Positions 1 to 64,000 of a stretch of DNA of 64,000 bases are shown here, piece by piece. Within the stretch, counting starts at the first letter, position 1. Every line of letters begins with the position of its first letter. The position numbers were made by a program, and so were the translations under genes. The DNA lies in assembly GCF_014644555.1 (NCBI RefSeq), contig NZ_BMKX01000001.1, positions 806,001 to 870,000 of the forward strand, given 5' to 3'. The notes beneath the pieces were generated by a model. It searched no databases. It was not told the origin of the DNA and was given only the letters and a program-made list of their open reading frames with translations. The DNA is from Glutamicibacter ardleyensis (lineage in GTDB: Bacteria > Actinomycetota > Actinomycetes > Actinomycetales > Micrococcaceae).

Positions 1-116
1 GCCGTGCCAAGGCCGTTCGTTTCACCACCCTGGATTCCATCTGCCGGGTACTTGGCTGCCAACCCGGAGACATCTTGCGCTGGGAGCCAGAAGAATCTGG
101 GGAGAAACCTTCCTAG
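1..116 (+). CDS. C-terminal end of a small Cro/CI-type HTH protein (partial)
   Basis: The open frame (from base 3) encodes 37 residues ending in a TAG at 114-116. The segment with TTLDSICRVLGCQPGDILRW matches the last helices of the small XRE/YozG-like regulators, where a TLD..C..L.CQPGD.L motif is typical. The N-terminal helix-turn-helix lies outside the window, so its target cannot be judged. Its stop overlaps the stop of convergent fhs by 3 bases, leaving no room for a terminator. The family call rests on this short motif only. Confidence 0.7.
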   Translation, partial: RAKAVRFTTLDSICRVLGCQPGDILRWEPEESGEKPS

Positions 117-1798
117 GACAGCCCCACCGCGTTCCCGTTGCCATCAACATCCATGTGCATGGCAGCGGGTACCTTGGGAAGACCTGGCATGGTTGTCAGC
201 GTTCCGGTGATGGCCACGATAAAGCCAGCACCAGTCTTAGGAATCAACTCACGCACCTGCAGCGTAAAGCCCCCGGGGTCGCCTAGAAGAGTTGGGTCAT
301 CGGAGAAGGAGTACTGGGTTTTAGCTATACATACCGGTAGCTGGTCCCAACCGTTGGCGTGGATCTGTTCAAGTACTCGCTTAGCTTTTGCGGAGTATTC
401 CACCCCGGCTGCTCCATACATCTCGCGCACCACGGTAGAAATCTTCTCCTCGACGGGCAGCTGCAACTCATATAGTTCCGCGTAATTGCTTGGCTCCTCG
501 ATAGTCCGCAAAACCGCGGAGGCCAAATCGCCGGCACCTTGACCGCCTTGGCCCCACACGTCTGCGACTGCGCATTCAACCCCGTGCGCCTGCGCCCACT
601 GCGTGACCACGGCCAGTTCGGCCTTGGTATCTAAGGTGAACTGGTTGATGCCAATAACCGGCTGGACGCCGAACTTCTTGATATTCGAGACATGCCGCGC
701 GAGATTCGGCAGTCCATCGCGGACCGCCGCAACATTTTCTTTACCCAGCTCATCTTTGGTCACTCCGCCGTGCATTTTCAGAGCACGGACTGTCGCAACG
801 ATTACCACCGTGTCGGGGGCGCATCCGGCATAGCGGGCTTTAATGTCCATGAATTTCTCGGCACCCAGGTCGGTACCGAAACCGGCTTCGGTCACCACGA
901 CATCGGCGAGCGCTCGTGCGGTATTGGTGGCGATGGCCGAGTTGCAACCGTGGGCAATGTTGGCGAACGGTCCGCCGTGGATAAATGCGGGCGTGCCACC
1001 GATGGTCTGCACCAGATTGGGCTTGATTGCATCCTTGAGCAGCAACGCCATGGCACCGGCAGCACCCAAATCATCAACGGTGACCGGAGCCTTGGCATAG
1101 CTATAACCAATAGTCATCCGGCCCAGTCGGGCACGCAAGTCCGTAAGCCCGGTGGCCAGGCAGAAAACCGCCATGACCTCGGAAGCTGCGGTGATTTCAA
1201 ATCCGGTTTCCCTCGGTACCCCATCGGTCACCGACCCAAGCCCGATCACCACATGACGCAGCGCGCGGTCGTTCATATCCGTCACACGTTTGAAGGTGAT
1301 GCGTTGCGGATCAATGCCAAGCGAGTTTCCCTGCTGCAGGTGGTTATCCACCAGTGCCATCAACAGGTTGTTGGCACTGGTGATGGCATGAAAGTCCCCG
1401 GTGAAGTGCAAGTTGATTTCATCCATGGGCAGCACCTGCGAGTAGCCACCACCGGTGGCCCCGCCCTTCATCCCGAAGCTTGGGCCCACAGAAGGTTCAC
1501 GCAAGGCGATCATGGTTTTACTTCCGGCAGCCGTTAAAGCATCACCTAAGCCCACCACCATGGTTGATTTACCTTCACCAGCGGGCGTTGGTGACATGCC
1601 GCTGACCAGGATCACCTTTCCCGGACGGTCCTTGCGAGCGGCCAAAAGGGACGGATCCACTTTGGCTTTGTACCTGCCATAGGACTCAACGGCCATATCC
1701 GGGATCCCCGCAAGCCGTGCAATCTCGGATATTGGCCTGATTACCGCCCGCGAAGCGATTGAAAGATCGCTCATATCGGTTCCTGGCGTCGCTTCCAT
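113..1798 (-). CDS. fhs: Formate--tetrahydrofolate ligase
   Basis: Makes 10-formyl-THF from formate, THF and ATP, feeding one-carbon units to purine and formyl-Met synthesis in the cytoplasm. The 561-residue protein has the family length. Visible landmarks are the ATP-binding loop TPAGEGKST (about residues 71-79), the EPSVGPSFGMKGGATGGG segment (about 100-117) and the HFTGDFHAI stretch. The ATG at 1798 is preceded by AGGGGA at good spacing; a second ATG eight codons on (1774) is also possible, while the longer frame to 1930 has no family-like residues. It stands alone; no THF riboswitch-like structure was seen upstream. The function is secure. Confidence 0.96.
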   Translation of the reverse strand: MEATPGTDMSDLSIASRAVIRPISEIARLAGIPDMAVESYGRYKAKVDPSLLAARKDRPGKVILVSGMSPTPAGEGKSTMVVGLGDALTAAGSKTMIALREPSVGPSFGMKGGATGGGYSQVLPMDEINLHFTGDFHAITSANNLLMALVDNHLQQGNSLGIDPQRITFKRVTDMNDRALRHVVIGLGSVTDGVPRETGFEITAASEVMAVFCLATGLTDLRARLGRMTIGYSYAKAPVTVDDLGAAGAMALLLKDAIKPNLVQTIGGTPAFIHGGPFANIAHGCNSAIATNTARALADVVVTEAGFGTDLGAEKFMDIKARYAGCAPDTVVIVATVRALKMHGGVTKDELGKENVAAVRDGLPNLARHVSNIKKFGVQPVIGINQFTLDTKAELAVVTQWAQAHGVECAVADVWGQGGQGAGDLASAVLRTIEEPSNYAELYELQLPVEEKISTVVREMYGAAGVEYSAKAKRVLEQIHANGWDQLPVCIAKTQYSFSDDPTLLGDPGGFTLQVRELIPKTGAGFIVAITGTLTTMPGLPKVPAAMHMDVDGNGNAVGLS

Positions 1799-2094
1799 CG
1801 TGTGTCCCCTTTGCCTGGCTTGCCGCATTGCGGTCAATGAGGAAGTCCAAGGTTTATGGTTTTCCTCGATTGATCTACAAGCTACCACTGTGCTGCGCAC
1901 GGGGATCGAACCTCGCGGGTACTTCGACAATATCCAAACGTTGCTGATCAGTTAGCTGAGAGCTTTATTAAAACGCTCGCAAACCTCGCAGAGCAGTGCT
2001 AGATTGGCCGGGTAAGGATCGCTCGACCCCTTAGTCCTTGGTCATTATTGGCAGGCAAGAGGTCGGCGGCGGAAGTTCGAGCATAGGGAGATGT
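1799..2094. other. Intergenic region, no gene seen
   Basis: This 296-bp stretch separates fhs from a small ORF on the other strand. It should hold two divergent promoters, but I cannot point to convincing -35/-10 pairs. A segment near 1900-1915 resembles a tRNA T-loop yet does not fold into a tRNA. Confidence 0.5.
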
Positions 2095-2265
2095 ATGAAA
2101 GAAAGCGTCCCAACGAATTCCACCGATACTTCGGATCAGACGCTGGAGGATCATATTTCGGATCCCGCGCTTTCCGATGAAGCGGGACATGACTGGACCG
2201 ATGAAGGTGGGGCAACCCCTGCTGGTCCTGCAACAGATGTCAGTCCCGACGGATCCCAGCGATAA
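2095..2265 (+). CDS. Small acidic hypothetical protein (56 aa)
   Basis: The ORF starts at an ATG behind AGGGAG (about 5 nt spacing) and ends just before a strong hairpin terminator, which supports expression. The product is hydrophilic and acidic, with a DPALSDEAGHDWTDEGGATPAGPAT core; it has no membrane segment, signal peptide or cysteine. Small Asp/Glu-rich proteins with a similar GGATP.GPA core seem familiar from Micrococcaceae, but I know no function. An upstream in-frame ATG at 2038 lacks a ribosome site. Confidence 0.5.
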   Translation: MKESVPTNSTDTSDQTLEDHISDPALSDEAGHDWTDEGGATPAGPATDVSPDGSQR

Positions 2266-2284
2266 CCAACCCATAAGCGCATTC

Positions 2285-2330
2285 GCTCCCCGTCGGTGCC
2301 ATCACCTAGTGACGGTCTCCGGCGGGGAGC
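2285..2330. terminator. Hairpin terminator between convergent genes
   Basis: GCTCCCCG at 2285 pairs perfectly with CGGGGAGC ending at 2330, with further CGG/CCG pairing inside; ATTATTTT follows on the plus strand. It lies 20 bp after the small ORF and 27 bp from the end of the convergent gene, so it may serve both. Confidence 0.75.
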
Positions 2331-2356
2331 ATTATTTTGCCTAGCCGTTTCGGGTT

Positions 2357-4117
2357 CTAGAATTCGAGTTCAAGAGCCTCGTTGATTTCCTCGATACTAA
2401 ACGCTGCAGGATCGATCTCCTCCATACCCATCTCTTCAAACCATTCCGAGACTTCGCCGTGTTCTGCATGAGCTGAGTCGTTCATAGCTTTGAGCATTTC
2501 TGCCCAACCCCAGGGGCCACCGCTATCTTCGATGGGTGCCATACGGCGACCGCCGGTACAACGGGGAAGTTGACCTTCGGCAGAGTCGAGGACTTTCTCT
2601 ACATCAATCCGCACTTCCCAGCCGTCTCCAAAGTCGTAGGCGTAATCTAGGCGGTCTTTCTCTGCCTTGAGTAGTTCGGAAACAAGGAAGGCGTCCTCGA
2701 CTTCGTCGTATTCCATCTCCTCAATTTCGGGCCCATAGCTGGTGCCTTTATATCCCCCGGAGCGGAATTCGTGGAGATGTCCGTCGTACCAGTCGAAACT
2801 CGCCTGAATGATATCGTGTAGATCGCCTAAGTGCAGATCCATCGGCACTAGAACTCTGCGCCAGATCGGTGGCTTGGTTGCTTGTAATCCAAGCTTGAGC
2901 TGCAGCACCTTGCCGGTATATGGCTCTTCGCGTTTTAAGCGTTGTGATTCGTCCGGGAGCAACGCCATAAGCTCGTCCCACTTCGAGTCCAGTTGCTGTT
3001 CATCCAAGTTTTCGTCCTCTATTTCTTCATCAATATCGGTCAAAAATGCTGCGACGAAGCCGGGGAGTGAATAATATTCTCCCTCTTCGACGAGCCCTAG
3101 TGTGCGCAATACTGCCATGCGTTGATGGGCGGCTTCCCACACGGAGGCGGAGAATTGTTCATCGCGAGGTTCGGCGACTTCATGCCCCATGGCTTCGATG
3201 CCTTCAAGTATCCACAAGTTGGCCAGACCCCACGTCTCGACCACCAATGGATCGGTGTCTTCAGGCATTTCAAGGTAGGAGTCGAGGAAGGTCTGCATAA
3301 ACATGTAAATCGTCGCAAAGCCCTCCTCACCGGTTGATTTCTGGAACTCGGAGAATCTGGCGCCTGCAGATAACTGATTTGGTGCTTCGAGCGCGACTAC
3401 TTCCGCCCTCAACAACCCCATGAAGGTGAAGGTCAGGACCTGCTCAGCCTGCTCGGTATTGAATGCCTTGAGCACCCCGTCACTGAGCGCTTTCGCGGCA
3501 TTGGGGATGAAATCTTCGTCAAGAATTCTTCCTTGAACGGGTCCTGTTTCGTTGGCGCACCACTGTGCGAAATTTCGGGCCAAATGCACCAGTGGAAGCT
3601 TGGTAATATCGGTCAGCAGAAGATCTTCAAGCTCGCCCTTTGCTGCTGATACTTCGAGGTCGTCTGTCGCAAAAAGACTAGGCCCCTCGAGTTTGCTCCG
3701 CAACCACTGCAAATCTTGGTTGCTCTTTTCCCAAAGACCCATCTCTTCGAGGTAATCAAGATAGTCTGCCCAAGCCATGTGGATCAATCCGCGCATCTGT
3801 TCAGCTTGTTCGGCTGGTTCAAAGCCAGATTGGAACTCGATCAATTCCTCCATGGCGGCGAAGAGAAGATGCACGTCAAATTCGGTCACCGAGTCCAACG
3901 GGGCACTATCGGCATAACCATATAAAGTTTCTCGAACCGCGGCCAGCACCACTAATGAGGTCTCCGTGTCCACATCAAATTGGCTATACCAGCGCACGAA
4001 CTTAGGCGTCATCGCATCAATTCCGCGATCGATCTTGACCTGCCCCACCGAGACCATGCCGTGTTGGCTACGACCCGGGTGCCCCTGTTTTGGTTGCTTC
4101 TTTTTGTTCTTGGCCAC
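2357..4117 (-). CDS. Large protein with C-terminal pRiA4b ORF-3-like domain
   Basis: 586-residue cytoplasmic protein. The last ~185 residues form a pRiA4b ORF-3-like domain: PPIWRRVLVP, then SFDWYDGHLHEF, LDYAYDFGDGWEVRI, and PRCTGGRRMAPIEDSGGPWGW. The first ~400 residues are acidic, probably all helical, and belong to no family I recognise; the extreme N-terminus is basic (KNKKKQPKQG). The domain's biochemical role is not established. I chose the GTG at 4117 because AGGA precedes it; the GTG at 4135 has no ribosome site. The next gene upstream encodes a stand-alone copy of the same domain 84 bp away on the same strand, so the two are probably co-transcribed paralogues. Confidence 0.85.
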   Translation of the reverse strand: MAKNKKKQPKQGHPGRSQHGMVSVGQVKIDRGIDAMTPKFVRWYSQFDVDTETSLVVLAAVRETLYGYADSAPLDSVTEFDVHLLFAAMEELIEFQSGFEPAEQAEQMRGLIHMAWADYLDYLEEMGLWEKSNQDLQWLRSKLEGPSLFATDDLEVSAAKGELEDLLLTDITKLPLVHLARNFAQWCANETGPVQGRILDEDFIPNAAKALSDGVLKAFNTEQAEQVLTFTFMGLLRAEVVALEAPNQLSAGARFSEFQKSTGEEGFATIYMFMQTFLDSYLEMPEDTDPLVVETWGLANLWILEGIEAMGHEVAEPRDEQFSASVWEAAHQRMAVLRTLGLVEEGEYYSLPGFVAAFLTDIDEEIEDENLDEQQLDSKWDELMALLPDESQRLKREEPYTGKVLQLKLGLQATKPPIWRRVLVPMDLHLGDLHDIIQASFDWYDGHLHEFRSGGYKGTSYGPEIEEMEYDEVEDAFLVSELLKAEKDRLDYAYDFGDGWEVRIDVEKVLDSAEGQLPRCTGGRRMAPIEDSGGPWGWAEMLKAMNDSAHAEHGEVSEWFEEMGMEEIDPAAFSIEEINEALELEF

Positions 4118-4201
4118 AACGATTCCTTCATACACCGACAGCTTTGTTTCAAGGCTAACGGTTCTTGGCTCTTTTCGCGTTGGCTACAGATCTGTCGATA
4201 G

Positions 4202-4771
4202 TTATCGTGCGTAGTCAAACATTTTGTTGACTTGTTGCTTGTCAAAAAGTGCGGCATCAAACTGCTCACCTTCACGGAGCAATAGCCACTCGCGGTACTC
4301 CGCAAGGTTAGGGTGATTCGGATCTTTCAGCGCTTCGATGACCATTGCCCAGCCCAGCGGGCCACCGGAGTCTTCCCGCGGGGCCATACGCCGCCCTCCG
4401 ATGCAGCGCGGCAGATCACCGGTCTCACCGAAGAGTACCTGTTCTAGCTCAATACGCACTTCCCAATAATGGCCGAAGTCATAAACGTAATCGAGCATGC
4501 CTCGTCGAGACCATGGAAGGTCCCCAAGGAACACAGTGGATTCATCAACGTCCGACATAATCTCGGAATCCGGGGCGCCGTAACTCACGCCATGAACACC
4601 ATCAAGTTCAAACTGGTGTGGGTGTGCGTCGTACCAACCGAAGCTGTATTGGATCACTTGGTGCAGCTGGTCTAGTCGCATCGATGACGGAACCAACACC
4701 CTGCGCCAGATGGGCGGGCTGGTGTCCCTTATCTTTAGTTTCAGCTGCATTACCGAAGGTTTTGAGCGCAT
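4202..4771 (-). CDS. Stand-alone pRiA4b ORF-3-like protein
   Basis: 189 residues, almost entirely one pRiA4b ORF-3-like domain: PPIWRRVLVP near residue 20, SFGWYDAHPHQF, LDYVYDFGHYWEVRI, and PRCIGGRRMAPREDSGGPLGW. It shares the motif series, in the same order, with the C-terminal domain of the gene that follows, so the pair looks like a duplication in which one copy sits on a large extra domain. AGGAG lies 9 nt before the ATG. Members of this family are often found beside mobile elements, but no transposase or terminal repeat is present here. Function unknown. Confidence 0.85.
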   Translation of the reverse strand: MRSKPSVMQLKLKIRDTSPPIWRRVLVPSSMRLDQLHQVIQYSFGWYDAHPHQFELDGVHGVSYGAPDSEIMSDVDESTVFLGDLPWSRRGMLDYVYDFGHYWEVRIELEQVLFGETGDLPRCIGGRRMAPREDSGGPLGWAMVIEALKDPNHPNLAEYREWLLLREGEQFDAALFDKQQVNKMFDYAR

Positions 4772-4926
4772 CAGCTCTTACTCCTGAACATTTGATCGCT
4801 AATCTTCAAAACTGGATTGTTGCGCGCCACGCACCGAATAGAACTTCCCAGGTTCGCGGCGATACTCGTTTGATATAGAACGACTTTCCCATGCTATTTC
4901 AAACCCCACGTTGGTAGGGTGACACC

Positions 4927-5625
4927 ATGATCAACACCGCTCGATTGCACTCAGACCTGTCCCGCCTGAACCGTGAAACCTCAATGATGATGGCCACGAT
5001 TGACACTTTGTCTGCAAAAGAACTTGCAGCCGACTCCCTCTGTGAGGGGTGGAGCCGCGCCCACGTCATCGCCCACCTTGCCTCCAACGGCCGCACCCTG
5101 GTCAAGCTCATCGATTGGGCGATCAGTGGCGAACCACAGCAGCTTTATGCGTCCACCGAGGCACGCAATGCGGAAATTGCCGAACTTGCCGCTTTGCCTG
5201 GCGAAGAACTGCTTTCCCGCTTCCGCGACGCGGCCAGCTACTTCGCCGAACAGTCCGAACGTCTCACCGGCGAACTAGCCGTTGACGAGGTTGATCTGCA
5301 CGGCAAGATCATCCCTGCAACATCCATCGTGGCACTGCGCATCGCCGAAGTAGTCATCCACCACCATGACCTTCAAACCGCATGGACCATCGAAGAAGCC
5401 GATCCTGATTCACAGGAAAACGCCGTCGAGGCAGCAGTGCGCACCATGCGTGTGAAGAACGCCCCTGGCATGACGCTACTGAGCGAAGAAGGCGACGAGT
5501 GGGTTATCGGTGACGGTTCGCTACAAGTTCGTTCAGACCGTGAAGGTTTCATCGAGTGGTTGGCCCGAGGCCAGTCCCGGCATATTGAAGCTGATGGCCC
5601 AATCCCGGTTCTGCCTGCCTGGTAG
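4927..5625 (+). CDS. Mycothiol-dependent maleylpyruvate isomerase-like protein
   Basis: 232-residue member of the DinB-like/MDMPI superfamily, found chiefly in mycothiol-making actinobacteria. The N-terminal four-helix part contains GWSRAHVIAHLASNGRTL (about 42-59), whose histidines, with His in VVIHHHDLQ (about 144-150), would bind the catalytic metal. The C-terminal part matches the smaller MDMPI_C domain. The genuine enzyme isomerises maleylpyruvate in the gentisate pathway, but no gentisate genes are nearby, so the substrate is open; other family members are thiol-dependent transferases. AGGG precedes the ATG, and a 17-bp hairpin ends the unit. Confidence 0.85.
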   Translation: MINTARLHSDLSRLNRETSMMMATIDTLSAKELAADSLCEGWSRAHVIAHLASNGRTLVKLIDWAISGEPQQLYASTEARNAEIAELAALPGEELLSRFRDAASYFAEQSERLTGELAVDEVDLHGKIIPATSIVALRIAEVVIHHHDLQTAWTIEEADPDSQENAVEAAVRTMRVKNAPGMTLLSEEGDEWVIGDGSLQVRSDREGFIEWLARGQSRHIEADGPIPVLPAW

Positions 5626-5642
5626 CACCAGCACAGAGCTAC

Positions 5643-5684
5643 TGTAGGCTGCGGAACTCATCGAGTTCCGCAGCCTACATTTTT
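5643..5684. terminator. Strong bidirectional terminator
   Basis: TGTAGGCTGCGGAACTC (5643-5659) and its perfect complement (5663-5679) form a 17-bp stem with a 3-nt loop, followed by TTTTT. It separates the convergent MDMPI-like gene and allE. Confidence 0.92.
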
Positions 5685-5691
5685 GAGTAGC

Positions 5692-6525
5692 TTACAAAGC
5701 GACCTGACGGTTCTGATCCTTGTACAACAGATAGCGGAAGTTACTCGGTCCCCCGGCATAACAAGCCTGCGGGCAGAAAGCGCGCAGTGACATGTAGTCT
5801 CCGGCCTCCACCTCGACCCAGTCACCGTTCAGCCGGTAGACGCCCTTGCCTTCGAGCACATACAGGCCATGTTCCATCACGTGAGTCTCCGCGAAGGGAA
5901 TCGAGGCTCCCGGCTCAAAGGTCACGATATTCACGCCAAAGTCGAAGGCGATATCGTTCGGATCAAGCATTCGTGTGGTCCGCCATTTGCCTTCGGTGCC
6001 AGGCATTTCCCCTGGTTCCACGTCGCGTTCGTTGCCCACTACCGGACCCGGGGCGGCAATACCTGCCACCGGTTCATAACGTTTGCGGATCCAGTGGAAG
6101 TTCGCCACCTCGGCGCCGTCGTTGCGGGCAGACCAGGTAGATCCTGCCGGAAGATAGGCATAACCGCCCTCGCTCAGCACATGCTCAGCACCCTCAATCA
6201 CCAGACTCAGTTCCCCGCCGAGAACAAAGATAAATCCCGAAACTTCGGCCTGTGGTTCCGGCTTGGAAGCGGCTCCTCCGGGGGAAACTTCAAGGATTGA
6301 CTGCGAGAAAGTAGTGGCGCCTCCGGCTATCGGACGGTTGAGCACCCAGGCACGGGTGTTGCTCCACTCGGGGAACACACTGGTGACGATGTCACGCAGC
6401 ACGCCCTTAGGAATGACGGTGTAGGCCTCGGTCACTATAGCGCGATCGGTCAAGAGTTCGGTTTGTGGCGGGTGGCCACCGAAATTCGTGTAATACGGTG
6501 CTTTGTGTGCGGCTGCTGCGGTCAT
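5692..6525 (-). CDS. allE: (S)-ureidoglycine aminohydrolase
   Basis: 277-residue bicupin enzyme that releases ammonia from (S)-ureidoglycine, giving ureidoglycolate, in ureide (allantoin) catabolism. Seen: two cupin halves, the first with GFIFVLGGELSLVIEG and YLPAGSTW, the second with HVMEHGLYVLEGKGVYRLNG and GDYMSLRAFCPQACYAGG, which carries the metal-ligand His, Glu, His and Gln positions of the family, and the usual C-terminal RYLLYKDQNRQV. The ATG at 6525 has a perfect AGGAGG 6 nt upstream; the longer frame to 6543 would overlap the preceding stop. It is last in the aceB operon, 10 nt after the DUF6986 gene, and ends at a terminator. Confidence 0.95.
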   Translation of the reverse strand: MTAAAAHKAPYYTNFGGHPPQTELLTDRAIVTEAYTVIPKGVLRDIVTSVFPEWSNTRAWVLNRPIAGGATTFSQSILEVSPGGAASKPEPQAEVSGFIFVLGGELSLVIEGAEHVLSEGGYAYLPAGSTWSARNDGAEVANFHWIRKRYEPVAGIAAPGPVVGNERDVEPGEMPGTEGKWRTTRMLDPNDIAFDFGVNIVTFEPGASIPFAETHVMEHGLYVLEGKGVYRLNGDWVEVEAGDYMSLRAFCPQACYAGGPSNFRYLLYKDQNRQVAL

Positions 6526-6535
6526 GATTTTCCTC

Positions 6536-7789
6536 CTAGGCATGTGTTCGGTTTAAGGCGATGGACTCAAGCTCAGCAGCCGAGATCTGGGCAAGTTCTT
6601 GGACTTCCTCCACACGCACCGCGCCGCAGCTTAGTCCGCGGTGGATATAGCGGGCCAGCGCCCTGGCGGTGGCAGGTTCATCCATGATCGTCGAGTCAAT
6701 CTGGTGTACGTAGTTGCGCAGTCGTGTGGCCGCGGCAATCAATCCTTCGCGGAAGAACGCGAAGGTCGCTAGGTAACGGGTAGGCAGGTGATTGGCGTGC
6801 ATATCCCAGCCCTGATAAATTCCGCGTTCCAGGTGACGACGCACCAACCGAGCGTGCAAGGCCCAGGCGGCGGTGATATTCTCCGGGTCTCCTGCGGGGA
6901 TGATATTGGTGGACCCGTCTGAAAGTTCTACCCCGGTGCCGGCAACGGCGACCTGCATGACGTCCTTGGCGAAGTCCGCGACCGGGTGTTCCATTGACTG
7001 GTAGGCGGCGGCTACCGACAGCGACGCCGAGTAATCATAAGTTCCGTAGTGCAGGGAGCAGACTCTGCCCTTACCTGCATGGATCAACTGGGCTACCGGG
7101 TGGGTTCCATCCGCGGCAATAATTGCCTGCGGGGTTTCCACCTGCACCTCAAAGCGGATCCGTCCGGCATCCAAACCGTGGTTTTCTTCAAGCTTTTCAG
7201 CGAGGAATACCATCGCCTCAACTTGCGCGACCGTACTGACCTTAGGCAAGGTCAAGCGTAATCCTGCCGGCAACTCACCATTGGCTAGAAGCCGAGATAT
7301 AAACAAGTCAAGGGTGCGAATGCCGCGGGCCCGTGTGGGTGCTTCGAAGCATTTAAAACGAATACCGATGCAGGCAGGCGCTTGCCCGGCGGCCACGGCG
7401 GCGGATACCGAGTCGGCGGCGGCAAGTGCGTGCGCGTCCTCCTCGGCATCCGGCCTGTTGCCGTAACCATCCTCAAAGTCGAGGCGTAAATCTTCGATGG
7501 GTTCAACCTCTAGCTTGGCCGCTACCAGGGCGCCGAGCTTCTCTGGCTGCGCGTAACCTAACCGAGTGGCTAGTTCTCGCAACCCCGCAGCTCCCCCGGC
7601 AGCCGTGAGCGCATTAGCTCCCCACTGCGCGGCAAGTTCACCGGTGAAACGATCCCCTGGCACGTACACGGTGTGCACCGGCTGACGGGCGCCACTATCG
7701 CCTGGATAGTTCTCACGCAATAGCTTGTCGGTGTCGGCGAGCCGTGCTTCCACGGCCGCTAGGGTTGACTCATCGAAGAGATTATTCAT
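6536..7789 (-). CDS. DUF6986 family aldolase/citrate-lyase-like protein
   Basis: 417-residue TIM-barrel protein of the HpcH/HpaI-CitE fold. Suggestive motifs are LRLDFEDGYGNRPDAEED (about 101-118), IGIRFKCFEA, RLTLPKVSTVAQVEAM, IRFEVQVETPQAI and SLHYGTYDYSASL, the last resembling the metal- and CoA-binding segments of citrate-lyase-beta-like enzymes. Its ATG overlaps the aceB stop (ATGA), so translation is coupled. Genes like this sit beside malate synthase and ureide genes in several actinobacteria. The reaction is not established; acting on a C2-C4 product of ureide or glyoxylate metabolism is an inference from the operon. Confidence 0.85.
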   Translation of the reverse strand: MNNLFDESTLAAVEARLADTDKLLRENYPGDSGARQPVHTVYVPGDRFTGELAAQWGANALTAAGGAAGLRELATRLGYAQPEKLGALVAAKLEVEPIEDLRLDFEDGYGNRPDAEEDAHALAAADSVSAAVAAGQAPACIGIRFKCFEAPTRARGIRTLDLFISRLLANGELPAGLRLTLPKVSTVAQVEAMVFLAEKLEENHGLDAGRIRFEVQVETPQAIIAADGTHPVAQLIHAGKGRVCSLHYGTYDYSASLSVAAAYQSMEHPVADFAKDVMQVAVAGTGVELSDGSTNIIPAGDPENITAAWALHARLVRRHLERGIYQGWDMHANHLPTRYLATFAFFREGLIAAATRLRNYVHQIDSTIMDEPATARALARYIHRGLSCGAVRVEEVQELAQISAAELESIALNRTHA

Positions 7790-9417
7790 GCTTTGGTCAC
7801 GAATTCCTTATCCAATAGTTCGTAGGCTGGAGTGGTCAAGAAGTCGGCGAAGTCCTCGTCCTTACCGCTGGTCAGCTGCGCAATGAGCTCTGCTGCCGGC
7901 TGGTAGTAGGCGGCGAACTGTTCTTCGTTATTCACTTCCGAACGCAGGCGTTCAACTTCTTCATCCAAGATGCTGGAGACCAGCTGCGCGGTGATGGTAT
8001 TACCGGTATCAGCGGCAACAACCTTGTTGCGGATCTGTTGCCAAATTTGTGAGCGGGAAATTTCTGCGGTGGCGGCGTCTTCCATCAGGTTGTGGATGGC
8101 GACCGCACCATTGCCCGAAAGCCACACGGCGACGTAGTTCACCGCGACGTAAAGGTTTGCGCGCACGCCTGCCTCGGTGACATCTCCTGGTGCACTGGCG
8201 ATGTCTAGGAGCTGGGCTGCAGTTACTTCAACTTCTGGGCGCTGACGATCGATCTGGTTTGGCTTATCTCCGAGCACCGAATCGAAGATTTCCTTGCAGA
8301 TATCCACCAAATCTGGGTGGGCCACCCAAGAGCCATCAAATCCGTCATTGGCCTCGCGGGTCTTGTCCTCGCGGACCTTGTCGAAGGCGGCAGCGGTGAC
8401 ATCCGGTTCGCGGCGGTTCGGGATGAAGGCGGCCATGCCGCCCATGGCGAAGGCCCCGCGCTTGTGGCAGGTCTTGACCAGCAGCTCGGTGTAGGCGCGC
8501 ATCATCGGCGCGGTCATCGACACGGCCGAGCGGTCCGGCATGATGAACGCTTCGCCGGCTTCGCGGAAGGTCTTGATGATCGAGAACAGGTAGTCCCAGC
8601 GTCCGGCGTTCAGGCCCGCGGCGTGATCGCGCAGTTCATAGAGGAACTCGTCCATCTGGAAGGCCGCCGGAATGGTCTCGATGAGCATGGTGGCGCGCAC
8701 GGTGCCGTGCTCAATGCCCAGCTCGGCCTGGGCGAAGGTGAAGATCTCGTTCCACAGGCGCGATTCCAGGTAGTGCTCCATTTTGGGCAGGTAGTAGAAC
8801 GGTCCTTGGCCGGACTCGGCGAGCACCTTGGCATTGTGGAAGAAGTGCAGACCGAAGTCCACCAGTGCGCCGATGGCTGGCTTGCCGTTGATCAGCACGT
8901 TATTTTCTGGCAGGTGCCAGCCGCGTGGGCGCACTACCACCACCGCGCGTGGGGCGTCGTTGCGCAGTGCATAGGACTTGCCGCTTTTCTCATCGGTGAA
9001 GGCTAGGGTGCCACGGGCGGCGGCTGACAGGTTAGCGATCGCATCAATGACATTTGACCAGTTAGGGGTGGAAGCATCTTCCAAGTCGGCCAACCAGACC
9101 TTCGCGCCTGAGTTCAGTGCGTTGATGGCCATCTTGGCCGGGGACGCCGGGCCGGTGATTTCCACACGGCGGTCACGTAACGCTTCCGGCGCTTCGGCAA
9201 CTTTCCAGTCTCCGGTGCGCACGTGCTCTGTCTCGGGATCAAAGTCGATGGCGCGTGCATCGGAGAACTGCTGGCGGCGCTCACCGCGTGCATTCAACAG
9301 GTCGTTGCGGGTATCCGCGAACTTTTCATGCAGCTTCTCAATGAAGGCTAACGCCTCGATGCTGAGAATTTCTTCCGCGCCGTTTACCTCTGGGATACGT
9401 GAGATTGAGATGGTCAT
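7786..9417 (-). CDS. aceB: Malate synthase A
   Basis: Condenses glyoxylate and acetyl-CoA to malate. The 543-residue length fits the A isoform (about 530), not the 720-residue G form. Diagnostic segments: VVVRPRGWHLPE with the catalytic Arg (about residue 165), KMEHYLESRLWNEIF, the metal-site IETIPAAFQMDEFLYELRDH, and GRWDYLFSIIK. AAGGAG lies 6 nt before the ATG at 9417. No isocitrate lyase gene is nearby; instead aceB is followed by DUF6986 and allE, so here it probably removes glyoxylate made by ureide breakdown. An IclR regulator is divergent, and operator-like sites lie upstream of a short ORF that precedes aceB. Confidence 0.96.
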   Translation of the reverse strand: MTISISRIPEVNGAEEILSIEALAFIEKLHEKFADTRNDLLNARGERRQQFSDARAIDFDPETEHVRTGDWKVAEAPEALRDRRVEITGPASPAKMAINALNSGAKVWLADLEDASTPNWSNVIDAIANLSAAARGTLAFTDEKSGKSYALRNDAPRAVVVVRPRGWHLPENNVLINGKPAIGALVDFGLHFFHNAKVLAESGQGPFYYLPKMEHYLESRLWNEIFTFAQAELGIEHGTVRATMLIETIPAAFQMDEFLYELRDHAAGLNAGRWDYLFSIIKTFREAGEAFIMPDRSAVSMTAPMMRAYTELLVKTCHKRGAFAMGGMAAFIPNRREPDVTAAAFDKVREDKTREANDGFDGSWVAHPDLVDICKEIFDSVLGDKPNQIDRQRPEVEVTAAQLLDIASAPGDVTEAGVRANLYVAVNYVAVWLSGNGAVAIHNLMEDAATAEISRSQIWQQIRNKVVAADTGNTITAQLVSSILDEEVERLRSEVNNEEQFAAYYQPAAELIAQLTSGKDEDFADFLTTPAYELLDKEFVTKA

Positions 9418-9481
9418 GGTGCTCCTTAACCTGTTGGTGTCGTGTTCCGGCGACATTTTCTACTGGTGGATTCTTTCGCCC

Positions 9482-9667
9482 CTAGAGACGGATGAACCCG
9501 AAATTTTGCTCTTGCGGTGCAACCCGCGCGGTACTGAGCATGGAGTCGGGTATGGCGTGATGTGCGACGAGCGTCCGGACGGTGGCGGTCAATAGCTTCG
9601 TTGCTAAATTCGAGGCTGAAATTTGCACTCGAATCATCAATGACTGCTCTAAGTTGAAGACTGTCAT
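9482..9667 (-). CDS. Possible 61-aa leader ORF ahead of aceB
   Basis: An ATG at 9667 is preceded by GGAGGAGGGGCGGA, an excellent ribosome site, and opens a 61-codon frame that stops 64 nt before aceB. The product (begins MTVFNLEQSLMIRVQIS, ends NFGFIRL) shows no signal, membrane segment or known domain. The operator-like site 9689-9703 lies 22 bp upstream of the ATG, so this would be the first reading frame of the aceB transcript. It could be a small protein, a leader peptide, or an accident; no homologue is known to me. Confidence 0.45.
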   Translation of the reverse strand: MTVFNLEQSLMIRVQISASNLATKLLTATVRTLVAHHAIPDSMLSTARVAPQEQNFGFIRL

Positions 9668-9688
9668 TCCGCCCCTCCTCCAAAAAGT

Positions 9689-9703
9689 TTCCGTATAGTG
9701 GAT
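9689..9703. promoter_or_regulatory. Operator-like site, probable IclR-family target (aceB side)
   Basis: TTCCGTATAGTGGAT is an imperfect palindrome resembling TTCCATATTGTGGAA at 31719 (11 of 15 identical). On the minus strand an AT-rich TATAGATAAT segment lies directly upstream, so a protein bound here would cover the likely start of the aceB transcript. Confidence 0.6.
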
Positions 9704-9770
9704 ACTATTATCTATAAAATGAAATTGCAAGAGATTTTTGTCTGCCACTTCACATAAATCAATCCAGTTT

Positions 9771-9785
9771 TTTCGGATCGTGGAA
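9771..9785. promoter_or_regulatory. Operator-like site, probable IclR-family target (iclR side)
   Basis: TTTCGGATCGTGGAA is 14 of 15 identical to TTTTGGATCGTGGAA at 31528-31542 in front of the urate operon, and shares the GTGGAA half-site with the other copies. It lies about 95 bp before the divergent IclR gene, consistent with autoregulation. Confidence 0.55.
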
Positions 9786-9879
9786 TGTTTTGCCGTTTTA
9801 GCGGTAATCTAAAGGGAAAGATTTCGCATTGCAGAAGTTCGCGGATCGCAACGGTACATCTAGTTACTAGGAGCAAGAC

Positions 9880-10650
9880 ATGACACAGACCCCAACGAAA
9901 GCAACCAGTGGAGTCCAGTCGGTCGAACGCGCCTTTGAACTACTAGAGGTTATTGCCCGCGCCGGAGGAGAAGCAGCATTGAGCGAGCTAGCGCTCGAGT
10001 CTCCGTTGCCGCTACCCACGATTCACCGCTTATTGCGGACTCTCGTCGGGGTCGGCTACGTTCGCCAGCTCCCCAACCGCCGCTATTCGCTTGGCCCACG
10101 CTTGATCCGCCTAGGCGAAGTCGCCAATCGGCAGCTTGGCGCGCTAGCTTCGCCGGTCTTGAAGGAACTTGTAGGGAAACTGGGCGAATCGGCAAATATT
10201 GCAGTACTCGATGGCGACATGGTCACCTACATTGCCCAAGCACAGTCCCCTCACTCGATGCGCATGATCACCGAAGTTGGTCGCCGCGCCATGTTGCACA
10301 ACTCGGGTGTCGGCAAAGCGGTACTCTCCGTACTTGATGACGAACGCGTACAGCGCCTAGTCTCACAATCGGGCATGCCACCAAAAACTCCAAAGACCAT
10401 TACCACGCTCGGCAAGCTGTTCACCGATGTGGAGGCCACCCGCGAACGGGGCTACGCAATGGATGACGAAGAGCAGGAATTAGGAGTTCGCTGTATTGCT
10501 GTTCCGGTCCCCGGAGCTCCAACACCGATGGCGATCTCTGTCTCCGGGCCCGTAACCCGTGTCAATCAGGAATTTATCGAGCAAGCAGTTCCTGAATTAC
10601 ATCAGGCAGCTGCGGAGCTCGGCCGTCAGCTCATTGCTGTCTCTGATTAA
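9880..10650 (+). CDS. IclR family transcriptional regulator, probably of ureide catabolism
   Basis: 256 residues. The N-terminal winged helix-turn-helix covers about 13-75 (SVERAFELLEVIARAGGEAALSEL, then LPTIHRLLRTLVGVGYV). The C-terminal effector domain follows, with MRMITEVGRRAMLHNSGVGKAVLS and GYAMDDEEQELGVRCIAVPV. AGGAGC precedes the ATG. It is divergent from the aceB-DUF6986-allE operon; Streptomyces AllR, an IclR protein, represses allantoin genes and aceB and responds to ureide intermediates, and the setting here is the same. That makes it an AllR-like repressor by inference; the ligand cannot be read from sequence. Confidence 0.9.
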   Translation: MTQTPTKATSGVQSVERAFELLEVIARAGGEAALSELALESPLPLPTIHRLLRTLVGVGYVRQLPNRRYSLGPRLIRLGEVANRQLGALASPVLKELVGKLGESANIAVLDGDMVTYIAQAQSPHSMRMITEVGRRAMLHNSGVGKAVLSVLDDERVQRLVSQSGMPPKTPKTITTLGKLFTDVEATRERGYAMDDEEQELGVRCIAVPVPGAPTPMAISVSGPVTRVNQEFIEQAVPELHQAAAELGRQLIAVSD

Positions 10651-10673
10651 CTGATCTGGCGGCGCTCGAGTAG

Positions 10674-10752
10674 GCAAAAAATTCCTAGGATTTTGCACCT
10701 ACCGTTTGCCACTTTGCGCTGACGCTAAATCTGCGCTGATCAAAATTCCTAG
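10674..10752. repeat. Palindrome and direct repeat around CCTAGG
   Basis: GCAAAA and TTTTGC (10674-10696) flank a central CCTAGG, and the element AAAATTCCTAG recurs at 10742-10752. The first copy could act as a weak terminator for the IclR gene; the repeat near the next gene could be an operator. Neither is certain. Confidence 0.35.
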
Positions 10753-10895
10753 CAAATACTGGGGTCCGTTGCCCTCATTTGAAGAGCACTGGTTCAGCTT
10801 TCAGCTGTCGACATATTGCGCATTACTTCTTGCCGGGCACCACCCCTTCGCCGGTAGTCTCGGCACAGGGAACTGACGGCAACCAGAGGAACACC

Positions 10896-11930
10896 ATGAC
10901 GCAGGATCAACGAACCCTTTCCAGCATCAATCTCGGCCAGGGACTGCAAGTATCTGAACAAGGCCTCGGATGCATGTCGGTCAGCGGCGTCTACGGTTCA
11001 GCCGACGATGCCGAATCTGTGCGAATGGTCAATCATGCGTTGGATATCGGCGTCACTTTCCTGGACACCGCAAACATCTACGGTGCGGGACATAGCGAAA
11101 CGCTGCTTTCTCAGGTGCTCAAAACACGCCGAGACGAGGTCACCCTCGCGACCAAAGCAGGTATTGTTCGGCCCAAGAACCCCGGAGATCCACGAGCAAA
11201 TGGCGATCCTGCATTTATCAAAAAATGCTTGGATGAGAGCCTGCAACGCCTAGGTGTTGACGAAGTTGACCTGTACTACTACCACCGGGTGGACAGCCGC
11301 GTTCCTATCGAGGAAACCGTAGGCGCCTACGCCGAGCTAATACAGGCCGGGAAGATCAAGCACATCGGCCTGTCCGAGGTCACGACCTACGAACTAGAGC
11401 GTGCGCATCAGGTTCACCCCATCACCGCCATACAAATGGAATACTCGCTATTTAGTCGTGATATCGAAAAGTGGTTATTGCCCACCGCAAGTCAACTAGG
11501 AGTCGGCGTTGTTCCCTACGCCTCTCTCGGACGCGGATTCTTTAACGGTGCTGCCGAATCCTTGGAGCAACTACCAAGAGACGATATTCGACATAATTTC
11601 CCACGCTTTGCTACGGAAAACATCGGCCCTAACCTCACGCTTCGCAACGAAATCTTCACCATTGCACGCAATGAAAAGATCACCCCGGGGCAACTAGCAC
11701 TGGCCTGGGTCTATGAGCAGGGACGTAAGTTTAATGTCGCCATGGCACCAATTCCCGGCACTCGCTACACCTCGCACGTGGACGAGAACGTCACCGCGAT
11801 TTCCCTGAAACTCAGCACTCAAGCTCTGCGGGACTTGGACGCACTGGCAGGCCGAGTCGCCGGCGAACGCCAGAAAGACATTTACTCGGTGTCTAAAGGG
11901 CGCGAAGAACAACAAATGAGCACACGCTAA
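10896..11930 (+). CDS. Aldo/keto reductase
   Basis: 344-residue NADPH-dependent carbonyl reductase. The catalytic tetrad is visible: Asp57 and Tyr62 in FLDTANIYGAGHSE, Lys87 in LATKAG, and His130 in DLYYYHRVD. Further family marks are IKHIGLSEVT and QMEYSLFSRDIE; IPGTRYTSHVDENV is the nucleotide-binding end. It resembles the YakC/YhdN group that acts on small aldehydes; the substrate is unknown. I start at the ATG at 10896 with GAGGA 6 nt upstream; the frame upstream to 10779 has no family-like residues. Monocistronic. Confidence 0.92.
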   Translation: MTQDQRTLSSINLGQGLQVSEQGLGCMSVSGVYGSADDAESVRMVNHALDIGVTFLDTANIYGAGHSETLLSQVLKTRRDEVTLATKAGIVRPKNPGDPRANGDPAFIKKCLDESLQRLGVDEVDLYYYHRVDSRVPIEETVGAYAELIQAGKIKHIGLSEVTTYELERAHQVHPITAIQMEYSLFSRDIEKWLLPTASQLGVGVVPYASLGRGFFNGAAESLEQLPRDDIRHNFPRFATENIGPNLTLRNEIFTIARNEKITPGQLALAWVYEQGRKFNVAMAPIPGTRYTSHVDENVTAISLKLSTQALRDLDALAGRVAGERQKDIYSVSKGREEQQMSTR

Positions 11931-11954
11931 ACGCTAGCTTCCGTTCGACCTCAA

Positions 11955-12539
11955 CTAACGCGGAGTATCAAGCATGGCCGCATAGTCGAAAGACTCATCG
12001 AGGGCATCTCGAAAGGAGATGTCCTCGCTTTCTAGCCAGCGCACCAAGGCATGCTCATGCAATGTCAGTGCGATAACCGTTGCAGTTCGGGCTAACCGTA
12101 GATTTTCACAGTGTTCATTCAGTGCCTCGGCCAGAGACTTTTCCGTCTCGCTGCGTTGCATGGACCAAGCTGCGCGCAAGGAAGGCGAAGAAAGCACCAG
12201 CTGCGTACGGCCACGAACCGCCGACGCATCCGCCTCAACGGCGATGACCGAAGCTTCAAAACAGCGCCGAAGCATTTCAAGAATGCTTTCACCACTGCGC
12301 GGTTCTAGCTTCTCCATCACAGACGCTAAATCGGTGCCCACAGCATGCACGGCAGTAACCACGGCTTCTTCTTTGGATGAGAAATATCTGAAGAAAGTTG
12401 CCCGGGAAATACCTGCTTCTTTGGCTGCCTGTTCTGCGGTGACAGTCTCAATTCCCTGTTCAGCAAACAGTGGATACATCTGCAGCGCGAGCTCGGAGCG
12501 CATTTTGGCTCGGACCCTGGTACGCATGCTTACGCTCAT
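11955..12539 (-). CDS. TetR family transcriptional regulator
   Basis: 194 residues. The TetR helix-turn-helix spans about 10-55, with LFAEQGIETVTAEQAAKEAG followed by ISRATFFRYFSSKEE; the rest is the helical ligand-binding domain. The start at 12539 is the first ATG of the domain, with only a weak ribosome site. A perfect 15-bp palindrome lies 35 bp upstream, probably its own operator. It is divergent from the nitrilase-like gene, which it may control; a near-copy of the palindrome in front of the acyl-CoA ligase gene at 47.4 kb suggests a second target. Confidence 0.9.
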   Translation of the reverse strand: MSVSMRTRVRAKMRSELALQMYPLFAEQGIETVTAEQAAKEAGISRATFFRYFSSKEEAVVTAVHAVGTDLASVMEKLEPRSGESILEMLRRCFEASVIAVEADASAVRGRTQLVLSSPSLRAAWSMQRSETEKSLAEALNEHCENLRLARTATVIALTLHEHALVRWLESEDISFRDALDESFDYAAMLDTPR

Positions 12540-12574
12540 GACAATAACTCTACTCTGAGATTCTTGACCAACAA

Positions 12575-12589
12575 TGAGACTGCGTCTCA
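12575..12589. promoter_or_regulatory. TetR-type operator
   Basis: TGAGAC-TGC-GTCTCA is a perfect inverted repeat with 6-bp arms, between the TetR gene and the divergent nitrilase-like gene. Its position and form fit an autoregulatory TetR operator. Confidence 0.65.
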
Positions 12590-12770
12590 CAGTTTTTTGT
12601 GTCGTTTTGTCCCGAAATCTCGGGATTCTCCGGTTCAAGAGCTCATGTCATCAGAAAATTCCGGGGTGACGTGGCGCAGTCGGGATTGCCAGTGCTCAAG
12701 ATCCTTCCGTAGAGTCAGAAGCAGCAGGTACGCATTGCCAGAACACCTCAGGGAAGGGAAACTGCCTAAG

Positions 12771-13565
12771 ATGAAAATCGCCATGGCACAGGTGCTTAGC
12801 ACCGCCAATCCGATGCACAATCTCGCCATCATCCGCGACTACGCCAAACAGGCAGCCGCGCAAGATGCAAAATTGGTGATCTTCCCCGAGGCCATGCACA
12901 TCTGCTTTGGCCATTCCTTAACGAAAATCGCCGAGCCGCTAGGTGGCCCTTGGGCCACGCTCGTCAAACAGCTCGCCCGAGATATCGGAATCAACGTTGT
13001 TGTAGGAATGTTCACCCCCGGCACCGCAGGGCACGTACGCAATACGCTTTTGGTCACCGGACCCGACGTAGAAACCCACTACGACAAGATTCATCTCTAC
13101 GACGCATTCGGTTTCTCCGAGTCGGACACGGTGACCCCCGGTGAGCGCCCGGTGCAGTTTGTTATCGATGAGGTCACCTTCGGGTTGGCGACCTGTTATG
13201 ACATCCGCTTCCCGCAGCTTTTCACGCATCATGCCAGACAGGGAGCACTGGTTAACCTCGTCTCAGCTTCCTGGGGTGCTGGAGCACGCAAAGTCGAGCA
13301 GTGGACCTCGTTGGCCCAAGCACGTGCTTTGGACTCGACCACCTTTGTGCTCGCGGTGGATCAAGCAGACCCGCTGAGTATGGGACACGAACCAAAGGGC
13401 AGCGCTCCGCTTGGGGTAGGCCACTCCATCGCGGTAGGACCGTTGGGCGAGGTGCTCGCCCAAGCCGGTCCGGCTCCAGAACTTTTGGTAGTGGAACTGG
13501 ACCTGACCGAAGTGGTAACCGCTCGTGAACAGCTACCGGTTTTGGACAACGCCGTAGATCTTTAG
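12771..13565 (+). CDS. Carbon-nitrogen hydrolase (nitrilase superfamily)
   Basis: 264 residues with the nitrilase-superfamily triad: Glu40 in VIFPEA, Lys106 in HYDKIHLYD, Cys142 in ATCYDIRFPQL. The DKIHLYDAFGFSESD segment is like that of Nit1/Nit2-type omega-amidases and deaminated-glutathione amidases, so hydrolysis of a small amide is likely. The ATG at 12771 starts exactly at the family N-terminus (MKIAMAQ); the frame upstream to 12564 is not protein-like. The ribosome site is weak (GGGAAGGG, rather distant). Its TAG overlaps the stop of convergent galE. Confidence 0.9.
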   Translation: MKIAMAQVLSTANPMHNLAIIRDYAKQAAAQDAKLVIFPEAMHICFGHSLTKIAEPLGGPWATLVKQLARDIGINVVVGMFTPGTAGHVRNTLLVTGPDVETHYDKIHLYDAFGFSESDTVTPGERPVQFVIDEVTFGLATCYDIRFPQLFTHHARQGALVNLVSASWGAGARKVEQWTSLAQARALDSTTFVLAVDQADPLSMGHEPKGSAPLGVGHSIAVGPLGEVLAQAGPAPELLVVELDLTEVVTAREQLPVLDNAVDL

Positions 13566-14539
13566 GCTTCCTTGGCGGGAGTCAACGCTTGTGAGGCCCG
13601 GTACGCGCTATCAACCATCTGACCCAAGCTATGACGCATGGCCCAACCTAAATCGCGGGCAGCTAACTGTCCGTCGGCAACGATCCGAGCAGGATCTCCG
13701 GGGCGTCGCGGTTCAAGTAACGGCTGGAACTGGTTCCCGGTCACCCGCGCTACAGCATCCATGATTTCCCGTACGGAAACACCATCACCTGAGCCAAGGT
13801 TGTACACCGGCTCCAACTCTTGGCCCGCTTCGAGCTTTTTAGCGGCTTCCACGTGGGCTAGCGCTAGGTCTGCCACGTGTACGTAGTCGCGCACGCAGGT
13901 GCCGTCGGTGGTGTCGTAGTCGGTACCGAAGATTTTTGGTGTGGCACCTGAGTTTAGCGCTGCGAATACCAGTGGGAACAGATTGTGCGGGCTCGCGTCA
14001 TAGAGCTCTTCGGAGCCAGAACCCACCACATTAAAGTAGCGCAGACTGGTGTGCTTGAGCCCGGCGGCAATCCCCTGGTCACGAATCAGCCATTCACCGA
14101 TGAGTTTGCTCTGCCCATAGGGCGACTCCGGTTCGGTGGCGGTCTGTTCGGTAACCAGTGCAACGCTCGGTGTTCCATAAACTGCAGCGGAGGATGAGAA
14201 GACCATGTTGTTTACTCCCGCCTGCTGCATTGCTTCGAGGAGTCGGGCGGTCCCGGTGACGTTCTGCTCAAAGGTGAGTAACGGGAACTTTACTGATTCT
14301 CCCGCGTACTTGTAGCCAGCCAAGTGGATGACCCCGGTAATTGAATGCGCGTCCATAATGCGTACCAGTTCTTCGCGGTCCAGCACGCTCGCCTCGTAGA
14401 ACGGCACATGCGCAGGCGCAAAGGAGCGGATTCCACTGCTCATGGAATCCACGATGACTGGTGCAAGCCCTGCCTCATCGAGGCAACGCACCACATGGGA
14501 TCCGATATATCCGGCACCGCCGGTGACTAACCAACTCAT
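13562..14539 (-). CDS. galE: UDP-glucose 4-epimerase
   Basis: Interconverts UDP-galactose and UDP-glucose, the last Leloir step. It is a 325-residue extended SDR: GGAGYIGSH (7-15) binds NAD, the catalytic Ser lies in FSSSAAVYG (114-122), and Tyr141/Lys145 form the YxxxK of SPYGQSKLIGEW. YNLGSGDGVSVREI is typical of the C-terminal part. The ATG overlaps the galK stop (ATGA), so it is translationally coupled and last in the operon. Its stop overlaps that of the convergent nitrilase-like gene. Confidence 0.96.
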   Translation of the reverse strand: MSWLVTGGAGYIGSHVVRCLDEAGLAPVIVDSMSSGIRSFAPAHVPFYEASVLDREELVRIMDAHSITGVIHLAGYKYAGESVKFPLLTFEQNVTGTARLLEAMQQAGVNNMVFSSSAAVYGTPSVALVTEQTATEPESPYGQSKLIGEWLIRDQGIAAGLKHTSLRYFNVVGSGSEELYDASPHNLFPLVFAALNSGATPKIFGTDYDTTDGTCVRDYVHVADLALAHVEAAKKLEAGQELEPVYNLGSGDGVSVREIMDAVARVTGNQFQPLLEPRRPGDPARIVADGQLAARDLGWAMRHSLGQMVDSAYRASQALTPAKEA

Positions 14540-15714
14540 AAACTTCCTGCACCTTCATCTGCAATGACCGTGAATATTGAGGGACTGCGGTATCCGGCCC
14601 GAGCAAAAGCATCTGTGATGGCTTCGCTCACCAAGTTGATCTTATCTTCGGAAATCAACGCGATGGCGCTACCACCGAACCCGCCACCGGTCATCCGCGC
14701 TCCCAGCGCCCCGGCGCCCTGCGCAATACTGACCGCAAGATCAAGTTCGGGGCAGGAAATTTCATAATCATCACGCATCGAAACATGGGAGGCGTTGAGC
14801 AATTGGCCTACGGCGTTCATGTCTGACGCCCGTAGTGCTTTAACCGTGTGCAGTACCCGCTGATTTTCGGTGACGATATGTGTGGCTCGGCGCCGTACCA
14901 ACGGATCAAGATTTTCTAGCTGTCCAACATCTTGAATATCTCGCAGGGATTCAACACCCAGCTCGCTGGCCGCTTGTTCGCAGCTGGCCCGGCGTGCACC
15001 GTAGCCACCGTCAGAATTTGAGTGTTCCACTCGGGTATCGATCACCAGCACCACTAACTGGTGTTCGTCCAACGGCAACGGAACGAGTTGTGAATCAAGG
15101 GTTCGGCAATCTAAGAACAGCGCATGTTCCGCCCCGGACATCAACGACGCACTTTGATCCATAATGCCCGTGGGTGCACCCACAAATTCGTTCTCGGCAC
15201 GTTGAGTCAACCGTGCCATTTCTTTTTTATTAAGGCCCAACTCAAAGAGGTCGTTGAGTGCCACAATGGTTCCGACCTCAATGGCATGCGAGGAGGAAAG
15301 ACCCGAACCTACCGGAACATTGGAATCAACCAATAGTTCAAATCCGTCCAGCTGAACCTGTGGCAGCTGATCCAAAACATAGGCAACCGCCGCCGGGTAG
15401 GCGGCCCAACCGGGCACCGTACCTGGTACTAGATTTTCGTGGAGAATCTCGGTGATTTCCACGGTGTCTTGGGCACCGTAGGTGGAGGCGAATTGGTAGC
15501 TTTGGGTTTTGTTCGCAGCTTTGCGTCGCACGGCTACCAGCGCGTTCTTGTCAATGGCGAAGGGCAGCACAAAACCAAGGTTGTAGTCGGTGTGTTCGCC
15601 GATGAGATTCACGCGTCCCGGCGCACGCCAGATTCCGTCAGGTGCCTGTCCAAAGGTGTCCATAAACTTTTGCTGCAACACTTGGGCGCGCTGCGCGGTA
15701 AAAGCGGTGTTCAC
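14536..15714 (-). CDS. galK: Galactokinase
   Basis: Phosphorylates galactose at C1 with ATP. The 392-residue GHMP kinase carries the galactokinase signature GRVNLIGEHTDYN (about 33-45), the ATP loop PVGSGLSSSHAIEVG (about 132-146) and the C-terminal GARMTGGGFGGSAIAL. The start is a GTG that overlaps the galT stop (GTGA), so the genes are coupled. It belongs to the transporter-galM-galT-galK-galE unit. Confidence 0.96.
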   Translation of the reverse strand: MNTAFTAQRAQVLQQKFMDTFGQAPDGIWRAPGRVNLIGEHTDYNLGFVLPFAIDKNALVAVRRKAANKTQSYQFASTYGAQDTVEITEILHENLVPGTVPGWAAYPAAVAYVLDQLPQVQLDGFELLVDSNVPVGSGLSSSHAIEVGTIVALNDLFELGLNKKEMARLTQRAENEFVGAPTGIMDQSASLMSGAEHALFLDCRTLDSQLVPLPLDEHQLVVLVIDTRVEHSNSDGGYGARRASCEQAASELGVESLRDIQDVGQLENLDPLVRRRATHIVTENQRVLHTVKALRASDMNAVGQLLNASHVSMRDDYEISCPELDLAVSIAQGAGALGARMTGGGFGGSAIALISEDKINLVSEAITDAFARAGYRSPSIFTVIADEGAGSL

Positions 15715-16838
15715 AGTTTCACCTCGCGCAGGCGTGCCGCGGTCTGCTCGGCGGGCACGTCGTTGATGAACGCACCCATGGCTGCTTCGGAACCGGCAAG
15801 GAACTTGAGTTTATCTGCCGCCCGGCGCGGACTGGTCAGCTGTAGGTGCAGTCGGGAGGCCGCCCGGTCCTCAGCGTTCAGCGGTGCCTGATGCCAGGCA
15901 GCTATATAAGGTGTAGGGGTGTCATAAAGCGCGTCGAAACGGCGCATTAAATCTCGATACATGATGGCCAGCTCGGCTTTTTCTGCCTCATTCAGGGCAG
16001 CAAGATCCGGCACCTGACGATGCGGGATCAGATGCGCTTCTAACGGCCAACGCGACGCGTAGGGAACGAACACCGTGAAATGTTCGCCTCGGCCGACGAT
16101 TCGCGAACCGTCGGCCAGTTCATCTTCCAGGATTTGGCCCATCAGGTTCTTACCAGTGCTCGCTAAGTGTTTGCGTGCTTGCTCGGCCATCTTCTGCGCG
16201 GTCGGTGTGACATAGGGGTAGGCGTAGATCTGCCCGTGCGGGTGATGCAAGGTCACCCCGATATCCTGTCCCCGATTTTCAAAAACAAAAACCTGTTTGA
16301 TCCCGGCTTTAGCCGAGAGATCCTCGGTGCGTTGCGCCCATGCGTCGATGACCGTGCGCGCCCTGTCATCATCCAAGGAGGCGAAGGATCCGGCATGGTC
16401 CGAGGTGAAGACCACTACCTCGCAGCGACCCACCGCAGCTATGGCGCCAGTCGGTAGTTTGCTCGCGTCGGCGGGAGCCGAGATTTCTCCTAGGGCTGGG
16501 CCTAGGGAGGGGAAACGATTCTCGAAGACGACCACATCAAATTCGCTGGCCGGAATTTCGCTGTGCCGAGTTTCGGTACTTGGGCACAGCGGGCAGTCTT
16601 CCTTGGGTGGAAGGTAGGTGCGCGACTGACGGTGTGCCGCCACCGCCACCCAGTCCCCGGTCAACCGATCAAAACGTAATTCGCCAGGTTCCCCGCGAGG
16701 ATCTAGCGCCCGCTGGTCGCTCACCTTCTCGGGAACGGTATGCCCGTGGTCGGCGAAGAAGATCGCTTCGCGGCCATCGGCCAGGTGGTGGGTGCGGTGT
16801 GCGGTGAGTGACCGATTGTGCTGTGTGCCCTGTGGCAT
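15711..16838 (-). CDS. galT: Galactose-1-phosphate uridylyltransferase
   Basis: Transfers UMP from UDP-glucose to galactose-1-phosphate. 375 residues of the HIT-like superfamily, with the nucleophile motif in TLHHPHGQIYAYP, a zinc-site CPLCPS and the FENRFPSLGP segment. The C-terminal part has AHLIPHRQVPDL and the IAAWHQAPL histidine. I start at the ATG at 16838, where GGAG lies 7 nt upstream; the longer frame runs into the preceding gene. It follows the aldose epimerase by 55 nt and overlaps galK by 4 nt. Confidence 0.95.
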   Translation of the reverse strand: MPQGTQHNRSLTAHRTHHLADGREAIFFADHGHTVPEKVSDQRALDPRGEPGELRFDRLTGDWVAVAAHRQSRTYLPPKEDCPLCPSTETRHSEIPASEFDVVVFENRFPSLGPALGEISAPADASKLPTGAIAAVGRCEVVVFTSDHAGSFASLDDDRARTVIDAWAQRTEDLSAKAGIKQVFVFENRGQDIGVTLHHPHGQIYAYPYVTPTAQKMAEQARKHLASTGKNLMGQILEDELADGSRIVGRGEHFTVFVPYASRWPLEAHLIPHRQVPDLAALNEAEKAELAIMYRDLMRRFDALYDTPTPYIAAWHQAPLNAEDRAASRLHLQLTSPRRAADKLKFLAGSEAAMGAFINDVPAEQTAARLREVKL

Positions 16839-16893
16839 TTGCTGCTCCAGTAGTGGATGGGTCCAGACGGTACAAAGACTGCTGGTGCGGGCT

Positions 16894-17832
16894 TTAGTTT
16901 GGTTCGATGGCGCCGATGACCCACGCGGCGTGATGGCTAGCTCCGGGAGCCAAGCTAATGACGTCGGTGCCATCGTTAAACGCTGCTGGTGGACAGCTCA
17001 TGGGTTCTACGGCTAAGCCGGTACGGTTCAACGCAGGGTCTTGCTGATCCGCGGTATGCACCTGCACCCAGGGGCAGCTTTCATCAAAGCTGATGTAACT
17101 ACCCACACCGTGCTGATCCGTGAGCTCAACGTGGTAGCCCTGTCCGCCTGCGCTCTGCAAGTCGGTATACGCGTGGTCGATAAAGGTGTCCCCAATGATT
17201 CGTGGGGAACTAAAATCAAGGTTCGTTTCCGCCACCGCCACCACGGCTTGCGGTAACAAGCGTTCGCCGCTGACCTGCTGAACTTGTTGCGCCGGAATAC
17301 TTAGGGTCCAGTCATCCACGCGTTGACCGGGAGCCACCAAATAACAGTGGGATCCAAAGCCATAGGGAGCCTGAAGATCGCCTAAGTTTGTGGCGTTGAT
17401 GGTGCTGCGTAGCCCGGAAGGCTCAAGCTGATAATTCACGCGCAGCAGTAAGGCAAAGGGATAACCTTCCTGCTTGGGGATCAGTACCTCTAGTTCCACC
17501 CGTTCGGCGCTTTGCTGCAGAATCGAGAAATCGGAGAGGTACACCAACCCGTGCAGTGCGTGTCCGCGAGTCACCTCGGTGAGAGGTAATTGATGCTCGG
17601 TGCCCTGCCAGCTGTAACGGCCATCGATCACCCGGTTTGGCCACGGGGCAAGCGTTGCGCCGGAGTACACCGGGCGTTGTGACTGCGGGTCAAAACTGCG
17701 CACCAACGGGCGCTGGCGATATTCCAGGCTCACCACGGTGGCTCCGATGGTAGCGATCTGCGCACTGTAGCCATGGGCTGCAAGGTTGATCAGCTGCCCA
17801 TTTGCGGTGAGGTCCTTCAAATCCGCCTGCAT
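16894..17832 (-). CDS. Aldose 1-epimerase family protein
   Basis: 312-residue galactose-mutarotase-like protein that would interconvert the anomers of the imported sugar before GalK. Typical marks: ATLAPWPNRVIDGRYSW (substrate-binding Asn-Arg), HALHGLVY with the catalytic His, YGFGSHCYL with the second His, and LAVEPMSCPPAAF near the end, carrying the catalytic Glu. It belongs to the actinobacterial Ald_Xepim-like subgroup rather than classical GalM. Located between the transporter genes and galT, so function in galactose or arabinose use is expected. Confidence 0.9.
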   Translation of the reverse strand: MQADLKDLTANGQLINLAAHGYSAQIATIGATVVSLEYRQRPLVRSFDPQSQRPVYSGATLAPWPNRVIDGRYSWQGTEHQLPLTEVTRGHALHGLVYLSDFSILQQSAERVELEVLIPKQEGYPFALLLRVNYQLEPSGLRSTINATNLGDLQAPYGFGSHCYLVAPGQRVDDWTLSIPAQQVQQVSGERLLPQAVVAVAETNLDFSSPRIIGDTFIDHAYTDLQSAGGQGYHVELTDQHGVGSYISFDESCPWVQVHTADQQDPALNRTGLAVEPMSCPPAAFNDGTDVISLAPGASHHAAWVIGAIEPN

Positions 17833-17875
17833 ATCTCTTCTTTCCTAGTTTTCGCTGTGCTCAAGACATAGCTGA

Positions 17876-17929
17876 ACCCTCCCGCAGGTCCTTTGTCAGG
17901 CGTGAGCCAAGGCAAACCGGCAGGAGGGT
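17876..17929. terminator. Hairpin between permease gene and gal genes
   Basis: ACCCTCC at 17876 pairs with GGAGGGT ending at 17929, and adjoining GC pairs extend the stem with two mismatches. No T-run follows on the minus strand, so it is more likely a partial terminator or mRNA-stabilising hairpin than a full stop. Confidence 0.45.
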
Positions 17930-17938
17930 CCAATGCGC

Positions 17939-19120
17939 TTAGCTGGCTTCGCCTGCGCGGCGCTTGTTGTAGATGTCAAAGGCGACGGCGAGCAAGAGCA
18001 CTAGGCCCTTGACGATTTGCTGTGCCGAAGCACCCACGCCCATCAGCTGCATACCGTTGGACAGTACCGCCATCACCAAGCCACCAACGATGGCACCGGT
18101 TACACGGCCCACACCGCCGGTTGTTGAGGCGCCACCGATGAAACAGGCAGCAATGGCGTCGAGCTCAAACATGTTACCTGCACCGGGCTGCGCACCATTG
18201 GAGCGTGAAGAGAAGACCGCTCCGGCCACACCGGCGAGCATGCCCATGTTAATGAAGATCCAGAAGTTGACCTTCTTGACGTTGACGCCCGAAAGTCGTG
18301 CGGCAGACAGGTTGCCACCAATGGCGTAAATGTGGCGACCGAAGACGGTCCGTGTAGTCAACACGTGGTAGGCGATCACCAGTACGCCCAGAATCATCAG
18401 CACGATTGGCATACCGCGGCTGATGGAGATCTGCCAGAAGAACCAGAGAATCACGATCGCTGAAAGTGCGTTCTTGGCGATGAACATGGCCATCGACTCG
18501 ACGTCCTGACCAAACTTCACCCGTCCACGACGAGTGCTGTACTGCGACCACACCAAACCTGCCACGGCCACTACGCCGATCAGCACGGTGAACATGTCAA
18601 AACCGTAACCGCCGAGCAAACCGTTCAGGAAGCCACCGGCCACCTGCTGGTATTCACCAGGGAATGGGGACAACGAGACATTGTTGAGCACTTCGTAGGT
18701 CAAACCACGGAACAGCAACATGCCGGCCAAGGTGACGATGAACGCCGGAATGCCCACATAGGCCACCCAGAATCCCTGCCACACACCGCACAAAGCACCC
18801 ACGGCTACGGCCGCGAGAATACCAACCCACCAAGGAGCCCCGGTTTTAATCACCAATACTGCGGAGACCGCACCGGTTAAGGCGACCAGCGAACCTACCG
18901 ACAGGTCAATATGTCCGGCGACAATGACCATAATCATGCCAAGCGCCAAGATCAGCACGTAAGAGTACTGCAAAATAATGTTTGTCAGGTTGATCGGGCT
19001 GAGCAGCAGCCCGTCGGTCATGATGGTAAACAGCACCACGATGAGCACGAAGGCAATATAGATGCCACTGGTGCGCAGGTTCTTGGTGAAAATGTCTTTC
19101 AGCTCGGTTTTCAGTGTCAT
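17939..19120 (-). CDS. mmsB: Sugar ABC transporter permease (MmsB/GguB type)
   Basis: 393-residue inner-membrane permease of the CUT2 class with about ten hydrophobic segments. Family marks: [23 protein letters not shown] (about 60-82), [17 protein letters not shown], and the cytoplasmic coupling loop [19 protein letters not shown]. Length and motifs fit the multiple-monosaccharide (ChvE-GguAB) permease, which is longer than the ribose type. Its ATG overlaps the ATPase stop. Galactose and arabinose are the expected cargo because gal genes follow directly and the operator is shared with ara genes. Confidence 0.93.
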
Positions 19121-20655
19121 CGGACGATTTCCTTCTCGATGGTCATAAGCTCCATGAGGCGTTCCTGGGTGGCTTCGCTTTTCGGGAGTTGGCCGGTCAT
19201 CCGGCCATAAGCAAGGGTGTAGATACGGTCGCAGATACCCAACAGTTCGGGCAGTTCCGAGGAGATCACCAGCACCGCTTTACCGGAGGCAGCAAGCTCA
19301 TTGATGATCGTGTAGATCTCGTACTTTGCGCCGACGTCGATACCGCGGGTTGGTTCATCTAAGATCAAAAGTTCCGGGGCAGTGTGCAACCACTTGCCCA
19401 GTACTACCTTCTGCTGGTTACCGCCGGAGAGGTTACCGGTTTTTGCCAGCACGCTCGGCGCCTTAATGCGCATGGATTTGCGGTAGTGCTCGGCAATCTG
19501 GATTTCCTTGTTGCCGTTGACAAACCCGCGCGAAGAGATCTTTCCGAGCCCGGCGGCGGTGGTGTTCACACGAATATCTTCGAGTAGGTTCAACCCGAAT
19601 TTTTTGCGGTCCTCAGAAACGTAAGCGATGCCGGCCTTGATGGCCTTGCCTACGGTGGAGGTATCTACCGGGCGTCCGTCCATCAGCACGGTACCGGAAA
19701 TGCCGCGTCCGTAGCTGTGTCCAAAGATGCTCATGGCAAGTTCGGTGCGTCCTGCGCCCATCAGCCCGGCAATGCCAACAATTTCTCCGGCGCGTACGTC
19801 TAGTGAGGCTTTATTGACCACTATGCGCTCATGCTGCGTGGGATGGTGCACCGACCAGTCGCGTACTTCGAAGACCACTTGACCAATATTCGGTTCCCGG
19901 TCTGGGTAACGCGCCGAGAGGGCGCGTCCCACCATGCCCTGGATGATCCGGCTCTGTGTGGATTTAGGGTCCGCCATGTCGAGGGACTCCACGGTCTGAC
20001 CGTCACGGATAATCGTGGTGTTATTGGCGATATCTTCAATTTCGCCCAACTTATGCGAAATGATGATGCAGGTAATTCCCTGCTCACGTAGTTCGCGCAG
20101 CAGGTGAAGCAGATGTTCGGAATCGTCATCGTTCAAGGCTGCGGTTGGCTCATCAAGGATCAGTAGCTTCACGTCCTTGTTCAGCGCCTTGGCGATTTCC
20201 ACCAGCTGCTGTTTGCCAACGCCGAGCTGTCCAACCGGGGTGACCGGAGACTCTGCCAAACCCACGCGGGCCAGTAACTTGGCGGCACGCTGGTTTGCTT
20301 CTTGCCAGTCGATCAGTCCGCGGCGCTTGGTCTCGTTGCCAAGGAACAGGTTCTCGGCCACCGACAGGTAGGGCACCAGAGCCAATTCTTGGTGAATGAT
20401 CACGATGCCTTCGGCTTCGGAATCCTTGATGCTCGAAGCCTTAAGTTCTTGACCGTTGAACAGGATTTTTCCGTCGTAGCTACCGTGTGGATAGACGCCG
20501 GAGAGCACCTTCATAAGGGTTGATTTGCCGGCCCCGTTTTCGCCGCAGATGGCGTGGATTTCACCTTCCCTGACGGAAAGGTTTACTCCGTCTAAGGCTT
20601 TGACCCCGGGGAATGTCTTGGTGATGTCCTGCATCTGCAGGATGGTGCTGTCCAT
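19117..20655 (-). CDS. mmsA: Sugar ABC transporter ATP-binding protein (MmsA/GguA type)
   Basis: 512-residue fused double ATPase of the CUT2 class. The first half has Walker [10 protein letters not shown] (about 39-47) and [12 protein letters not shown]; the second has degenerate Walker [11 protein letters not shown], the signature LSGGNQQK and [14 protein letters not shown], the usual asymmetric pair. I use the ATG at 20655, just before the domain, with AAGGA upstream; the ATG at 20691 has no ribosome site. Its stop overlaps the permease start. Confidence 0.94.
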
Positions 20656-20705
20656 ACTGGCGCCGTCCTTGTCGTGATCTGTGTACTGCATGCTGCGTGG
20701 TGACT

Positions 20706-20741
20706 GCGTTGGCGGGTACTAGGTTCAGCACCCGCCAACGC
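20706..20741. terminator. Intercistronic hairpin behind the binding-protein gene
   Basis: GCGTTGGCGGGT (20706-20717) pairs perfectly with ACCCGCCAACGC (20730-20741). No T-run follows on the minus strand. In ABC-sugar operons such hairpins commonly protect the binding-protein mRNA and reduce downstream expression; that role is inferred. Confidence 0.65.
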
Positions 20742-20756
20742 GTCGTACACCGGGTG

Positions 20757-21923
20757 CTACTTGGTCTGTCCTGCCTTGACCTCAGCGGCGGTGTAGTAAC
20801 CGGAGTCAACCAGCAACGAGCTGATGTTATCGGCGGTCACGATGTCCGAATCAAGCAGGAAGGAAGGAACAACCTTCTTGCCGTTGTCATAGGATTCGGT
20901 GTCGTTAGCTTCGGGCTCATTACCCTCCGCGTAGGACTTCACAGCAGTGACTGCCTGGGAAGCCAGCTTGCGGGTGTCCTTGAAGATGGTTGAGTACTGC
21001 ACACCGTCCTGGATCAGCTTCACCGAAGCGATTTCGGCATCCTGACCGGTGATGATTGGCAGACCGTCCTTGATGGACTTGCCGTAGCCAGCGTTGGTCA
21101 GTGCGGTCTGGATGCCACGGGAAATCCCGTCGAATGGCGAGAGCACACCGTCAATCTTGGTCTTGCCACCGGCGTAGTGCGCGGTGATCAAGTCCTCCAT
21201 GCGGCTCTGGGCTTCTTCCTGGCTCCAGCGCAGGGTTGCAGCCTGTTCAATCTTGGTCTGTTTGGACTTGACTACCAAGGTGCCGTCATCCATGAATGGC
21301 TTCAGGGTATCCATGGCTCCCTTCCAGAAGAAGTGCGCGTTGTTGTCATCGATGGAGCCGGCGAAGAGCTCGATGTTCAGCGGGCCCTTCTTTCCGGTCT
21401 TCTCGCCCTTATCATCAACAAGGCCTAGGCCGGTCAGCAGCGAGGTAGCCTGCTGCACGCCAACCTTGTAGTTGTCGAAGGTGACATAGAAGTCGACGTT
21501 TTCGGTGCCGTTGATCAGGCGGTCATAGGAAATGATCGGAATGTCTTGATCAGCTGCAGCCTGCAACTGGCTGGATAGTGCGGTGCCGTCGATGGAGGCG
21601 ACCACTAGGATATCTGCACCCTTGGTGATCATCTGGTCGATCTGCTGCTGCTGAGTTGGGATGTCATCGTTGGCGAACTGCATGAAGACCTCGTAGCCGG
21701 CTTCTTCAAGCTGGGACTTCACGGCTTCACCGTCGGCGATCCAACGCTCGGAGGTTTCGGTTGGCATGGCGACACCGACCTGGATATCTTCAGGCGCCTT
21801 GCTGTCGCCACCGGCTGCGTCGCCACTTCCTGCTCCGCCACCGCCACATGCGGCTAGTGAGCCGATCAGTGCTAGGGATCCGAACGTGACTACCGCTCGG
21901 CGAGCCCAGTTATTCCGTGCCAT
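20757..21923 (-). CDS. chvE: Sugar-binding lipoprotein (ChvE family)
   Basis: 388-residue periplasmic-binding-type protein anchored as a lipoprotein: Arg-rich N-terminus, hydrophobic segment and lipobox LIGSLAAC with Cys26, then a Gly/Ala linker. The mature part (IQVGVAMPTETSERWIADGEAVKSQLEEAG, split here at residue 50-70) is type-I binding fold, and TKGADILVVASIDGTALSSQL, ISYDRLINGTENVDFYVTFDN and ITGQDAEIASVKLIQDG match ChvE/GbpR-type proteins that bind galactose, arabinose and related sugars. AGGAGG lies 6 nt before the ATG. First gene of the unit; a LacI-type operator is 55 bp upstream. Confidence 0.93.
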   Translation of the reverse strand: MARNNWARRAVVTFGSLALIGSLAACGGGGAGSGDAAGGDSKAPEDIQVGVAMPTETSERWIADGEAVKSQLEEAGYEVFMQFANDDIPTQQQQIDQMITKGADILVVASIDGTALSSQLQAAADQDIPIISYDRLINGTENVDFYVTFDNYKVGVQQATSLLTGLGLVDDKGEKTGKKGPLNIELFAGSIDDNNAHFFWKGAMDTLKPFMDDGTLVVKSKQTKIEQAATLRWSQEEAQSRMEDLITAHYAGGKTKIDGVLSPFDGISRGIQTALTNAGYGKSIKDGLPIITGQDAEIASVKLIQDGVQYSTIFKDTRKLASQAVTAVKSYAEGNEPEANDTESYDNGKKVVPSFLLDSDIVTADNISSLLVDSGYYTAAEVKAGQTK

Positions 21924-22236
21924 CTTTTCCTCCTGCGTGTTCCGATTCGCTCCGGCGGTGCGACCGGGCTCACACTATGTTAGCGCTAACAACGTGCTTT
22001 GAGCCACTTTTTTGGAGAAGAATTTTTTAACAGGTAAATCATCTGGTGTCGAACCCGCGGGAAAGTGCGGTCTTAAGCGACTCATCCAACGGGTCTCACG
22101 CCACGAATGGATGTGCACGAGTAGTAACTACGGTGTTTACTTAAGGTCGAAAAGCGAATCAAGCCCGAGAAATCTCAGCCTCACAAAAAGCTCTAATTGC
22201 TCTTCGCGTAGCGCGAGGCTGGTGCATTCATTGCTG
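21924..22236. promoter_or_regulatory. Promoter region of the sugar transporter/gal unit
   Basis: This 313-bp gap holds the operator at 21978-21991 and must contain the chvE promoter; I see no gene. The rest (22000-22236) is moderately AT-rich with nothing recognisable. Confidence 0.5.
21978..21991. promoter_or_regulatory. LacI-family operator before chvE
   Basis: TGTTAGCGCTAACA is a perfect 14-bp palindrome with the central CG of LacI/GalR-family operators. The identical sequence lies before araB at 26723-26736. Confidence 0.85.
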
Positions 22237-22503
22237 CTAGCGGCGATTAACGGGTCTTCTCAATAGTGCAGGTAATACGAAGGTTGACACCCACAACCCA
22301 GCGACAATCAGGCTGAACCAAAGCCCTTCAACGCTCCCTGGCTTGCTTTTGTCGACGGAGAAGTACCAGACGCAAAACGTCGTGACGGCAAGGGCGAAAA
22401 GAATGACTCTGATCGTATTCAAGATCGTTTGAACTGGATGCAATGCAAGCCGAACAATAAAGCCCACTACTAGCACGCCAGCAACAATAAGAACTACCGG
22501 CAC
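22237..22503 (-). CDS. Small membrane protein, unknown
   Basis: 88 residues with two or three hydrophobic segments (about 2-20, 28-48, 60-80) and a basic C-terminal tail RRPVNRR. It starts with GTG; AAAGG lies about 8 nt upstream. It stands between the transporter unit and araA on the same strand, but is not clearly linked to sugar use. I recognise no family. Confidence 0.55.
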   Translation of the reverse strand: MPVVLIVAGVLVVGFIVRLALHPVQTILNTIRVILFALAVTTFCVWYFSVDKSKPGSVEGLWFSLIVAGLWVSTFVLPALLRRPVNRR

Positions 22504-22654
22504 GTCTACACCTTTTCTATCGACCGTTTAGACAATATCACGGTTAGAATCGACAACTCTATGCGGATTACCGCTGCGACCTGTGGATCATATACTTCCC
22601 GCCACGAGAAAACTGACACGGACCCTAGATCCAGAAGCGTTCGATTAACGAGCC

Positions 22655-22684
22655 AAGGGCCGGCAACTTTTGTTGCCGGCCCTT
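22655..22684. terminator. Terminator after araA
   Basis: AAGGGCCGGCAAC and its perfect complement form a 13-bp stem with a TTTT loop, 17 bp after the araA stop. T-runs are weak on the minus strand. Confidence 0.75.
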
Positions 22685-22701
22685 GTGCTCTTCATTTTTT
22701 C

Positions 22702-24213
22702 TTACAGGCCCTGCGCCAGACGGTAGTACGCCTGGTTCAGTCGCACCTGTTCGGCGAATCCGCGACGCGTAGTGTTCTCATCGATGACTAGCAATTCGGT
22801 TCCAGCGATTTCTGCAAAGACCTCAAAAGCCTCAATGCCGGCGGCCGTAGACATCACCGTGTGGTGCGCTCCACCGGCGGTCAACCAGGATTCGGCCGAG
22901 GTGGAGAAGTCTGGTCGTGGCTGCCATACGGCGCGTGCCACCGGCAAGTTTGGCAGGTCCTGTGGCGGAGTAACCACGTCCACTACGTTGGCCGTCAACC
23001 GGAAACGCTCACGCATATCGGCCATGGAAACAACTACCGCGCCCGTGGTCGCGTCCGCGTTAAAGACCATGCGTACCGGATCTTCACGGCCGCCAATGCC
23101 CAGCGGGTGAATCTCGATTCGTGGCTTGGTAGTGGTCAACGACGGGCACACCTCAAGCATGTGCGCGCCGAGGATCAGTTCCTTGCCCGGGGTCAGGTCA
23201 TAGGTGTAATCCTCCATCAGCGAGGCACCACCGGGGAGCCCTGCTCCCATTACCTTGGCCGCGCGTACCAGCACCGCGGTCTTCCAGTCACCCTCGGCAC
23301 CGAAGCCGTAGCCCTTACCCATCAGACGTTGTACGGCGAGGCCAGGTAGCTGCTTCAGCCCACCGAGATCTTCAAAGTTGGTGGTGAAGGCCCACGCACC
23401 TAGTTCTCGTAGGAAGGACTCGATGGCCAGTTCCTGACGAGCCGCATAACGTAGCGACTCGTGACGCTCTGCACCGGCACGCAACTCGGCGGAGACGTCG
23501 TATTCTCGCTCATATTCTGCAACCAGTTCATCCACGGCAGGCTCGGAAACTGCTTCCACGGCTTCCACGAGGTCGTTGACCGCCCAGGTGTTCACTGAAA
23601 CACCGAAGCGTAGTTCTGCTTCGGTCTTATCCCCCTCGGTCACCGCAACGTTGCGCATATTGTCACCGAATCGAACCAATTTCATCGTCTGGGTGGCGTT
23701 CCAGCCTGCGGCGCCTCGCACCCAGTTACCGATACGCCCGGCTACCGCCGGGTTGGAAACGTGACCAACCACCGTGGTGCGGGTGGCACCGATACGGGTT
23801 GCTAGGTACGCGTATTCACGGTCACCGTGTGCGGCCTGGTTCAGGTTCATGAAATCGAAGTCAATGGTGTCCCAAGGAAGTTCAACATTGGCCTGAGTAT
23901 GCAGGTGCAACAATGGCTTAGCCAGTGCTTTCAGACCAGAGATCCACATTTTGGCTGGGCTGAAGGTATGCATCCAGGTAATCACACCGAGCACATTGTC
24001 ATCCGAATTTGCGTCCAGCATGGCCCGACGAATCGATTCGGCATCCTTGAGTACCGGTTTCCAGATCACCTTTGCGGGAACCTGTTCGGAATCTCCCAGC
24101 GCCTGGGCCACCTCGCGTGACTGCTCGGCGACCTGACGCAGGGTTTCTTCCCCATAGAGGTCTTGGCTTCCGGTGAAAAACCAGATTTCCTTGGATTCAT
24201 ATGCTTTGCTCAT
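22702..24213 (-). CDS. araA: L-arabinose isomerase
   Basis: Converts L-arabinose to L-ribulose. The 503-residue length is that of AraA. Characteristic segments are [17 protein letters not shown] at the start, [30 protein letters not shown], and the metal-binding region with [14 protein letters not shown] and [21 protein letters not shown] carries the conserved His. AAAGGA lies 5 nt before the ATG. It is the last gene of araB-araD-araA, under the operator at 26723. Confidence 0.97.
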
Positions 24214-24255
24214 GATGTCCTTTCGGATTGAAGTATGCGGGCGCGAAAGAAGCGC

Positions 24256-24972
24256 TTATTGTCCGTAAACGTTTTGGTAGCGTGCGTAGAGCGCGTCGAT
24301 ATCTTCGCTGCGCATCGGCACCGAGTCACCTAATTGGCGAGAGATGTGAACTGTGCGGGCCACCTCTTCACACATCACCGCCGCCTTGACGGCGGAGCGT
24401 GCGTCCTTGCCAATGGTGAAGGGGCCATGGTTTTGCATGAGTACCGCCGGGCTACGCGACTCACGTAGTGTCTGGACGATGCCTCGGCCGATGGAGTCAT
24501 CACCAATGATGGCGAATGGTCCCACCGGAATGGGTCCACCAAATTCATCTGCCATCATGGTCAGCACACAAGGAATTTCTTCCCCACGGGCAGCCCATGC
24601 GGTCGCATAGGTCGAGTGGGTGTGCACCACGCCGCCAACATGCGCCAGATGTTGGTAGGTGTAGGCGTGCGCGGCAGTATCCGAGGAGGGAGCGCGGGTT
24701 CCGTCGATGAGCTCCCCATCCAGCGTGCAGACCACCATGGATTCGGCAGTCAATTCCTCATAGGCAACGCCGGAAGGTTTGATGACAAATACATCGGCGC
24801 TGCCGTCGGCAACCTCTGGGTTTCGTACGCGTTGCGAGACGTTTCCGGCAGTCCACACCACCAGCTCATAACGTGGCAACTGCGCGTGCAGTTGCGCGAC
24901 GAGTTCGCGCGCTTGCGCGATTTCTTGGCGCATTGCTTCTGAGTATTTGGCTAATCCTTGAGCATCGCTCAT
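24256..24972 (-). CDS. araD: L-ribulose-5-phosphate 4-epimerase
   Basis: Makes D-xylulose-5-phosphate from L-ribulose-5-phosphate. It is a 238-residue class-II-aldolase-fold enzyme: TAGNVSQR binds phosphate, VIKPSGVAYEEL follows, SSDTAAHAYTYQ contains the first acidic/His region, VVHTHSTYATAWA holds the zinc His pair, and MQNHGPFTIG carries the third His. The ATG at 24972 has AAGGAG 7 nt upstream; the ATG at 25002 has none, so I reject the longer form. It follows araB with a 33-nt gap. Confidence 0.95.
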   Translation of the reverse strand: MSDAQGLAKYSEAMRQEIAQARELVAQLHAQLPRYELVVWTAGNVSQRVRNPEVADGSADVFVIKPSGVAYEELTAESMVVCTLDGELIDGTRAPSSDTAAHAYTYQHLAHVGGVVHTHSTYATAWAARGEEIPCVLTMMADEFGGPIPVGPFAIIGDDSIGRGIVQTLRESRSPAVLMQNHGPFTIGKDARSAVKAAVMCEEVARTVHISRQLGDSVPMRSEDIDALYARYQNVYGQ

Positions 24973-25005
24973 CTGAGAACTCCTTGGTGCCGAGGTGGAC
25001 ATGTT

Positions 25006-26619
25006 TTAGATCGCTTTAATCGCGGCGTGTTCAATGGCCAGCCCCGCCCGGTAACTGTTCAGGTAGTCTGCGTAACCGGCCACGTCCTGCGGCAGTGGTG
25101 AAACCTCGTCTAGCTGCGCGTCCGCGAATACCTGCGAATTCAGATATTCGGCGAGGCTCACCGTTGGATTAGTGCCGACATAGTGACGATATGCGGCCAG
25201 CACGGCGATCCCCCAGGGCCCACCGTGTTGTGCCGTGCTTCCAACGGAAACCGGCACGTTAAGTGCCGCGGCGAGGAGTCGTTGGGCGGCTTGTGCGGTG
25301 CGGAAAATGCCACCGTGGGCGAACATTTTCTGAATTTTGACACCCTCTGAGCCAAGAATCTCCATCCCCACGCTTAAGGTCGCAAACATCGAATACACCT
25401 GGGTTCGCATGAAGTTTGCAAGATTTAGGGTTGAGTCGGGGGTACGCACTAGCAGTGGCCGGCCCTCGGCTAATCCGGTGACCGGTTCTCCGGAGAGGTA
25501 GTTGTAGGCAACGAGTCCTCCCCCGTCCACTGCACCGTCTAGCGCCGAGGTCAAAAGCGCCTGGTACACCTCATCGTCGGAGGCCTGTTGACCCAGCGCG
25601 GATGCGAATTGTCCGAAGACCGAGGCCCAGCTCGCCAGTTCACTGGCCCCGTTATTGCAGTGCACCATGGCTACCGGGTCCCCGGTAGGGGTGGTGACGA
25701 TGTCAATTTCGGGGTGAACTTCGCGTAGCGCAGCGTCGAGGACCACCATTGAGAAGATCGACGTTCCGACCGAGACGTTTGCGGTGTGTGGGGCGACCGA
25801 GTTGGTTGCCACCATTCCGGTTCCAGCGTCTCCTTCCGGAGGACAGCACTGCGCTCCGGGTTGCAGTTGCCCGCTTGGGTCAAGCAGCAGCGCACCCTGC
25901 GCAGTCAGGCTCCCGGCGTCGGCGCCGGCAGGCAATACTTCAGGCAGCAGCTCGCCCAGCGTGCCAGTGGCACCTAAACTCTGGGCTAGCGAATCAAAGG
26001 TTGCTAAGAATTTGGTGTCATAACCAAGAACAGAACTGTCCAGCGGGAACATGCCCGAGGCGTCTCCGGCACCTAATACTCGGCGCCCAGTGAGCTGCTG
26101 ATGAACAAAACCAGCCAAGGTATTGAGGCTGGCTACTTGGGCGGCATGTTCCTCATTGTCCAACAGCGCCTGGTAATAGTGGGCTACGGACCAGCGCTGA
26201 GGGACGTTGAACTCGAAAGCCTTGCTCAGCTCTTCGGCGGCCCGTTCGGTGGAGGTATTGCGCCAGGTCCGGAATGGGACAAGCAACTGGCCTGCATCAT
26301 CAAAGGCGAGATAGCCGTGCATCATGGCCGAAATGCCAATGGCGGCAAAGTTGCTGGGGCGCACCGAATATTGCTGTTCGCATTCGTTGACCAGATCGGC
26401 GAAGCACTCCTGCAAACCGGCAACGATAGCTTCGCGTGAATAGGTCCAGCGGCGGTCCACGAACTGGTTTTCCCACGCGTGGTGTCCACTGGCCAGCTGT
26501 TCGTGGTTGGATCCGATGAGGCTCGCCTTGATATTCGTCGAGCCGAACTCGATGCCGAGCACCGCACGTCCCGAACCGATCACCTCGGACGCGGACATAC
26601 CTATGTGCTGACCAGTCAT
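25006..26619 (-). CDS. araB: FGGY-family carbohydrate kinase, probable L-ribulokinase
   Basis: 537-residue FGGY kinase: AVLGIEFGSTNIKASLIG is the N-terminal phosphate loop, ISAMMHGYLAFD and FRTWRNTSTERAAEEL follow, VSVGTSIFSMVVL is the central ATP motif, and FAHGGIFRTAQAAQRLLAAAL is the C-terminal one. In this operon it must be the L-ribulokinase; it is the divergent type seen in actinobacteria, not close to E. coli AraB. I start at the ATG at 26619 with GGAG 5 nt upstream; the frame to 26718 would begin right at the operator. First gene of the ara unit. Confidence 0.92.
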   Translation of the reverse strand: MTGQHIGMSASEVIGSGRAVLGIEFGSTNIKASLIGSNHEQLASGHHAWENQFVDRRWTYSREAIVAGLQECFADLVNECEQQYSVRPSNFAAIGISAMMHGYLAFDDAGQLLVPFRTWRNTSTERAAEELSKAFEFNVPQRWSVAHYYQALLDNEEHAAQVASLNTLAGFVHQQLTGRRVLGAGDASGMFPLDSSVLGYDTKFLATFDSLAQSLGATGTLGELLPEVLPAGADAGSLTAQGALLLDPSGQLQPGAQCCPPEGDAGTGMVATNSVAPHTANVSVGTSIFSMVVLDAALREVHPEIDIVTTPTGDPVAMVHCNNGASELASWASVFGQFASALGQQASDDEVYQALLTSALDGAVDGGGLVAYNYLSGEPVTGLAEGRPLLVRTPDSTLNLANFMRTQVYSMFATLSVGMEILGSEGVKIQKMFAHGGIFRTAQAAQRLLAAALNVPVSVGSTAQHGGPWGIAVLAAYRHYVGTNPTVSLAEYLNSQVFADAQLDEVSPLPQDVAGYADYLNSYRAGLAIEHAAIKAI

Positions 26620-26722
26620 GGCTTCTCCGTCCTGCACCCGCATGCGGGTGGCGCTTAATGTCTTCGCGATCCGCTGCGCGTGCGGGCGTGGAGTCCTACG
26701 GCTAAGCGGAACGCTCACATAA

Positions 26723-26736
26723 TGTTAGCGCTAACA
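26723..26736. promoter_or_regulatory. LacI-family operator before araB
   Basis: Second exact copy of TGTTAGCGCTAACA, about 105 bp upstream of the araB start and 55 bp after the end of the LacI gene on the same strand. Confidence 0.85.
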
Positions 26737-26790
26737 AAATGCGATGCGCAACACATGAAGAAGTTTCAGCTACCCGCTATGGCGCAGAGC

Positions 26791-27867
26791 TCAGCTCCGC
26801 GCAGGTGGCGCAGTGCTTGCTCGCACAATCATTGTCGGTGCGATCATCCGTGGACCAGACGACGCCGGATCATCATTGAGCAACTCGGCGAGCGCTGCAC
26901 GTCCCACGTCGCCAAAGGGCTGGCGCACCGTGGTCAGCTTCGGAATATAGAACTCGGCAATCTGTAAATCATCGAAGCCCACTACCGACACGTCTTCGGG
27001 AACCGATACCCCAGCTTCCCAAAAGGCCCGCAATAACCCGATGGCCAGATAATCATTGGAGGCAAAAACCGCGGTAATCTCTCCGGCCTTCACCCGTGGC
27101 GCAAGACTCACCCCCGCGTCGTAACCACTCGGGGCCAGCCAGGACTCGGCGGGAAATTCGACCGCGTCATAGCCCGCGGCCGCCATGGTCTCAGCCCATC
27201 CAACCTTGCGCTCGGTCGCGTCGAACCACCCGGTAGGTCCCGAAACGTGCACGATTTTTTGGTGTCCTAGCGAAATTAAGTGCTCGGTGGCCTGCCGCGC
27301 CCCATCGCGTTGATCAACAAACACGTAGTGCACCGGATCATTCTCCGGAACGTTCGTACGGGCGGCCACCACGACCACTGGCACCTTCAGCTTCAGTTCA
27401 TCGATGGCCTCGGTGACCTGATCATGCGGGGCGACTACCACCACGCCGTCCACACTCTGGTCGGTGAGATGGTTCAGCGCGGTGACCGCGGCACCAATGT
27501 CATAACTGTCCATGGAGGTCACCGTGACGAAATACCCTTGGGCTCGAGCCGCCGCTTCCACCGCAAGCACGGTGGACTGCGGTCCGAAGAACTCGCTGCC
27601 AATGGTCAAGATGCCGATGGTGCGCGTTTGCGCCGTGGCCAGGGCCCGGGCGGCGAGATTCCTCCGGTATCCGAGCTCTTTAATTGCCTCCAAAACCCGT
27701 ACCCGGGTGCCTTCGCGGACGTTCGGATGATCATTCAGAACCCGGGACACAGTTTGGTGGGAGACCCCGGCGACTGCTGCCACGTCCGCCATCGATGGCG
27801 GCCGGCTGGAAGAGCTCTCGGCGTCAGTCTGGTAAGTATTCACATTCGTCATTATTGCAAACCCCAC
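26791..27867 (-). CDS. LacI family transcriptional regulator (probable arabinose/galactose repressor)
   Basis: 358 residues. The LacI HTH lies at about 24-75: SMADVAAVAGVSHQTVSRVLNDHPNV and the hinge region YRRNLAARALATAQTRTIGIL. The sugar-binding domain follows with VVVVAPHDQ, VSGPTGWFDATERKVGW and VFASNDYLAIGLLRA. I prefer the GTG at 27867 because GGAGG lies 5 nt upstream; the ATG at 27852 is about 20 nt from that site. Immediately upstream of the araBDA unit; the palindromes at 26723 and 21978 are the obvious targets. It is not the GntR-type AraR of Bacillus. Confidence 0.92.
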   Translation of the reverse strand: MGFAIMTNVNTYQTDAESSSSRPPSMADVAAVAGVSHQTVSRVLNDHPNVREGTRVRVLEAIKELGYRRNLAARALATAQTRTIGILTIGSEFFGPQSTVLAVEAAARAQGYFVTVTSMDSYDIGAAVTALNHLTDQSVDGVVVVAPHDQVTEAIDELKLKVPVVVVAARTNVPENDPVHYVFVDQRDGARQATEHLISLGHQKIVHVSGPTGWFDATERKVGWAETMAAAGYDAVEFPAESWLAPSGYDAGVSLAPRVKAGEITAVFASNDYLAIGLLRAFWEAGVSVPEDVSVVGFDDLQIAEFYIPKLTTVRQPFGDVGRAALAELLNDDPASSGPRMIAPTMIVRASTAPPARS

Positions 27868-27932
27868 GAGCCCCTCCGACTATAAATTCCCATATTGCTC
27901 ACATATAGGGTTTTCGCTGTCTGAGGACACAA

Positions 27933-27968
27933 CAAGGTGCCCGCAGATATCCGTCTGCGGGCACCTTG
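27933..27968. terminator. Terminator after the permease gene
   Basis: CAAGGTGCCCGCAGA pairs perfectly over 15 bp with 27954-27968 around a 6-nt loop; TTGTTGTG follows on the minus strand. It lies between the NCS2 permease and the LacI gene. Confidence 0.85.
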
Positions 27969-28023
27969 CCGAAATTGGTATTTTCAGCCTTGTTCATCGG
28001 GCTTGTAGATAGGATTTTCGCCT

Positions 28024-29559
28024 CTAGTGCTCCGGTGTTTTGGCGACTTTGGGTACCGGCATCTGTATGGCTCCAGTCTGAATCTGCTCGAATTCTTCGG
28101 GAGTCACCACGGGAATTTCATAGCCTTCCCTATCGATGAGCTTGCCACCTTCGAAGTGATCACCCTCGATCAGTCCGCAGACCTCTTCGCGCTTCACCAA
28201 ACGCGGCGGGGCGGCGGAGAAGACCGAGGAGTTTTTGGTATTTCCCAGCTTGAACTCGTTGAACAGCAAGTTCAGCAATACCGCCATGATGGCCGCCGAG
28301 GAGATCCCCGAGTGGAAGATCGTTTCAAACCAGCTTGGGAAATTTGCATAGAAGTCAGGCTTGACGATGGGAATGCAACCGAAGGAGATGGACGCGGCCA
28401 CAATCACCAGGTTCATTCCGTCATATTTGATCTTCGACAGCGTACGGATTCCCGAGGCCGCCACGGTTCCGAACAAGACGATTCCAGCACCGCCAAGAAC
28501 TGGCGTGGGGATCGCCGCGACTACCCGTCCAAGGATTGGAAGCAGTCCAAGTACCACCAGGATTCCGCCACCGGCAGCCACAACAAAGCGGCTGGTGATC
28601 CCGGTGATTGCTACCAGCCCCACGTTCTGCGCAAAGGCAGACTGGGTGAAGGTATTAAAGATCGGGGCTACCGCCGAAGATGCCATATCTGCGCGCAGCC
28701 CGTCGGCGATACGTTTGGAATCCACGCGCGAACCGGCGATTTCACCGACCGCAAGAATGTCGGCGGTCGTCTCCGTCAAGATGACCAAGACAACGATGGT
28801 CATCGAGATGATTCCGCCGAGTTCAAAGACCGGCATTCCGAAAGCCAGCGGCTGCGGGAAGGCGAACACCGCACCGGTCCCGACATCGGAGAAGTCGGCC
28901 ATGCCAAGCAACGCGGCACCGACGGTGCCTAAAACGATCGCGATCAAGATAGACATTCGCGAGATGGCTGCGTTACCGACCTTGGACAACAGCAAGACAA
29001 GCAGCAAAGTACCGGCCGCTAAACCAATATTTGCCAATGATCCGTAGTCCTCGGCTTTAGCGTCCCCGCCCATTGCCCAGTTTGCGGCTACCGGGGTTAA
29101 CGATATGCCAATCATGGTGATCACCACGCCGGTGACCACCGGCGGGAAGTACCTGATGACCCGGGCGAAGAACGGGGCAATGAGGAAGCCGATGAGCGCC
29201 GCAACCAGCACCGCGCCGAAGACTGCCGGCAACCCTCCACCACCATTGACGATGGCGACCATGGTTGCCACGGAGGCGAAGGAGGTGCCCTGAACCAGCG
29301 GCAGTTGGGCACCGAAGAAAGGAATGCCGATAGTCTGCAGGATGGTTGCAAGCCCGCCAATGAATAGGCAGCTGGCTACCAGGAGCCCTACTTCTTCACT
29401 GCTCAGACCGGCCGCTCCACCGATGATCAGAGGTGGGGCGATAATGCCGCCATACATCGTCAATACATGCTGAAGCCCGTAAGCCAACGACTTCCCAATG
29501 GGTAATTTAGCGTCTTCCGGGCGTGCTGCTTTGATAGATTCGTTGTGTGTAGCGCTCAA
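28024..29559 (-). CDS. NCS2-family nucleobase permease, probable urate/xanthine permease
   Basis: 511-residue membrane protein with about 14 hydrophobic segments and a hydrophilic C-terminal tail. NCS2 marks: QTIGIPFFGAQLPLVQGTSFAS (split about residue 70-90), LTETTADILAVGEI with the conserved acidic residue of TM8, and TQSAFAQNVGLVAITGITSR, the family's N-V-G-L motif. Urate is the likely substrate because the gene follows uricase on the same strand; xanthine is possible too. A hairpin at 29587-29626 between uricase and this gene may dampen read-through. Confidence 0.92.
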   Translation of the reverse strand: MSATHNESIKAARPEDAKLPIGKSLAYGLQHVLTMYGGIIAPPLIIGGAAGLSSEEVGLLVASCLFIGGLATILQTIGIPFFGAQLPLVQGTSFASVATMVAIVNGGGGLPAVFGAVLVAALIGFLIAPFFARVIRYFPPVVTGVVITMIGISLTPVAANWAMGGDAKAEDYGSLANIGLAAGTLLLVLLLSKVGNAAISRMSILIAIVLGTVGAALLGMADFSDVGTGAVFAFPQPLAFGMPVFELGGIISMTIVVLVILTETTADILAVGEIAGSRVDSKRIADGLRADMASSAVAPIFNTFTQSAFAQNVGLVAITGITSRFVVAAGGGILVVLGLLPILGRVVAAIPTPVLGGAGIVLFGTVAASGIRTLSKIKYDGMNLVIVAASISFGCIPIVKPDFYANFPSWFETIFHSGISSAAIMAVLLNLLFNEFKLGNTKNSSVFSAAPPRLVKREEVCGLIEGDHFEGGKLIDREGYEIPVVTPEEFEQIQTGAIQMPVPKVAKTPEH

Positions 29560-29586
29560 GGCTGACCTCCTACGTCAGTCGCTGCC

Positions 29587-29626
29587 AAAAGGGTGTACCG
29601 GTGTACCAGCACTGGCACACCCTTTT
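29587..29626. terminator. Hairpin between uricase and permease genes
   Basis: AAAAGGGTGT pairs with ACACCCTTTT over 10 bp; on the minus strand the stem ends in TTTT. It is 10 bp after the uricase stop and could terminate or attenuate transcription into the permease gene. Confidence 0.65.
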
Positions 29627-29635
29627 CACGTCGAG

Positions 29636-30559
29636 TTAGATAAATGCAGGGATATTAGCCCAGACCGGATGGTTAGCCTCGGTGCCCTCACGGGTGACGG
29701 TCGCTTCGATCAGCCCATAGGGACGATCAGCAGCAAAGAACACTTCATTCGGGTTGTCCTGCCCAAAAACATCAAGGTCCACCAGGAAGTGATGCTTGTT
29801 TGGCAAGGACATCTTGATTTCAGCGATTTCTGGATGTGCCTCCAGAACCGCTTGACCCATGTTGTACATGCTCTGCTGCAGAGCATAGGAGTGAGTGAGC
29901 GCAAACTGCGTCAGCAGCAAGGATCGCACCGACGCGTACACGGCATCAAAATCGATGCCGGCGGACACAGCTTCCGGGGTGTAGCGCCAACGGGCGGTGA
30001 CATCGGTGGCGAGAATTCGTTCGGTGGTGCCCTTGAGTGTGGTGTATTTATCCACCGGGAACCCATGGAATTCACTGCCGGTGGACTTCAAAACCGTCAG
30101 GTCTTCCAGTCCTGCAACGATACATTTTTCACCATTTTCGGCAATTTCTAAGACCGCGGTGCGGACCTCGGACTTGTTCTGTGAAAACGCGTGATCATGG
30201 TCGTTGATCCGGTCCCAGAAGAATTGTTGTGCGGCCCAGCGTCCTCCGGTCACCCAATCGAATTTGCTGGTGAAGTGTTCGCCGAGTCGAACCAGAAACT
30301 CTTCTGGTGAAGCCACTCCATCACGGGCCAAGCCGTATACGGTGTTTTTCTGAGTGTCGGTGGCGACCACATGGGCGTTGTCGCCATCGGTATGGGCGGC
30401 GGCGAAGTCTCCGTGCAGTTGACTGGTGACGTTTAGATCTTGGATCTGATGACGGTCGGTGTCTCGGGTGATCTTCACCAGGTGGACTTCAGCTTTACCG
30501 TACTGGTTGCTTCCTAGGACGATTTTGGTTCCGGCTGGGGCCTTAATTTGTGCGGTCAT
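29636..30559 (-). CDS. uox: Urate oxidase (cofactor-free uricase)
   Basis: Oxidises urate with O2 to 5-hydroxyisourate. The 307-residue tandem T-fold protein has the usual length. Landmarks: VLGSNQYGKAEVHLVKI, the active-site Thr region VVATDTQKNTVYGLA (about 67-81), NKSEVRTAVLEIAENG, LKSTGSEFHGFPVDKYTTL, and the second-half LLTQFALTHSYALQQSMY with MSLPNKHHFLVDL, carrying the catalytic His/Asn. The ATG at 30559 has GAGGAAG upstream and starts 4 nt after uraH; earlier in-frame starts lie inside uraH. Confidence 0.96.
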   Translation of the reverse strand: MTAQIKAPAGTKIVLGSNQYGKAEVHLVKITRDTDRHQIQDLNVTSQLHGDFAAAHTDGDNAHVVATDTQKNTVYGLARDGVASPEEFLVRLGEHFTSKFDWVTGGRWAAQQFFWDRINDHDHAFSQNKSEVRTAVLEIAENGEKCIVAGLEDLTVLKSTGSEFHGFPVDKYTTLKGTTERILATDVTARWRYTPEAVSAGIDFDAVYASVRSLLLTQFALTHSYALQQSMYNMGQAVLEAHPEIAEIKMSLPNKHHFLVDLDVFGQDNPNEVFFAADRPYGLIEATVTREGTEANHPVWANIPAFI

Positions 30560-30563
30560 GACT

Positions 30564-30920
30564 CTAACTTCCTCGGTACGTGGAATATGCAAACGGGCTG
30601 ATAAGAAGGGGTACGTGGTAATGCTCGGCAACGTCAGAAACGTAAAATTCGATGCTTACCGCGGGGAAGAAAGTTTCCGTTCCCTGCTTCCCGAAATAGT
30701 CACCGGTTTCAAAGGAGATCCGGTAGCGGCCTATTTCAACCTGAGTCGGTCCAAGATGCTTAATGCGTCCGTCCGCATCGGTGATCTGGGATCCGATTTC
30801 TTGCCAGCCGGATGCCGAATTGGCTTCCAGCGTGGCCTTAACACCAGAGGCAGGCCTCCCGGTCCCGGTGTCGAGAATATGGGTGGTGATGTGACTGCGT
30901 TCCGCGGTCTGTTCATCCAT
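30564..30920 (-). CDS. uraH: 5-hydroxyisourate hydrolase (transthyretin-like)
   Basis: Hydrolyses 5-hydroxyisourate to OHCU, the second step of urate degradation. 118 residues of the transthyretin-related family: ITTHILDTGTGRPASGV near the start with the catalytic His, and the diagnostic C-terminal tetrapeptide YRGS. FFPAVSIEFYV and HYHVPLLISPFAYSTYRGS are typical. AAGGAG lies 8 nt before the ATG. Sits between uraD and uricase in the operon. Confidence 0.96.
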   Translation of the reverse strand: MDEQTAERSHITTHILDTGTGRPASGVKATLEANSASGWQEIGSQITDADGRIKHLGPTQVEIGRYRISFETGDYFGKQGTETFFPAVSIEFYVSDVAEHYHVPLLISPFAYSTYRGS

Positions 30921-30949
30921 GGAGTACTCCTTAGTTCAAAGGGGTGGCT

Positions 30950-31444
30950 TTAGTTGCTGATGGCATTTTCTAGCCGTAGCAGCGCAATGGCGCTTAGTTG
31001 CTCAGCTACTTCGCGCGCTTCAATGTCATCGGCATTACCCAAACGGCGTTCGCATTCGCTCAGGATTTCGGCACTGCTTCGGCCGGCGGCACGGATGAGG
31101 AATACCCGGTTAAATCGGGCTTCGTAGGCTCGGTTAGCCGCGGAAAGCTGAGCGGTAATGTCGTCGTTCAGCTGCAGGTCCGCTTGTTCACCACGCGAAA
31201 GGTGGGCTTCGGCCGAGTTCCCATCGGCTCGTTCACCGATCCTTGGATGGTGGGCCAACGCGGCGGTGGTTTCTGCTTCGTTCAGGGATTGGGCACTTCG
31301 ATAACCTGTTGCAAGTAATTCATCGTTACTTGAGTAGGGACGAGATGCGACGATGTCGTTGATCCAACGCTCCACATCGAGGCATGGGCGCAGAATCGCT
31401 GCGGCCTGCCCCTGAGAGAGGTTGTTAAAGTCTTCGAGGTTCAT
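30950..31444 (-). CDS. uraD: OHCU decarboxylase
   Basis: Decarboxylates 2-oxo-4-hydroxy-4-carboxy-5-ureidoimidazoline to (S)-allantoin. The 164-residue protein has the catalytic LAHHPRIGE motif (about 65-73), LSRGEQADL, and ARFNRVFLIRAAGRSSAEIL, all diagnostic. The ATG at 31444 is the family start (MNLEDFN); the TTG ten codons upstream is unlikely, although the ribosome site for the ATG is weak. First gene of the urate operon; operator-like sites lie 85-120 bp upstream. Confidence 0.94.
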   Translation of the reverse strand: MNLEDFNNLSQGQAAAILRPCLDVERWINDIVASRPYSSNDELLATGYRSAQSLNEAETTAALAHHPRIGERADGNSAEAHLSRGEQADLQLNDDITAQLSAANRAYEARFNRVFLIRAAGRSSAEILSECERRLGNADDIEAREVAEQLSAIALLRLENAISN

Positions 31445-31527
31445 TGGGTGATCAGCTCTTTTCTTACACCACAATCCGGCGGCTGAACACCCTTACCACC
31501 GACGACTTATCGGCTTCGACTCGATGT

Positions 31528-31563
31528 TTTTGGATCGTGGAATCTTCGTTCCACTACTGTAAT
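31528..31563. promoter_or_regulatory. Two operator-like half-palindromes before the urate operon
   Basis: TTTTGGATCGTGGAA (31528-31542) is 14 of 15 identical to the site at 9771 near the IclR gene. TTCCACTACTGTAAT (31549-31563) supplies a converging half-site. Together they lie about 85-120 bp upstream of uraD and are probable binding sites of the same regulator. Confidence 0.6.
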
Positions 31564-31718
31564 CCAACTCACACCACTCCCGTCAAGTGGTTTTGCAAAG
31601 CTATTTTTTGAAGTGTGATTTATTGCCCGGAATTTCGGTCGGAAGAAGTTTTTAGGCGCAAACCCTTGCCAACACTCCAGCTACCCAGAGATACTGGTTC
31701 CGTACAACAAAAACAAAC

Positions 31719-31733
31719 TTCCATATTGTGGAA
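31719..31733. promoter_or_regulatory. Palindromic operator-like site before the small ORF
   Basis: TTCCATATTGTGGAA has perfect TTCCA/TGGAA arms around five bases. It lies 27 bp upstream of the small ORF's ATG and is the most symmetric copy of the motif in the window. Confidence 0.65.
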
Positions 31734-31760
31734 TGAATAGATTCAAGAAGGAGGGTCGCC

Positions 31761-31943
31761 ATGACCGCCAACCAGCCGGCCAGCATCAACTACTCACCCA
31801 AGGAAGCGCGGGTCCTCAGCGCGACCACAGCACTGCAAACGGGAATGTTCCAGCCAATTGAAAACCTAGATCCAGATATGTCCCCACGGCCTCGAATCAA
31901 CCCTTCCGCGCCAACCTTTTTTGATCGTTTGCTGCGCAGGTAA
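31761..31943 (+). CDS. Small protein (60 aa) divergent from the urate operon
   Basis: Opens with an ATG behind GGAGG at 7 nt spacing, has an operator-like palindrome just upstream, and ends 30 bp before a 16-bp terminator stem; the complete transcription unit argues for a real gene. The product begins MTANQPASINYSPKEARVL, has no membrane segment or cysteine, is Pro-rich in the middle and ends in a basic amphipathic FFDRLLRR. I recognise no family. The shared regulatory motif ties it to purine/ureide catabolism by inference. Confidence 0.65.
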   Translation: MTANQPASINYSPKEARVLSATTALQTGMFQPIENLDPDMSPRPRINPSAPTFFDRLLRR

Positions 31944-31972
31944 CACCCACCCACCTCGTGGGCCACGAACAG

Positions 31973-32014
31973 CGCAAAGACCATGCTCCGGAGGCGCCGA
32001 GCATGGTCTTTGCG
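31973..32014. terminator. Strong bidirectional terminator
   Basis: CGCAAAGACCATGCTC and its perfect complement form a 16-bp stem with a 10-nt loop. It ends both the small ORF and the convergent TetR gene. Confidence 0.88.
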
Positions 32015-32026
32015 TGCTTTAACGGG

Positions 32027-32689
32027 CTAAATGAACGTGGGATCTACCGTTGTCACCATAAAATCGGCGCGCTGCGTACTTGGAGCAGAAATCATGCCCA
32101 CGCAGGTATCCAGTAAGAAATAGCCAACCGCCAACCAGTCAGCCTGCTCAGCACCCTCGTGGATGCGCTGCTCATATTGACTGCTAATCCCAAGCACCAG
32201 ATGCCCCATGATCCCGGACCGGGCGCGCAGAACTGCCGCAGGGATCCCCTCCAGCTGTTGGGCGGTACGCAGATTGAGCCGCTCAATATCCTCGCCGTGC
32301 AATATCGAATCGGTCAGCAGCCGACCCACCGAGGGAACCGTGCGGACTTGGAAAAGGAACCTGGCTCGCCAGCTAGGCGCCGGCAGCTGACCCAGGTGCT
32401 CAAGCCATGGCAGGATGCGGCAAGCGAGGACCTCGCGAAGCCCCGCCTCTTCTCCCAGTTCGGCCACCAGCTGCTGCCGCCGCGCATCAATCGGCAGAAC
32501 CGAGCGTTCGATCAACGCACGCAGCAGGCCATCACGGCTCCCGAAATGATAGGCAATCGCCGAGTGGTTGGCGGTGCCTGCGTGCTCGGTAATCCGCCTG
32601 CTGGATACCGCGTCAATGCCATGGCAGGCATAAAGCTCTTCGGCGGCGTCAAGCAGGACTTCCCGCGCCCGTTCACTGTGCCCACTCAT
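32027..32689 (-). CDS. TetR/AcrR family transcriptional regulator
   Basis: 220 residues. The HTH is at about 8-55: ILLDAAEELYACHG-like helix one, then SSRRITEHAGTANHSAIAYHFGSRDGLLRA (shown in part), with the YHFG turn typical of TetR proteins. The C-terminal helical domain has LGISSQYEQRIHEG. I start at the ATG at 32689 with GGGGA 6 nt upstream. Divergent from the large duplicated membrane protein; a 20-bp palindrome in between is its likely operator. Confidence 0.9.
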   Translation of the reverse strand: MSGHSERAREVLLDAAEELYACHGIDAVSSRRITEHAGTANHSAIAYHFGSRDGLLRALIERSVLPIDARRQQLVAELGEEAGLREVLACRILPWLEHLGQLPAPSWRARFLFQVRTVPSVGRLLTDSILHGEDIERLNLRTAQQLEGIPAAVLRARSGIMGHLVLGISSQYEQRIHEGAEQADWLAVGYFLLDTCVGMISAPSTQRADFMVTTVDPTFI

Positions 32690-32764
32690 CAAATTCCCCG
32701 GCCTCTCATGGTCCCACCATCGCACGGCGGCTCAATGGTGATCCTCACCTCGTTCATTATACGT

Positions 32765-32784
32765 TTTACGCCATGTGGCGTAAA
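32765..32784. promoter_or_regulatory. TetR-type palindromic operator
   Basis: TTTACGCCA-TG-TGGCGTAAA is a perfect inverted repeat with 9-bp arms, in the 128-bp gap between the TetR gene and the membrane-protein gene. It is well placed to control both. Confidence 0.8.
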
Positions 32785-32817
32785 TTAGTTGAAAGATAAC
32801 AACTAATAGTCTGATTC

Positions 32818-35064
32818 ATGCAGGAGTCCGCACGTTTGAGCAATCCCCCAGAAGTCACCGATCCTCCGGCCGAGAGCAGAAAGTCCAAACGCAAACAGAA
32901 GCCCGGCCTGGATCCCGTAGCCGCTGCGGCGAAACGTTCCAGGATCGAAAAAATCGCCCGCACCGTCATGGTCTTCCTGATGCCACTGATGATCGTGGGC
33001 ATGATGATCCTTGGCTACCTGGGGGCCATGCACCATCAATCGGCCAAGGATATGCCGGTCGTCGTCGCCGGCTCCAACTTAACCAAGGTCGCCGACCTCG
33101 CTCAAGAATTAAGCGACGCTGACCCGGGGGCCCTGGAGATCACCCGACTCGGTTCCGCCCTTGAAGCCCGCGAAATGGTGTACGACCGCCAGGCCTCGGC
33201 CGCCGTAGTACTGGACGGAAAAACCGCCACGCTCTACACCGCCTCGGGGGCCGGCGCCTCGGCGGCCAGCACGGCGAGCGCCGCCATCACTCCGGTGCTG
33301 CTCGGCGCGGACCTGAAGGTAGTATCCGAAGATCTCGCGCCGCTGCCAGAGAATGACATGTCGGGCCTCGGCGCGATGTTCCTCGCCACCGCCATGATCA
33401 CCGCCGGTTATATGCCGTGGTCCATGGTGCTCTCCAATTCCCCAGAGCTGCTGCACTTCCGCCGTTCGGTTCCGCTACTTGCCGGCTGGTCCATCATCAT
33501 TTCCGCTCTGGGCGCGCTGATCACCGGCCCCATTCTGGGCGTCTTGCAGGGATCTGACGTGGTTCCCGTCATGGGAACGCTGGCCCTGGGCGTGTTTGCC
33601 GTCGGTTCGATCCATCTGCTCTTCACTCGGCTCTTCGGAGCCATGGCAGTGATCCCGGGGATGCTGGTCCTGATGGTGCTGGGTCAACCAGCCTCGAATA
33701 TGGGCATGTCGGTCTACTCCCTGCCGTCTATCTTTCCGTTTCTGCACTCTTTCCTGCCCATGCCCGCACTGGGCGAAGCGCTGCGTTCGATCATGTACTT
33801 CGAGGGCAACGGCGCAACCAAACATCTCTTGATGCTCGCACTGGGCGCGGTGGCGGGTCTAGTATTGACCGTGCTGTGGGATACCCGGAAGCACGCGCGA
33901 GGCAAGAGCGCGATTCCCACCAGCATCAATATTGCGTCCTTGCACGGTGGCCCGCGTCCCAAAAAGAAATTCTGGCGTTACGTCTCGCTGGTGGCATTCC
34001 CACTGGGCATGATCGCCATGATGTTGACCTTCATGCTCGGCGCCATGCACGAGCCGACCCCACGCGATATGCCCGTTGCCGTGGTGGGATCCACTATGAA
34101 GCAGGCGCAGCACAGTGTGGATGGGCTCAACGAGGACCTGTCCGGCATGTTCGAGCTGACCGCCCTGGACTCGGCAGAGGATGCGGTCACCCTGATGGGC
34201 AAGCAGGACTTCGTCGCGGCCTTCGTACTGCCGGACGCAGCACACGCAGAGGCCACCTTGTACACCGCGCAGGCAGCCGGCAACGCCGCAAAGCAGGTGG
34301 TGAGCCAAGTATTTGCCCAGATCGCCGGCGCACAGGGCATGGAATTGACCCAGGCGGAACTCGCCCCGCTCCCGGAGAGTGATAATTCGGGCACCGTGGT
34401 GATGTATCTTGCCATGGGCTGGATCATGGCAGGCTTCATGGTCATCATCGTAGCCGGCACCGCCGCACCACACCTGCTGCCATTGAAGAAGCTTCTGCCA
34501 GTACTGGCGGGCTACGCGGCCTTCATGTCACTGGTGCTGTGGTTGATTGCCGGGCCGATCACCGGTGCGGTGGATGGACACTTCTGGCAACTGTTTGGCC
34601 TTGGTGTCTTGACGATTTTTGCCCTGTCGATGTTCACCGCCATCTTCAACCGACTCATCGGAATGTTCGCAATCCTTCCCACCTTGGCCGTGGCAATGTT
34701 CCTGGGCGTTCCAGCCTCGAACGCTGCGCTGTCCATCTACATGGAACCGCACATTTTCACCGTGCTGCATCAGGTCCTGCCCATGCCGGCTGCGGTCGAG
34801 GCGGCCCGTTCGATCCTGTACTTCGACGGTGCGAATCTCGGCTCGCATCTCATGGTCCTCGGACTCTGGGCGCTGGTTTCCTTCGCCGTGGTGGTCATCA
34901 TCGATTGCCTCAAACCGGTGAAAACCACCGCCCACCCGATTCCAGAAGCGGAGATTGCCGCGCTGCAAGTGGCCCCAACGCAGCCTTCCCTCCCTCCGGT
35001 GGGGCACGAAGAACTCTTCATCGAATCCGATGAAGACCGGAAGAAGGAACTGGTCAGCGTCTAA
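32818..35064 (+). CDS. Internally duplicated YhgE/Pip-like membrane protein
   Basis: 748 residues forming two homologous halves. Each has a basic cytoplasmic stretch, one membrane segment (PLMIVGMMILGYLGAMH at about 56; PLGMIAMMLTFMLGAMH at about 399), the start of an outer domain (KDMPVVVAGS / RDMPVAVVGS), LAPLPENDMSG / LAPLPESDNSG, then about five membrane segments ending in LPMPALGEALRSIMYF / LPMPAAVEAARSILYF. This is the ABC-2/YhgE-type plan, here as a covalent tandem. Role unknown; export or phage/lysis-linked functions are described for relatives. The ATG at 32818 has no ribosome site, whereas a TTG at 32836 follows AGGAG by 9 nt and may be the true start. The TetR gene is divergent. 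Confidence 0.88.
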   Translation: MQESARLSNPPEVTDPPAESRKSKRKQKPGLDPVAAAAKRSRIEKIARTVMVFLMPLMIVGMMILGYLGAMHHQSAKDMPVVVAGSNLTKVADLAQELSDADPGALEITRLGSALEAREMVYDRQASAAVVLDGKTATLYTASGAGASAASTASAAITPVLLGADLKVVSEDLAPLPENDMSGLGAMFLATAMITAGYMPWSMVLSNSPELLHFRRSVPLLAGWSIIISALGALITGPILGVLQGSDVVPVMGTLALGVFAVGSIHLLFTRLFGAMAVIPGMLVLMVLGQPASNMGMSVYSLPSIFPFLHSFLPMPALGEALRSIMYFEGNGATKHLLMLALGAVAGLVLTVLWDTRKHARGKSAIPTSINIASLHGGPRPKKKFWRYVSLVAFPLGMIAMMLTFMLGAMHEPTPRDMPVAVVGSTMKQAQHSVDGLNEDLSGMFELTALDSAEDAVTLMGKQDFVAAFVLPDAAHAEATLYTAQAAGNAAKQVVSQVFAQIAGAQGMELTQAELAPLPESDNSGTVVMYLAMGWIMAGFMVIIVAGTAAPHLLPLKKLLPVLAGYAAFMSLVLWLIAGPITGAVDGHFWQLFGLGVLTIFALSMFTAIFNRLIGMFAILPTLAVAMFLGVPASNAALSIYMEPHIFTVLHQVLPMPAAVEAARSILYFDGANLGSHLMVLGLWALVSFAVVVIIDCLKPVKTTAHPIPEAEIAALQVAPTQPSLPPVGHEELFIESDEDRKKELVSV

Positions 35065-35087
35065 CTATCCTTCTTCCATCCGTGCGT

Positions 35088-35138
35088 GCGGGCCAAAGAT
35101 CACTGCCCCAAAGGAATCCCCGGTGATCGTTGGCCCGC
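35088..35138. terminator. Hairpin between convergent genes
   Basis: GCGGGCCAA at 35088 pairs with TTGGCCCGC ending at 35138, and the inner GATCAC/GTGATC extends the stem with one mismatch. It lies between the duplicated membrane protein and the AEC transporter genes. Confidence 0.7.
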
Positions 35139-35170
35139 CTCACGCTTGTATTGAGGCGCCAGAACGTAAT

Positions 35171-36172
35171 CTACTTGAGCACCAGCTGCGCGAGCACCGG
35201 GAGGAGCACCACCGACAAGGCGCAGGTGATCACGATGGCTAGTGCTGTTGGCTCGCCGTCACCGGTGTCATTTTGCGCCATGATGTACGCCGTGGCCGAG
35301 GTAGGCATGGCTGCCATAAGTACCGCCGTGTTGAACCACATCGCCTCAAGTTCTGGCGCAAAAAGCCACAGCAATGACACCGTGAGCATTGGCAGGGCTA
35401 GCATTTTGCCCACCACCATAATGCCCATGGTGCGTTTTGCCGCTCGCACCGGAATCGCAGTAGCCGAGGCACGCCGCTTAAGCGTTCGCTGAACCGTACG
35501 CCGCAAGGACAGCCCGATGACGAACAACGCTCCGGGTGCCGCTGCGGCGGCGATCAGATCCACCGTGTCATCTATCGGCTGCGGTACCGGAATGCCCCAG
35601 ATGACTACTGCCCCGCCAATAACCATCGCCCAGGTAACCGGGCTGTAAATCAACGCATTCCTGACAGTCAACGCGATGCGGCGGCCGCTTGGTTTATGCC
35701 CGTTTCCCGGGCCGGTTGGCATCATTAGCTGCGCGAGAATCGGGAAACCGACCATGAAAATGACGTTGTGGATCAGTTGCCCCATTCCAGCGGCCAATCC
35801 GGCCTGGCTGCCGAGTACTCCGAGAATTACGGGAATCCCCAAGTAGGAGACGTTACCGAAGCTGGTACTGAGCATCCCAGCCAGGGAACGTCCACGATCC
35901 ACTCGCAGCAAATAGCGAAAAATCGCCCAGCAGATGAGCGCGAAGAGCAGCGTAGCCAGAACCGTGATCCAGAGGAAATCCAACGGAACGCCGTGGCTAA
36001 TATCGGAGCGGGCAACCACCTTATATAAAAGTGCCGGCAGCGCCACATAAAAAACGAAGACGTTCAGTGCTGGTTCCACGCTGGGCGGGAATTTCGGTGA
36101 ATAGCTAACCGCATACCCAATAATCATCACGAAAAATAGCGGCAACACACCGAACAGCACGTCGAGGAACAC
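35171..36172 (-). CDS. AEC family transporter
   Basis: 333-residue membrane protein of the auxin-efflux-carrier family, with about ten hydrophobic segments in two inverted halves. Marks: NVFVFYVALPALLYKVV, the gap-helix GNVSYLGIPVILGVLG, and in the second half AAAAAPGALFVIGLSL and MAAMPTSATAYIMAQ. Bacterial members export or exchange small carboxylates such as malate; the substrate here is unknown. The start is GTG with AAGGA 6 nt upstream. Confidence 0.9.
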   Translation of the reverse strand: MFLDVLFGVLPLFFVMIIGYAVSYSPKFPPSVEPALNVFVFYVALPALLYKVVARSDISHGVPLDFLWITVLATLLFALICWAIFRYLLRVDRGRSLAGMLSTSFGNVSYLGIPVILGVLGSQAGLAAGMGQLIHNVIFMVGFPILAQLMMPTGPGNGHKPSGRRIALTVRNALIYSPVTWAMVIGGAVVIWGIPVPQPIDDTVDLIAAAAAPGALFVIGLSLRRTVQRTLKRRASATAIPVRAAKRTMGIMVVGKMLALPMLTVSLLWLFAPELEAMWFNTAVLMAAMPTSATAYIMAQNDTGDGEPTALAIVITCALSVVLLPVLAQLVLK

Positions 36173-36340
36173 ACGAATCCTTCACAGGTATATTTGAGTC
36201 TTTCTAAGCCTAGTAGTCAGGGTGCCGGCGCTACGCATCGGCGTAATATCCGTGGACCGACTTCAATCATTGGCAGACTAGTTCATATGCTCTGTAATCA
36301 GGCACCACTGTGCTGAACTTTGGTGCTCTAAGGAGAGAAA

Positions 36341-37096
36341 ATGGCTACTGCAGATACGTCTCGTTCCACCATCCTGATAACCGGTGCCGGATCCGGGATT
36401 GGAAAAGCGACCGCGCAAACGCTGCTGCGTCAAGGCTGGAACGTGGTTCTGGCCGGGCGCACCGAGGATACTCTTCGCCAGACCGCCCAAGATCACGAGC
36501 ATGCTCTAGTGCTCACCGCCGATGTAACCAGCGCCGTTCAGGTCCGTGAATTGTTCGCCAAGGCCACCGCTCACTTCGGCAGACTGGACACCCTGTTCAA
36601 TAATGCTGGTACTTTTGGCCCTGCGGTATCAATCGATCAATTGCACGAGGACGATTGGGACAGAGTCTGCCAGGTCAACCTCACTGGTGCGATAAATTGC
36701 GCCCGCGAGGCCTTTATCTACATGAAAGATCACTGCGGTGGCCGCGTCATCAACAATGGGTCCATCTCTGCGCAGGTGCCCAGGCCGCGGTCGGTGGCCT
36801 ATGCCGTCACCAAACATGCGATTACCGGGCTCACAAAATCGATCGAGCTAGATGGCCGGCCGTTTAACATTTGCGCTTCTCAAATAGATATTGGCAATAC
36901 CGCAAGCGACATCATGAATGAGCTAGGCACTTCCCATGGTGCCTTGCAAGCCGATGGCTCGCTCAAAGTCGAACCAACATTCGCTTTGCAGCAGGCGGCG
37001 GATGCGGTAGCTTTCCTCGCCAATAGTCCACTGAACGTGTCGGTCAATCAATTAACCATCACCGCTGCCGGCATGCCATTTATCGGTCGCGGTTAA
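36341..37096 (+). CDS. SDR family oxidoreductase
   Basis: 251-residue classical short-chain dehydrogenase: TGAGSGIGKATA (14-25) binds the nicotinamide cofactor, with Arg40 after the second strand suggesting NADP(H); NNAG is at 87-90; the catalytic Ser is in INNGSISAQ, and Tyr/Lys in SVAYAVTKHAITGL. AAGGAG is near the ATG. The C-terminal region has IDIGNTASDI in place of the usual PG.V.T, and substrate is not predictable. Followed on the same strand by a SnoaL-like gene. Confidence 0.92.
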   Translation: MATADTSRSTILITGAGSGIGKATAQTLLRQGWNVVLAGRTEDTLRQTAQDHEHALVLTADVTSAVQVRELFAKATAHFGRLDTLFNNAGTFGPAVSIDQLHEDDWDRVCQVNLTGAINCAREAFIYMKDHCGGRVINNGSISAQVPRPRSVAYAVTKHAITGLTKSIELDGRPFNICASQIDIGNTASDIMNELGTSHGALQADGSLKVEPTFALQQAADAVAFLANSPLNVSVNQLTITAAGMPFIGRG

Positions 37097-37172
37097 GGCT
37101 CTGCCTCTTCGTCTCAAAGTGGTGGCTATAGTGGGACAAACCATTTATGTCCGAAGCCAGGTGGGTGAAAAC

Positions 37173-37589
37173 ATGTCAGCCGAACGTTCAAACTTACAGA
37201 TCAGTTATCAGCAGAATTGCGGTAACGCCCCACGGCATCAAATCATCCAAGAGGTGATCGTGGCCTTGCACAGCAAGGACGTGAACCATCTGAAACGGTG
37301 GGTAAGCGAGGATGTTGAATGGGAAATCGTGGGTTTTGGGACGTTGCACGGAATCGATTCGCTATGCCAGTGGGTGAGCACTTCCAGAGAAACGAAGTCC
37401 TTGGAATTCAAAAGCGTACTGACTCACGGACGTGAGGGCAGCACGGACGGAAACGTCACCAACGAACAAGATATCTCTGCTGCCTTTAGCCATGTACTGC
37501 GCTTTACCGGGGCAACTAAAACAGCGCGCATTGCCTCCGTGCGCAGTTACCTAGTCTCGAAGCCCCACTTAGAAGTATTCGGACAGTAA
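37173..37589 (+). CDS. SnoaL/NTF2-like protein
   Basis: 138 residues with the NTF2-like plan: helix HQIIQEVIVALHSKDVNHLKRWVSEDVEWEI (given in part), followed by GFGTLHGIDSLCQWV, the pattern of SnoaL-like proteins. No catalytic residues can be assigned. I start at the ATG at 37173 (GGTG upstream) because the longer frame from 37119 is not conserved-looking. It may be co-transcribed with the SDR, 76 nt upstream, and overlaps the convergent AHSA1-like gene by 21 bp. Confidence 0.7.
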   Translation: MSAERSNLQISYQQNCGNAPRHQIIQEVIVALHSKDVNHLKRWVSEDVEWEIVGFGTLHGIDSLCQWVSTSRETKSLEFKSVLTHGREGSTDGNVTNEQDISAAFSHVLRFTGATKTARIASVRSYLVSKPHLEVFGQ

Positions 37590-38018
37590 CGTTTCAAGTT
37601 TTGCGAAGGCCGAATTCCATGCCTTGGTGCTGGTGTCGATGACCTCGTAAGGCAGTGGCGTCTGCGTGAGAGTCACATGGGTCTGTCCTGCGAATTCTTT
37701 GAAGTCCACCTTGGTGTGGATCACCAGGTCCAAGGTCATCTCATGAGGGCCGTCGGCACTCGCCAGACAAATATGTTCGTCAAAGACGGTGACCACTGCC
37801 TTGAGCGGCACCTGCGCTTCGGGGTTATCTCGCTGCTCCATGGTCAGTTCGTGACGTCCGCCGACTTTCGGCTCAAGAATCACCGAACCATCTTGCACGG
37901 TCCACCCTTGCGGGCCCCACCATTGGGCGATAATTTCTGGCTCAACAAAAGCCGCCCACACCGCGCTGCGCGGTGCGGTGAATTGCCGGGATAGTACAAG
38001 TTCGGTCATTTCCTGCAT
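37569..38018 (-). CDS. SRPBCC/AHSA1 domain protein
   Basis: 149 residues, a complete START-like/AHSA1 fold: LSRQFTAPRSAVWAAFVEPEIIAQWWGPQGW at the start (given in part), VGGRHELTM in the middle, and QTHVTLTQTPLPY with a closing amphipathic helix AWNSAFAKLETLLSEYF. Such proteins bind hydrophobic ligands in a cavity; function here is unknown. The ribosome site is weak. The end overlaps the SnoaL-like gene by 21 bp on the other strand. Confidence 0.85.
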   Translation of the reverse strand: MQEMTELVLSRQFTAPRSAVWAAFVEPEIIAQWWGPQGWTVQDGSVILEPKVGGRHELTMEQRDNPEAQVPLKAVVTVFDEHICLASADGPHEMTLDLVIHTKVDFKEFAGQTHVTLTQTPLPYEVIDTSTKAWNSAFAKLETLLSEYF

Positions 38019-38057
38019 ATTCAGATTTTACCGTGGTCCTTCGAAGGAATCGACTGC

Positions 38058-38315
38058 CTACTGTTTCGGACGGCGCGATTCCATGCGGTTAGCGGTGTAG
38101 ATGGTCTGTTCATCAGGCTGCGTTCCGGCGGCCTGATGTGCGCGCAACACCATCATGGCCCGATCCCATTTGATGCGTTCGCGCGGACTGGTGGCTACCG
38201 AGCGTTCGGCCGGGCCGAAGATGCTCAGGCCTAGAAACTTCAGACGCCAAAGAGCGCGGTACCGAAGGCTTAGTCCGGTGGTGTCCCTGATGATGGGAAG
38301 TGGTGACTCGTCCAT
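38058..38315 (-). CDS. Small basic hypothetical protein
   Basis: 85 residues, basic, with several Arg-rich stretches (SLRYRALWRLKFLG, SPRERIKWDRAMMVLRAH) and no signal or clear membrane segment. GAGG lies 8 nt upstream of the ATG. It lies 39 nt upstream of the AHSA1-like gene on the same strand and could be the first gene of that pair. I recognise no family. Confidence 0.5.
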   Translation of the reverse strand: MDESPLPIIRDTTGLSLRYRALWRLKFLGLSIFGPAERSVATSPRERIKWDRAMMVLRAHQAAGTQPDEQTIYTANRMESRRPKQ

Positions 38316-38407
38316 GGTGTAAACCTCATGCTTGTCGGTGCGCCTAGGCGGGCTACGTCAGTGCTTCAAGTCTACGCTATTACTTGGTGCACCAACTATA
38401 TTTTAGG

Positions 38408-38869
38408 TCACTCCCTCGGCGCAGAAATTCCCGCGTTCACTACCGAGCCGAGAATCTCACACAGCTCAACAACCTTTTCTTCGCTGAGGTTCAGTCGCTG
38501 CATCATCTCGCTAGGAACATCTAGTGCTTGCTCGCGCAATGCGCTGCCCTGCGCCGTAATTTCAATCAGAATTGCGCGTTCGTCCCGAGGATTCTTGCGA
38601 CGTTCAAGCAACCCGGCCCTTTCAAGCCGTTTCACCAACGGAGTGAGCGTTCCCGGATCCAAATGCAGCTTCTCACTTAATTCACGAGCGCCCATCGGAC
38701 CGTGCTCCCATAAGGCCAGCATGACCAAATACTGCGGGTGGGTCAGTCCCATCGGGTCCAGCACGGGCTTATAGGCTGAAATCACCGCGCGTGAGGCGAC
38801 CGCTAACCCGAAACATAATTGCCGTTCAAGCTTAAGCAGATCATCACGACGAAGATTGGTAGTGTCCAC
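38408..38869 (-). CDS. OhrR-type MarR regulator
   Basis: 153-residue MarR winged-helix protein. ERQLCFGLAVASRAV places Cys19 at the peroxidatic position of OhrR (Cys15 in B. subtilis), with Tyr33 matching Tyr29; a second Cys137 could allow a two-cysteine mechanism. The usual LTYPQY is LTHPQY, so the second network Tyr is His44. The recognition helix and wing (LDPGTLTPLVKRLERAGLLERRKNPRDERA, split about 70-100) are typical. The start is GTG, with AAGGAG rather far upstream. No ohr gene is adjacent, so its target lies elsewhere or is a neighbour. Confidence 0.88.
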   Translation of the reverse strand: MDTTNLRRDDLLKLERQLCFGLAVASRAVISAYKPVLDPMGLTHPQYLVMLALWEHGPMGARELSEKLHLDPGTLTPLVKRLERAGLLERRKNPRDERAILIEITAQGSALREQALDVPSEMMQRLNLSEEKVVELCEILGSVVNAGISAPRE

Positions 38870-39004
38870 GATGTTTAGTTCTCCTTGAGCTCATCCCGGT
38901 ACCTTCCTTAAGATCGTACGCCAGCAACCTGAGACGCGGCTTGGATACCAAGCCCCGCTCGCGCTACCCTCAAATTCGAGACCGAAGAATACGAGGAACT
39001 ACAG

Positions 39005-40036
39005 GTGAACCAGAAACTGGACGGCATGCGACCGCGCTTCTCACATTGGGTTACCGCTCTTGCCCCCTCCGTTTTTTCCAGCGTCATGGCCACCGGCATC
39101 ATTGGCTTGGGCTTGGTCCTGTCTGGGTTTATCGCATTGGGACAAGTATTTTCTTTGCTCGCCGTCGTCATGTTCCTTGGCTTGCTGGGGGTGCTGACGA
39201 TACGTGCGGTGCAGCACCCCGCCGCGATGCTGCTGGATATCTTGAACCCTGCGGTGGGTTTCGGGTTCTTCACCATCGTGGCGGCAGCCAACGTCCTAGC
39301 CTTGGGTTTGGCAGTTTTGAATATGCCAGGCGCCGCACTGACAGCCATGATTTTTGGTGCGCTTCTCTGGGCGGCGGCCACCTATGCCATTCCTGCCGGA
39401 TTAGTGTTGCATGAGCGCCCCGAGCCTGCCCTGACACTTGCCAACGGTTCGTGGTTTCTCTGGGTGGTTGCTACACAGTCGGTGGCAGGCGGCCTGGCGC
39501 ACCACACCTACCTCGGATCCTGGACACCGATGCTGTCCTTGGGTATCTGGTTGCTGGGCTGCGCGCTTTATTTGCTGACCGCGACACTCGTGACGGTACG
39601 CATGATCCGCTACCCAAATCGAGCCGAAACCCTCTCCCCCACTTATTGGATCTTCATGGGCGCCACGGCGATCAGCGTACTGACCGGTTCGCAGCTTCTA
39701 GGCTTGGCAAATAGTGGTGAAATTCCTCAATGGCTGCAGGCAAACATCGCTTTCACTACGTTGGCGTTGTTGTCTATCGGATTGTGGTTCATCCCGCTGC
39801 TGATAATTTTTGGGATCTGGCGGCATGTGATGCACCGGCATCCAGTCAGCTATGAGACCGGGTTATGGGCCATTGTGTTCCCGCTGGGCATGCTGTCGAC
39901 AGCTTGTCTTTCACTGGGGTCCATTCCTGACTTCACCGCGCTCTTTGCCTTGGGACAGATTCTCATTTGGGTTGCGGTGGCGGCTTGGGCGGGAACCACC
40001 GCGTTATGGGTGGCACGAATGAAACAACCTGCCTAG
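39005..40036 (+). CDS. TehA/SLAC1 family transporter
   Basis: 343-residue membrane protein with ten hydrophobic segments of the TehA/SLAC1/Mae1 fold. Family features: PSVFSSVMATGIIGLGL in TM1, FGFFTIVAAANVLALG, NGSWFLWVVATQSVAGGLA and GLWFIPLLIIFGIWRH. Relatives export tellurite, sulfite or nitrate, or carry C4-dicarboxylates; the cargo cannot be told from sequence. The start is GTG with GAGGA 8 nt upstream. The pirin gene follows by 9 nt, so they form an operon; the MarR gene is divergent. Confidence 0.9.
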   Translation: MNQKLDGMRPRFSHWVTALAPSVFSSVMATGIIGLGLVLSGFIALGQVFSLLAVVMFLGLLGVLTIRAVQHPAAMLLDILNPAVGFGFFTIVAAANVLALGLAVLNMPGAALTAMIFGALLWAAATYAIPAGLVLHERPEPALTLANGSWFLWVVATQSVAGGLAHHTYLGSWTPMLSLGIWLLGCALYLLTATLVTVRMIRYPNRAETLSPTYWIFMGATAISVLTGSQLLGLANSGEIPQWLQANIAFTTLALLSIGLWFIPLLIIFGIWRHVMHRHPVSYETGLWAIVFPLGMLSTACLSLGSIPDFTALFALGQILIWVAVAAWAGTTALWVARMKQPA

Positions 40037-40045
40037 TCTTAGCTT

Positions 40046-41047
40046 ATGAGCAATCTCGAACCGGCCCCTGCGGAAATTGACTGCAGTAATCTTGACGCGC
40101 AGCTAGAGGTACAGACCCTCGAGCCCCGCCCGGTTCCCTTGGGCGGTCCACGGGCTATGACAGTATTCCGTACGCTTCCCCAGCGTCAGCGCAGCTTGAT
40201 TGGCGCTTGGTGTTTCCTCGACCATTACGGTCCGGATGATGTGTCGCTCACCGGCGGCATGAGTGTTCCGCGCCACCCGCACACCGGGCTGCAGACAGTT
40301 TCGTGGTTATTCACCGGAGAAATTGAGCACATCGATTCCGCCGGGAATCAGGCGATAGTTCGCCCCGGGGAAGTGAACTTGATGACCGCCGGTTACGGCA
40401 TCACGCATTCGGAGTTCTTGTGCGAAGAATCCACCATCTTGCACGGCGCACAGCTGTGGACTGCGCTGCCGGAACGGGTACGCAATATGGAACCGACCTT
40501 TGAGAACTACCGCCCAGAACCAATGAACGGGACTGGCTGGATGCTCAACGTATTCCTAGGCACCCTCGCCATCGGCGACCAAACTTCTACCTCACCGGTG
40601 AAAACACATACCGAACTCAGTGGCGGCGAGCTGCATCTAGAAGCCGGAGCCGAAGTCGACATCATCGTGCCGGCGCATCACGAACACGGGTTGCTCATTG
40701 ACCAGGGCCAAGCCACGCTCAATGGGAATCAGCTCGAACACCGCGAACTCGGATTTGTCCGGGCCGGCTGCACCATTATGCGGATTAAGGCGGGCGGCGA
40801 GCCATTGCGCGCACTGCTCATTGGTGGGGAGCCGCTAGGCGAAGACATCCTCATGTGGTGGAACTTCGTGGGCCGCACGCATGAAGAAGTCCTTGCTTTC
40901 CGTGCGCAATATCAGGCTGAAATTGGTGCCGAACCGGGAGATGCCTCAGAAGACCGATTTGGGCCTTTCCCAGCAAATACTCCGGCGGCAATACCCGCCC
41001 CGGCCTTACCCGCCGTCCGACTACGTCCCCGCGTGAACCCTTCGTAG
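40046..41047 (+). CDS. Pirin family protein
   Basis: 333-residue bicupin with the pirin metal site: PRHPHTGLQTVSWLFTGEIEH contains two His, the Glu and nearby His follow, and GITHSEFLCEES carries another His. The N-terminal RTLPQRQRSLIGAWCFLDHYGP is typical. Some bacterial pirins are quercetin dioxygenases, others are regulatory; no prediction here. The ATG lacks a ribosome site and is only 9 nt after the transporter stop, so it depends on coupling. The GNAT gene follows after 14 nt. Confidence 0.93.
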   Translation: MSNLEPAPAEIDCSNLDAQLEVQTLEPRPVPLGGPRAMTVFRTLPQRQRSLIGAWCFLDHYGPDDVSLTGGMSVPRHPHTGLQTVSWLFTGEIEHIDSAGNQAIVRPGEVNLMTAGYGITHSEFLCEESTILHGAQLWTALPERVRNMEPTFENYRPEPMNGTGWMLNVFLGTLAIGDQTSTSPVKTHTELSGGELHLEAGAEVDIIVPAHHEHGLLIDQGQATLNGNQLEHRELGFVRAGCTIMRIKAGGEPLRALLIGGEPLGEDILMWWNFVGRTHEEVLAFRAQYQAEIGAEPGDASEDRFGPFPANTPAAIPAPALPAVRLRPRVNPS

Positions 41048-41061
41048 AAAGTTGAATCACC

Positions 41062-41394
41062 ATGAGTGAGATTACCCCGGCCTATCTTCCGGATCGCAAT
41101 CGCTATGCCTTGGATGACAACGGAAAGCTGATTGGAGCCGCACACTACCGTGATTTTCAGGGTGTGGACGGTGTCGAGCGGATCTTCTTCCACACGGTAG
41201 TCGACGAGCAATACGGCGGCCAAGGACTAGCCAGCGTGATGGTGAAATTCGCGTTGGACAACACGATCTCCGGCGGGGCAAAAATTGTCGCGGTCTGCCC
41301 TTACGTCAAAGCCTATATTGCCAAACATCCTGAATTCCAAGAGCACCTAGCGGCAACCATGGACGAGCATTTAAAGGTTCTGCCAAGTGCTTAG
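41062..41394 (+). CDS. Small GNAT-fold acetyltransferase (YjdJ-like)
   Basis: 110 residues of the short GNAT_2 family. The acetyl-CoA motif A is clear: FFHTVVDEQYGGQGLASVMVKFALD, where GGQGLA is the pyrophosphate loop; AVCPYVKAYIAKHPEF follows, a conserved closing motif. The substrate is unknown; relatives are called general or protein acetyltransferases. Last in the TehA-pirin-GNAT unit; its TAG overlaps the stop of the convergent HhH gene by 3 nt. Confidence 0.9.
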   Translation: MSEITPAYLPDRNRYALDDNGKLIGAAHYRDFQGVDGVERIFFHTVVDEQYGGQGLASVMVKFALDNTISGGAKIVAVCPYVKAYIAKHPEFQEHLAATMDEHLKVLPSA

Positions 41395-41579
41395 CTCTTC
41401 ATTTTTAGTCCGCGCTGGGCGATCGCTTCACTAAGAATCTTCAGGGCTTTGGGCCCCACCCCGTGAAGTGCTGCTAGTGCTTTGATGCCGGTATCCCCTG
41501 CCTGTTCGAGGCTGGTGATACCGGCTTTTTCTAATGCCCGGGTTGCAGGTGCCCCGATCACTGGTAATTTGGTAGCCAT
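41391..41579 (-). CDS. Mini helix-hairpin-helix protein (62 aa)
   Basis: 62 residues with two HhH-like units: LPVIGAPATRALEKAGITSLEQAG and ALAALHGVGPKALKILSEAIAQRGL (each about 24 residues). The GVGPKA loop is the classical DNA-backbone contact of (HhH)2 domains, and the PVIGAPATRAL unit is the second. A non-sequence-specific DNA-binding role is plausible but unproved. The ATG at 41579 is 13 nt after the MFS stop, with no clear ribosome site, so translation may be coupled; a GTG at 41600 would overlap the MFS gene. Confidence 0.75.
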   Translation of the reverse strand: MATKLPVIGAPATRALEKAGITSLEQAGDTGIKALAALHGVGPKALKILSEAIAQRGLKMKS

Positions 41580-41592
41580 TTGACCAGCATAA

Positions 41593-42975
41593 CTAGACAC
41601 TTACCGCGGCGTTGGCTTTGGTGCGCGGGGCGATGATCAGCAGCACAAGGATCAGGAGCAGCGAGAACGCGAAGACCGCGACGAAGCCAAATCCGATAGC
41701 GGCCATTGCGAAGATGACACCACCCAGCGCGGTCACCGAAGCGTTGCCCAGCGAGTCCGCCAAGGTCATGGCCGAGGAGTTAAAGCCTTGTTCTGCCTTA
41801 GATGACAGGGCAAACATGTTCACGTTTTGCCGGGGGAAGATCATGCCCATGCCGAACCCGCCAACCGCCCATCCGGCGACAAGTAGCACCACGGGCGGAT
41901 GGAACAACGCCGCGCACAACGCAGTGGATATTGCGATAACACCGGCTACACCACCAATCGAAATACACGCCGCGTTACTGAGCCGGTCCCCGACTCTGCC
42001 TTGCAGCCAGGAGCCTAGTGACCACATCAAAGCAGACGCCGTGAGGACTAGCCCGGCGCGGTCTGGCGCTAAGAAGTAGTCTTCGCGGAGCATATAAGGA
42101 AGATAAATTTCCGCCCCGAAAAATGCGCCAGCTACAAGCGTTCGGGTCATTATTGTGGCCGGCAGCCCGCGACGTACGGTAAAAGTTCCACGCGGAAGCA
42201 AGGGCCTGATGGCTACCAGTGCGAGTAACAGCGCGGCCAGCAGACCGGCTAAAGACCAACCGGTACCGGCATTGCCAAGCAGGTTCATCACGATGACCAG
42301 TGCGCCGGTGAGCGCTGCCAATAGTAGGCGTTTGGTTGATACCGGTCCCAGGCTTGGATCACGTTCTGTGGACATCCGGTGCAAGGTGGGGACGATAGCG
42401 ATAAAGGCCAGTGCAATAAATACTAGAACGCCAAGGAATACCGCGCGCCAGTGGATATAGGTGGCAATGAGCCCCGCGATCCACGGGCCAACCAAAGCTG
42501 GGATCACCCACGCGGTGGCGAAGAGTGCAAAGATTTTTGTATGGAGAATTGCTGGGTAAGCTCTGGCGATCAACACATAGATGGCCACAGTAATTGCGCC
42601 CCCGCCAATCCCCTGCAAGATCCTTCCAAGAATCAACACCTGCATGGTGTTCGCCGTCCCGCAGATCAACAAGCCGATAACAAAGACACTCACCGAGGCA
42701 TAGAGCGGGATTTTAGGACCACGTCGATCCGATATTTCACCGGCGGCAACCATGCCAAGCATGGCACTAGCCATGGGAGCGGCAAAGGCCAGCGCAAAGT
42801 AGCGTTGCCCGTCTAATAATTCGCTAACCAGTGGCATCACGGTGGTCACAGCCATCGATTCAAAGGCCACCAGGAACACTAAAACAAACATTCCCACGGT
42901 GGTGGCTAAATATTTGGCGTCGTAGATCGACTCGATACCCGAAGTTTTTGCGGGTGGGGTGGGTGACGAAGGCAT
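41593..42975 (-). CDS. MFS transporter, DHA/EmrB-like
   Basis: 460-residue major facilitator with 12 or more hydrophobic segments. The MFS loop motif A is GEISDRRGPKIPLY (about 78-91); GRILQGIGGGAITVAIYVLI is the antiporter-type motif C-like region of drug exporters. FPRQNVNMFALSSKAEQGFNSSAMTLADSLG lies in the second half (given in part). Likely exports a drug or metabolite by proton antiport; substrate unknown. The ribosome site is weak. The mini-HhH gene follows immediately. Confidence 0.9.
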   Translation of the reverse strand: MPSSPTPPAKTSGIESIYDAKYLATTVGMFVLVFLVAFESMAVTTVMPLVSELLDGQRYFALAFAAPMASAMLGMVAAGEISDRRGPKIPLYASVSVFVIGLLICGTANTMQVLILGRILQGIGGGAITVAIYVLIARAYPAILHTKIFALFATAWVIPALVGPWIAGLIATYIHWRAVFLGVLVFIALAFIAIVPTLHRMSTERDPSLGPVSTKRLLLAALTGALVIVMNLLGNAGTGWSLAGLLAALLLALVAIRPLLPRGTFTVRRGLPATIMTRTLVAGAFFGAEIYLPYMLREDYFLAPDRAGLVLTASALMWSLGSWLQGRVGDRLSNAACISIGGVAGVIAISTALCAALFHPPVVLLVAGWAVGGFGMGMIFPRQNVNMFALSSKAEQGFNSSAMTLADSLGNASVTALGGVIFAMAAIGFGFVAVFAFSLLLILVLLIIAPRTKANAAVSV

Positions 42976-43034
42976 ACCGTCATTCTTTCATCGAATGCCA
43001 TGCTCGCTGATTCGGCATCTTTGGTTAGTGTTTA

Positions 43035-43058
43035 TTCAGCTTTGCTTTGTAAGCTGAA
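43035..43058. promoter_or_regulatory. Inverted repeat before the 36-codon ORF
   Basis: TTCAGCTT and AAGCTGAA, separated by 8 bases, end 3 nt before the ATG at 43062. The right arm covers the GAAGG that would be the ribosome site, so it could be an operator or an RNA hairpin. Confidence 0.4.
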
Positions 43059-43061
43059 GGC

Positions 43062-43172
43062 ATGCTTAACGAAGATACACGTCGCCGCATGGTCAAAATC
43101 ACCGCGGTTTCTCTTGCAGTGATGGTTGGTGCCACGGGAATTCTTTCCAGCGGGGTACTCAGCCTTTTCTAG
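43062..43172 (+). CDS. Possible 36-aa single-pass membrane peptide
   Basis: ATG at 43062 to TAG at 43172. The peptide has a basic start (NEDTRRRMVK) and one hydrophobic stretch (ITAVSLAVMVGATGILSSGV), as in small inner-membrane proteins or signal anchors. GAAGG lies too close to the ATG for a classical site. A strong terminator follows 36 bp later. No family recognised; plausible but unproved. Confidence 0.4.
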   Translation: MLNEDTRRRMVKITAVSLAVMVGATGILSSGVLSLF

Positions 43173-43207
43173 CCTGCCCAATCCGTGCGAAGGCTAGCTA
43201 CTAACTT

Positions 43208-43257
43208 AAAATGTTGGGCTCGAGAAATCTACATGATTTCTCGAGCCCAACATTTTT
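43208..43257. terminator. Very strong terminator after dnaB
   Basis: A 22-bp perfect stem (containing TGTTGGGCTCGAGAAATC) with a 5-nt loop, bordered by A and T runs so it works in both directions. It lies 22 bp after the dnaB stop. Confidence 0.93.
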
Positions 43258-43278
43258 GCTTTGGTTCAAGGCAAATTC

Positions 43279-44649
43279 TTAGCCATCGTTTTGCATGTTG
43301 CTGAAGCGCGAGTAGTGGCCTTGGAAGGCCACGGTGATGGTCTTGGTAGGACCTGCACGGTGCTTAGCGATGATCACGTCGGCTTCACCCGGACGATTTT
43401 CCTTGTCATACACGTCATCACGGTGCAGCAAGATGACCATGTCGGCGTCCTGCTCGATCGAACCCGATTCACGAAGGTCCGAAATCATTGGCTTCTTGTC
43501 GGTACGTTGCTCGGAACCACGGTTCAGCTGCGACAGGGCAACCAGCGGAACGTCTAGCTCCTTGGCCAGCAGCTTGAGGTTACGTGAGAACTCAGAGACT
43601 TCCTGCTGACGCGATTCCACGCGCTTACCGGAGCTCATCAGCTGGAGGTAGTCCAGGATGATCATGCGCAGCTCATTGCGTTGCTTGAGCCGGCGGCATT
43701 TCGCACGAATTTCCATCATGGACATATTCGGCGAATCGTCGATGAATAGTGGCGCTTCGTTCAGCCGTCCCATGGTGGTGGCAATCTTGGTCCACTGCGC
43801 GTCTTCTACCGAACCCTTACGCAGGTCCTGGAGCTGAATGGACGCTTCCGCCGAGAGCAGTCGCATCGCAATTTCATTGCGGCCCATTTCCAAGGAGAAG
43901 AAGACGGTAGCCATATTGTTCTTAATGGCCGCCGAGCGGGCGAAATCCAGAGCAAAGGTTGATTTACCCACTGCCGGACGGGCCGCGATGATAATCATCT
44001 GTCCGCCCTTCAAACCTTGGGTCAGCTCGTCGAATTCGTAGAATCCGGTAGGCACACCGGTAATTCCGTCGCCGGCATTGGCGGCGTTCTCGATTTCATC
44101 AACTGTTCCTTCGATGATGTCCGAGAGGCGTACGTAGTCTTCACTATTTCGGTTTTCGGCAACCTTGTAGACCTCAGCCTGGGCTTCATTCACGATGGCG
44201 TCAACTTCGCCATCTGGCGAGTAACCCATCTGCACGATACGTGTTCCGGCATCCACCAGACGGCGAAGCACCGCCCGCTCACGGACAATCTCAGCGTAGT
44301 AACCGGCGTTTGCGGCCGTTGGTACCTGTTGGATGAGATTGTGCAGATAGGCAGCTCCACCGACGCGGGCGATTTCGCTGCGCTTGGTGAGCAGATCCGA
44401 GACGGTCACTGCATCGGCAGGTTCACCACGACCGTAGAGATCGATAATTGCATCGAAGATTGACTCGTGGGCTGGACGATAAAAATCTGTTCCACGCAAC
44501 ACCTCAACCACGTCGGCGATGGCATCTTTAGACAGCATCATGCCGCCGAGAACCGACATTTCGGCAGGAATATCCTGCGGCGGGGTACGACCCGCCTCAG
44601 AACCCTGACTTTCGTAGACCGGTTCCGCACTCATAACAGACACTTCCAT
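43279..44649 (-). CDS. dnaB: Replicative DNA helicase
   Basis: 456-residue DnaB without an intein. The N-terminal helical domain begins PPQDIPAEMSVLGGMMLSKDAI; the linker and RecA-like domain follow with Walker A ARPAVGKST (about 222-230), FFSLEMGRNEIAMRLL, Walker B MIILDYLQLM, and the closing SDLRESGSIEQDADMVILLHRDD (split here about residue 395-417). Two starts are possible: ATG 44649, or ATG 44634 with GGAAG 8 nt upstream. It unwinds DNA at the fork and is loaded at DnaA-opened origin; a DnaA-box cluster lies directly upstream. It is separated from rplI by 9 kb rather than adjacent. Confidence 0.97.
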   Translation of the reverse strand: MEVSVMSAEPVYESQGSEAGRTPPQDIPAEMSVLGGMMLSKDAIADVVEVLRGTDFYRPAHESIFDAIIDLYGRGEPADAVTVSDLLTKRSEIARVGGAAYLHNLIQQVPTAANAGYYAEIVRERAVLRRLVDAGTRIVQMGYSPDGEVDAIVNEAQAEVYKVAENRNSEDYVRLSDIIEGTVDEIENAANAGDGITGVPTGFYEFDELTQGLKGGQMIIIAARPAVGKSTFALDFARSAAIKNNMATVFFSLEMGRNEIAMRLLSAEASIQLQDLRKGSVEDAQWTKIATTMGRLNEAPLFIDDSPNMSMMEIRAKCRRLKQRNELRMIILDYLQLMSSGKRVESRQQEVSEFSRNLKLLAKELDVPLVALSQLNRGSEQRTDKKPMISDLRESGSIEQDADMVILLHRDDVYDKENRPGEADVIIAKHRAGPTKTITVAFQGHYSRFSNMQNDG

Positions 44650-44717
44650 CCCCTATTGAACCTCTGGGAAATACCCTTGTGCCCCGATGGCAACGCTCAA
44701 GCATGTCACTGCCGACC

Positions 44718-44731
44718 GACGCTATAGCGTC
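44718..44731. promoter_or_regulatory. Perfect palindrome upstream of dnaB
   Basis: GACGCTATAGCGTC is a perfect 14-bp palindrome about 70-80 bp before the dnaB starts. TATAGC on the minus strand could be a -10 element; no regulator is known to me for this motif. Confidence 0.4.
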
Positions 44732-44740
44732 AGCGGTACC

Positions 44741-45154
44741 TGTGGATATATCAGTCCCAAAGCCAACACTAGGTCTCTTATCTATAGCCGTAAACTCGGT
44801 TATCCACAAGATCTGTGGATAAGCATGCTCTCGCTGTGGATGACCCTGTGCGTGACTTGGGGAGAAGCTTGTGGATTACCACACTTAAACTCATTGAACT
44901 ATGAGTTGACTAGTATAAATATATTTTGACGCCTGTGGATAGAAAGTTTATTTCTTTGTAGAGACAATCTTCTCAACTTACGTTATCCACAGGATAAAGT
45001 CCGGAATTACGGTGTATTTCGCCTTATGATGGAACTTATCCACGCACTGTCCACATGCATGTGGACAGTTTTGTGGATAATCAACAGTCTTAGAAGTCGG
45101 TAGTCACAGCGACTATAAGCTACTGAGTCGTAACTTTGGGCGAAGTAATCCACA
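44741..45154. other. DnaA-box cluster (origin-like or DnaA-titration region)
   Basis: About twelve 9-mers close to TTATCCACA. Exact copies: 44800-44808 and 44983-44991 (plus), 44814-44822 and 45072-45080 (minus). Near copies: 44741 (minus), 44835 (minus), 44870 (minus), 44934 (minus), 45036 (plus), 45047 (plus), 45060 (minus), 45146 (plus). The pair at 45046-45069 forms a 24-bp perfect palindrome with arms ACTGTCCACATG. An AT-rich stretch, 44882-44930, lies inside the cluster. Density and AT-rich core are as in oriC, but dnaA/dnaN, which usually flank actinobacterial oriC, are not here. It may be oriC, a DnaA-titration site, or DnaA control of dnaB. Confidence 0.8.
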
Positions 45155-45234
45155 ATTAAGCTCAAAGTCGCCCGCGTCGACTTGTGACGCACGGAGTCCC
45201 GGCATCAACTCGAGACCTACTGCTTAAACAGCAT

Positions 45235-45272
45235 CGCGCCGCCGGCCTCTTGATCAAGAGGCCGGCGGCGCG
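45235..45272. terminator. Palindromic terminator after the flavin reductase gene
   Basis: A 38-bp perfect palindrome (arm CGCGCCGCCGGCCTCTTGA), flanked by AAAAA on one side. It ends the flavin reductase transcript and shields the DnaA-box region. Confidence 0.85.
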
Positions 45273-45282
45273 AAAAAGCTAT

Positions 45283-45783
45283 TTAGACGAATTCCGGGAC
45301 CGGTAACGAGTGAAATCGTGAATCATGGAAGATCGATGGAAGATGCTCGGCCAGCTTATGGCCATGAACTTCTAGCAGTACCACCCAGTGATCTCCCGCT
45401 TCTACCTCACTATAAATTGAGGTGTCGAGCCATAGTGTGGAGTCCTCAATGAACAATGAACCATCGGCGCTACTGTGTGTATTAATACCGAGGAACCGAT
45501 CGCCCTTCTTCGATGCGATCTGCCCGCAGACTCCTTCATTGCGCTCACTGAGCACTGAGACACCTATGCGGTTAGCACCCCGCAACTTTGGCCAGGTATT
45601 TGAGGTTTTCTGCACCGCAAACATCACTAACGCGGGTTCCAGTGAGACCCCCACGGTGAACGAGGAGGCAACAATTCCCGTCTTCTCACCGTCGATATCG
45701 GCGCAAAGCGCGGCAACTCCGGATGGGTGCTGCGCGAAAACTTTGCGTAACGTCAGCGCGTCAAGCTCTTGATTCAAAGACAT
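45283..45783 (-). CDS. Flavin reductase family protein
   Basis: 166-residue FMN-binding split-barrel protein: LRKVFAQHPSGVAALCA at the start, TGIVASSFTVGVSLEPALVMFAVQKTSNTWPKL (in part) as the flavin-binding core, IGVSVLSERNEGVCGQIA, and the C-terminal GDHWVVLLEV with His. Such proteins supply reduced flavin to two-component monooxygenases, or are stand-alone NAD(P)H:flavin reductases. No monooxygenase partner is adjacent. AAAGGAAG lies upstream of the ATG. Confidence 0.92.
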   Translation of the reverse strand: MSLNQELDALTLRKVFAQHPSGVAALCADIDGEKTGIVASSFTVGVSLEPALVMFAVQKTSNTWPKLRGANRIGVSVLSERNEGVCGQIASKKGDRFLGINTHSSADGSLFIEDSTLWLDTSIYSEVEAGDHWVVLLEVHGHKLAEHLPSIFHDSRFHSLPVPEFV

Positions 45784-46194
45784 GCTTTGCTTCCTTTACT
45801 TCATACACATCGGTACGGCGACGGTCGGCGGCAGGACAAAAGCACCTACTGCTTACTTTGGCCCGCCGTCGAAGGTTTTACGCCTCGATGTGCGGTACTT
45901 GTATCGTGCGGTGTTGCACGACACCGAATCCTCACCTGGAGCACCCCGCTACCGTATAGAGGGTTGCCGGCCAGCTAGCCAGGGCTTTTGCTGACGCTCA
46001 TGATTCTGATTAAACGATATTGGGCAGCGTGCGTAACCGTCAAACAAATCGCTTCGCAAATCGAAATATTCGAGCTGAAATTCGATGAGTACCCATTTTT
46101 TGTTGGCAAATCAGAAAATTATTCATTCTTAGCGCTGCTCAGACTTATCCCAAAACTCCCTTGCGCATTAAACCAAAGTTGCTAGCCTGATCCC
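45784..46194. other. Intergenic region, no gene seen
   Basis: 411 bp between the divergent flavin reductase and sugar dehydrogenase genes. Short open frames here lack ribosome sites and protein-like composition. The right part (45990-46150) is AT-richer and likely holds promoters. No repeat or RNA fold was noticed. Confidence 0.5.
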
Positions 46195-47298
46195 ATGCGT
46201 CCCGGACCAGTAGCCATCGGTAAAACCACTGCTTACCTCGGTATTGCCCTGGCCTGCGCTGTTTCCATAACGGCCTGCACTGCGCAGCCATCAGCACCAC
46301 CAGTCAACGTCTCCAACAGTGGTTCTGCATCACAAACAGCCGAACCCCGCATCGTTGCCGATGAGCTAAATGCTCCCTGGTCAATGGTTTTCGCGGAGAG
46401 TACGCTCTTGGTTTCAGAACGTGATTCTGGACGAATATTGGAAATAGACACGGAAGGAAATCAGCGGCAAGTTAGCAAACTCAACGACGTAGTTCATGGT
46501 GGTGAGGGTGGACTGCTCGGGCTGGCTTATCAACGGCCATACCTGTTCGCCTATTCGACCGCCGCCGAGGGGAATCGAATCCAGCGCTTTGAGGTAACTG
46601 GAGAGGCTGGAAATCTGAGCCTCACAAATCCACAAACGCTTATTTCAGGGCTACCTTCGGCAACGATCCACAATGGCGGACGGTTGGCCATCGGACCAGA
46701 TTTGATGCTCTACGCAACCGTTGGTGATGCCGGAAATGAATCTTTGGCCCAAGACCTAGACAGCTTCGGCGGAAAGATCTTGCGACTAACCATCGACGGT
46801 GAAGTTCCGGAAGATAATCCTTTTCCCGATTCTCCGGTGTTTAGCTTCGGTCATCGTAATCCGCAGGGACTCGCCTGGGCTAGCGATGGAACCATGTACG
46901 CCAGCGAGTTTGGGCAAAACCGCTGGGACGAGCTGAACCTGATCAGAGCGGGTGCTAACTACGGGTGGCCGGTCACCGAAGGTATCGCCAATAATGCTGA
47001 CTACGTTGACCCGCTCCAGCAATGGAGCACTGAGTCTGCGAGCCCTAGTGGCATGAGCATTCACCAGGACTTACTTTATGTGGCTAACTTGCGTGGTGAA
47101 CGGTTGCGAATCATCGATTTGAACTCACCGAGTGATTCCACCGAAGCCTTCACCGGCAGCTACGGAAGGTTTCGGGACGCAGCGGTCACTGCTGCCGGAG
47201 AGCTTTGGGTATTGACCAATAACACCGATGGCCGCGGTACCCCGCAGGAATCTGATGACAAGATTCTCGGTATTTTTCCCGCAAAGTTTAGTCAGTGA
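46195..47298 (+). CDS. PQQ-dependent sugar dehydrogenase-like lipoprotein
   Basis: 367-residue exported lipoprotein: lipobox SITAC with Cys28, a Ser/Pro linker, then a six-bladed beta-propeller of the soluble glucose/sorbosone dehydrogenase (GSDH) family. Marks: GGEGGLLGLAY, HNGGRLAIGPD (159-169; the catalytic-type His), LRLTIDGEVPEDNPFPDS, FSFGHRNPQGLAW and GQNRWDELNLIRAGANYGWPV. It oxidises sugars outside the membrane if PQQ is available; no PQQ-synthesis genes are in the window. The ATG lacks a good ribosome site. A hairpin (47291-47311) overlaps the stop. Confidence 0.9.
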   Translation: MRPGPVAIGKTTAYLGIALACAVSITACTAQPSAPPVNVSNSGSASQTAEPRIVADELNAPWSMVFAESTLLVSERDSGRILEIDTEGNQRQVSKLNDVVHGGEGGLLGLAYQRPYLFAYSTAAEGNRIQRFEVTGEAGNLSLTNPQTLISGLPSATIHNGGRLAIGPDLMLYATVGDAGNESLAQDLDSFGGKILRLTIDGEVPEDNPFPDSPVFSFGHRNPQGLAWASDGTMYASEFGQNRWDELNLIRAGANYGWPVTEGIANNADYVDPLQQWSTESASPSGMSIHQDLLYVANLRGERLRIIDLNSPSDSTEAFTGSYGRFRDAAVTAAGELWVLTNNTDGRGTPQESDDKILGIFPAKFSQ

Positions 47299-47311
47299 CA
47301 TAGTCACTGAC
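47291..47311 (+). terminator. Hairpin at the stop of the sugar dehydrogenase gene
   Basis: GTCAGTGAC-ATA-GTCACTGAC, a 9-bp perfect stem overlapping the stop codon. No T-run follows, so termination strength is doubtful. Confidence 0.5.
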
Positions 47312-47337
47312 CGCTGAATTTCGCCCACTCGACGCAA

Positions 47338-47352
47338 TGAGACTGCGTTTCT
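47338..47352. promoter_or_regulatory. Possible second TetR operator, before the acyl-CoA ligase
   Basis: TGAGACTGCGTTTCT matches the perfect palindrome at 12575 in 13 of 15 positions, and the flanks (CAA before it) also agree. It is 105 bp upstream of the ligase start. Confidence 0.4.
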
Positions 47353-47456
47353 TTGTTTGACCCTGAGGTTCATGCCACGATATTAGATGGAAGTGCTTCA
47401 GCTCACATCTGCAAATTGAAGTAAACCACAACGATGAATCGAAGGATGTCGCGCAC

Positions 47457-49061
47457 ATGGTCATGACTCAGGCAAACCATTCGGAACTCACCCCTCTGCG
47501 TTTCCTACAGCGTTCGGCCGAGGTTTATCCATCCAAGACCGCGATCATTCACGGCTCACGAAATTACAGCTACGCACAATTTGAGTCCCGTGTGCAACGC
47601 TTTGCGCAGGCCATCAGGACGCGTATTAACCCAGGTGACCGGGTAGCCGTGTTGGCCCCCAATACTCCAGAAATGCTGATGGCGCACTACGCGGTACCAC
47701 TGGCAGGAGGCGTGCTGATCGCTTTAAATACGCGACTCACCGCCCACGAGCTGCGCTACATCATGGATCACTCCGAGGCAAAGCTACTTTTTGCCGACAC
47801 CGAGCTGTTGGCTAATACTTCAACCTTGCGTGCCGAGATTCTGAGCCTCGAAGCACTGATTGAGATCACCGACGACCAGTACACCGGCCAACGCCCCGAG
47901 ATTGCGGTGGACGGGACGCTAGAGGAGCTGCTTGATACTGTCTCGACGGCGGAACCGCTGGCCTACGAGGTGGCAGATGAGCGCGCACCCATCGCCTTGA
48001 ACTACACCTCGGGCACCACGGGGAAACCCAAGGGAGTGCTCTACTCGCATCGCGGCAGCTACCTGAACTCGCTCTCCGAGGCGCACCACCAGGGATTCAC
48101 CACCCAAACCCGCTACCTCTGGACACTGCCAATGTTCCACTGCAATGGGTGGTGCACACCCTGGGCGGTCACCGCAGCCGGCGGCACCCACCTTTGCCTG
48201 CGTGGTGTCCGCGAAGATGCAGTCTGGGATGGCATTGAAGAACTTGGCGCAACACACCTCTGCGGGGCTCCCACGGTCTGCTCGATCATTGCCGATGCGC
48301 CGCGCGCTCACCCGCTCCAGGCACCACTGCGCATCACCACCGCGGGCGCACCACCTTCGCCAGCAATTATCGCCAAGCTCCAAAAATTGGGTATCGAGGT
48401 AGTCCACGTGTACGGCCTGACTGAGGTCTATGGTCCCTACACGATCTGTGAATACCAAGACGAGTGGAATCAGCTGGGCGAAGATGAGCGTGCATCCCTG
48501 CTCTCCCGCCAGGGCGTGGGCATGCTGACCGCAGAAAGCGCCCGGATAGTTGACGAGAATATGGGCGATGTTCCCGCCGATGGACAGACCATGGGTGAGA
48601 TTGTTTTGCGCGGAAACAACGTCATGATTGGCTACTACCGTGACGAAGCGGCCACAGAACAGGCATTTGCCGGCGGCTGGTTCCACACCGGGGATCTTGG
48701 GGTGATGCATCCCGACGGCTATATCCAGGTACGCGACCGGGCGAAGGACATTATCATTTCTGGCGGCGAGAACATCTCCACCATTGAGGTGGAACAGGCG
48801 TTGGCTTCTCACCCGGAAGTGTTGGACTTGGCAGTCGTGGGGGTGCCTGATGAGAAGTGGGGAGAGCGTCCGGTCGCCTACGTCATCCGAGCCAGCGGGT
48901 CCACCCTAGATGAGGAGACCTTGATCGGTTTTGCTCGGGAAAAACTTGCCGGATATAAGGTTCCACGAACCATCGTTTTCCCACAGGATCTGCCACGTAC
49001 CTCCACCGGCAAGGTACAAAAGAATGTCCTGCGCGCTCAAGGGTTGAGCGAAACTAAATGA
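47457..49061 (+). CDS. Acyl-CoA synthetase (AMP-forming)
   Basis: 534-residue ANL-superfamily ligase. The phosphate loop is LNYTSGTTGKPKGVLYSHRG (about 179-198); YGLTEVYGPYTICEYQ is the adenine-binding region; GGWFHTGDLGVMHPDGYIQVRDRAKDIIISGGENIS (in part) holds the hinge and catalytic core; Lys in TSTGKVQKN near the C-terminus is the adenylation lysine. It resembles medium/long-chain fatty-acid and AAE3-like CoA ligases; the exact acid is not predictable. AAGGA precedes the ATG, with a second ATG two codons on. A possible TetR operator is upstream. Confidence 0.92.
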   Translation: MVMTQANHSELTPLRFLQRSAEVYPSKTAIIHGSRNYSYAQFESRVQRFAQAIRTRINPGDRVAVLAPNTPEMLMAHYAVPLAGGVLIALNTRLTAHELRYIMDHSEAKLLFADTELLANTSTLRAEILSLEALIEITDDQYTGQRPEIAVDGTLEELLDTVSTAEPLAYEVADERAPIALNYTSGTTGKPKGVLYSHRGSYLNSLSEAHHQGFTTQTRYLWTLPMFHCNGWCTPWAVTAAGGTHLCLRGVREDAVWDGIEELGATHLCGAPTVCSIIADAPRAHPLQAPLRITTAGAPPSPAIIAKLQKLGIEVVHVYGLTEVYGPYTICEYQDEWNQLGEDERASLLSRQGVGMLTAESARIVDENMGDVPADGQTMGEIVLRGNNVMIGYYRDEAATEQAFAGGWFHTGDLGVMHPDGYIQVRDRAKDIIISGGENISTIEVEQALASHPEVLDLAVVGVPDEKWGERPVAYVIRASGSTLDEETLIGFAREKLAGYKVPRTIVFPQDLPRTSTGKVQKNVLRAQGLSETK

Positions 49062-49149
49062 CCGTGGACCGGCCTTCACTTCAGGGTTCCGGGCAGGCCC
49101 GGGCAGGCGTAAGGTGAGTTGCACTTAGCTCATTACACCGGGAGTTCTC

Positions 49150-49728
49150 ATGCCTGCGACATATACCTTTGACGTGTTTTCGAGCCTCGACGGATTTGGC
49201 GGCGCCTCGGGAAATTGGGGTGGTTACTGGGGCAAACAAGGCCCCGAACTTCTAGCCCGCCGTTTAGAGCAGTATGCATCCCCCTGTCATATGATTTTCG
49301 GCTCCAACACCTTCAAGCTGTTCTCACAGTTTTGTGCGCAGGCCGACAAATATTCGGATGTTGATGACCCGTGGGGCGAGGCGATGCATAAACAACCCGC
49401 CACCGTCATTTCTAATACGCTGACCGGTGTCTTGGACTGGCCCGATGCCTCGCTAGAGCGTGCTGACGCGCTAGCGGTGGTGCCGCGGTTAAAAGCTGAA
49501 TCCACGGTCCCACTGCGTTCGCACGGGTCTTTGTCTATGAATAGGGCACTTATGGCAGCGGGGCTGGTTGATTTTATTCAGCTAACCATCTTCCCTGCAC
49601 TGACTGGGCTCACGGGTCAGGATCCAATCTTCGCCGGCGTCGAGGATTTTGACCTTGAACTTGTGGATTCAAGGTTGCTTGATGGGCGTATCCAAGAATT
49701 AATTTATCGTCCTAGCCTGCATCATTAA
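49150..49728 (+). CDS. RibD-C/dihydrofolate-reductase-like protein
   Basis: 192 residues with the RibD C-terminal/DHFR-like fold: YTFDVFSSLDGFGG at the start, HMIFGSNTFKLFSQF, ATVISNTL, LRSHGSLSMNRALMAAGLVDFIQLTIFPALTG (in part), the usual strand-turn before the end. These are NADPH-dependent reductases of unknown substrate, not true DHFR. GGGAG lies 5 nt before the ATG. Monocistronic or second gene after the acyl-CoA ligase (88-nt gap). Confidence 0.88.
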   Translation: MPATYTFDVFSSLDGFGGASGNWGGYWGKQGPELLARRLEQYASPCHMIFGSNTFKLFSQFCAQADKYSDVDDPWGEAMHKQPATVISNTLTGVLDWPDASLERADALAVVPRLKAESTVPLRSHGSLSMNRALMAAGLVDFIQLTIFPALTGLTGQDPIFAGVEDFDLELVDSRLLDGRIQELIYRPSLHH

Positions 49729-49858
49729 GAACGTCAGGCAGCGGCTCACAAATCTCGAAGTTTGGCGTCATACTCAAAATGGACGCTCCCACAAGTAGTA
49801 ATTCACTATAAGCTCGGAGATAAACACCAGATAATCACTTCTTGCTTAGGGAACTACC

Positions 49859-50812
49859 GTGCCACAGCGAAAAATAATTCCGGCTGTTCTTGGCGTCATC
49901 GCTGCCTTGGCAATGGTCTCGTGCACCGTACCTCCAACGACCACGGAACCATCTAGTCCATCAGCCCACGAGTCGAAACTGGCCCCCTCGTCTCCCGCAT
50001 CCCTTGCAGATCTAACCCCGCAAATGCTCAAATCCGCAAAGATTCCGTCGATGTGTGGCTTCCCAGCGGGAAAACTCGTCGACGGAGCGCTGCCTGCAAA
50101 ACATCCGGAATACCCCAACGCGAGCGCTCCAACCCTTGCAGACTCGAAGCTCACCGTAGCCGCTGACCTCACCGGCGACGGGGTGAAAGAATTGGTCACG
50201 GCGTTCTACTGCGACAAGGGCGGCGTAGCGTGGCCAGCACACATCCAGCTTTTTCAGAGCACAGCGCAGGGCATCGCCCCGCTGGGTAAGCCGTTCCAGA
50301 TGGGTGATGTCAACGGCGGGGCACGCGGGATTCCCAGCTCTTTGAAAGTCGACGGCAAGAAATTGGTCATCGCTGACCGGGAACTTTTGACCACCGAGCC
50401 GGCCGCAGCTCCCAGCGGACAGATTAAGGCGACCTTAGCTTGGAACGGTAAGCAGTTAGTCGCCGAGTCCATAGAAGATTTGGCTGCGACAGACCGAGGA
50501 ATCTTGGATCTCTCACTGGTCAACGGAACGTGGTGTCCAGGTGATGATGTCACCGCCGAGCATTCCCCTGGCTGCTTAGAAATTAAGTATCCTCAGGTCA
50601 CCCATGCAAACGGTGACGTTGCAGTTCTCAACTTCTGGGTCAACAACGGTTTTACGACGTTGAACTACTCCGATGCACCGTTAGCCATGTTCTATGCACC
50701 GGGAACCAAAATTGCAGATCCTGCGAACCCGAACGTGCCGACCGGCCACTTGAACGAAGTGCGCATGTACAACAACCAGACTCAGGGATTTTACCTTCGC
50801 GAATCTAAATAA
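49859..50812 (+). CDS. Hypothetical lipoprotein
   Basis: 317 residues, exported: basic start, hydrophobic AVLGVIAALAMVSC with lipobox Cys22, then a Ser/Thr/Pro linker. The mature part has AADLTGDGVKELVTAFYCDKGG, which resembles a FG-GAP/EF-like D.TGDG.KE calcium loop, and repeated short beta-strand patterns; four mature-part cysteines (MCGF, FYCDKG, TWCPGD, GCLEI) may form two disulfides. No known family otherwise. The start is GTG with AGGGA upstream; a terminator follows. Confidence 0.8.
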   Translation: MPQRKIIPAVLGVIAALAMVSCTVPPTTTEPSSPSAHESKLAPSSPASLADLTPQMLKSAKIPSMCGFPAGKLVDGALPAKHPEYPNASAPTLADSKLTVAADLTGDGVKELVTAFYCDKGGVAWPAHIQLFQSTAQGIAPLGKPFQMGDVNGGARGIPSSLKVDGKKLVIADRELLTTEPAAAPSGQIKATLAWNGKQLVAESIEDLAATDRGILDLSLVNGTWCPGDDVTAEHSPGCLEIKYPQVTHANGDVAVLNFWVNNGFTTLNYSDAPLAMFYAPGTKIADPANPNVPTGHLNEVRMYNNQTQGFYLRESK

Positions 50813-50828
50813 GAGATAGTTAAAGCGA

Positions 50829-50866
50829 AGGCTGGACCTTGATTCAAAAGAGTCAGGGTCCAGCCT
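50829..50866. terminator. Terminator between convergent genes
   Basis: AGGCTGGACC-TTGA pairs with TCAG-GGTCCAGCCT over 14 bp (one G-T pair), loop about 10 nt. It serves the lipoprotein gene and the CoA-transferase gene. Confidence 0.82.
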
Positions 50867-50880
50867 AAAGCGATCTTGAG

Positions 50881-52398
50881 CTACTTAGCTAAGCGCATAT
50901 CACCGGTCTCGAAGAAGCGCTGATGCATGGCAAGCGCCTCACCCAACAGGTGTGGGGTGTGCTTGCCGTAGCTTTCTTTACGTGCGCGGTCGAAGTAGTC
51001 CTGCAACATCGGACGGTATTCGGGGTGTGCGCACTTGTCGATGATCAGCTGGGCGCGCTGCTTAGGTGAAAGTCCACGCAGATCAGCTAGGCCCTGCTCG
51101 GTAATCAGGATCATCGTGTCATGTTCGGTGTGGTCCACGTGGCTGGCCATTGGCACGATACCGGAGATCTTGCCACCCTTAGCCACTGAGGGGGACATGA
51201 ACACCGACAGGTAACCGTTACGGGCAAAGTCACCCGAGCCGCCAATACCGTTCATCACATGGGATCCGAGCACGTTAGTGGAGTTGACGTTGCCGTAGAT
51301 ATCCGCCTCAATCATGCCGTTGAGCGCAATGCAGCCCAACCGGCGAATGATTTCCGGGTGATTGGAAATCTCCTGAGCACGAAGCAAGATCCGCTCACGG
51401 TAGTGATCCACGTGCTTGTTGAACTCGTCGATACCATCGGCAGACAGCGAGAAGCTGGTGGCGGAGGCAAACTCGATGGTGCCGTCCTTGATCAGCTCCA
51501 ACATCCCGTCTTGGATGACCTCCGTGTAGGCGGTTAGGCCCTTGTATCCGCCACGAGCCAGTCCGGCTAGTACGGCGTTGGCAATATTGCCTACGCCGGA
51601 CTGCAATGGCAGTAGCTTCTCGGTCAGTCTTCCCTGGCGGATCTCATAGTCCAAGAAATCAAGTAGGTGATCTGCGATCTGGGTACTGGTCTCGTCTACC
51701 GGAGCGAAAGGGCTCAGACGGTCTGGCGCATCAGTTTCTACGACCGCCACCACCTTGGTGACATCGATATCCATGTACTTCTGGCCGATGCGGTCACGTA
51801 CCGTAGTCAGGTTAATTGGCTTGCGGTGTGGAGGCAGCGCGGTGCCGTAGTAGATGTCGTGCATGCCATCCATCGCGGCCGACTGCTGGGTGTTGACCTC
51901 GATGATGATCTGGTCTGCCATTTCCAGCCAAGTCTTATTGTTGCCAACCGAGCTGGAAGGGATCAGATCGCCTTCTGCGGTCACGCCGACCACCTCGACG
52001 ATAGCTACATCGATCTTGCCGTAGAAGCCGAACCAGGCGTGCTGAGCGACGTGGGACAGGTGAATGTCCATGTACTCCATGTTGCCGTCGTTGATTCGCC
52101 GGCGTAGCTCAGGGTCAGACATATAAGGCAGGCGCAGGTTCATGCCCTCGGCCTTGGCGAGCACACCATCGAGCTCCGGTGCGGTCGAGGCGCCGGTCAG
52201 CACGTTGATCTTGAAGTCTTGTCCCTGAGCGTGCTGACTTTCCATCTGCGCGGCCAAGGCGCCAGGAACCGCTTTCGGGTATCCCGCACCGGTGAAGCCA
52301 CTCATGGCCACCGTCATTCCGGGTTTGATAAAAGTTGCTGCCTGTTCTGCACTCATCAAACGATCGACAAAGGCCCGGTGGTGAATACGCTCGTGCAA
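50881..52398 (-). CDS. Acetyl-CoA hydrolase / succinyl-CoA:acetate CoA-transferase family
   Basis: 505-residue class-I CoA transferase of the Cat1/Ach1 type. Seen: LMSAEQAATFIKPGMTVAMSGFTGAGYPKA (in part) at the N-terminus, LTGASTAPELDG, LPLQSGVGNIANAVLAGL, LTAYTEVIQDGMLELIKDG with the catalytic Glu, and SHVMNGIGGSGDFARNGYLSVF. It exchanges CoA between acetate and succinate, or hydrolyses acetyl-CoA. I start at a TTG at 52398: AAGGGG precedes it, and it leaves 13 residues before LMSAEQA, as I recall for the Corynebacterium Cat protein. The ATG at 52446 has no ribosome site. Confidence 0.9.
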   Translation of the reverse strand: MHERIHHRAFVDRLMSAEQAATFIKPGMTVAMSGFTGAGYPKAVPGALAAQMESQHAQGQDFKINVLTGASTAPELDGVLAKAEGMNLRLPYMSDPELRRRINDGNMEYMDIHLSHVAQHAWFGFYGKIDVAIVEVVGVTAEGDLIPSSSVGNNKTWLEMADQIIIEVNTQQSAAMDGMHDIYYGTALPPHRKPINLTTVRDRIGQKYMDIDVTKVVAVVETDAPDRLSPFAPVDETSTQIADHLLDFLDYEIRQGRLTEKLLPLQSGVGNIANAVLAGLARGGYKGLTAYTEVIQDGMLELIKDGTIEFASATSFSLSADGIDEFNKHVDHYRERILLRAQEISNHPEIIRRLGCIALNGMIEADIYGNVNSTNVLGSHVMNGIGGSGDFARNGYLSVFMSPSVAKGGKISGIVPMASHVDHTEHDTMILITEQGLADLRGLSPKQRAQLIIDKCAHPEYRPMLQDYFDRARKESYGKHTPHLLGEALAMHQRFFETGDMRLAK

Positions 52399-52603
52399 AA
52401 TAACCCCTTCTAAACTTCCTTTGTGATGCAGATCAGTAACCCGCATCTCACCGGAACACTTTAGCCGGTATTTGCGGTTGATTTCACCGCAGCTAGGGCT
52501 TTTGCACGAGAGTTCAGAGTTTTAGCGACGAGCTGTCTTCAATTTGCGCTGACCGGTCTGGCCTTGACAGCTAATATGCAGTAATTTGACCCGCCTTGTT
52601 TAC

Positions 52604-52909
52604 TTATCCAAGGTCCACGTGAATTGCTTCACCAACGGCCTTTACCTTAAGCCTGCCACCCATCGCTTCAACATATCGCCGAAGTGTTGCCACCTGCACG
52701 CGGTCCAGATCCCCGGCTTCCATACGTGCAACCCGGTCTACGCTGAGCTTCAGGGATGTTGCAAGCTCCACCTGGCTCAGCTGCGCGTCCTCGCGCATTT
52801 CGCGCAGCGAGAGCTTGCGAGACTCAATCTTCACCGAACGTCGATGTTCGGCAACAGCCTCACGCTGGGCCTCAGTTAATACATCCGGATCCGCAAAAGC
52901 AAAGCCCAT
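52604..52909 (-). CDS. XRE-family DNA-binding protein
   Basis: 101 residues. A Cro/CI HTH lies in the C-terminal half: SLREMREDAQLSQVELATSLKLSVDRVARMEAGDLDRVQVATLRRYVEAMGGRLKV (in part), the form often seen in antitoxins of HigA/RelB-like pairs. The N-terminal third is a charged helix. No toxin partner is adjacent, so it may be an orphan. The start is uncertain: ATG 52909 with GGTGG upstream, or GTG/TTG further on. Divergent from the PadR gene. Confidence 0.8.
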   Translation of the reverse strand: MGFAFADPDVLTEAQREAVAEHRRSVKIESRKLSLREMREDAQLSQVELATSLKLSVDRVARMEAGDLDRVQVATLRRYVEAMGGRLKVKAVGEAIHVDLG

Positions 52910-53007
52910 GTGTTCCACCGTTCTTTCATTGTTCAAAGCTAGCTACTCTCATCTCTGAGATTAGGTGTGACCGGCGCATTTCCCAATGATTGTGACGGCC
53001 TTGGCGG

Positions 53008-53032
53008 GGGTCATTTGAATGAACAATGACCC
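53008..53032. promoter_or_regulatory. Inverted repeat in the XRE/PadR intergenic region
   Basis: GGGTCATT (53008-53015) and AATGACCC (53025-53032) form an 8-bp inverted repeat with a 9-nt spacer. It could be an operator of either divergent regulator. Confidence 0.4.
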
Positions 53033-53129
53033 AATGCGCGGTTACGCCTCTCCGCAGGGCTTTAGGAAGCAAAGGTGACTTGAGCAAAGTCTCAGATGTC
53101 ATCCGAAAGTAGTATTGGAACTTGAATAT

Positions 53130-53142
53130 GTATGAATCATAC
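53130..53142. promoter_or_regulatory. PadR-type operator candidate
   Basis: GTATG-AAT-CATAC is a perfect inverted repeat whose ATAC/GTAT arms suit PadR proteins. It ends 7 bp before the padR-like ATG, overlapping the likely promoter. Confidence 0.5.
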
Positions 53143-53149
53143 TTAAGGC

Positions 53150-53452
53150 ATGAACGCGAATAAGACAGTTCATCAGGTAAAGCGCTCAACGCTACCGGTG
53201 ATCATCTTGAATCAGCTAATGAATGAGCCAGCACATGGCTATGCATTGCTATCCAAACTCGAAGAACATGGTCTCACAGGGATCAAAAGCGGCACCCTCT
53301 ACCCATTGTTGCGAGTGATGGAAGAGTCCGGAGATATCGTCTCGGAATGGGAAATCACCGACCGCGGCCCAGCACGCAAGACCTTCAGGATCACCAGTCA
53401 AGGCCAAACAACTCTGCAAGAAGTTCGAACCTGGCTACGCCAGATAACCTAG
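53150..53452 (+). CDS. PadR family transcriptional regulator
   Basis: 100-residue short PadR protein: VIILNQLMNEPAHGYALLSKLEEHG (in part) then GIKSGTLYPLLRVMEESGDI, the PadR signature, and the wing WEITDRGPARKTFRITSQG. The ATG has AAGG almost touching it, so translation may be leaderless or weak. It overlaps no gene; the HAAS-like gene follows after 9 nt, a classic PadR-sensor pair. Confidence 0.92.
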   Translation: MNANKTVHQVKRSTLPVIILNQLMNEPAHGYALLSKLEEHGLTGIKSGTLYPLLRVMEESGDIVSEWEITDRGPARKTFRITSQGQTTLQEVRTWLRQIT

Positions 53453-53461
53453 GAGAAAACG

Positions 53462-53845
53462 ATGAAAAGCACTAAAGACTATCTCGCCGAGCTTCGTTTT
53501 AATCTCTCACTACGGAATCTGGACGTCGCCACCATTCGTGACATTGTGCGCGAAGTTGAAGCAGAGAGCAGCAACTACGACGAAGCTACAGCTAGCTTCG
53601 GAAGCCCCGACGAATATGCGGATTCCTTTCCCAAGAAAGCTACCCCCAAGGGCCACCAAACATTCATGATCATCGGAGTGGTCTTGGGAATCTTGTGGCC
53701 ACTGCTGCAACTTATCCTTCGCGACCGAACTGCCGGGAGCATGAGTAATTGGGCAGTCACGTGGCTACCTGCATTCGGATTCGTAGCGCTGGGGATCATC
53801 ATTGATTTCTCACGCGCTATCGCACGTTCGCGCAAGAGTCGTTAA
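53462..53845 (+). CDS. HAAS/DUF1700-like membrane protein
   Basis: 127 residues. The N-terminal half, with YLAELRFNLSLRNL and FGSPDEYADSF, matches the HAAS signalling domain (helices that precede membrane segments in PadR-linked proteins); two hydrophobic segments follow (about 68-87 and 98-118), then a basic tail. AGGAG lies 8 nt upstream of the ATG. By the known pairing it probably modulates the PadR protein at the membrane; the signal is unknown. Confidence 0.8.
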   Translation: MKSTKDYLAELRFNLSLRNLDVATIRDIVREVEAESSNYDEATASFGSPDEYADSFPKKATPKGHQTFMIIGVVLGILWPLLQLILRDRTAGSMSNWAVTWLPAFGFVALGIIIDFSRAIARSRKSR

Positions 53846-53848
53846 ACG

Positions 53849-53894
53849 TCAAAGGGTGATGCACTCCCCTTGCGGAGAATGCATCACCCTTTGA
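53849..53894. terminator. Bidirectional terminator before rplI
   Basis: TCAAAGGGTGATGCA and its perfect complement form a 15-bp stem, with an additional CTCC/GGAG inside. It ends the padR pair and the convergent rpsF-ssb-rpsR-rplI operon. Confidence 0.88.
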
Positions 53895-53916
53895 ACAGAG
53901 GTGAGTCTAAAAAGAC

Positions 53917-54375
53917 TTACTTCTTGGCTGCAGCAACAACCTGAAGCTTCAGGTTTGCAACAACGTCCTCGTGTACGCGAACGGTTGCGGTGTAGTTGCC
54001 AGTCGACTTGATGTGGTCGTTGACCTCAACGTTGCGCTTGTCGATCTTGCCTAGGCCAGCAGCTTCAACCGCAGCAGCAATGTCTGCGGTCTTCACGGTG
54101 CCGAACAGGCGGCCGTTGGTGCCAGCCTTCATGGTGATTTTCACCGGCTGGGACTTCAGCTTCGAAGCAAGTGCCTGAGCATCCTCAAGGTTTGCTACGG
54201 CGCGAGCAGCGCGAGCAGCCTTGATGGACTCAACCTGCTTCTCGCCACCCTTGGTCCATACGAGTGCGAACCCGCGTGGAAGGAGGTAGTTACGGGCGTA
54301 GCCGTTCTTTACCTCAACAATGTCGCCTGCAGCACCCAGACCGGATACTTCGTGAGTCAGAATGATCTTTGCCAT
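53917..54375 (-). CDS. rplI: 50S ribosomal protein L9
   Basis: 152 residues, standard for bL9: [35 protein letters not shown] (in part) is the N-terminal RNA-binding domain, followed by the long connecting helix ([22 protein letters not shown]) and the C-terminal domain with [22 protein letters not shown] lies 8 nt upstream. Last gene of the operon, 17 nt after rpsR. Confidence 0.98.
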
Positions 54376-54392
54376 TTTATATCCCCTCTTCC

Positions 54393-54632
54393 TTAGCCGC
54401 GGCCAGCGCCGGAGTAAGGCAGCAGGGCTACTTCACGTGCGTTCTTGATAGCCTGTGCGATCTTGCGCTGTTCCTGAACCGATACGCCGGTCACGCGACG
54501 AGCGCGGATCTTTCCGCGATCAGAAATGAACTTGCGCAGCAACGCTACGTCCTTGTAGTCGATGACAGTGATGTCAGCGGCCTTCAAGGGATTGGACTTT
54601 GGTTTGGGCTTACGGATTTCAGCCTTAGCCAT
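54393..54632 (-). CDS. rpsR: 30S ribosomal protein S18
   Basis: 79 residues of bS18: [39 protein letters not shown] (in part) is the family core, and [23 protein letters not shown] is the closing part. It pairs with S6 on 16S rRNA; the pair can also bind the rpsF mRNA. Lacks the zinc cysteines of some actinobacterial S18 paralogues. 62 nt after ssb. Confidence 0.97.
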
Positions 54633-54694
54633 CGTGGAGCTCCTTAGGTTTGGAGCCCGCAGAGAGATCTGCGGGATGGTGAATAAATAGTTTT

Positions 54695-55285
54695 TTAGAA
54701 AGGTGGTTCGTCGCTGCCTGGGTTGCCCCAGCCACCGCCGCCACCGCCGCCGTTGTTACCGCCGGTGCTCCACGGGTCGTTGGATGGAGCATTCCATCCG
54801 CCGCCCTGCTGTGGCTGCTGCTGTTGCTGCGGCTGTGCTTGTGGGGCATTTTGCTGCGGAGCGTTGGAGAATCCTCCACCGCCACCGTTGTTGCCAAAGC
54901 CGCCCTGGCCACCGCCGGAGCGCTGGGTACGGGTTACCTTGGCGGACGCAAAGCGGAGCGACGGGCCGATTTCATCGACCTCGAGCTCCATGACGGTGCG
55001 ACGTTCGCCTTCCTTGGTGTCATACGAACGTGAGCGCAGACGACCCTGGGCGATGACTCGCATGCCCTTGGTGAAGGTCTCCGCAACGTTCTCTGCAGCC
55101 TCACGCCATACCGATGCGCGCAAGAACAGGGCTTCCCCGTCCTTCCACTCATTGGACTGGCGATCAAAGGTGCGAGGAGTCGAAGCGATCGTGAAGTTCG
55201 CTACGGCTGAACCGGACGGCGTGAAACGCAGCTCCGGATCGGCGGTCAGGTTTCCGATAACGGTAATAACAGTCTCGCCTGCCAT
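54695..55285 (-). CDS. ssb: Single-stranded DNA-binding protein
   Basis: 196 residues: an OB-fold (about 1-110; [28 protein letters not shown] in part, then [33 protein letters not shown]), then a Gly/Gln/Asn/Pro-rich tail (about 120-190), and the acidic tip SDEPPF that recruits replication and repair proteins. The long disordered tail is normal for actinobacterial SSB. Between rpsF and rpsR, as in most bacteria. It protects ssDNA at forks. Confidence 0.97.
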
Positions 55286-55339
55286 TGACTCTCCTTAGTC
55301 AGAATGAACGTTTGTCGTACAACGAAAGTGCAAGCGTAA

Positions 55340-55636
55340 TTAAACGCGAGCCTCTTCCGGACGGGTGACCTTGTGACGCAGGATCAGCTCGTTGATCTTG
55401 AGCAGACGCTCAAGCTCGGACGAAGTAGCTGGATCCGCGGTGTAGTTCACCACGATGTAGATGGCTTCTGCCTTCTTCTGGATCTCGTAAGACATCTTGC
55501 GACGTCCCCAGATATCGACCTTGTCGATCGTTCCACCGTTTGAGCGAACAACTTCGAGGTACTTCTCGAGAGTTGGCTCTACGGTGCGGTCATCGACCTC
55601 TGGATCGATGAGGACCATAAGTTCATAAGCACGCAT
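55340..55636 (-). CDS. rpsF: 30S ribosomal protein S6
   Basis: 98 residues, right for bS6: [30 protein letters not shown] (in part), [30 protein letters not shown], and [25 protein letters not shown] lies 8 nt before the ATG at 55636; the longer frame is not conserved. First gene of the operon; a foldable leader precedes it (55646-55688). Confidence 0.97.
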
Positions 55637-55645
55637 GTGAACCCA

Positions 55646-55688
55646 CCTCCTTTGGGCTAAACGGTCGCGGCATTTCCGCAACAGGAGG
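55646..55688 (-). promoter_or_regulatory. Candidate autoregulatory leader of rpsF
   Basis: On the transcript, CCTCCT (from plus 55683-55688) can pair with the ribosome site AGGAGG (from plus 55646-55651). Between them GTTGCGG-AAATG-CCGCGAC forms a hairpin that includes CCG, the trinucleotide important in known S6:S18-binding leaders. The RNA could therefore block the rpsF ribosome site when S6:S18 is in excess. This is inferred from pairing only. Confidence 0.5.
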
Positions 55689-55811
55689 TTCTTGCGTTAT
55701 CCATGCACCGCGGCACCCAAGTTTCGGGCGTGCAGTAGCACAGACCTTCCAATCCTACCCGAGATAAGTGCAATGACAGAACCCTAGGTGTCCTAGATCA
55801 TGCACTGAATT

Positions 55812-57902
55812 TCATTGAGCATTCATCGCCGATTCAAGACGTTCCCCAAACACTGTGGCCAGAGTGCGCATGTAGGTATCGGAGATGTGGTGCTTATCCC
55901 GGTAGACCAGCACATTGCCTATCACCGACGGACAGCGCTCGTCGATACAAAATTGATCACTGAAATCCAAGACCTTCACCCGGGGCTCGTGTTTCGCCGC
56001 CTGCTTGGTGACGTCCCCCGATTCGAAAGCTACCGCTTTATCGAAGCTGCAAGCCTCGGGCTCTGCCGAATGTTCTTCCACGCAATCACGGGCATATTCA
56101 TCCTTGGGCGGCCGCGGAGTATCAACCACCGCATACACTGGCAAACCGGCATCTTCTAGTTTGCTCCACTGCTGCGCATAACCTTGCGCAGCGTCTGCCA
56201 CAAAGCTGGCTCCGGCCCAGTTCGCGGCAACCACCGCGTTTATATCGTCCCTGCTTTTAAGCCTCTCCAGAGTCTGCTTGTTGGCTTCGGCGCAGTTGAT
56301 GCCCCCGTCGCGTTCTGCGGTGCGTTCCGTAGCGCTAAACGGACAAGAGTTCTTCAAGTACGTGACAACTTTCCAGCCCCGCTCTTTGGCATGTTCGGCT
56401 AACGCTTCGAACCAGTGAGCTGCGTGGGAGTCGCCGACCAGCGCCACCGTGAAGCTGGCGTTTTTGCTCCCGAATTCGCATTCTTTGATCTGCGTTGATT
56501 GCGGATCCTGGACACACTCACCCAAATCCGGTTGATCATCCTCGGCCGTGGCAGGCACCGGGATGATCTGCGTGGTCTCCGGAAGGTATGCCGGAGCTCC
56601 GGAGCCCACCGAAGCGGCACCAAAACCTGCCGGTGGATCCTGGATTAGCTGGGCGACTGCCTGCTGATCCTTTTCGATGCTTTCTCGTTGCGCGATACCA
56701 GGTATGAGTGCAGTTCCTGCCACTACTGCAACCGCTGCTGCACCGGCAACCAGCGAAAGCTTCGCCGAGCCGGCTAACGGCTTAAATTGCCGTGCCGGCG
56801 ACTCAACAAACTTCAAGCTCGCCCAGGCCAAGAGCAACGACCCAGCCAACAGGGCCAGCGTTTGAATCGGGTTTGGATCATGACCCAGAAGATGGGTGAC
56901 AAAGACGATCAGTGGCCAATGCCAGAGATAGAGCGAGTAGGAAGCCAAGCCGATCCATTGCACCGGTTTCCACTGAACCAGTAAGTGCAAAGAACCAAGC
57001 CCACGAGTATTGCCCGCAATAATAATTGCCACACAGCTGAGCACCGGTAGGGCTGCGGCAATTCCGGGGAACACCGTCTGCGCATCATAGGTCAGCGCAG
57101 CGCCCAGAATCGAGACCAAGGAAATGAGCACCAGAGTATTTCGCACAGCCGCCGAACTGGTCCATCGGGGAAGGGTGAAAGATCCGTTTGCGTGTGCATC
57201 CATCAGTACAGCGAGCAGTCCGCCAACGGCTAACTCCCAGATGCGGGTGGTGGTGATGAAATATCCGGCAGCATCACCGGAGTATCCCGTGTAGATCGAG
57301 TAGCCCAAAGAGATCAGCGCGATAATCATAAAGCTGAGAAATATGACCCGCCGTCGGGAAGCAAACCGGTCAGTTCGTGGGCCCGGAAAATTTTGCTTAA
57401 CCAGCACACAGACGACGAGCACTATCAATGGCCAGAAAAGGTAAAACTGTTCTTCGACTCCGAGTGACCAGAAATGCTGAAGTGGACCGGCGGCTTCTTC
57501 GGCGGCCAGATAATCAACCGCATCAGCTGCGAGCACCCAGTTCTGCACGGAAAAGGCGGAGGCGAGCGCTTGAATCCCCAGAGTCCCCCACAGAGTCTTA
57601 GGCAGAATCAGTAGTCCGGCAACAATCACAACAACAATGACCAGCATCGCGGCGGGCAAGATTCTGCGTGCTCGGCCGGCAAAGAACGAGGCAAGATTCA
57701 CCGTTCCGGTGCGTTGTGCTTCGCGCAGTAAATGTGAGGTGATCAGAAAACCGGAAATGACGAAGAAGATATCCACGCCGATATACCCACCTGGGAGCAC
57801 ACCTGGCTCTAAATGGTAAGCAACCACCAGCAGGACCGCTAAGGCGCGTAGCGCCTGAATTTCGGGCCTGAAATTTTTGATGTTTGCCGGTGCTGAACTC
57901 AT
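55812..57902 (-). CDS. OafA/YrhL-like acyltransferase with C-terminal SGNH domain
   Basis: 696-residue integral-membrane acyltransferase. The acyltransferase-3 domain (about 10-370, ten or more membrane segments) starts FRPEIQALRALAVLLVVAYHL, with GGYIGVDIFFVISGFLIT, RARRILPA and HFWSLGVEEQFYLFWP. A further membrane helix (about 380-400) leads to an extracellular SGNH domain (about 440-690) with VALVGDSHAAHWFEAL (catalytic Ser) and the DKHHIS block near the end (Asp and His). Enzymes of this design O-acetylate cell-wall or surface polysaccharide. No polysaccharide cluster surrounds it, so the target is open. Confidence 0.92.
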   Translation of the reverse strand: MSSAPANIKNFRPEIQALRALAVLLVVAYHLEPGVLPGGYIGVDIFFVISGFLITSHLLREAQRTGTVNLASFFAGRARRILPAAMLVIVVVIVAGLLILPKTLWGTLGIQALASAFSVQNWVLAADAVDYLAAEEAAGPLQHFWSLGVEEQFYLFWPLIVLVVCVLVKQNFPGPRTDRFASRRRVIFLSFMIIALISLGYSIYTGYSGDAAGYFITTTRIWELAVGGLLAVLMDAHANGSFTLPRWTSSAAVRNTLVLISLVSILGAALTYDAQTVFPGIAAALPVLSCVAIIIAGNTRGLGSLHLLVQWKPVQWIGLASYSLYLWHWPLIVFVTHLLGHDPNPIQTLALLAGSLLLAWASLKFVESPARQFKPLAGSAKLSLVAGAAAVAVVAGTALIPGIAQRESIEKDQQAVAQLIQDPPAGFGAASVGSGAPAYLPETTQIIPVPATAEDDQPDLGECVQDPQSTQIKECEFGSKNASFTVALVGDSHAAHWFEALAEHAKERGWKVVTYLKNSCPFSATERTAERDGGINCAEANKQTLERLKSRDDINAVVAANWAGASFVADAAQGYAQQWSKLEDAGLPVYAVVDTPRPPKDEYARDCVEEHSAEPEACSFDKAVAFESGDVTKQAAKHEPRVKVLDFSDQFCIDERCPSVIGNVLVYRDKHHISDTYMRTLATVFGERLESAMNAQ

Positions 57903-58022
57903 GTTCTTTGATCAGACCAGTTCCCGGTGAACAGCAGGTAATCACCGGGCATCCGCAAGCAAAACTACAAGTGGGAAACTCGTGGGTATCCGACATGTGC
58001 CACGAGGAATACCTGAATAGAA

Positions 58023-58514
58023 CTATCCCAAAAGTTTTCTATTTGCCGAGGAGAGCGGATATTTGGCATCAAATTTGGGATCTATGCGCAATCGGAAGAC
58101 CACTTCGAGCAGTAACCGGCCCACTCCCCAATAGACAGGTATGAGCAACCAGATGTACCAGCCGAATTGTCCAACCGTGGCGAGAATCAGGGTTGCGAAA
58201 GTGACCAGTATTCCCAGCCCTCGAAAGATTAGGACTATTCCCTGGGTGGCAGAATCTCGACGCTCTTGATCAACTCGTGTACGAGTTTCTAATCCGTCGA
58301 CGGCTTCTGAGAAGTGTGGGGTCTGCACGCTGATAAAAAGTTCACCAACCTGCACGTCCAACGCCTTAGCGATCAGCGAGATTGTTTCCAAGCTGGCATC
58401 GCTGCCGGCTTCGAGCCGCTGAACAGTTCTAACAGTGATGCCGCTTTCCGTAGCCAGACGTTCTTGCGTCCAACCTTTAGCGCGGCGAAGTTCTGCAATC
58501 CGTGATTCATTCAT
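58023..58514 (-). CDS. XRE-type regulator with C-terminal membrane segments
   Basis: 163 residues. The HTH occupies about 5-60: IAELRRAKGWTQERLATESGITVRTVQRLEAGSDASLETISLIAKALDV (in part). A short linker (about 65-90) leads to two hydrophobic segments (about 95-120 and 122-140) and a basic tail. So it looks like a membrane-tethered one-component regulator. Start at the ATG at 58514 because it opens the HTH; no ribosome site is evident, so leaderless translation is possible. Known members of similar layout respond to envelope state; the signal here is unknown. Confidence 0.82.
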   Translation of the reverse strand: MNESRIAELRRAKGWTQERLATESGITVRTVQRLEAGSDASLETISLIAKALDVQVGELFISVQTPHFSEAVDGLETRTRVDQERRDSATQGIVLIFRGLGILVTFATLILATVGQFGWYIWLLIPVYWGVGRLLLEVVFRLRIDPKFDAKYPLSSANRKLLG

Positions 58515-58679
58515 GCAAGTGACACTACTGGCGGCAGACACGTAAGCACCACGACATGACCCCGACACTCACCCGACAACAAGCCGACACCTTTGACTTT
58601 ACGGGGTTTTCAGTCTATTTACCGGACAAGAAAGACATATGCCCTCGAAGGCATGTTCCTTGGTTCTCAGAGAGTGACT

Positions 58680-59231
58680 CTACGAGCTACGGTTTTGTTT
58701 CTCCCGGATTAGATCCAAAGCGAGTACCGATCCGATGACCGCCTGACGTTGCCCAACATTTAGATGGGAAGCGATCTGCAGTGCGTAGGTGGACTTACCT
58801 AATAACGCATTGCCCATCCCCGACCACTCACGGGTAACGCTGGCCATCTCTCCGGTGGAACCGGTGATCTGGAAATTAAAGTCCCATACGCTACCGAGCA
58901 AATCCAGCTCTTCGCCCTGCATGGAAATGGTGACTCGTGTCTTGAAGAAAGTAACGCGCTTGACCAGACTCGCCAACGGAACGCTCTGCCCGTCTAGAAT
59001 TTCAAAACGGTCGCGACCCATAGTCATGGTGTCCTTGACCTGAACGACCGGATTGTCCGGTCCGTCAAATACTGTCAGTTGCCGCGCGCCAGCAAACATA
59101 CGTCCGAGCGCACTTCCTCCGGTTTCAACATGGGCAACTTGCCCACCGGAACCATCTAAGATGGCAAAATCATTTTTCGAAATATTCTTAGTCTGCTGAA
59201 AAACGAGAACGTCCTGATTGAAGATCGACAT
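58680..59231 (-). CDS. LURP-one-related/scramblase-like protein
   Basis: 183 residues with the tubby-like beta-barrel pattern of LURP-one-related (LOR) proteins: repeated strand motifs such as FAILDGSGGQVAHVETGG, LTVFDGPDNPVVQVKDTMTMGRDRFEILDG (in part) and WDFNFQITGSTGEMASVTREW. No enzyme residues are known; bacterial members may bind lipids at the membrane. The C-terminal helix (YALQIASHLNVGQRQAVIGSVLALDLI) is the buried helix of the fold. Ribosome site weak; monocistronic. Confidence 0.8.
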   Translation of the reverse strand: MSIFNQDVLVFQQTKNISKNDFAILDGSGGQVAHVETGGSALGRMFAGARQLTVFDGPDNPVVQVKDTMTMGRDRFEILDGQSVPLASLVKRVTFFKTRVTISMQGEELDLLGSVWDFNFQITGSTGEMASVTREWSGMGNALLGKSTYALQIASHLNVGQRQAVIGSVLALDLIREKQNRSS

Positions 59232-59320
59232 GCAAGCGATTATGCCATCCAGAACTTCGACAAGCCGAGTAATACTTTTGTACGTGTAGTTCCGCTAGTC
59301 GTCTTAAGTTCCGAAACTTT

Positions 59321-59352
59321 AGGAGCCCAGGTTCAAAAGCTTCTGGGCTCCT
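59321..59352. terminator. Terminator after the aminopeptidase gene
   Basis: AGGAGCCCAG pairs perfectly with CTGGGCTCCT around a 12-nt loop containing AAAAGCTT. It is 19 bp after the aminopeptidase stop on the minus strand. Confidence 0.8.
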
Positions 59353-59370
59353 TTCGGCTTTTCGTGACGC

Positions 59371-60651
59371 TTATTCTCCGAAGAACTCGCGGGATACCTT
59401 GGAGAGGTACCAAGGATCATCCACACCGCACATCTCGCGAGCCGAGTGCATCGATAACAACGCGACGCCGACATCCAACGTACGGATACCCAAACGGGTA
59501 GCGGTCAGCGGGCCGATGGTTGAACCACAAGGAACCTGGTTGTTCGAAACAAATTCTTGGTATGGAACCCCTGCGTTCTCGCACCAGTTCGCAAAAGCTG
59601 CAGCACCTACCGCGTCGGTTGCGTATCGTTGGTTCGCGTTGATCTTCAGCAACGGTCCGCCGTTGAGCTGTGGGCGGTTAGCCGGATCGTGACGTTCCGG
59701 ATAGTTCGGGTGTACCGCGTGTCCAGCATCAGCCGAGAGGCATACGGAGGCGGCCATCGCACGAGCGTTGTCCTCCGTACTAGCACCGAAGGATGCCTGG
59801 ATTCGTCCCAAGATCTCTTCCAAGAATGGTCCACTAGCACCGGAGCGTGAAGCCGAACCGATTTCTTCGTGGTCAAAGGCCGCGAGCATCGCGATGCGCT
59901 GCCCCGATGGGGTGCGCGAATGATTAGTCAGGGCAATTAGCCCTGCGTGCACGCTGGTGAGGTTATCCAGCCGCGAGCTGGCAAAGAAGTCCTTGCCATG
60001 GCCGAAGACCTCTCCGCGTTGGGCCGGGGCAGTCAGCACGTCGTAGCCTGCGACCTGCGTCGGATCAACACCAGCGGAGGCCGCCAAAATACCCAAAATG
60101 TCGGCATCAGCCAGATCACCGGCTCCGAAGATTGGGTTGGTGTGAGTCTGCTTGTCGAGGGTCAGGCCGTCGTTAACCTGACGATCAAGGTGAATAGCCA
60201 GTTGTGGAATACGCAGCAGCGGTTCGGTCTGAGCCAGGTGAACCGATCCGTCACGCAAGACCAGACGGCCTGCGAGCACTAGTTCTCGGTCTAACCAGGA
60301 GTTGAGCAGCGGTCCGCCGTATACCTCGACGCCTGCCTGCCACCAACCGTTAGATCCGGTTGTCGGCTTTGGCTTAAGTTTAAAGCCAGGTGAGTCGGTA
60401 TGGGCTCCAAGAATGTGAAACCCACTGGTTGCTGTCGCGCCTTCGGGTTGCACCCAAGCGATGATCGCACCATCTCGCACAACATAGTAAGAGCCTGAGC
60501 TCAAATTCCATGCTGCGCTTTCATCCAAGGCGGTGAATCCCTCGGCGTCCAAGCGTTTGGCGGCGCTCGCCACCGCGTGGAAGCTGGAAGGGGAGGTCGC
60601 TACGTACTCGGCCAGGTCTGCAATGTGTGCCATTGCTGCGGCTTGTGCCAT
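59371..60651 (-). CDS. apeB: M18 family aminopeptidase
   Basis: 426-residue cytoplasmic di-zinc aminopeptidase. Metal and catalytic residues: GAHTDSPG (about 83-90; His, Asp), FFASSRLDNLTS (bridging Asp), FDHEEIGS (Glu-Glu), and LSMHSAREMCG near the end (His). It trims N-terminal residues, mostly acidic or neutral, from peptides. The start ATG has no strong ribosome site; an ATG 18 nt on is similar. Divergent from the LapA-like gene. Confidence 0.95.
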   Translation of the reverse strand: MAQAAAMAHIADLAEYVATSPSSFHAVASAAKRLDAEGFTALDESAAWNLSSGSYYVVRDGAIIAWVQPEGATATSGFHILGAHTDSPGFKLKPKPTTGSNGWWQAGVEVYGGPLLNSWLDRELVLAGRLVLRDGSVHLAQTEPLLRIPQLAIHLDRQVNDGLTLDKQTHTNPIFGAGDLADADILGILAASAGVDPTQVAGYDVLTAPAQRGEVFGHGKDFFASSRLDNLTSVHAGLIALTNHSRTPSGQRIAMLAAFDHEEIGSASRSGASGPFLEEILGRIQASFGASTEDNARAMAASVCLSADAGHAVHPNYPERHDPANRPQLNGGPLLKINANQRYATDAVGAAAFANWCENAGVPYQEFVSNNQVPCGSTIGPLTATRLGIRTLDVGVALLSMHSAREMCGVDDPWYLSKVSREFFGE

Positions 60652-60865
60652 AACTGGGTGCTCACTTCTTTCATCAGGTTGCTGTGTCGGCCTGAACTGC
60701 CGAGCTTTTCCCAGCTTAGTATTTTTCGGCCTTTAAGGGGTGCAATCGTCTCCGCTTTGAACTTAAAATGTCTCATCAACGAAGCTTCTGAGTGTCGAGC
60801 TTGACGTAGTAGGACATTTACAAGCATGCTGACAGAAAGTAGCCAACTAGGAAACGAGTGAAATC

Positions 60866-61279
60866 ATGGCATCGACTCCTCACACACCAGACGAACTCCC
60901 GGTTGGACACGAAGCAACGTCAGATCCAGACGGTGCTACCAGCGTCAAGCCAGTTACCGCACCGCTTGAGAAGCCAACTAAGTCCCAGACCCCGCCGCCC
61001 GAACCAGAGTCCAAGTTACCAGCGACCAAACTAGGTCGGATCTGGACTGCGTCCGTTCTGGGACTTATTGTTCTGGTGCTGCTGATCATTTTTATTGCGC
61101 AGAACCAGGACCAGGTGACGCTGCGCTACTTTACCTATGAAGGTCAGGTAAATCTTGGTCTGGCCCTGTTTATCGCAGCGGTTGCCGGCGGCCTGTTGAT
61201 CGCGGCAGTCGGTGCCGCCCGCGTGATTCAGTTACGCGCCACTGCACGAAAAGACCGCAAGGCACAGAAGCGTCGTTAA
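60866..61279 (+). CDS. LapA-domain membrane protein
   Basis: 137 residues: a Pro/Glu-rich disordered N-terminal half (about 1-55), then two membrane segments (about 60-80, 95-115) with the LapA/DUF1049 pattern (IFIAQNQDQVTLRYFTYEGQVNLGLALFIA, in part) and a basic tail. The family scaffolds cell-envelope lipid assembly in proteobacteria; in actinobacteria, which lack LPS, the role is unknown. Ends at a terminator. Confidence 0.88.
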   Translation: MASTPHTPDELPVGHEATSDPDGATSVKPVTAPLEKPTKSQTPPPEPESKLPATKLGRIWTASVLGLIVLVLLIIFIAQNQDQVTLRYFTYEGQVNLGLALFIAAVAGGLLIAAVGAARVIQLRATARKDRKAQKRR

Positions 61280-61285
61280 AGTATG

Positions 61286-61327
61286 AACGCTGCTGCCCGG
61301 ACCCGATGAAGGCCGGTCAGCAGCGTT
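61286..61327. terminator. Terminator between convergent genes
   Basis: AACGCTGCTG pairs with CAGCAGCGTT (10 bp), and inner GG/CC pairs extend it; TCTTGTTT follows. It lies between the LapA-like gene and the response regulator. Confidence 0.82.
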
Positions 61328-61340
61328 TCTTGTTTAAAGT

Positions 61341-62042
61341 CTAGAAGTCCAGGCCCTGCGATGGGATGACCAGCCCGGTTTCGTAGGCATAAACCACTGC
61401 CTGCACTCGATCACGTAAGTGCAGCTTTGTCAGAATCCGGCGAACATGGGTTTTAACAGTTGCCTCGGAGAGGAAAAATCGGTGCGCAATTTCGGCATTT
61501 GATAGTCCTTCGGACAAGGCCCGCAGAACTTCCTGTTCGCGCGGAGTCAGGTCATCAAGCAGTGGATCGCGTTCCGGGGGGTCGGCAGTCTTTGCGGGAT
61601 GTCCCTTGGCACCGTGGCGCACATAGGTTTCCAACAGTCGGGCTGTCACGCGCGGTGCTACCACCGCGTCACCCGAGGCTACTAGGCGCACCGCGGAGAC
61701 AAGTTCTTCGGGTGCAACATCTTTGAGTAGGAAGGCACTGGCACCTGCCTGCAATCCAGAAAAGGCGTACTCGTCTAGGTCAAAGGTCGTCAGGATGATG
61801 ATCTTCGTATCCGGGTACTGTTTAGCGATCCGTTCGGTCGCCTCCAGCCCATCCATTTTTGGCATGCGCACGTCCATGAGCACGACGTCTGGAGCCAAGG
61901 CCGCGGTCTGCGTGAGTGCTTCTAACCCATCGGCGGCCTCACCCACGATGTGCATATCGTTTTCGCCCTCAAGAATTAGTCGGAAGCCCATGCGTAGCAG
62001 TGGCTGGTCATCAACCAGCAACACCTTGATAATTTCTTCCAT
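61341..62042 (-). CDS. NarL-type response regulator
   Basis: 233 residues. The receiver domain (about 4-125) has DD acidic pair at 11-12, Asp57 as phosphorylation site, Thr85/86 and Lys107; a linker leads to a LuxR HTH (LTPREQEVLRALSEGLSNAEIAHRFFLSEATVKTHVRRIL in part, about 170-225). It pairs with the histidine kinase gene that ends 3 nt upstream. Probably regulates the ABC transporter encoded just upstream. Confidence 0.95.
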   Translation of the reverse strand: MEEIIKVLLVDDQPLLRMGFRLILEGENDMHIVGEAADGLEALTQTAALAPDVVLMDVRMPKMDGLEATERIAKQYPDTKIIILTTFDLDEYAFSGLQAGASAFLLKDVAPEELVSAVRLVASGDAVVAPRVTARLLETYVRHGAKGHPAKTADPPERDPLLDDLTPREQEVLRALSEGLSNAEIAHRFFLSEATVKTHVRRILTKLHLRDRVQAVVYAYETGLVIPSQGLDF

Positions 62043-62045
62043 GAG

Positions 62046-63335
62046 CTACTCCTTGATGGCTAAATGTTCGTTGGAATGTTCTGGCATTTGCAGGGTAGCT
62101 TTCACGATCCAGCCACCTTGGGCCACTGGGCCGGCGTTCACCGTTCCGCCAAAGAGGGCAACCCGTTCACGCATGCCACGTAGTCCTTGGCCGGTGCCCA
62201 CGCTCGGTACCCTGGTTGCGTCACCGTCATCGATAATTTCGATTCGCACCTGGCTGGAACAACGTTCCATACGCACCTGCACATCGCTGACATTGTGAGC
62301 GTAGCGCAATGAATTAGTCAGAGATTCTTGGATGATGCGGAAGACCGTCAACTGAAAAGTTGTATCTTCTGGAAGCGGCTCACCGGTATACGTAAAGGTC
62401 AGTGGCAAACCTGCCACACGGAATCCCTCGAGCATCTGATCCAAGCTACCGCCGGTAGGTTTCAGTTCAAGTTCTTCGGTTTCGCTTTGCCGTAGTACCC
62501 CGAGCATACGTCGCATATCAGACAGGGCCGCACGTCCGGTCCCCGATAGTTCCTTGAGTACCTGTTCGGAACGTTCTTGGTCGCGTCGTCCCACCACACG
62601 GGCACCCTCAGACAAAGCGATCATCACCGACAGTGAGTGAGCCACCACGTCATGCATTTCGCGGGCAATACGGTTTCGTTCTTGGACCTGGGCGAGCCGT
62701 GAAACTTGGGAGGCCCAGTGATTCAATTCGGCCTCATGGATGCGAGCGTTACGAATATTTGTGCCGATGGCCGCAGCAGCAGCATAAATACCGATCAGGA
62801 AGCCACCGGTAATACCGATGAGGATCCCGGAGGCCGCCGCGTCATCAATATTCTCCGCGTCCGATTCCACCGTCAGATCGGTCAGGTCCGGGTAGCCCAT
62901 CAGCACCATCATTAACAGTTGGAAACAACCTGCAAGCAAGGCAATGGGAATCGCCCGCCGTCCAGAATAACTGGTGCCCACCGAATACAGGACGATGGCC
63001 ATTCCCACGCCACCCATACCGCCGCTTTGGCCGGCAAGTAATATGCCAACAAACTCAAGGACGAAGATGACGCATAACACCGTCAGTGGAGCCTTGCGCC
63101 GCCACAACAGTGCCAGACCAATAGCTACGGTCAGTAACAAATACAAGGCCGGTGGCACATTAGGCAGGTAGGCCATCATGACGGTGTTGGGCAACGCCAG
63201 GAAAAAGTAAATGACTACGGTCCCCACAACGACCACACGCGGATGGGTACGCAGGTATCTACGTACCCGACCCATCCGCTTGGCCGCCAGCTCGTCGAAG
63301 GAGACTACCGGCTCCTGCAGCGATGTTTGGCTCAT
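62046..63335 (-). CDS. DesK-type sensor histidine kinase
   Basis: 429 residues. Five or six membrane segments in the first ~190 residues, with no large outer domain, then the HisKA_3 region VQERNRIAREMHDVVAHS (phospho-acceptor His228) and an ATPase domain with RIIQESLTNSLRYAH (N-box) and VGTGQGLRGMRERVALFGG (G-box). This arrangement senses envelope stress or membrane-active compounds. Followed by the response regulator; preceded by an ABC permease, the common drug-response cassette of actinobacteria. Confidence 0.94.
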   Translation of the reverse strand: MSQTSLQEPVVSFDELAAKRMGRVRRYLRTHPRVVVVGTVVIYFFLALPNTVMMAYLPNVPPALYLLLTVAIGLALLWRRKAPLTVLCVIFVLEFVGILLAGQSGGMGGVGMAIVLYSVGTSYSGRRAIPIALLAGCFQLLMMVLMGYPDLTDLTVESDAENIDDAAASGILIGITGGFLIGIYAAAAAIGTNIRNARIHEAELNHWASQVSRLAQVQERNRIAREMHDVVAHSLSVMIALSEGARVVGRRDQERSEQVLKELSGTGRAALSDMRRMLGVLRQSETEELELKPTGGSLDQMLEGFRVAGLPLTFTYTGEPLPEDTTFQLTVFRIIQESLTNSLRYAHNVSDVQVRMERCSSQVRIEIIDDGDATRVPSVGTGQGLRGMRERVALFGGTVNAGPVAQGGWIVKATLQMPEHSNEHLAIKE

Positions 63336-63371
63336 ATCATCCAGTCTAGTTTGATCCGGTGTTTCAATTTT

Positions 63372-64000
63372 TTAGATGTCGCGGGCCTTAAGCAACCAGG
63401 CACCTAAGATCAGCGGGATCAGCGTCCAACCGGCTACGCCAACTAGCTGTTGCCACAGTTCAAGATCGCTTGGATAGGACTGCGGCAAAGCCAGTGACAT
63501 GCCCAGCTGGTCCGGGAGGAACTGGACAACATTTTGCACCCAGTCTGCCAGCATAGTCAGCAGTCCGGTGACGATTGGAAGTACGAAGAACAGGGCCACC
63601 AAAGAGGTGATGCCGCCTGCGGAGTTACGCAGGATTGCTCCCAGCGCCAAACCAATCAGGGCTGCCATGACTACCGCGAGCGCACCGTACCAAAGCACGT
63701 TTTGGAAGTGACTTGCGAAGAAGTCCAACTTCATGTTGTAGTTCTTTGCTAGCGGCAAGCAGACCAGATAGGTCAGCACACTACTAATCAGTTGGACGAG
63801 CGCACTGAGGATGGTGATGAGTAATGCTTTGGCTCCCAGCACACGCAGTCGTTGTGGGCTTGCCAGGAAGGTACTGACAGCCGAGCCGGTGGTGAATTCG
63901 CCGCTCATCAGCAGCACACCGAGAACACCGAGGATTAGCTGCGAGAAGGCTAGGCCTGAGCCCAGCAGTTCCGCAGTAAATTCGGGGCTCGTCATATCCG
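63372..64000 (-). CDS. ABC-2 type permease subunit (truncated by window edge)
   Basis: About 207 residues of the C-terminal part of an ABC exporter permease with six hydrophobic segments: LGVLGVLLMSGEFTTGSAVSTFLASP (in part), VLGAKALLI and LRNSAGGITSLVALFFVLP. The frame stays open to the window edge; the internal ATG at 63995 is unlikely to be the true start since such subunits have 250-290 residues. Stands upstream of the kinase-regulator pair on the same strand, and the ATPase partner should be just outside. Confidence 0.85.
   Translation of the reverse strand, partial: DMTSPEFTAELLGSGLAFSQLILGVLGVLLMSGEFTTGSAVSTFLASPQRLRVLGAKALLITILSALVQLISSVLTYLVCLPLAKNYNMKLDFFASHFQNVLWYGALAVVMAALIGLALGAILRNSAGGITSLVALFFVLPIVTGLLTMLADWVQNVVQFLPDQLGMSLALPQSYPSDLELWQQLVGVAGWTLIPLILGAWLLKARDI

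Follow-up and report, generated by a model that had tools for sequence, protein, structure and literature searches.

What role does a dense cluster of DnaA boxes play directly upstream of dnaB in Glutamicibacter ardleyensis? An earlier note on this DNA offered three readings: the replication origin itself, a site that titrates or reactivates DnaA, or control of dnaB by DnaA. We analysed the cluster (cluster A) in the window of 64,000 nucleotides that contains it (contig C1:806001-870000 of a 3.94 Mb assembly in 28 contigs), together with the wider genome and the dnaB loci of related bacteria. Window coordinates are collected in Table 1.

Table 1. Features in and around cluster A (window positions)
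Feature	Position	Strand	Basis
Cluster A, 15 DnaA-box-like 9-mers	44741-45154	.	Mismatch scan and simulation
Box ATATCCACA, shortly after the inferred start (about +11 to +19)	44741-44749	-	
Predicted dnaB promoter: -35 TTTACG (44794-44789), 17 nt, -10 TAGTGT (44771-44766)	44766-44794	-	Inferred from conservation
Promoter-proximal head-to-head exact pair, 5-nt spacer	44800-44808, 44814-44822	+, -	Mismatch scan
DnaA box, end 42 bp upstream of predicted -10	44814-44822	-	Spacing and alignments
Box pair 64 bp apart (44870, 44934) around AT-rich core with GTCA element	44870-44942	.	
Perfect 24-bp palindrome, two CTGTCCACA boxes	45046-45069	.	
dnaB, replicative helicase, 456 aa	43279-44649	-	PF00772, PF03796
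Flavin reductase-like gene, upstream of cluster	45283-45783	-	PF01613
Terminator-like hairpin, 18-bp stem, after flavin reductase gene	45234-45273	-	1 found against a shuffle mean of 0.5

Cluster A is exceptionally dense

In cluster A a mismatch scan of the window found 15 nine-mers, in both orientations, that differ from TTATCCACA at no more than two positions: 4 exact boxes, 6 with one mismatch and 5 with two. The earlier note had counted twelve; its four exact boxes and both orientations stand. At a limit of one mismatch the cluster contains 10 boxes in 414 bp, compared with a maximum of 3 (mean maximum 1.39) when the window was simulated 200 times under a first-order Markov model, and with 2 in the next-densest 414 bp elsewhere in the window, scanned in 50-bp steps. 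The exceptional density that had been claimed is therefore borne out, as are an AT-rich core at 44882-44930 (73% AT, a value reached by about 0.05% of the window's 49-mers), the palindrome of two head-to-head boxes, and dnaB and a flavin reductase gene as neighbours, both recognized by their Pfam domains. The relatives' counterpart of the palindrome often resembles TTATCCACA-N4-TGTGGATAA. The DnaB protein shares 100% identity with its counterpart in Arthrobacter sp. MYb229 and 92-95% with those of Glutamicibacter-named records.

Exact boxes number 42 genome-wide, with 4 in cluster A, 2 in dnaA-dnaN and 5 in a second group, cluster B; the remainder are scattered over the genome apart from two isolated pairs on contigs C3 and C8. 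These pairs were considered as further clusters and dropped, because 414 bp there contain at most 2 boxes with up to one mismatch. A one-mismatch scan of the genome returned 276 + 297 matches, against 198 + 178 for a reversed-pattern control. The search for clusters composed only of one-mismatch boxes covered the 250 kb read on C1, in which the best 414-bp window after cluster A, cluster B and the two oriC parts holds 2 boxes.

Cluster A lies apart from the origin

Cluster A is not located at the origin. The dnaA gene (PF00308) is found at about C1:905495-907048, some 54 kb from the cluster on the same contig, in the order parB-parA-rsmG-jag-yidC-yidD-dnaA-dnaN-recF-gyrB-gyrA (genes other than dnaA identified by eye). 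We presume that rnpA and rpmH lie between yidD and dnaA, their sizes being below the ORF cut-off used here. Boxes with at most one mismatch flank dnaA on both sides, 5 and 4 in each side's densest 414 bp. Over the 250 kb read, cumulative GC skew reaches its minimum at 909,292, 58 kb from cluster A, and is still dropping at the cluster. The absence of dnaA and dnaN noted earlier thus holds within the window and fails on the contig. The suggestion that the cluster is the origin itself is not supported: a dnaA-dnaN locus with its own boxes lies at about C1:905.5-907.5 kb, and the two landmarks proposed for comparison, dnaA and the skew switch, both lie about 54-58 kb from the cluster. Cluster A was rejected as oriC, as neither the skew switch nor dnaA/dnaN adjoins it.

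A similar separation recurs in related genomes. In all five relatives with matched contigs, dnaB is divergent from dnaA and lies about 55, 57, 63, 70 or 78 kb from it; three more genomes give about 53, 82 and 91 kb, values that rest on assumed contig identity. Cluster A is therefore a dense group of strong boxes outside oriC and near it, as a titration cluster would be.

A second remote cluster

Cluster B, with 5 exact boxes and 5 that carry one mismatch, lies at about C1:923688-924150 (L016:7688-8150), some 18 kb beyond the dnaA start. The genes before it are ppiA (PF00160) and a rhomboid gene (PF01694), and those after it are lysE, crgA, sortase, pabA and kinase genes (crgA and the kinases named by eye). 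Counting this genome, 28 of 29 readable Micrococcaceae loci have at least two boxes at this place. We take the mycobacterial gene order at Rv0010c-Rv0011c to be ppiA, a membrane gene, the DnaA site, crgA, pabA/trpG and pknB, and by this order cluster B appears to correspond to the Rv0010c-Rv0011c site. In M. tuberculosis dnaB is presumably on the other side of dnaA; here it is on the upstream side.

Spacings within cluster B recur by eye, with 13 bp between direct boxes and an opposed pair some 120-130 bp further on, an arrangement that appears twice in some loci. In two Arthrobacter-type genomes a fourth box group, all in the same orientation, lies some 9 kb upstream of dnaA (L201:3971-4360 in G138; G140:C2:897232-897607).

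The cluster is conserved upstream of dnaB in the Micrococcaceae

This comparison covered the 80 dnaB loci listed out of 587 relatives. Within 1,500 bp upstream of dnaB, 79 of the 80 loci have at least three boxes with up to one mismatch, so the scan of related genomes that the earlier note had proposed does find the cluster there. In every one of the 80 the densest 450-bp window is upstream of dnaB, the rest of each locus (3.6-5.9 kb) containing 0-3 boxes. The only locus with fewer than three is L031, which has 2; it is a duplicated dnaB in G. creatinolyticus LGCM 259 whose upstream sequence lacks about 200 bp, and with them the predicted promoter and the boxes close to it. Micrococcaceae members short of boxes upstream of dnaB are L151, with none at up to one mismatch, and L135, with 2. 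Two records named Sporosarcina (L084) and Curtobacterium (L089) have a Micrococcaceae-like dnaB and the same box cluster, and these names are probably wrong.

The flavin reductase gene is outside the conserved unit, as the upstream neighbour of dnaB varies among relatives; in Kocuria (L094) and Rothia (L098) it is rplI, named by eye. In a nine-row alignment of the genus, from which the duplicate row L031 was excluded, identity is 0.89 in box columns against 0.65 between boxes. Both boxes of the promoter-proximal pair have at most one mismatch in all nine rows, and the box immediately after the inferred start has exactly one in all nine. A two-mismatch box at 44858-44866, TTCTCCCCA, has one or two mismatches in each of the nine rows, as if maintained as weak.

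The box pair around the AT-rich gap with its GTCA element is 63-65 bp apart, start to start, in 61 of the 80 loci (derived from computed values of 66-68, which counted other ends), and in 60 of these 61 the gap exceeds the AT content of the 900 bp upstream of dnaB. The conserved non-box element in the gap is CTAGTCAA-like here and GTTTCCGCAGGTCAG-like in Arthrobacter-type loci; the expression used to find it is loose, matching 68 of 80 upstream regions and also 132 times in 342 kb downstream. Some of its versions resemble the MtrA motif GTCACAGCG as quoted in an excerpt of PMC4285127. An outward promoter in the gap was considered and dropped because, by eye, it is not maintained across relatives.

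In the Micrococcaceae, boxes keep a spacing to a predicted dnaB promoter

From alignments that read TTTACG-N17-TAGTGT-like in the genus and TTGGTG-N17-TAACGT-like in many Arthrobacter-type loci, we infer a dnaB promoter between the gene and the exact box pair. Its -35 element is weak, and a consensus promoter scan did not list it. That scan listed two other sites, which is at chance level (shuffles 1.0); one, TCCACA-16-TATACT at 44939-44912, lies in the AT-rich core in the dnaB direction.

In 63 of 136 loci a box in the dnaB direction has its end 41-43 bp upstream of a TANYGT hexamer; these comprise 62 of the 85 family-set loci and 1 of 51 outside the family (L107). The box in this place here would lie at about -63 to -55, assuming a start 7 nt after the -10 element. 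Other box-hexamer distances are mostly near 21, 31, 53 or 63 bp, and 109 of 113 distances deviate by no more than 1.6 bp from a whole number of 10.5-bp turns; in eight entries, which have a poor -35, the box is at 21 bp. The phasing of TANYGT ranks first when 241 hexamer patterns of this form are compared, with the qualification that the pattern was picked after the family alignments had been viewed and that the loci are related, which makes p-values too small. Within the Micrococcaceae, then, the alignments show a kept spacing between boxes and predicted promoter.

Of the 51 loci beyond the family, 11 have a box at a distance of 8-69 bp upstream of TANYGT (14 distances, R 0.78). Their phasing ranks third of 122 patterns, with two arbitrary ones scoring higher, and is no more than suggestive. 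With a narrower -10 pattern, no spacing peak emerged in the loci outside the Micrococcaceae. The 42-bp spacing is mainly a Micrococcaceae feature.

Boxes upstream of dnaB outside the Micrococcaceae

The 450 bp upstream of dnaB in 25 loci of the order contain 42 boxes, against 1.3 expected and a maximum of 6 in 100 simulations, and 37 of the 42 are in the dnaB direction. At least one box is present in 19 of these loci and none in 6. By comparison, 26,250 bp lying further upstream contain 5 boxes, and 70,297 bp of coding or downstream sequence contain 3. In 26 class and phylum loci the same interval holds 20 boxes against 0.9 expected, with at least one box in 12 and none in 14. Boxes upstream of dnaB outside the Micrococcaceae are thus fewer, yet their number is far above chance. 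G. ardleyensis has what characterizes the actinobacterial site, DnaA boxes immediately upstream of dnaB.

A literature search aimed at cluster A returned one source that, in the excerpts obtained, treats DnaA upstream of dnaB (PMC7738170). As described there, in M. tuberculosis the region upstream of dnaB is bound by DnaA in vitro, and a DnaA variant with weaker binding at this place under-expresses dnaB. The five top mycobacterial DnaA sites are oriC, rpmH-dnaA, Rv0010c-Rv0011c, Rv3843c-RVnc0040 and the region upstream of dnaB (Rv0057 region); homologues of all five, the dnaB region included, were found in M. smegmatis by ChIP-seq. The same excerpts state that DnaA binds upstream of dnaB in Caulobacter, the same regulatory link as that proposed here. 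Like cluster A, the mycobacterial site precedes the replicative helicase gene, and the two appear to correspond; they differ in that cluster A has 10 strong boxes in about 410 bp, whereas a genome of the same class (L108) has 2. Neither the oriC-like enlargement in the Micrococcaceae nor the promoter spacing is shown in the portions of the literature found, PMC7738170 included.

A probable DnaA-responsive dnaB promoter and alternative explanations

We consider it reasonably probable that cluster A is an extra-origin, DnaA-responsive dnaB promoter region that in the Micrococcaceae has been enlarged and also titrates DnaA. Control of dnaB by DnaA is the best supported of the three readings in the earlier note, given the conserved promoter-box geometry in the Micrococcaceae and the mycobacterial DnaA binding upstream of dnaB described in the excerpts of PMC7738170. 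We infer DnaA binding, activation, later repression and titration at cluster A as follows. The ancestral job of the cluster would be dnaB control: DnaA, probably ATP-DnaA, would cooperatively occupy boxes upstream of the predicted sigma-70-type promoter and, bound on one helix face, would activate it, so that helicase supply would track initiator activity. The box just downstream of the start, once filled, may shut the promoter off. With 3-10 strong boxes now present in nearly all the Micrococcaceae loci seen, the enlarged region should in addition retain a share of the DnaA in the cell. In five relatives its distance from dnaA is 55-78 kb, so it should be duplicated early in a round and would then lower free DnaA. 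Titration or reactivation may be an extra role beside dnaB control.

Cluster A could instead be a pure titration site of the datA or DnaA-box-cluster type, delaying re-initiation, with the adjacency of dnaB incidental. Ten strong boxes exceed what a promoter should require and about equal the number in the densest 414 bp of both dnaA sides combined, and cluster B, near dnaA, has no replication gene directly beside it. There are precedents in what the excerpted reviews describe: B. subtilis has several oriC-proximal DnaA-binding clusters outside oriC, like cluster A, with titration as their reported role (known here from the review's description; PMC5295017), and the S. coelicolor DnaA-box 'trap' is an actinobacterial extra-origin cluster with a datA-like effect (PMC5742627); both restrain initiation. 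This explanation is nevertheless unlikely, although it deserves to be taken seriously, because the boxes remain with dnaB while the upstream neighbour changes, keep their spacing to the predicted promoter in the Micrococcaceae and, outside the family, are found upstream of dnaB even where they are few.

DnaA might also repress dnaB at cluster A and not activate it. The box that follows the inferred start closely, kept in all nine genus rows, would suit repression, as would the promoter-proximal pair, one box of which adjoins the -35 element. We nonetheless judge this improbable: the most widely kept box is the one well upstream, at about -63 to -55, and in M. tuberculosis weaker DnaA binding accompanies lower dnaB expression (excerpts of PMC7738170).

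The conserved box geometry, and the extra GTCA element in the AT-rich gap, which could bind an accessory protein, would fit a DARS-like site that converts ADP-DnaA to ATP-DnaA. In E. coli, datA and DARS1/2 are likewise DnaA-box clusters away from oriC. As far as the excerpts of the review go, datA and DARS2 work with IHF and DARS2 also with Fis, and none is presented there as a dnaB promoter (PMC5742627). A DARS-like function leaves the link to the dnaB promoter unexplained, and we regard it as very unlikely. A replication origin, or a second active one with boxes around an AT-rich unwinding region, is scarcely credible despite the box density and the fixed-length AT-rich gap between two boxes, given the distant skew minimum with skew still falling at cluster A, the canonical dnaA-dnaN locus with its own boxes, and the dnaA-dnaB distance in five relatives.

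Implications

Judged by its sequence, cluster A seems to belong to a type of DnaA site already known, here enlarged and with a conserved architecture; most likely it is a dnaB promoter that responds to DnaA and also titrates it. Its predicted promoter geometry is directly testable in soil bacteria that are harmless, and would connect initiator level with helicase supply. The comparison also sets two mycobacterial DnaA sites, that upstream of dnaB and that at Rv0010c-Rv0011c, in a wider actinobacterial frame; the latter is described in the excerpts of PMC7738170 as having no obvious counterpart in other species, yet cluster B occupies the matching gene-order position.

More tentatively, and with somewhat more doubt than conviction, we suggest that Actinobacteria share ancestral DnaA stations, namely oriC, a post-rhomboid site beyond gyrA and the dnaB promoter. 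In the Micrococcaceae the two remote stations would be as box-rich as oriC or richer, so that a single device at dnaB might both meter free DnaA and fire helicase synthesis. If true, this would be a direct feed-forward from initiator to helicase with a built-in brake. Cluster A looks like a switch that would couple helicase supply, and probably the level of free DnaA too, to the cell cycle.
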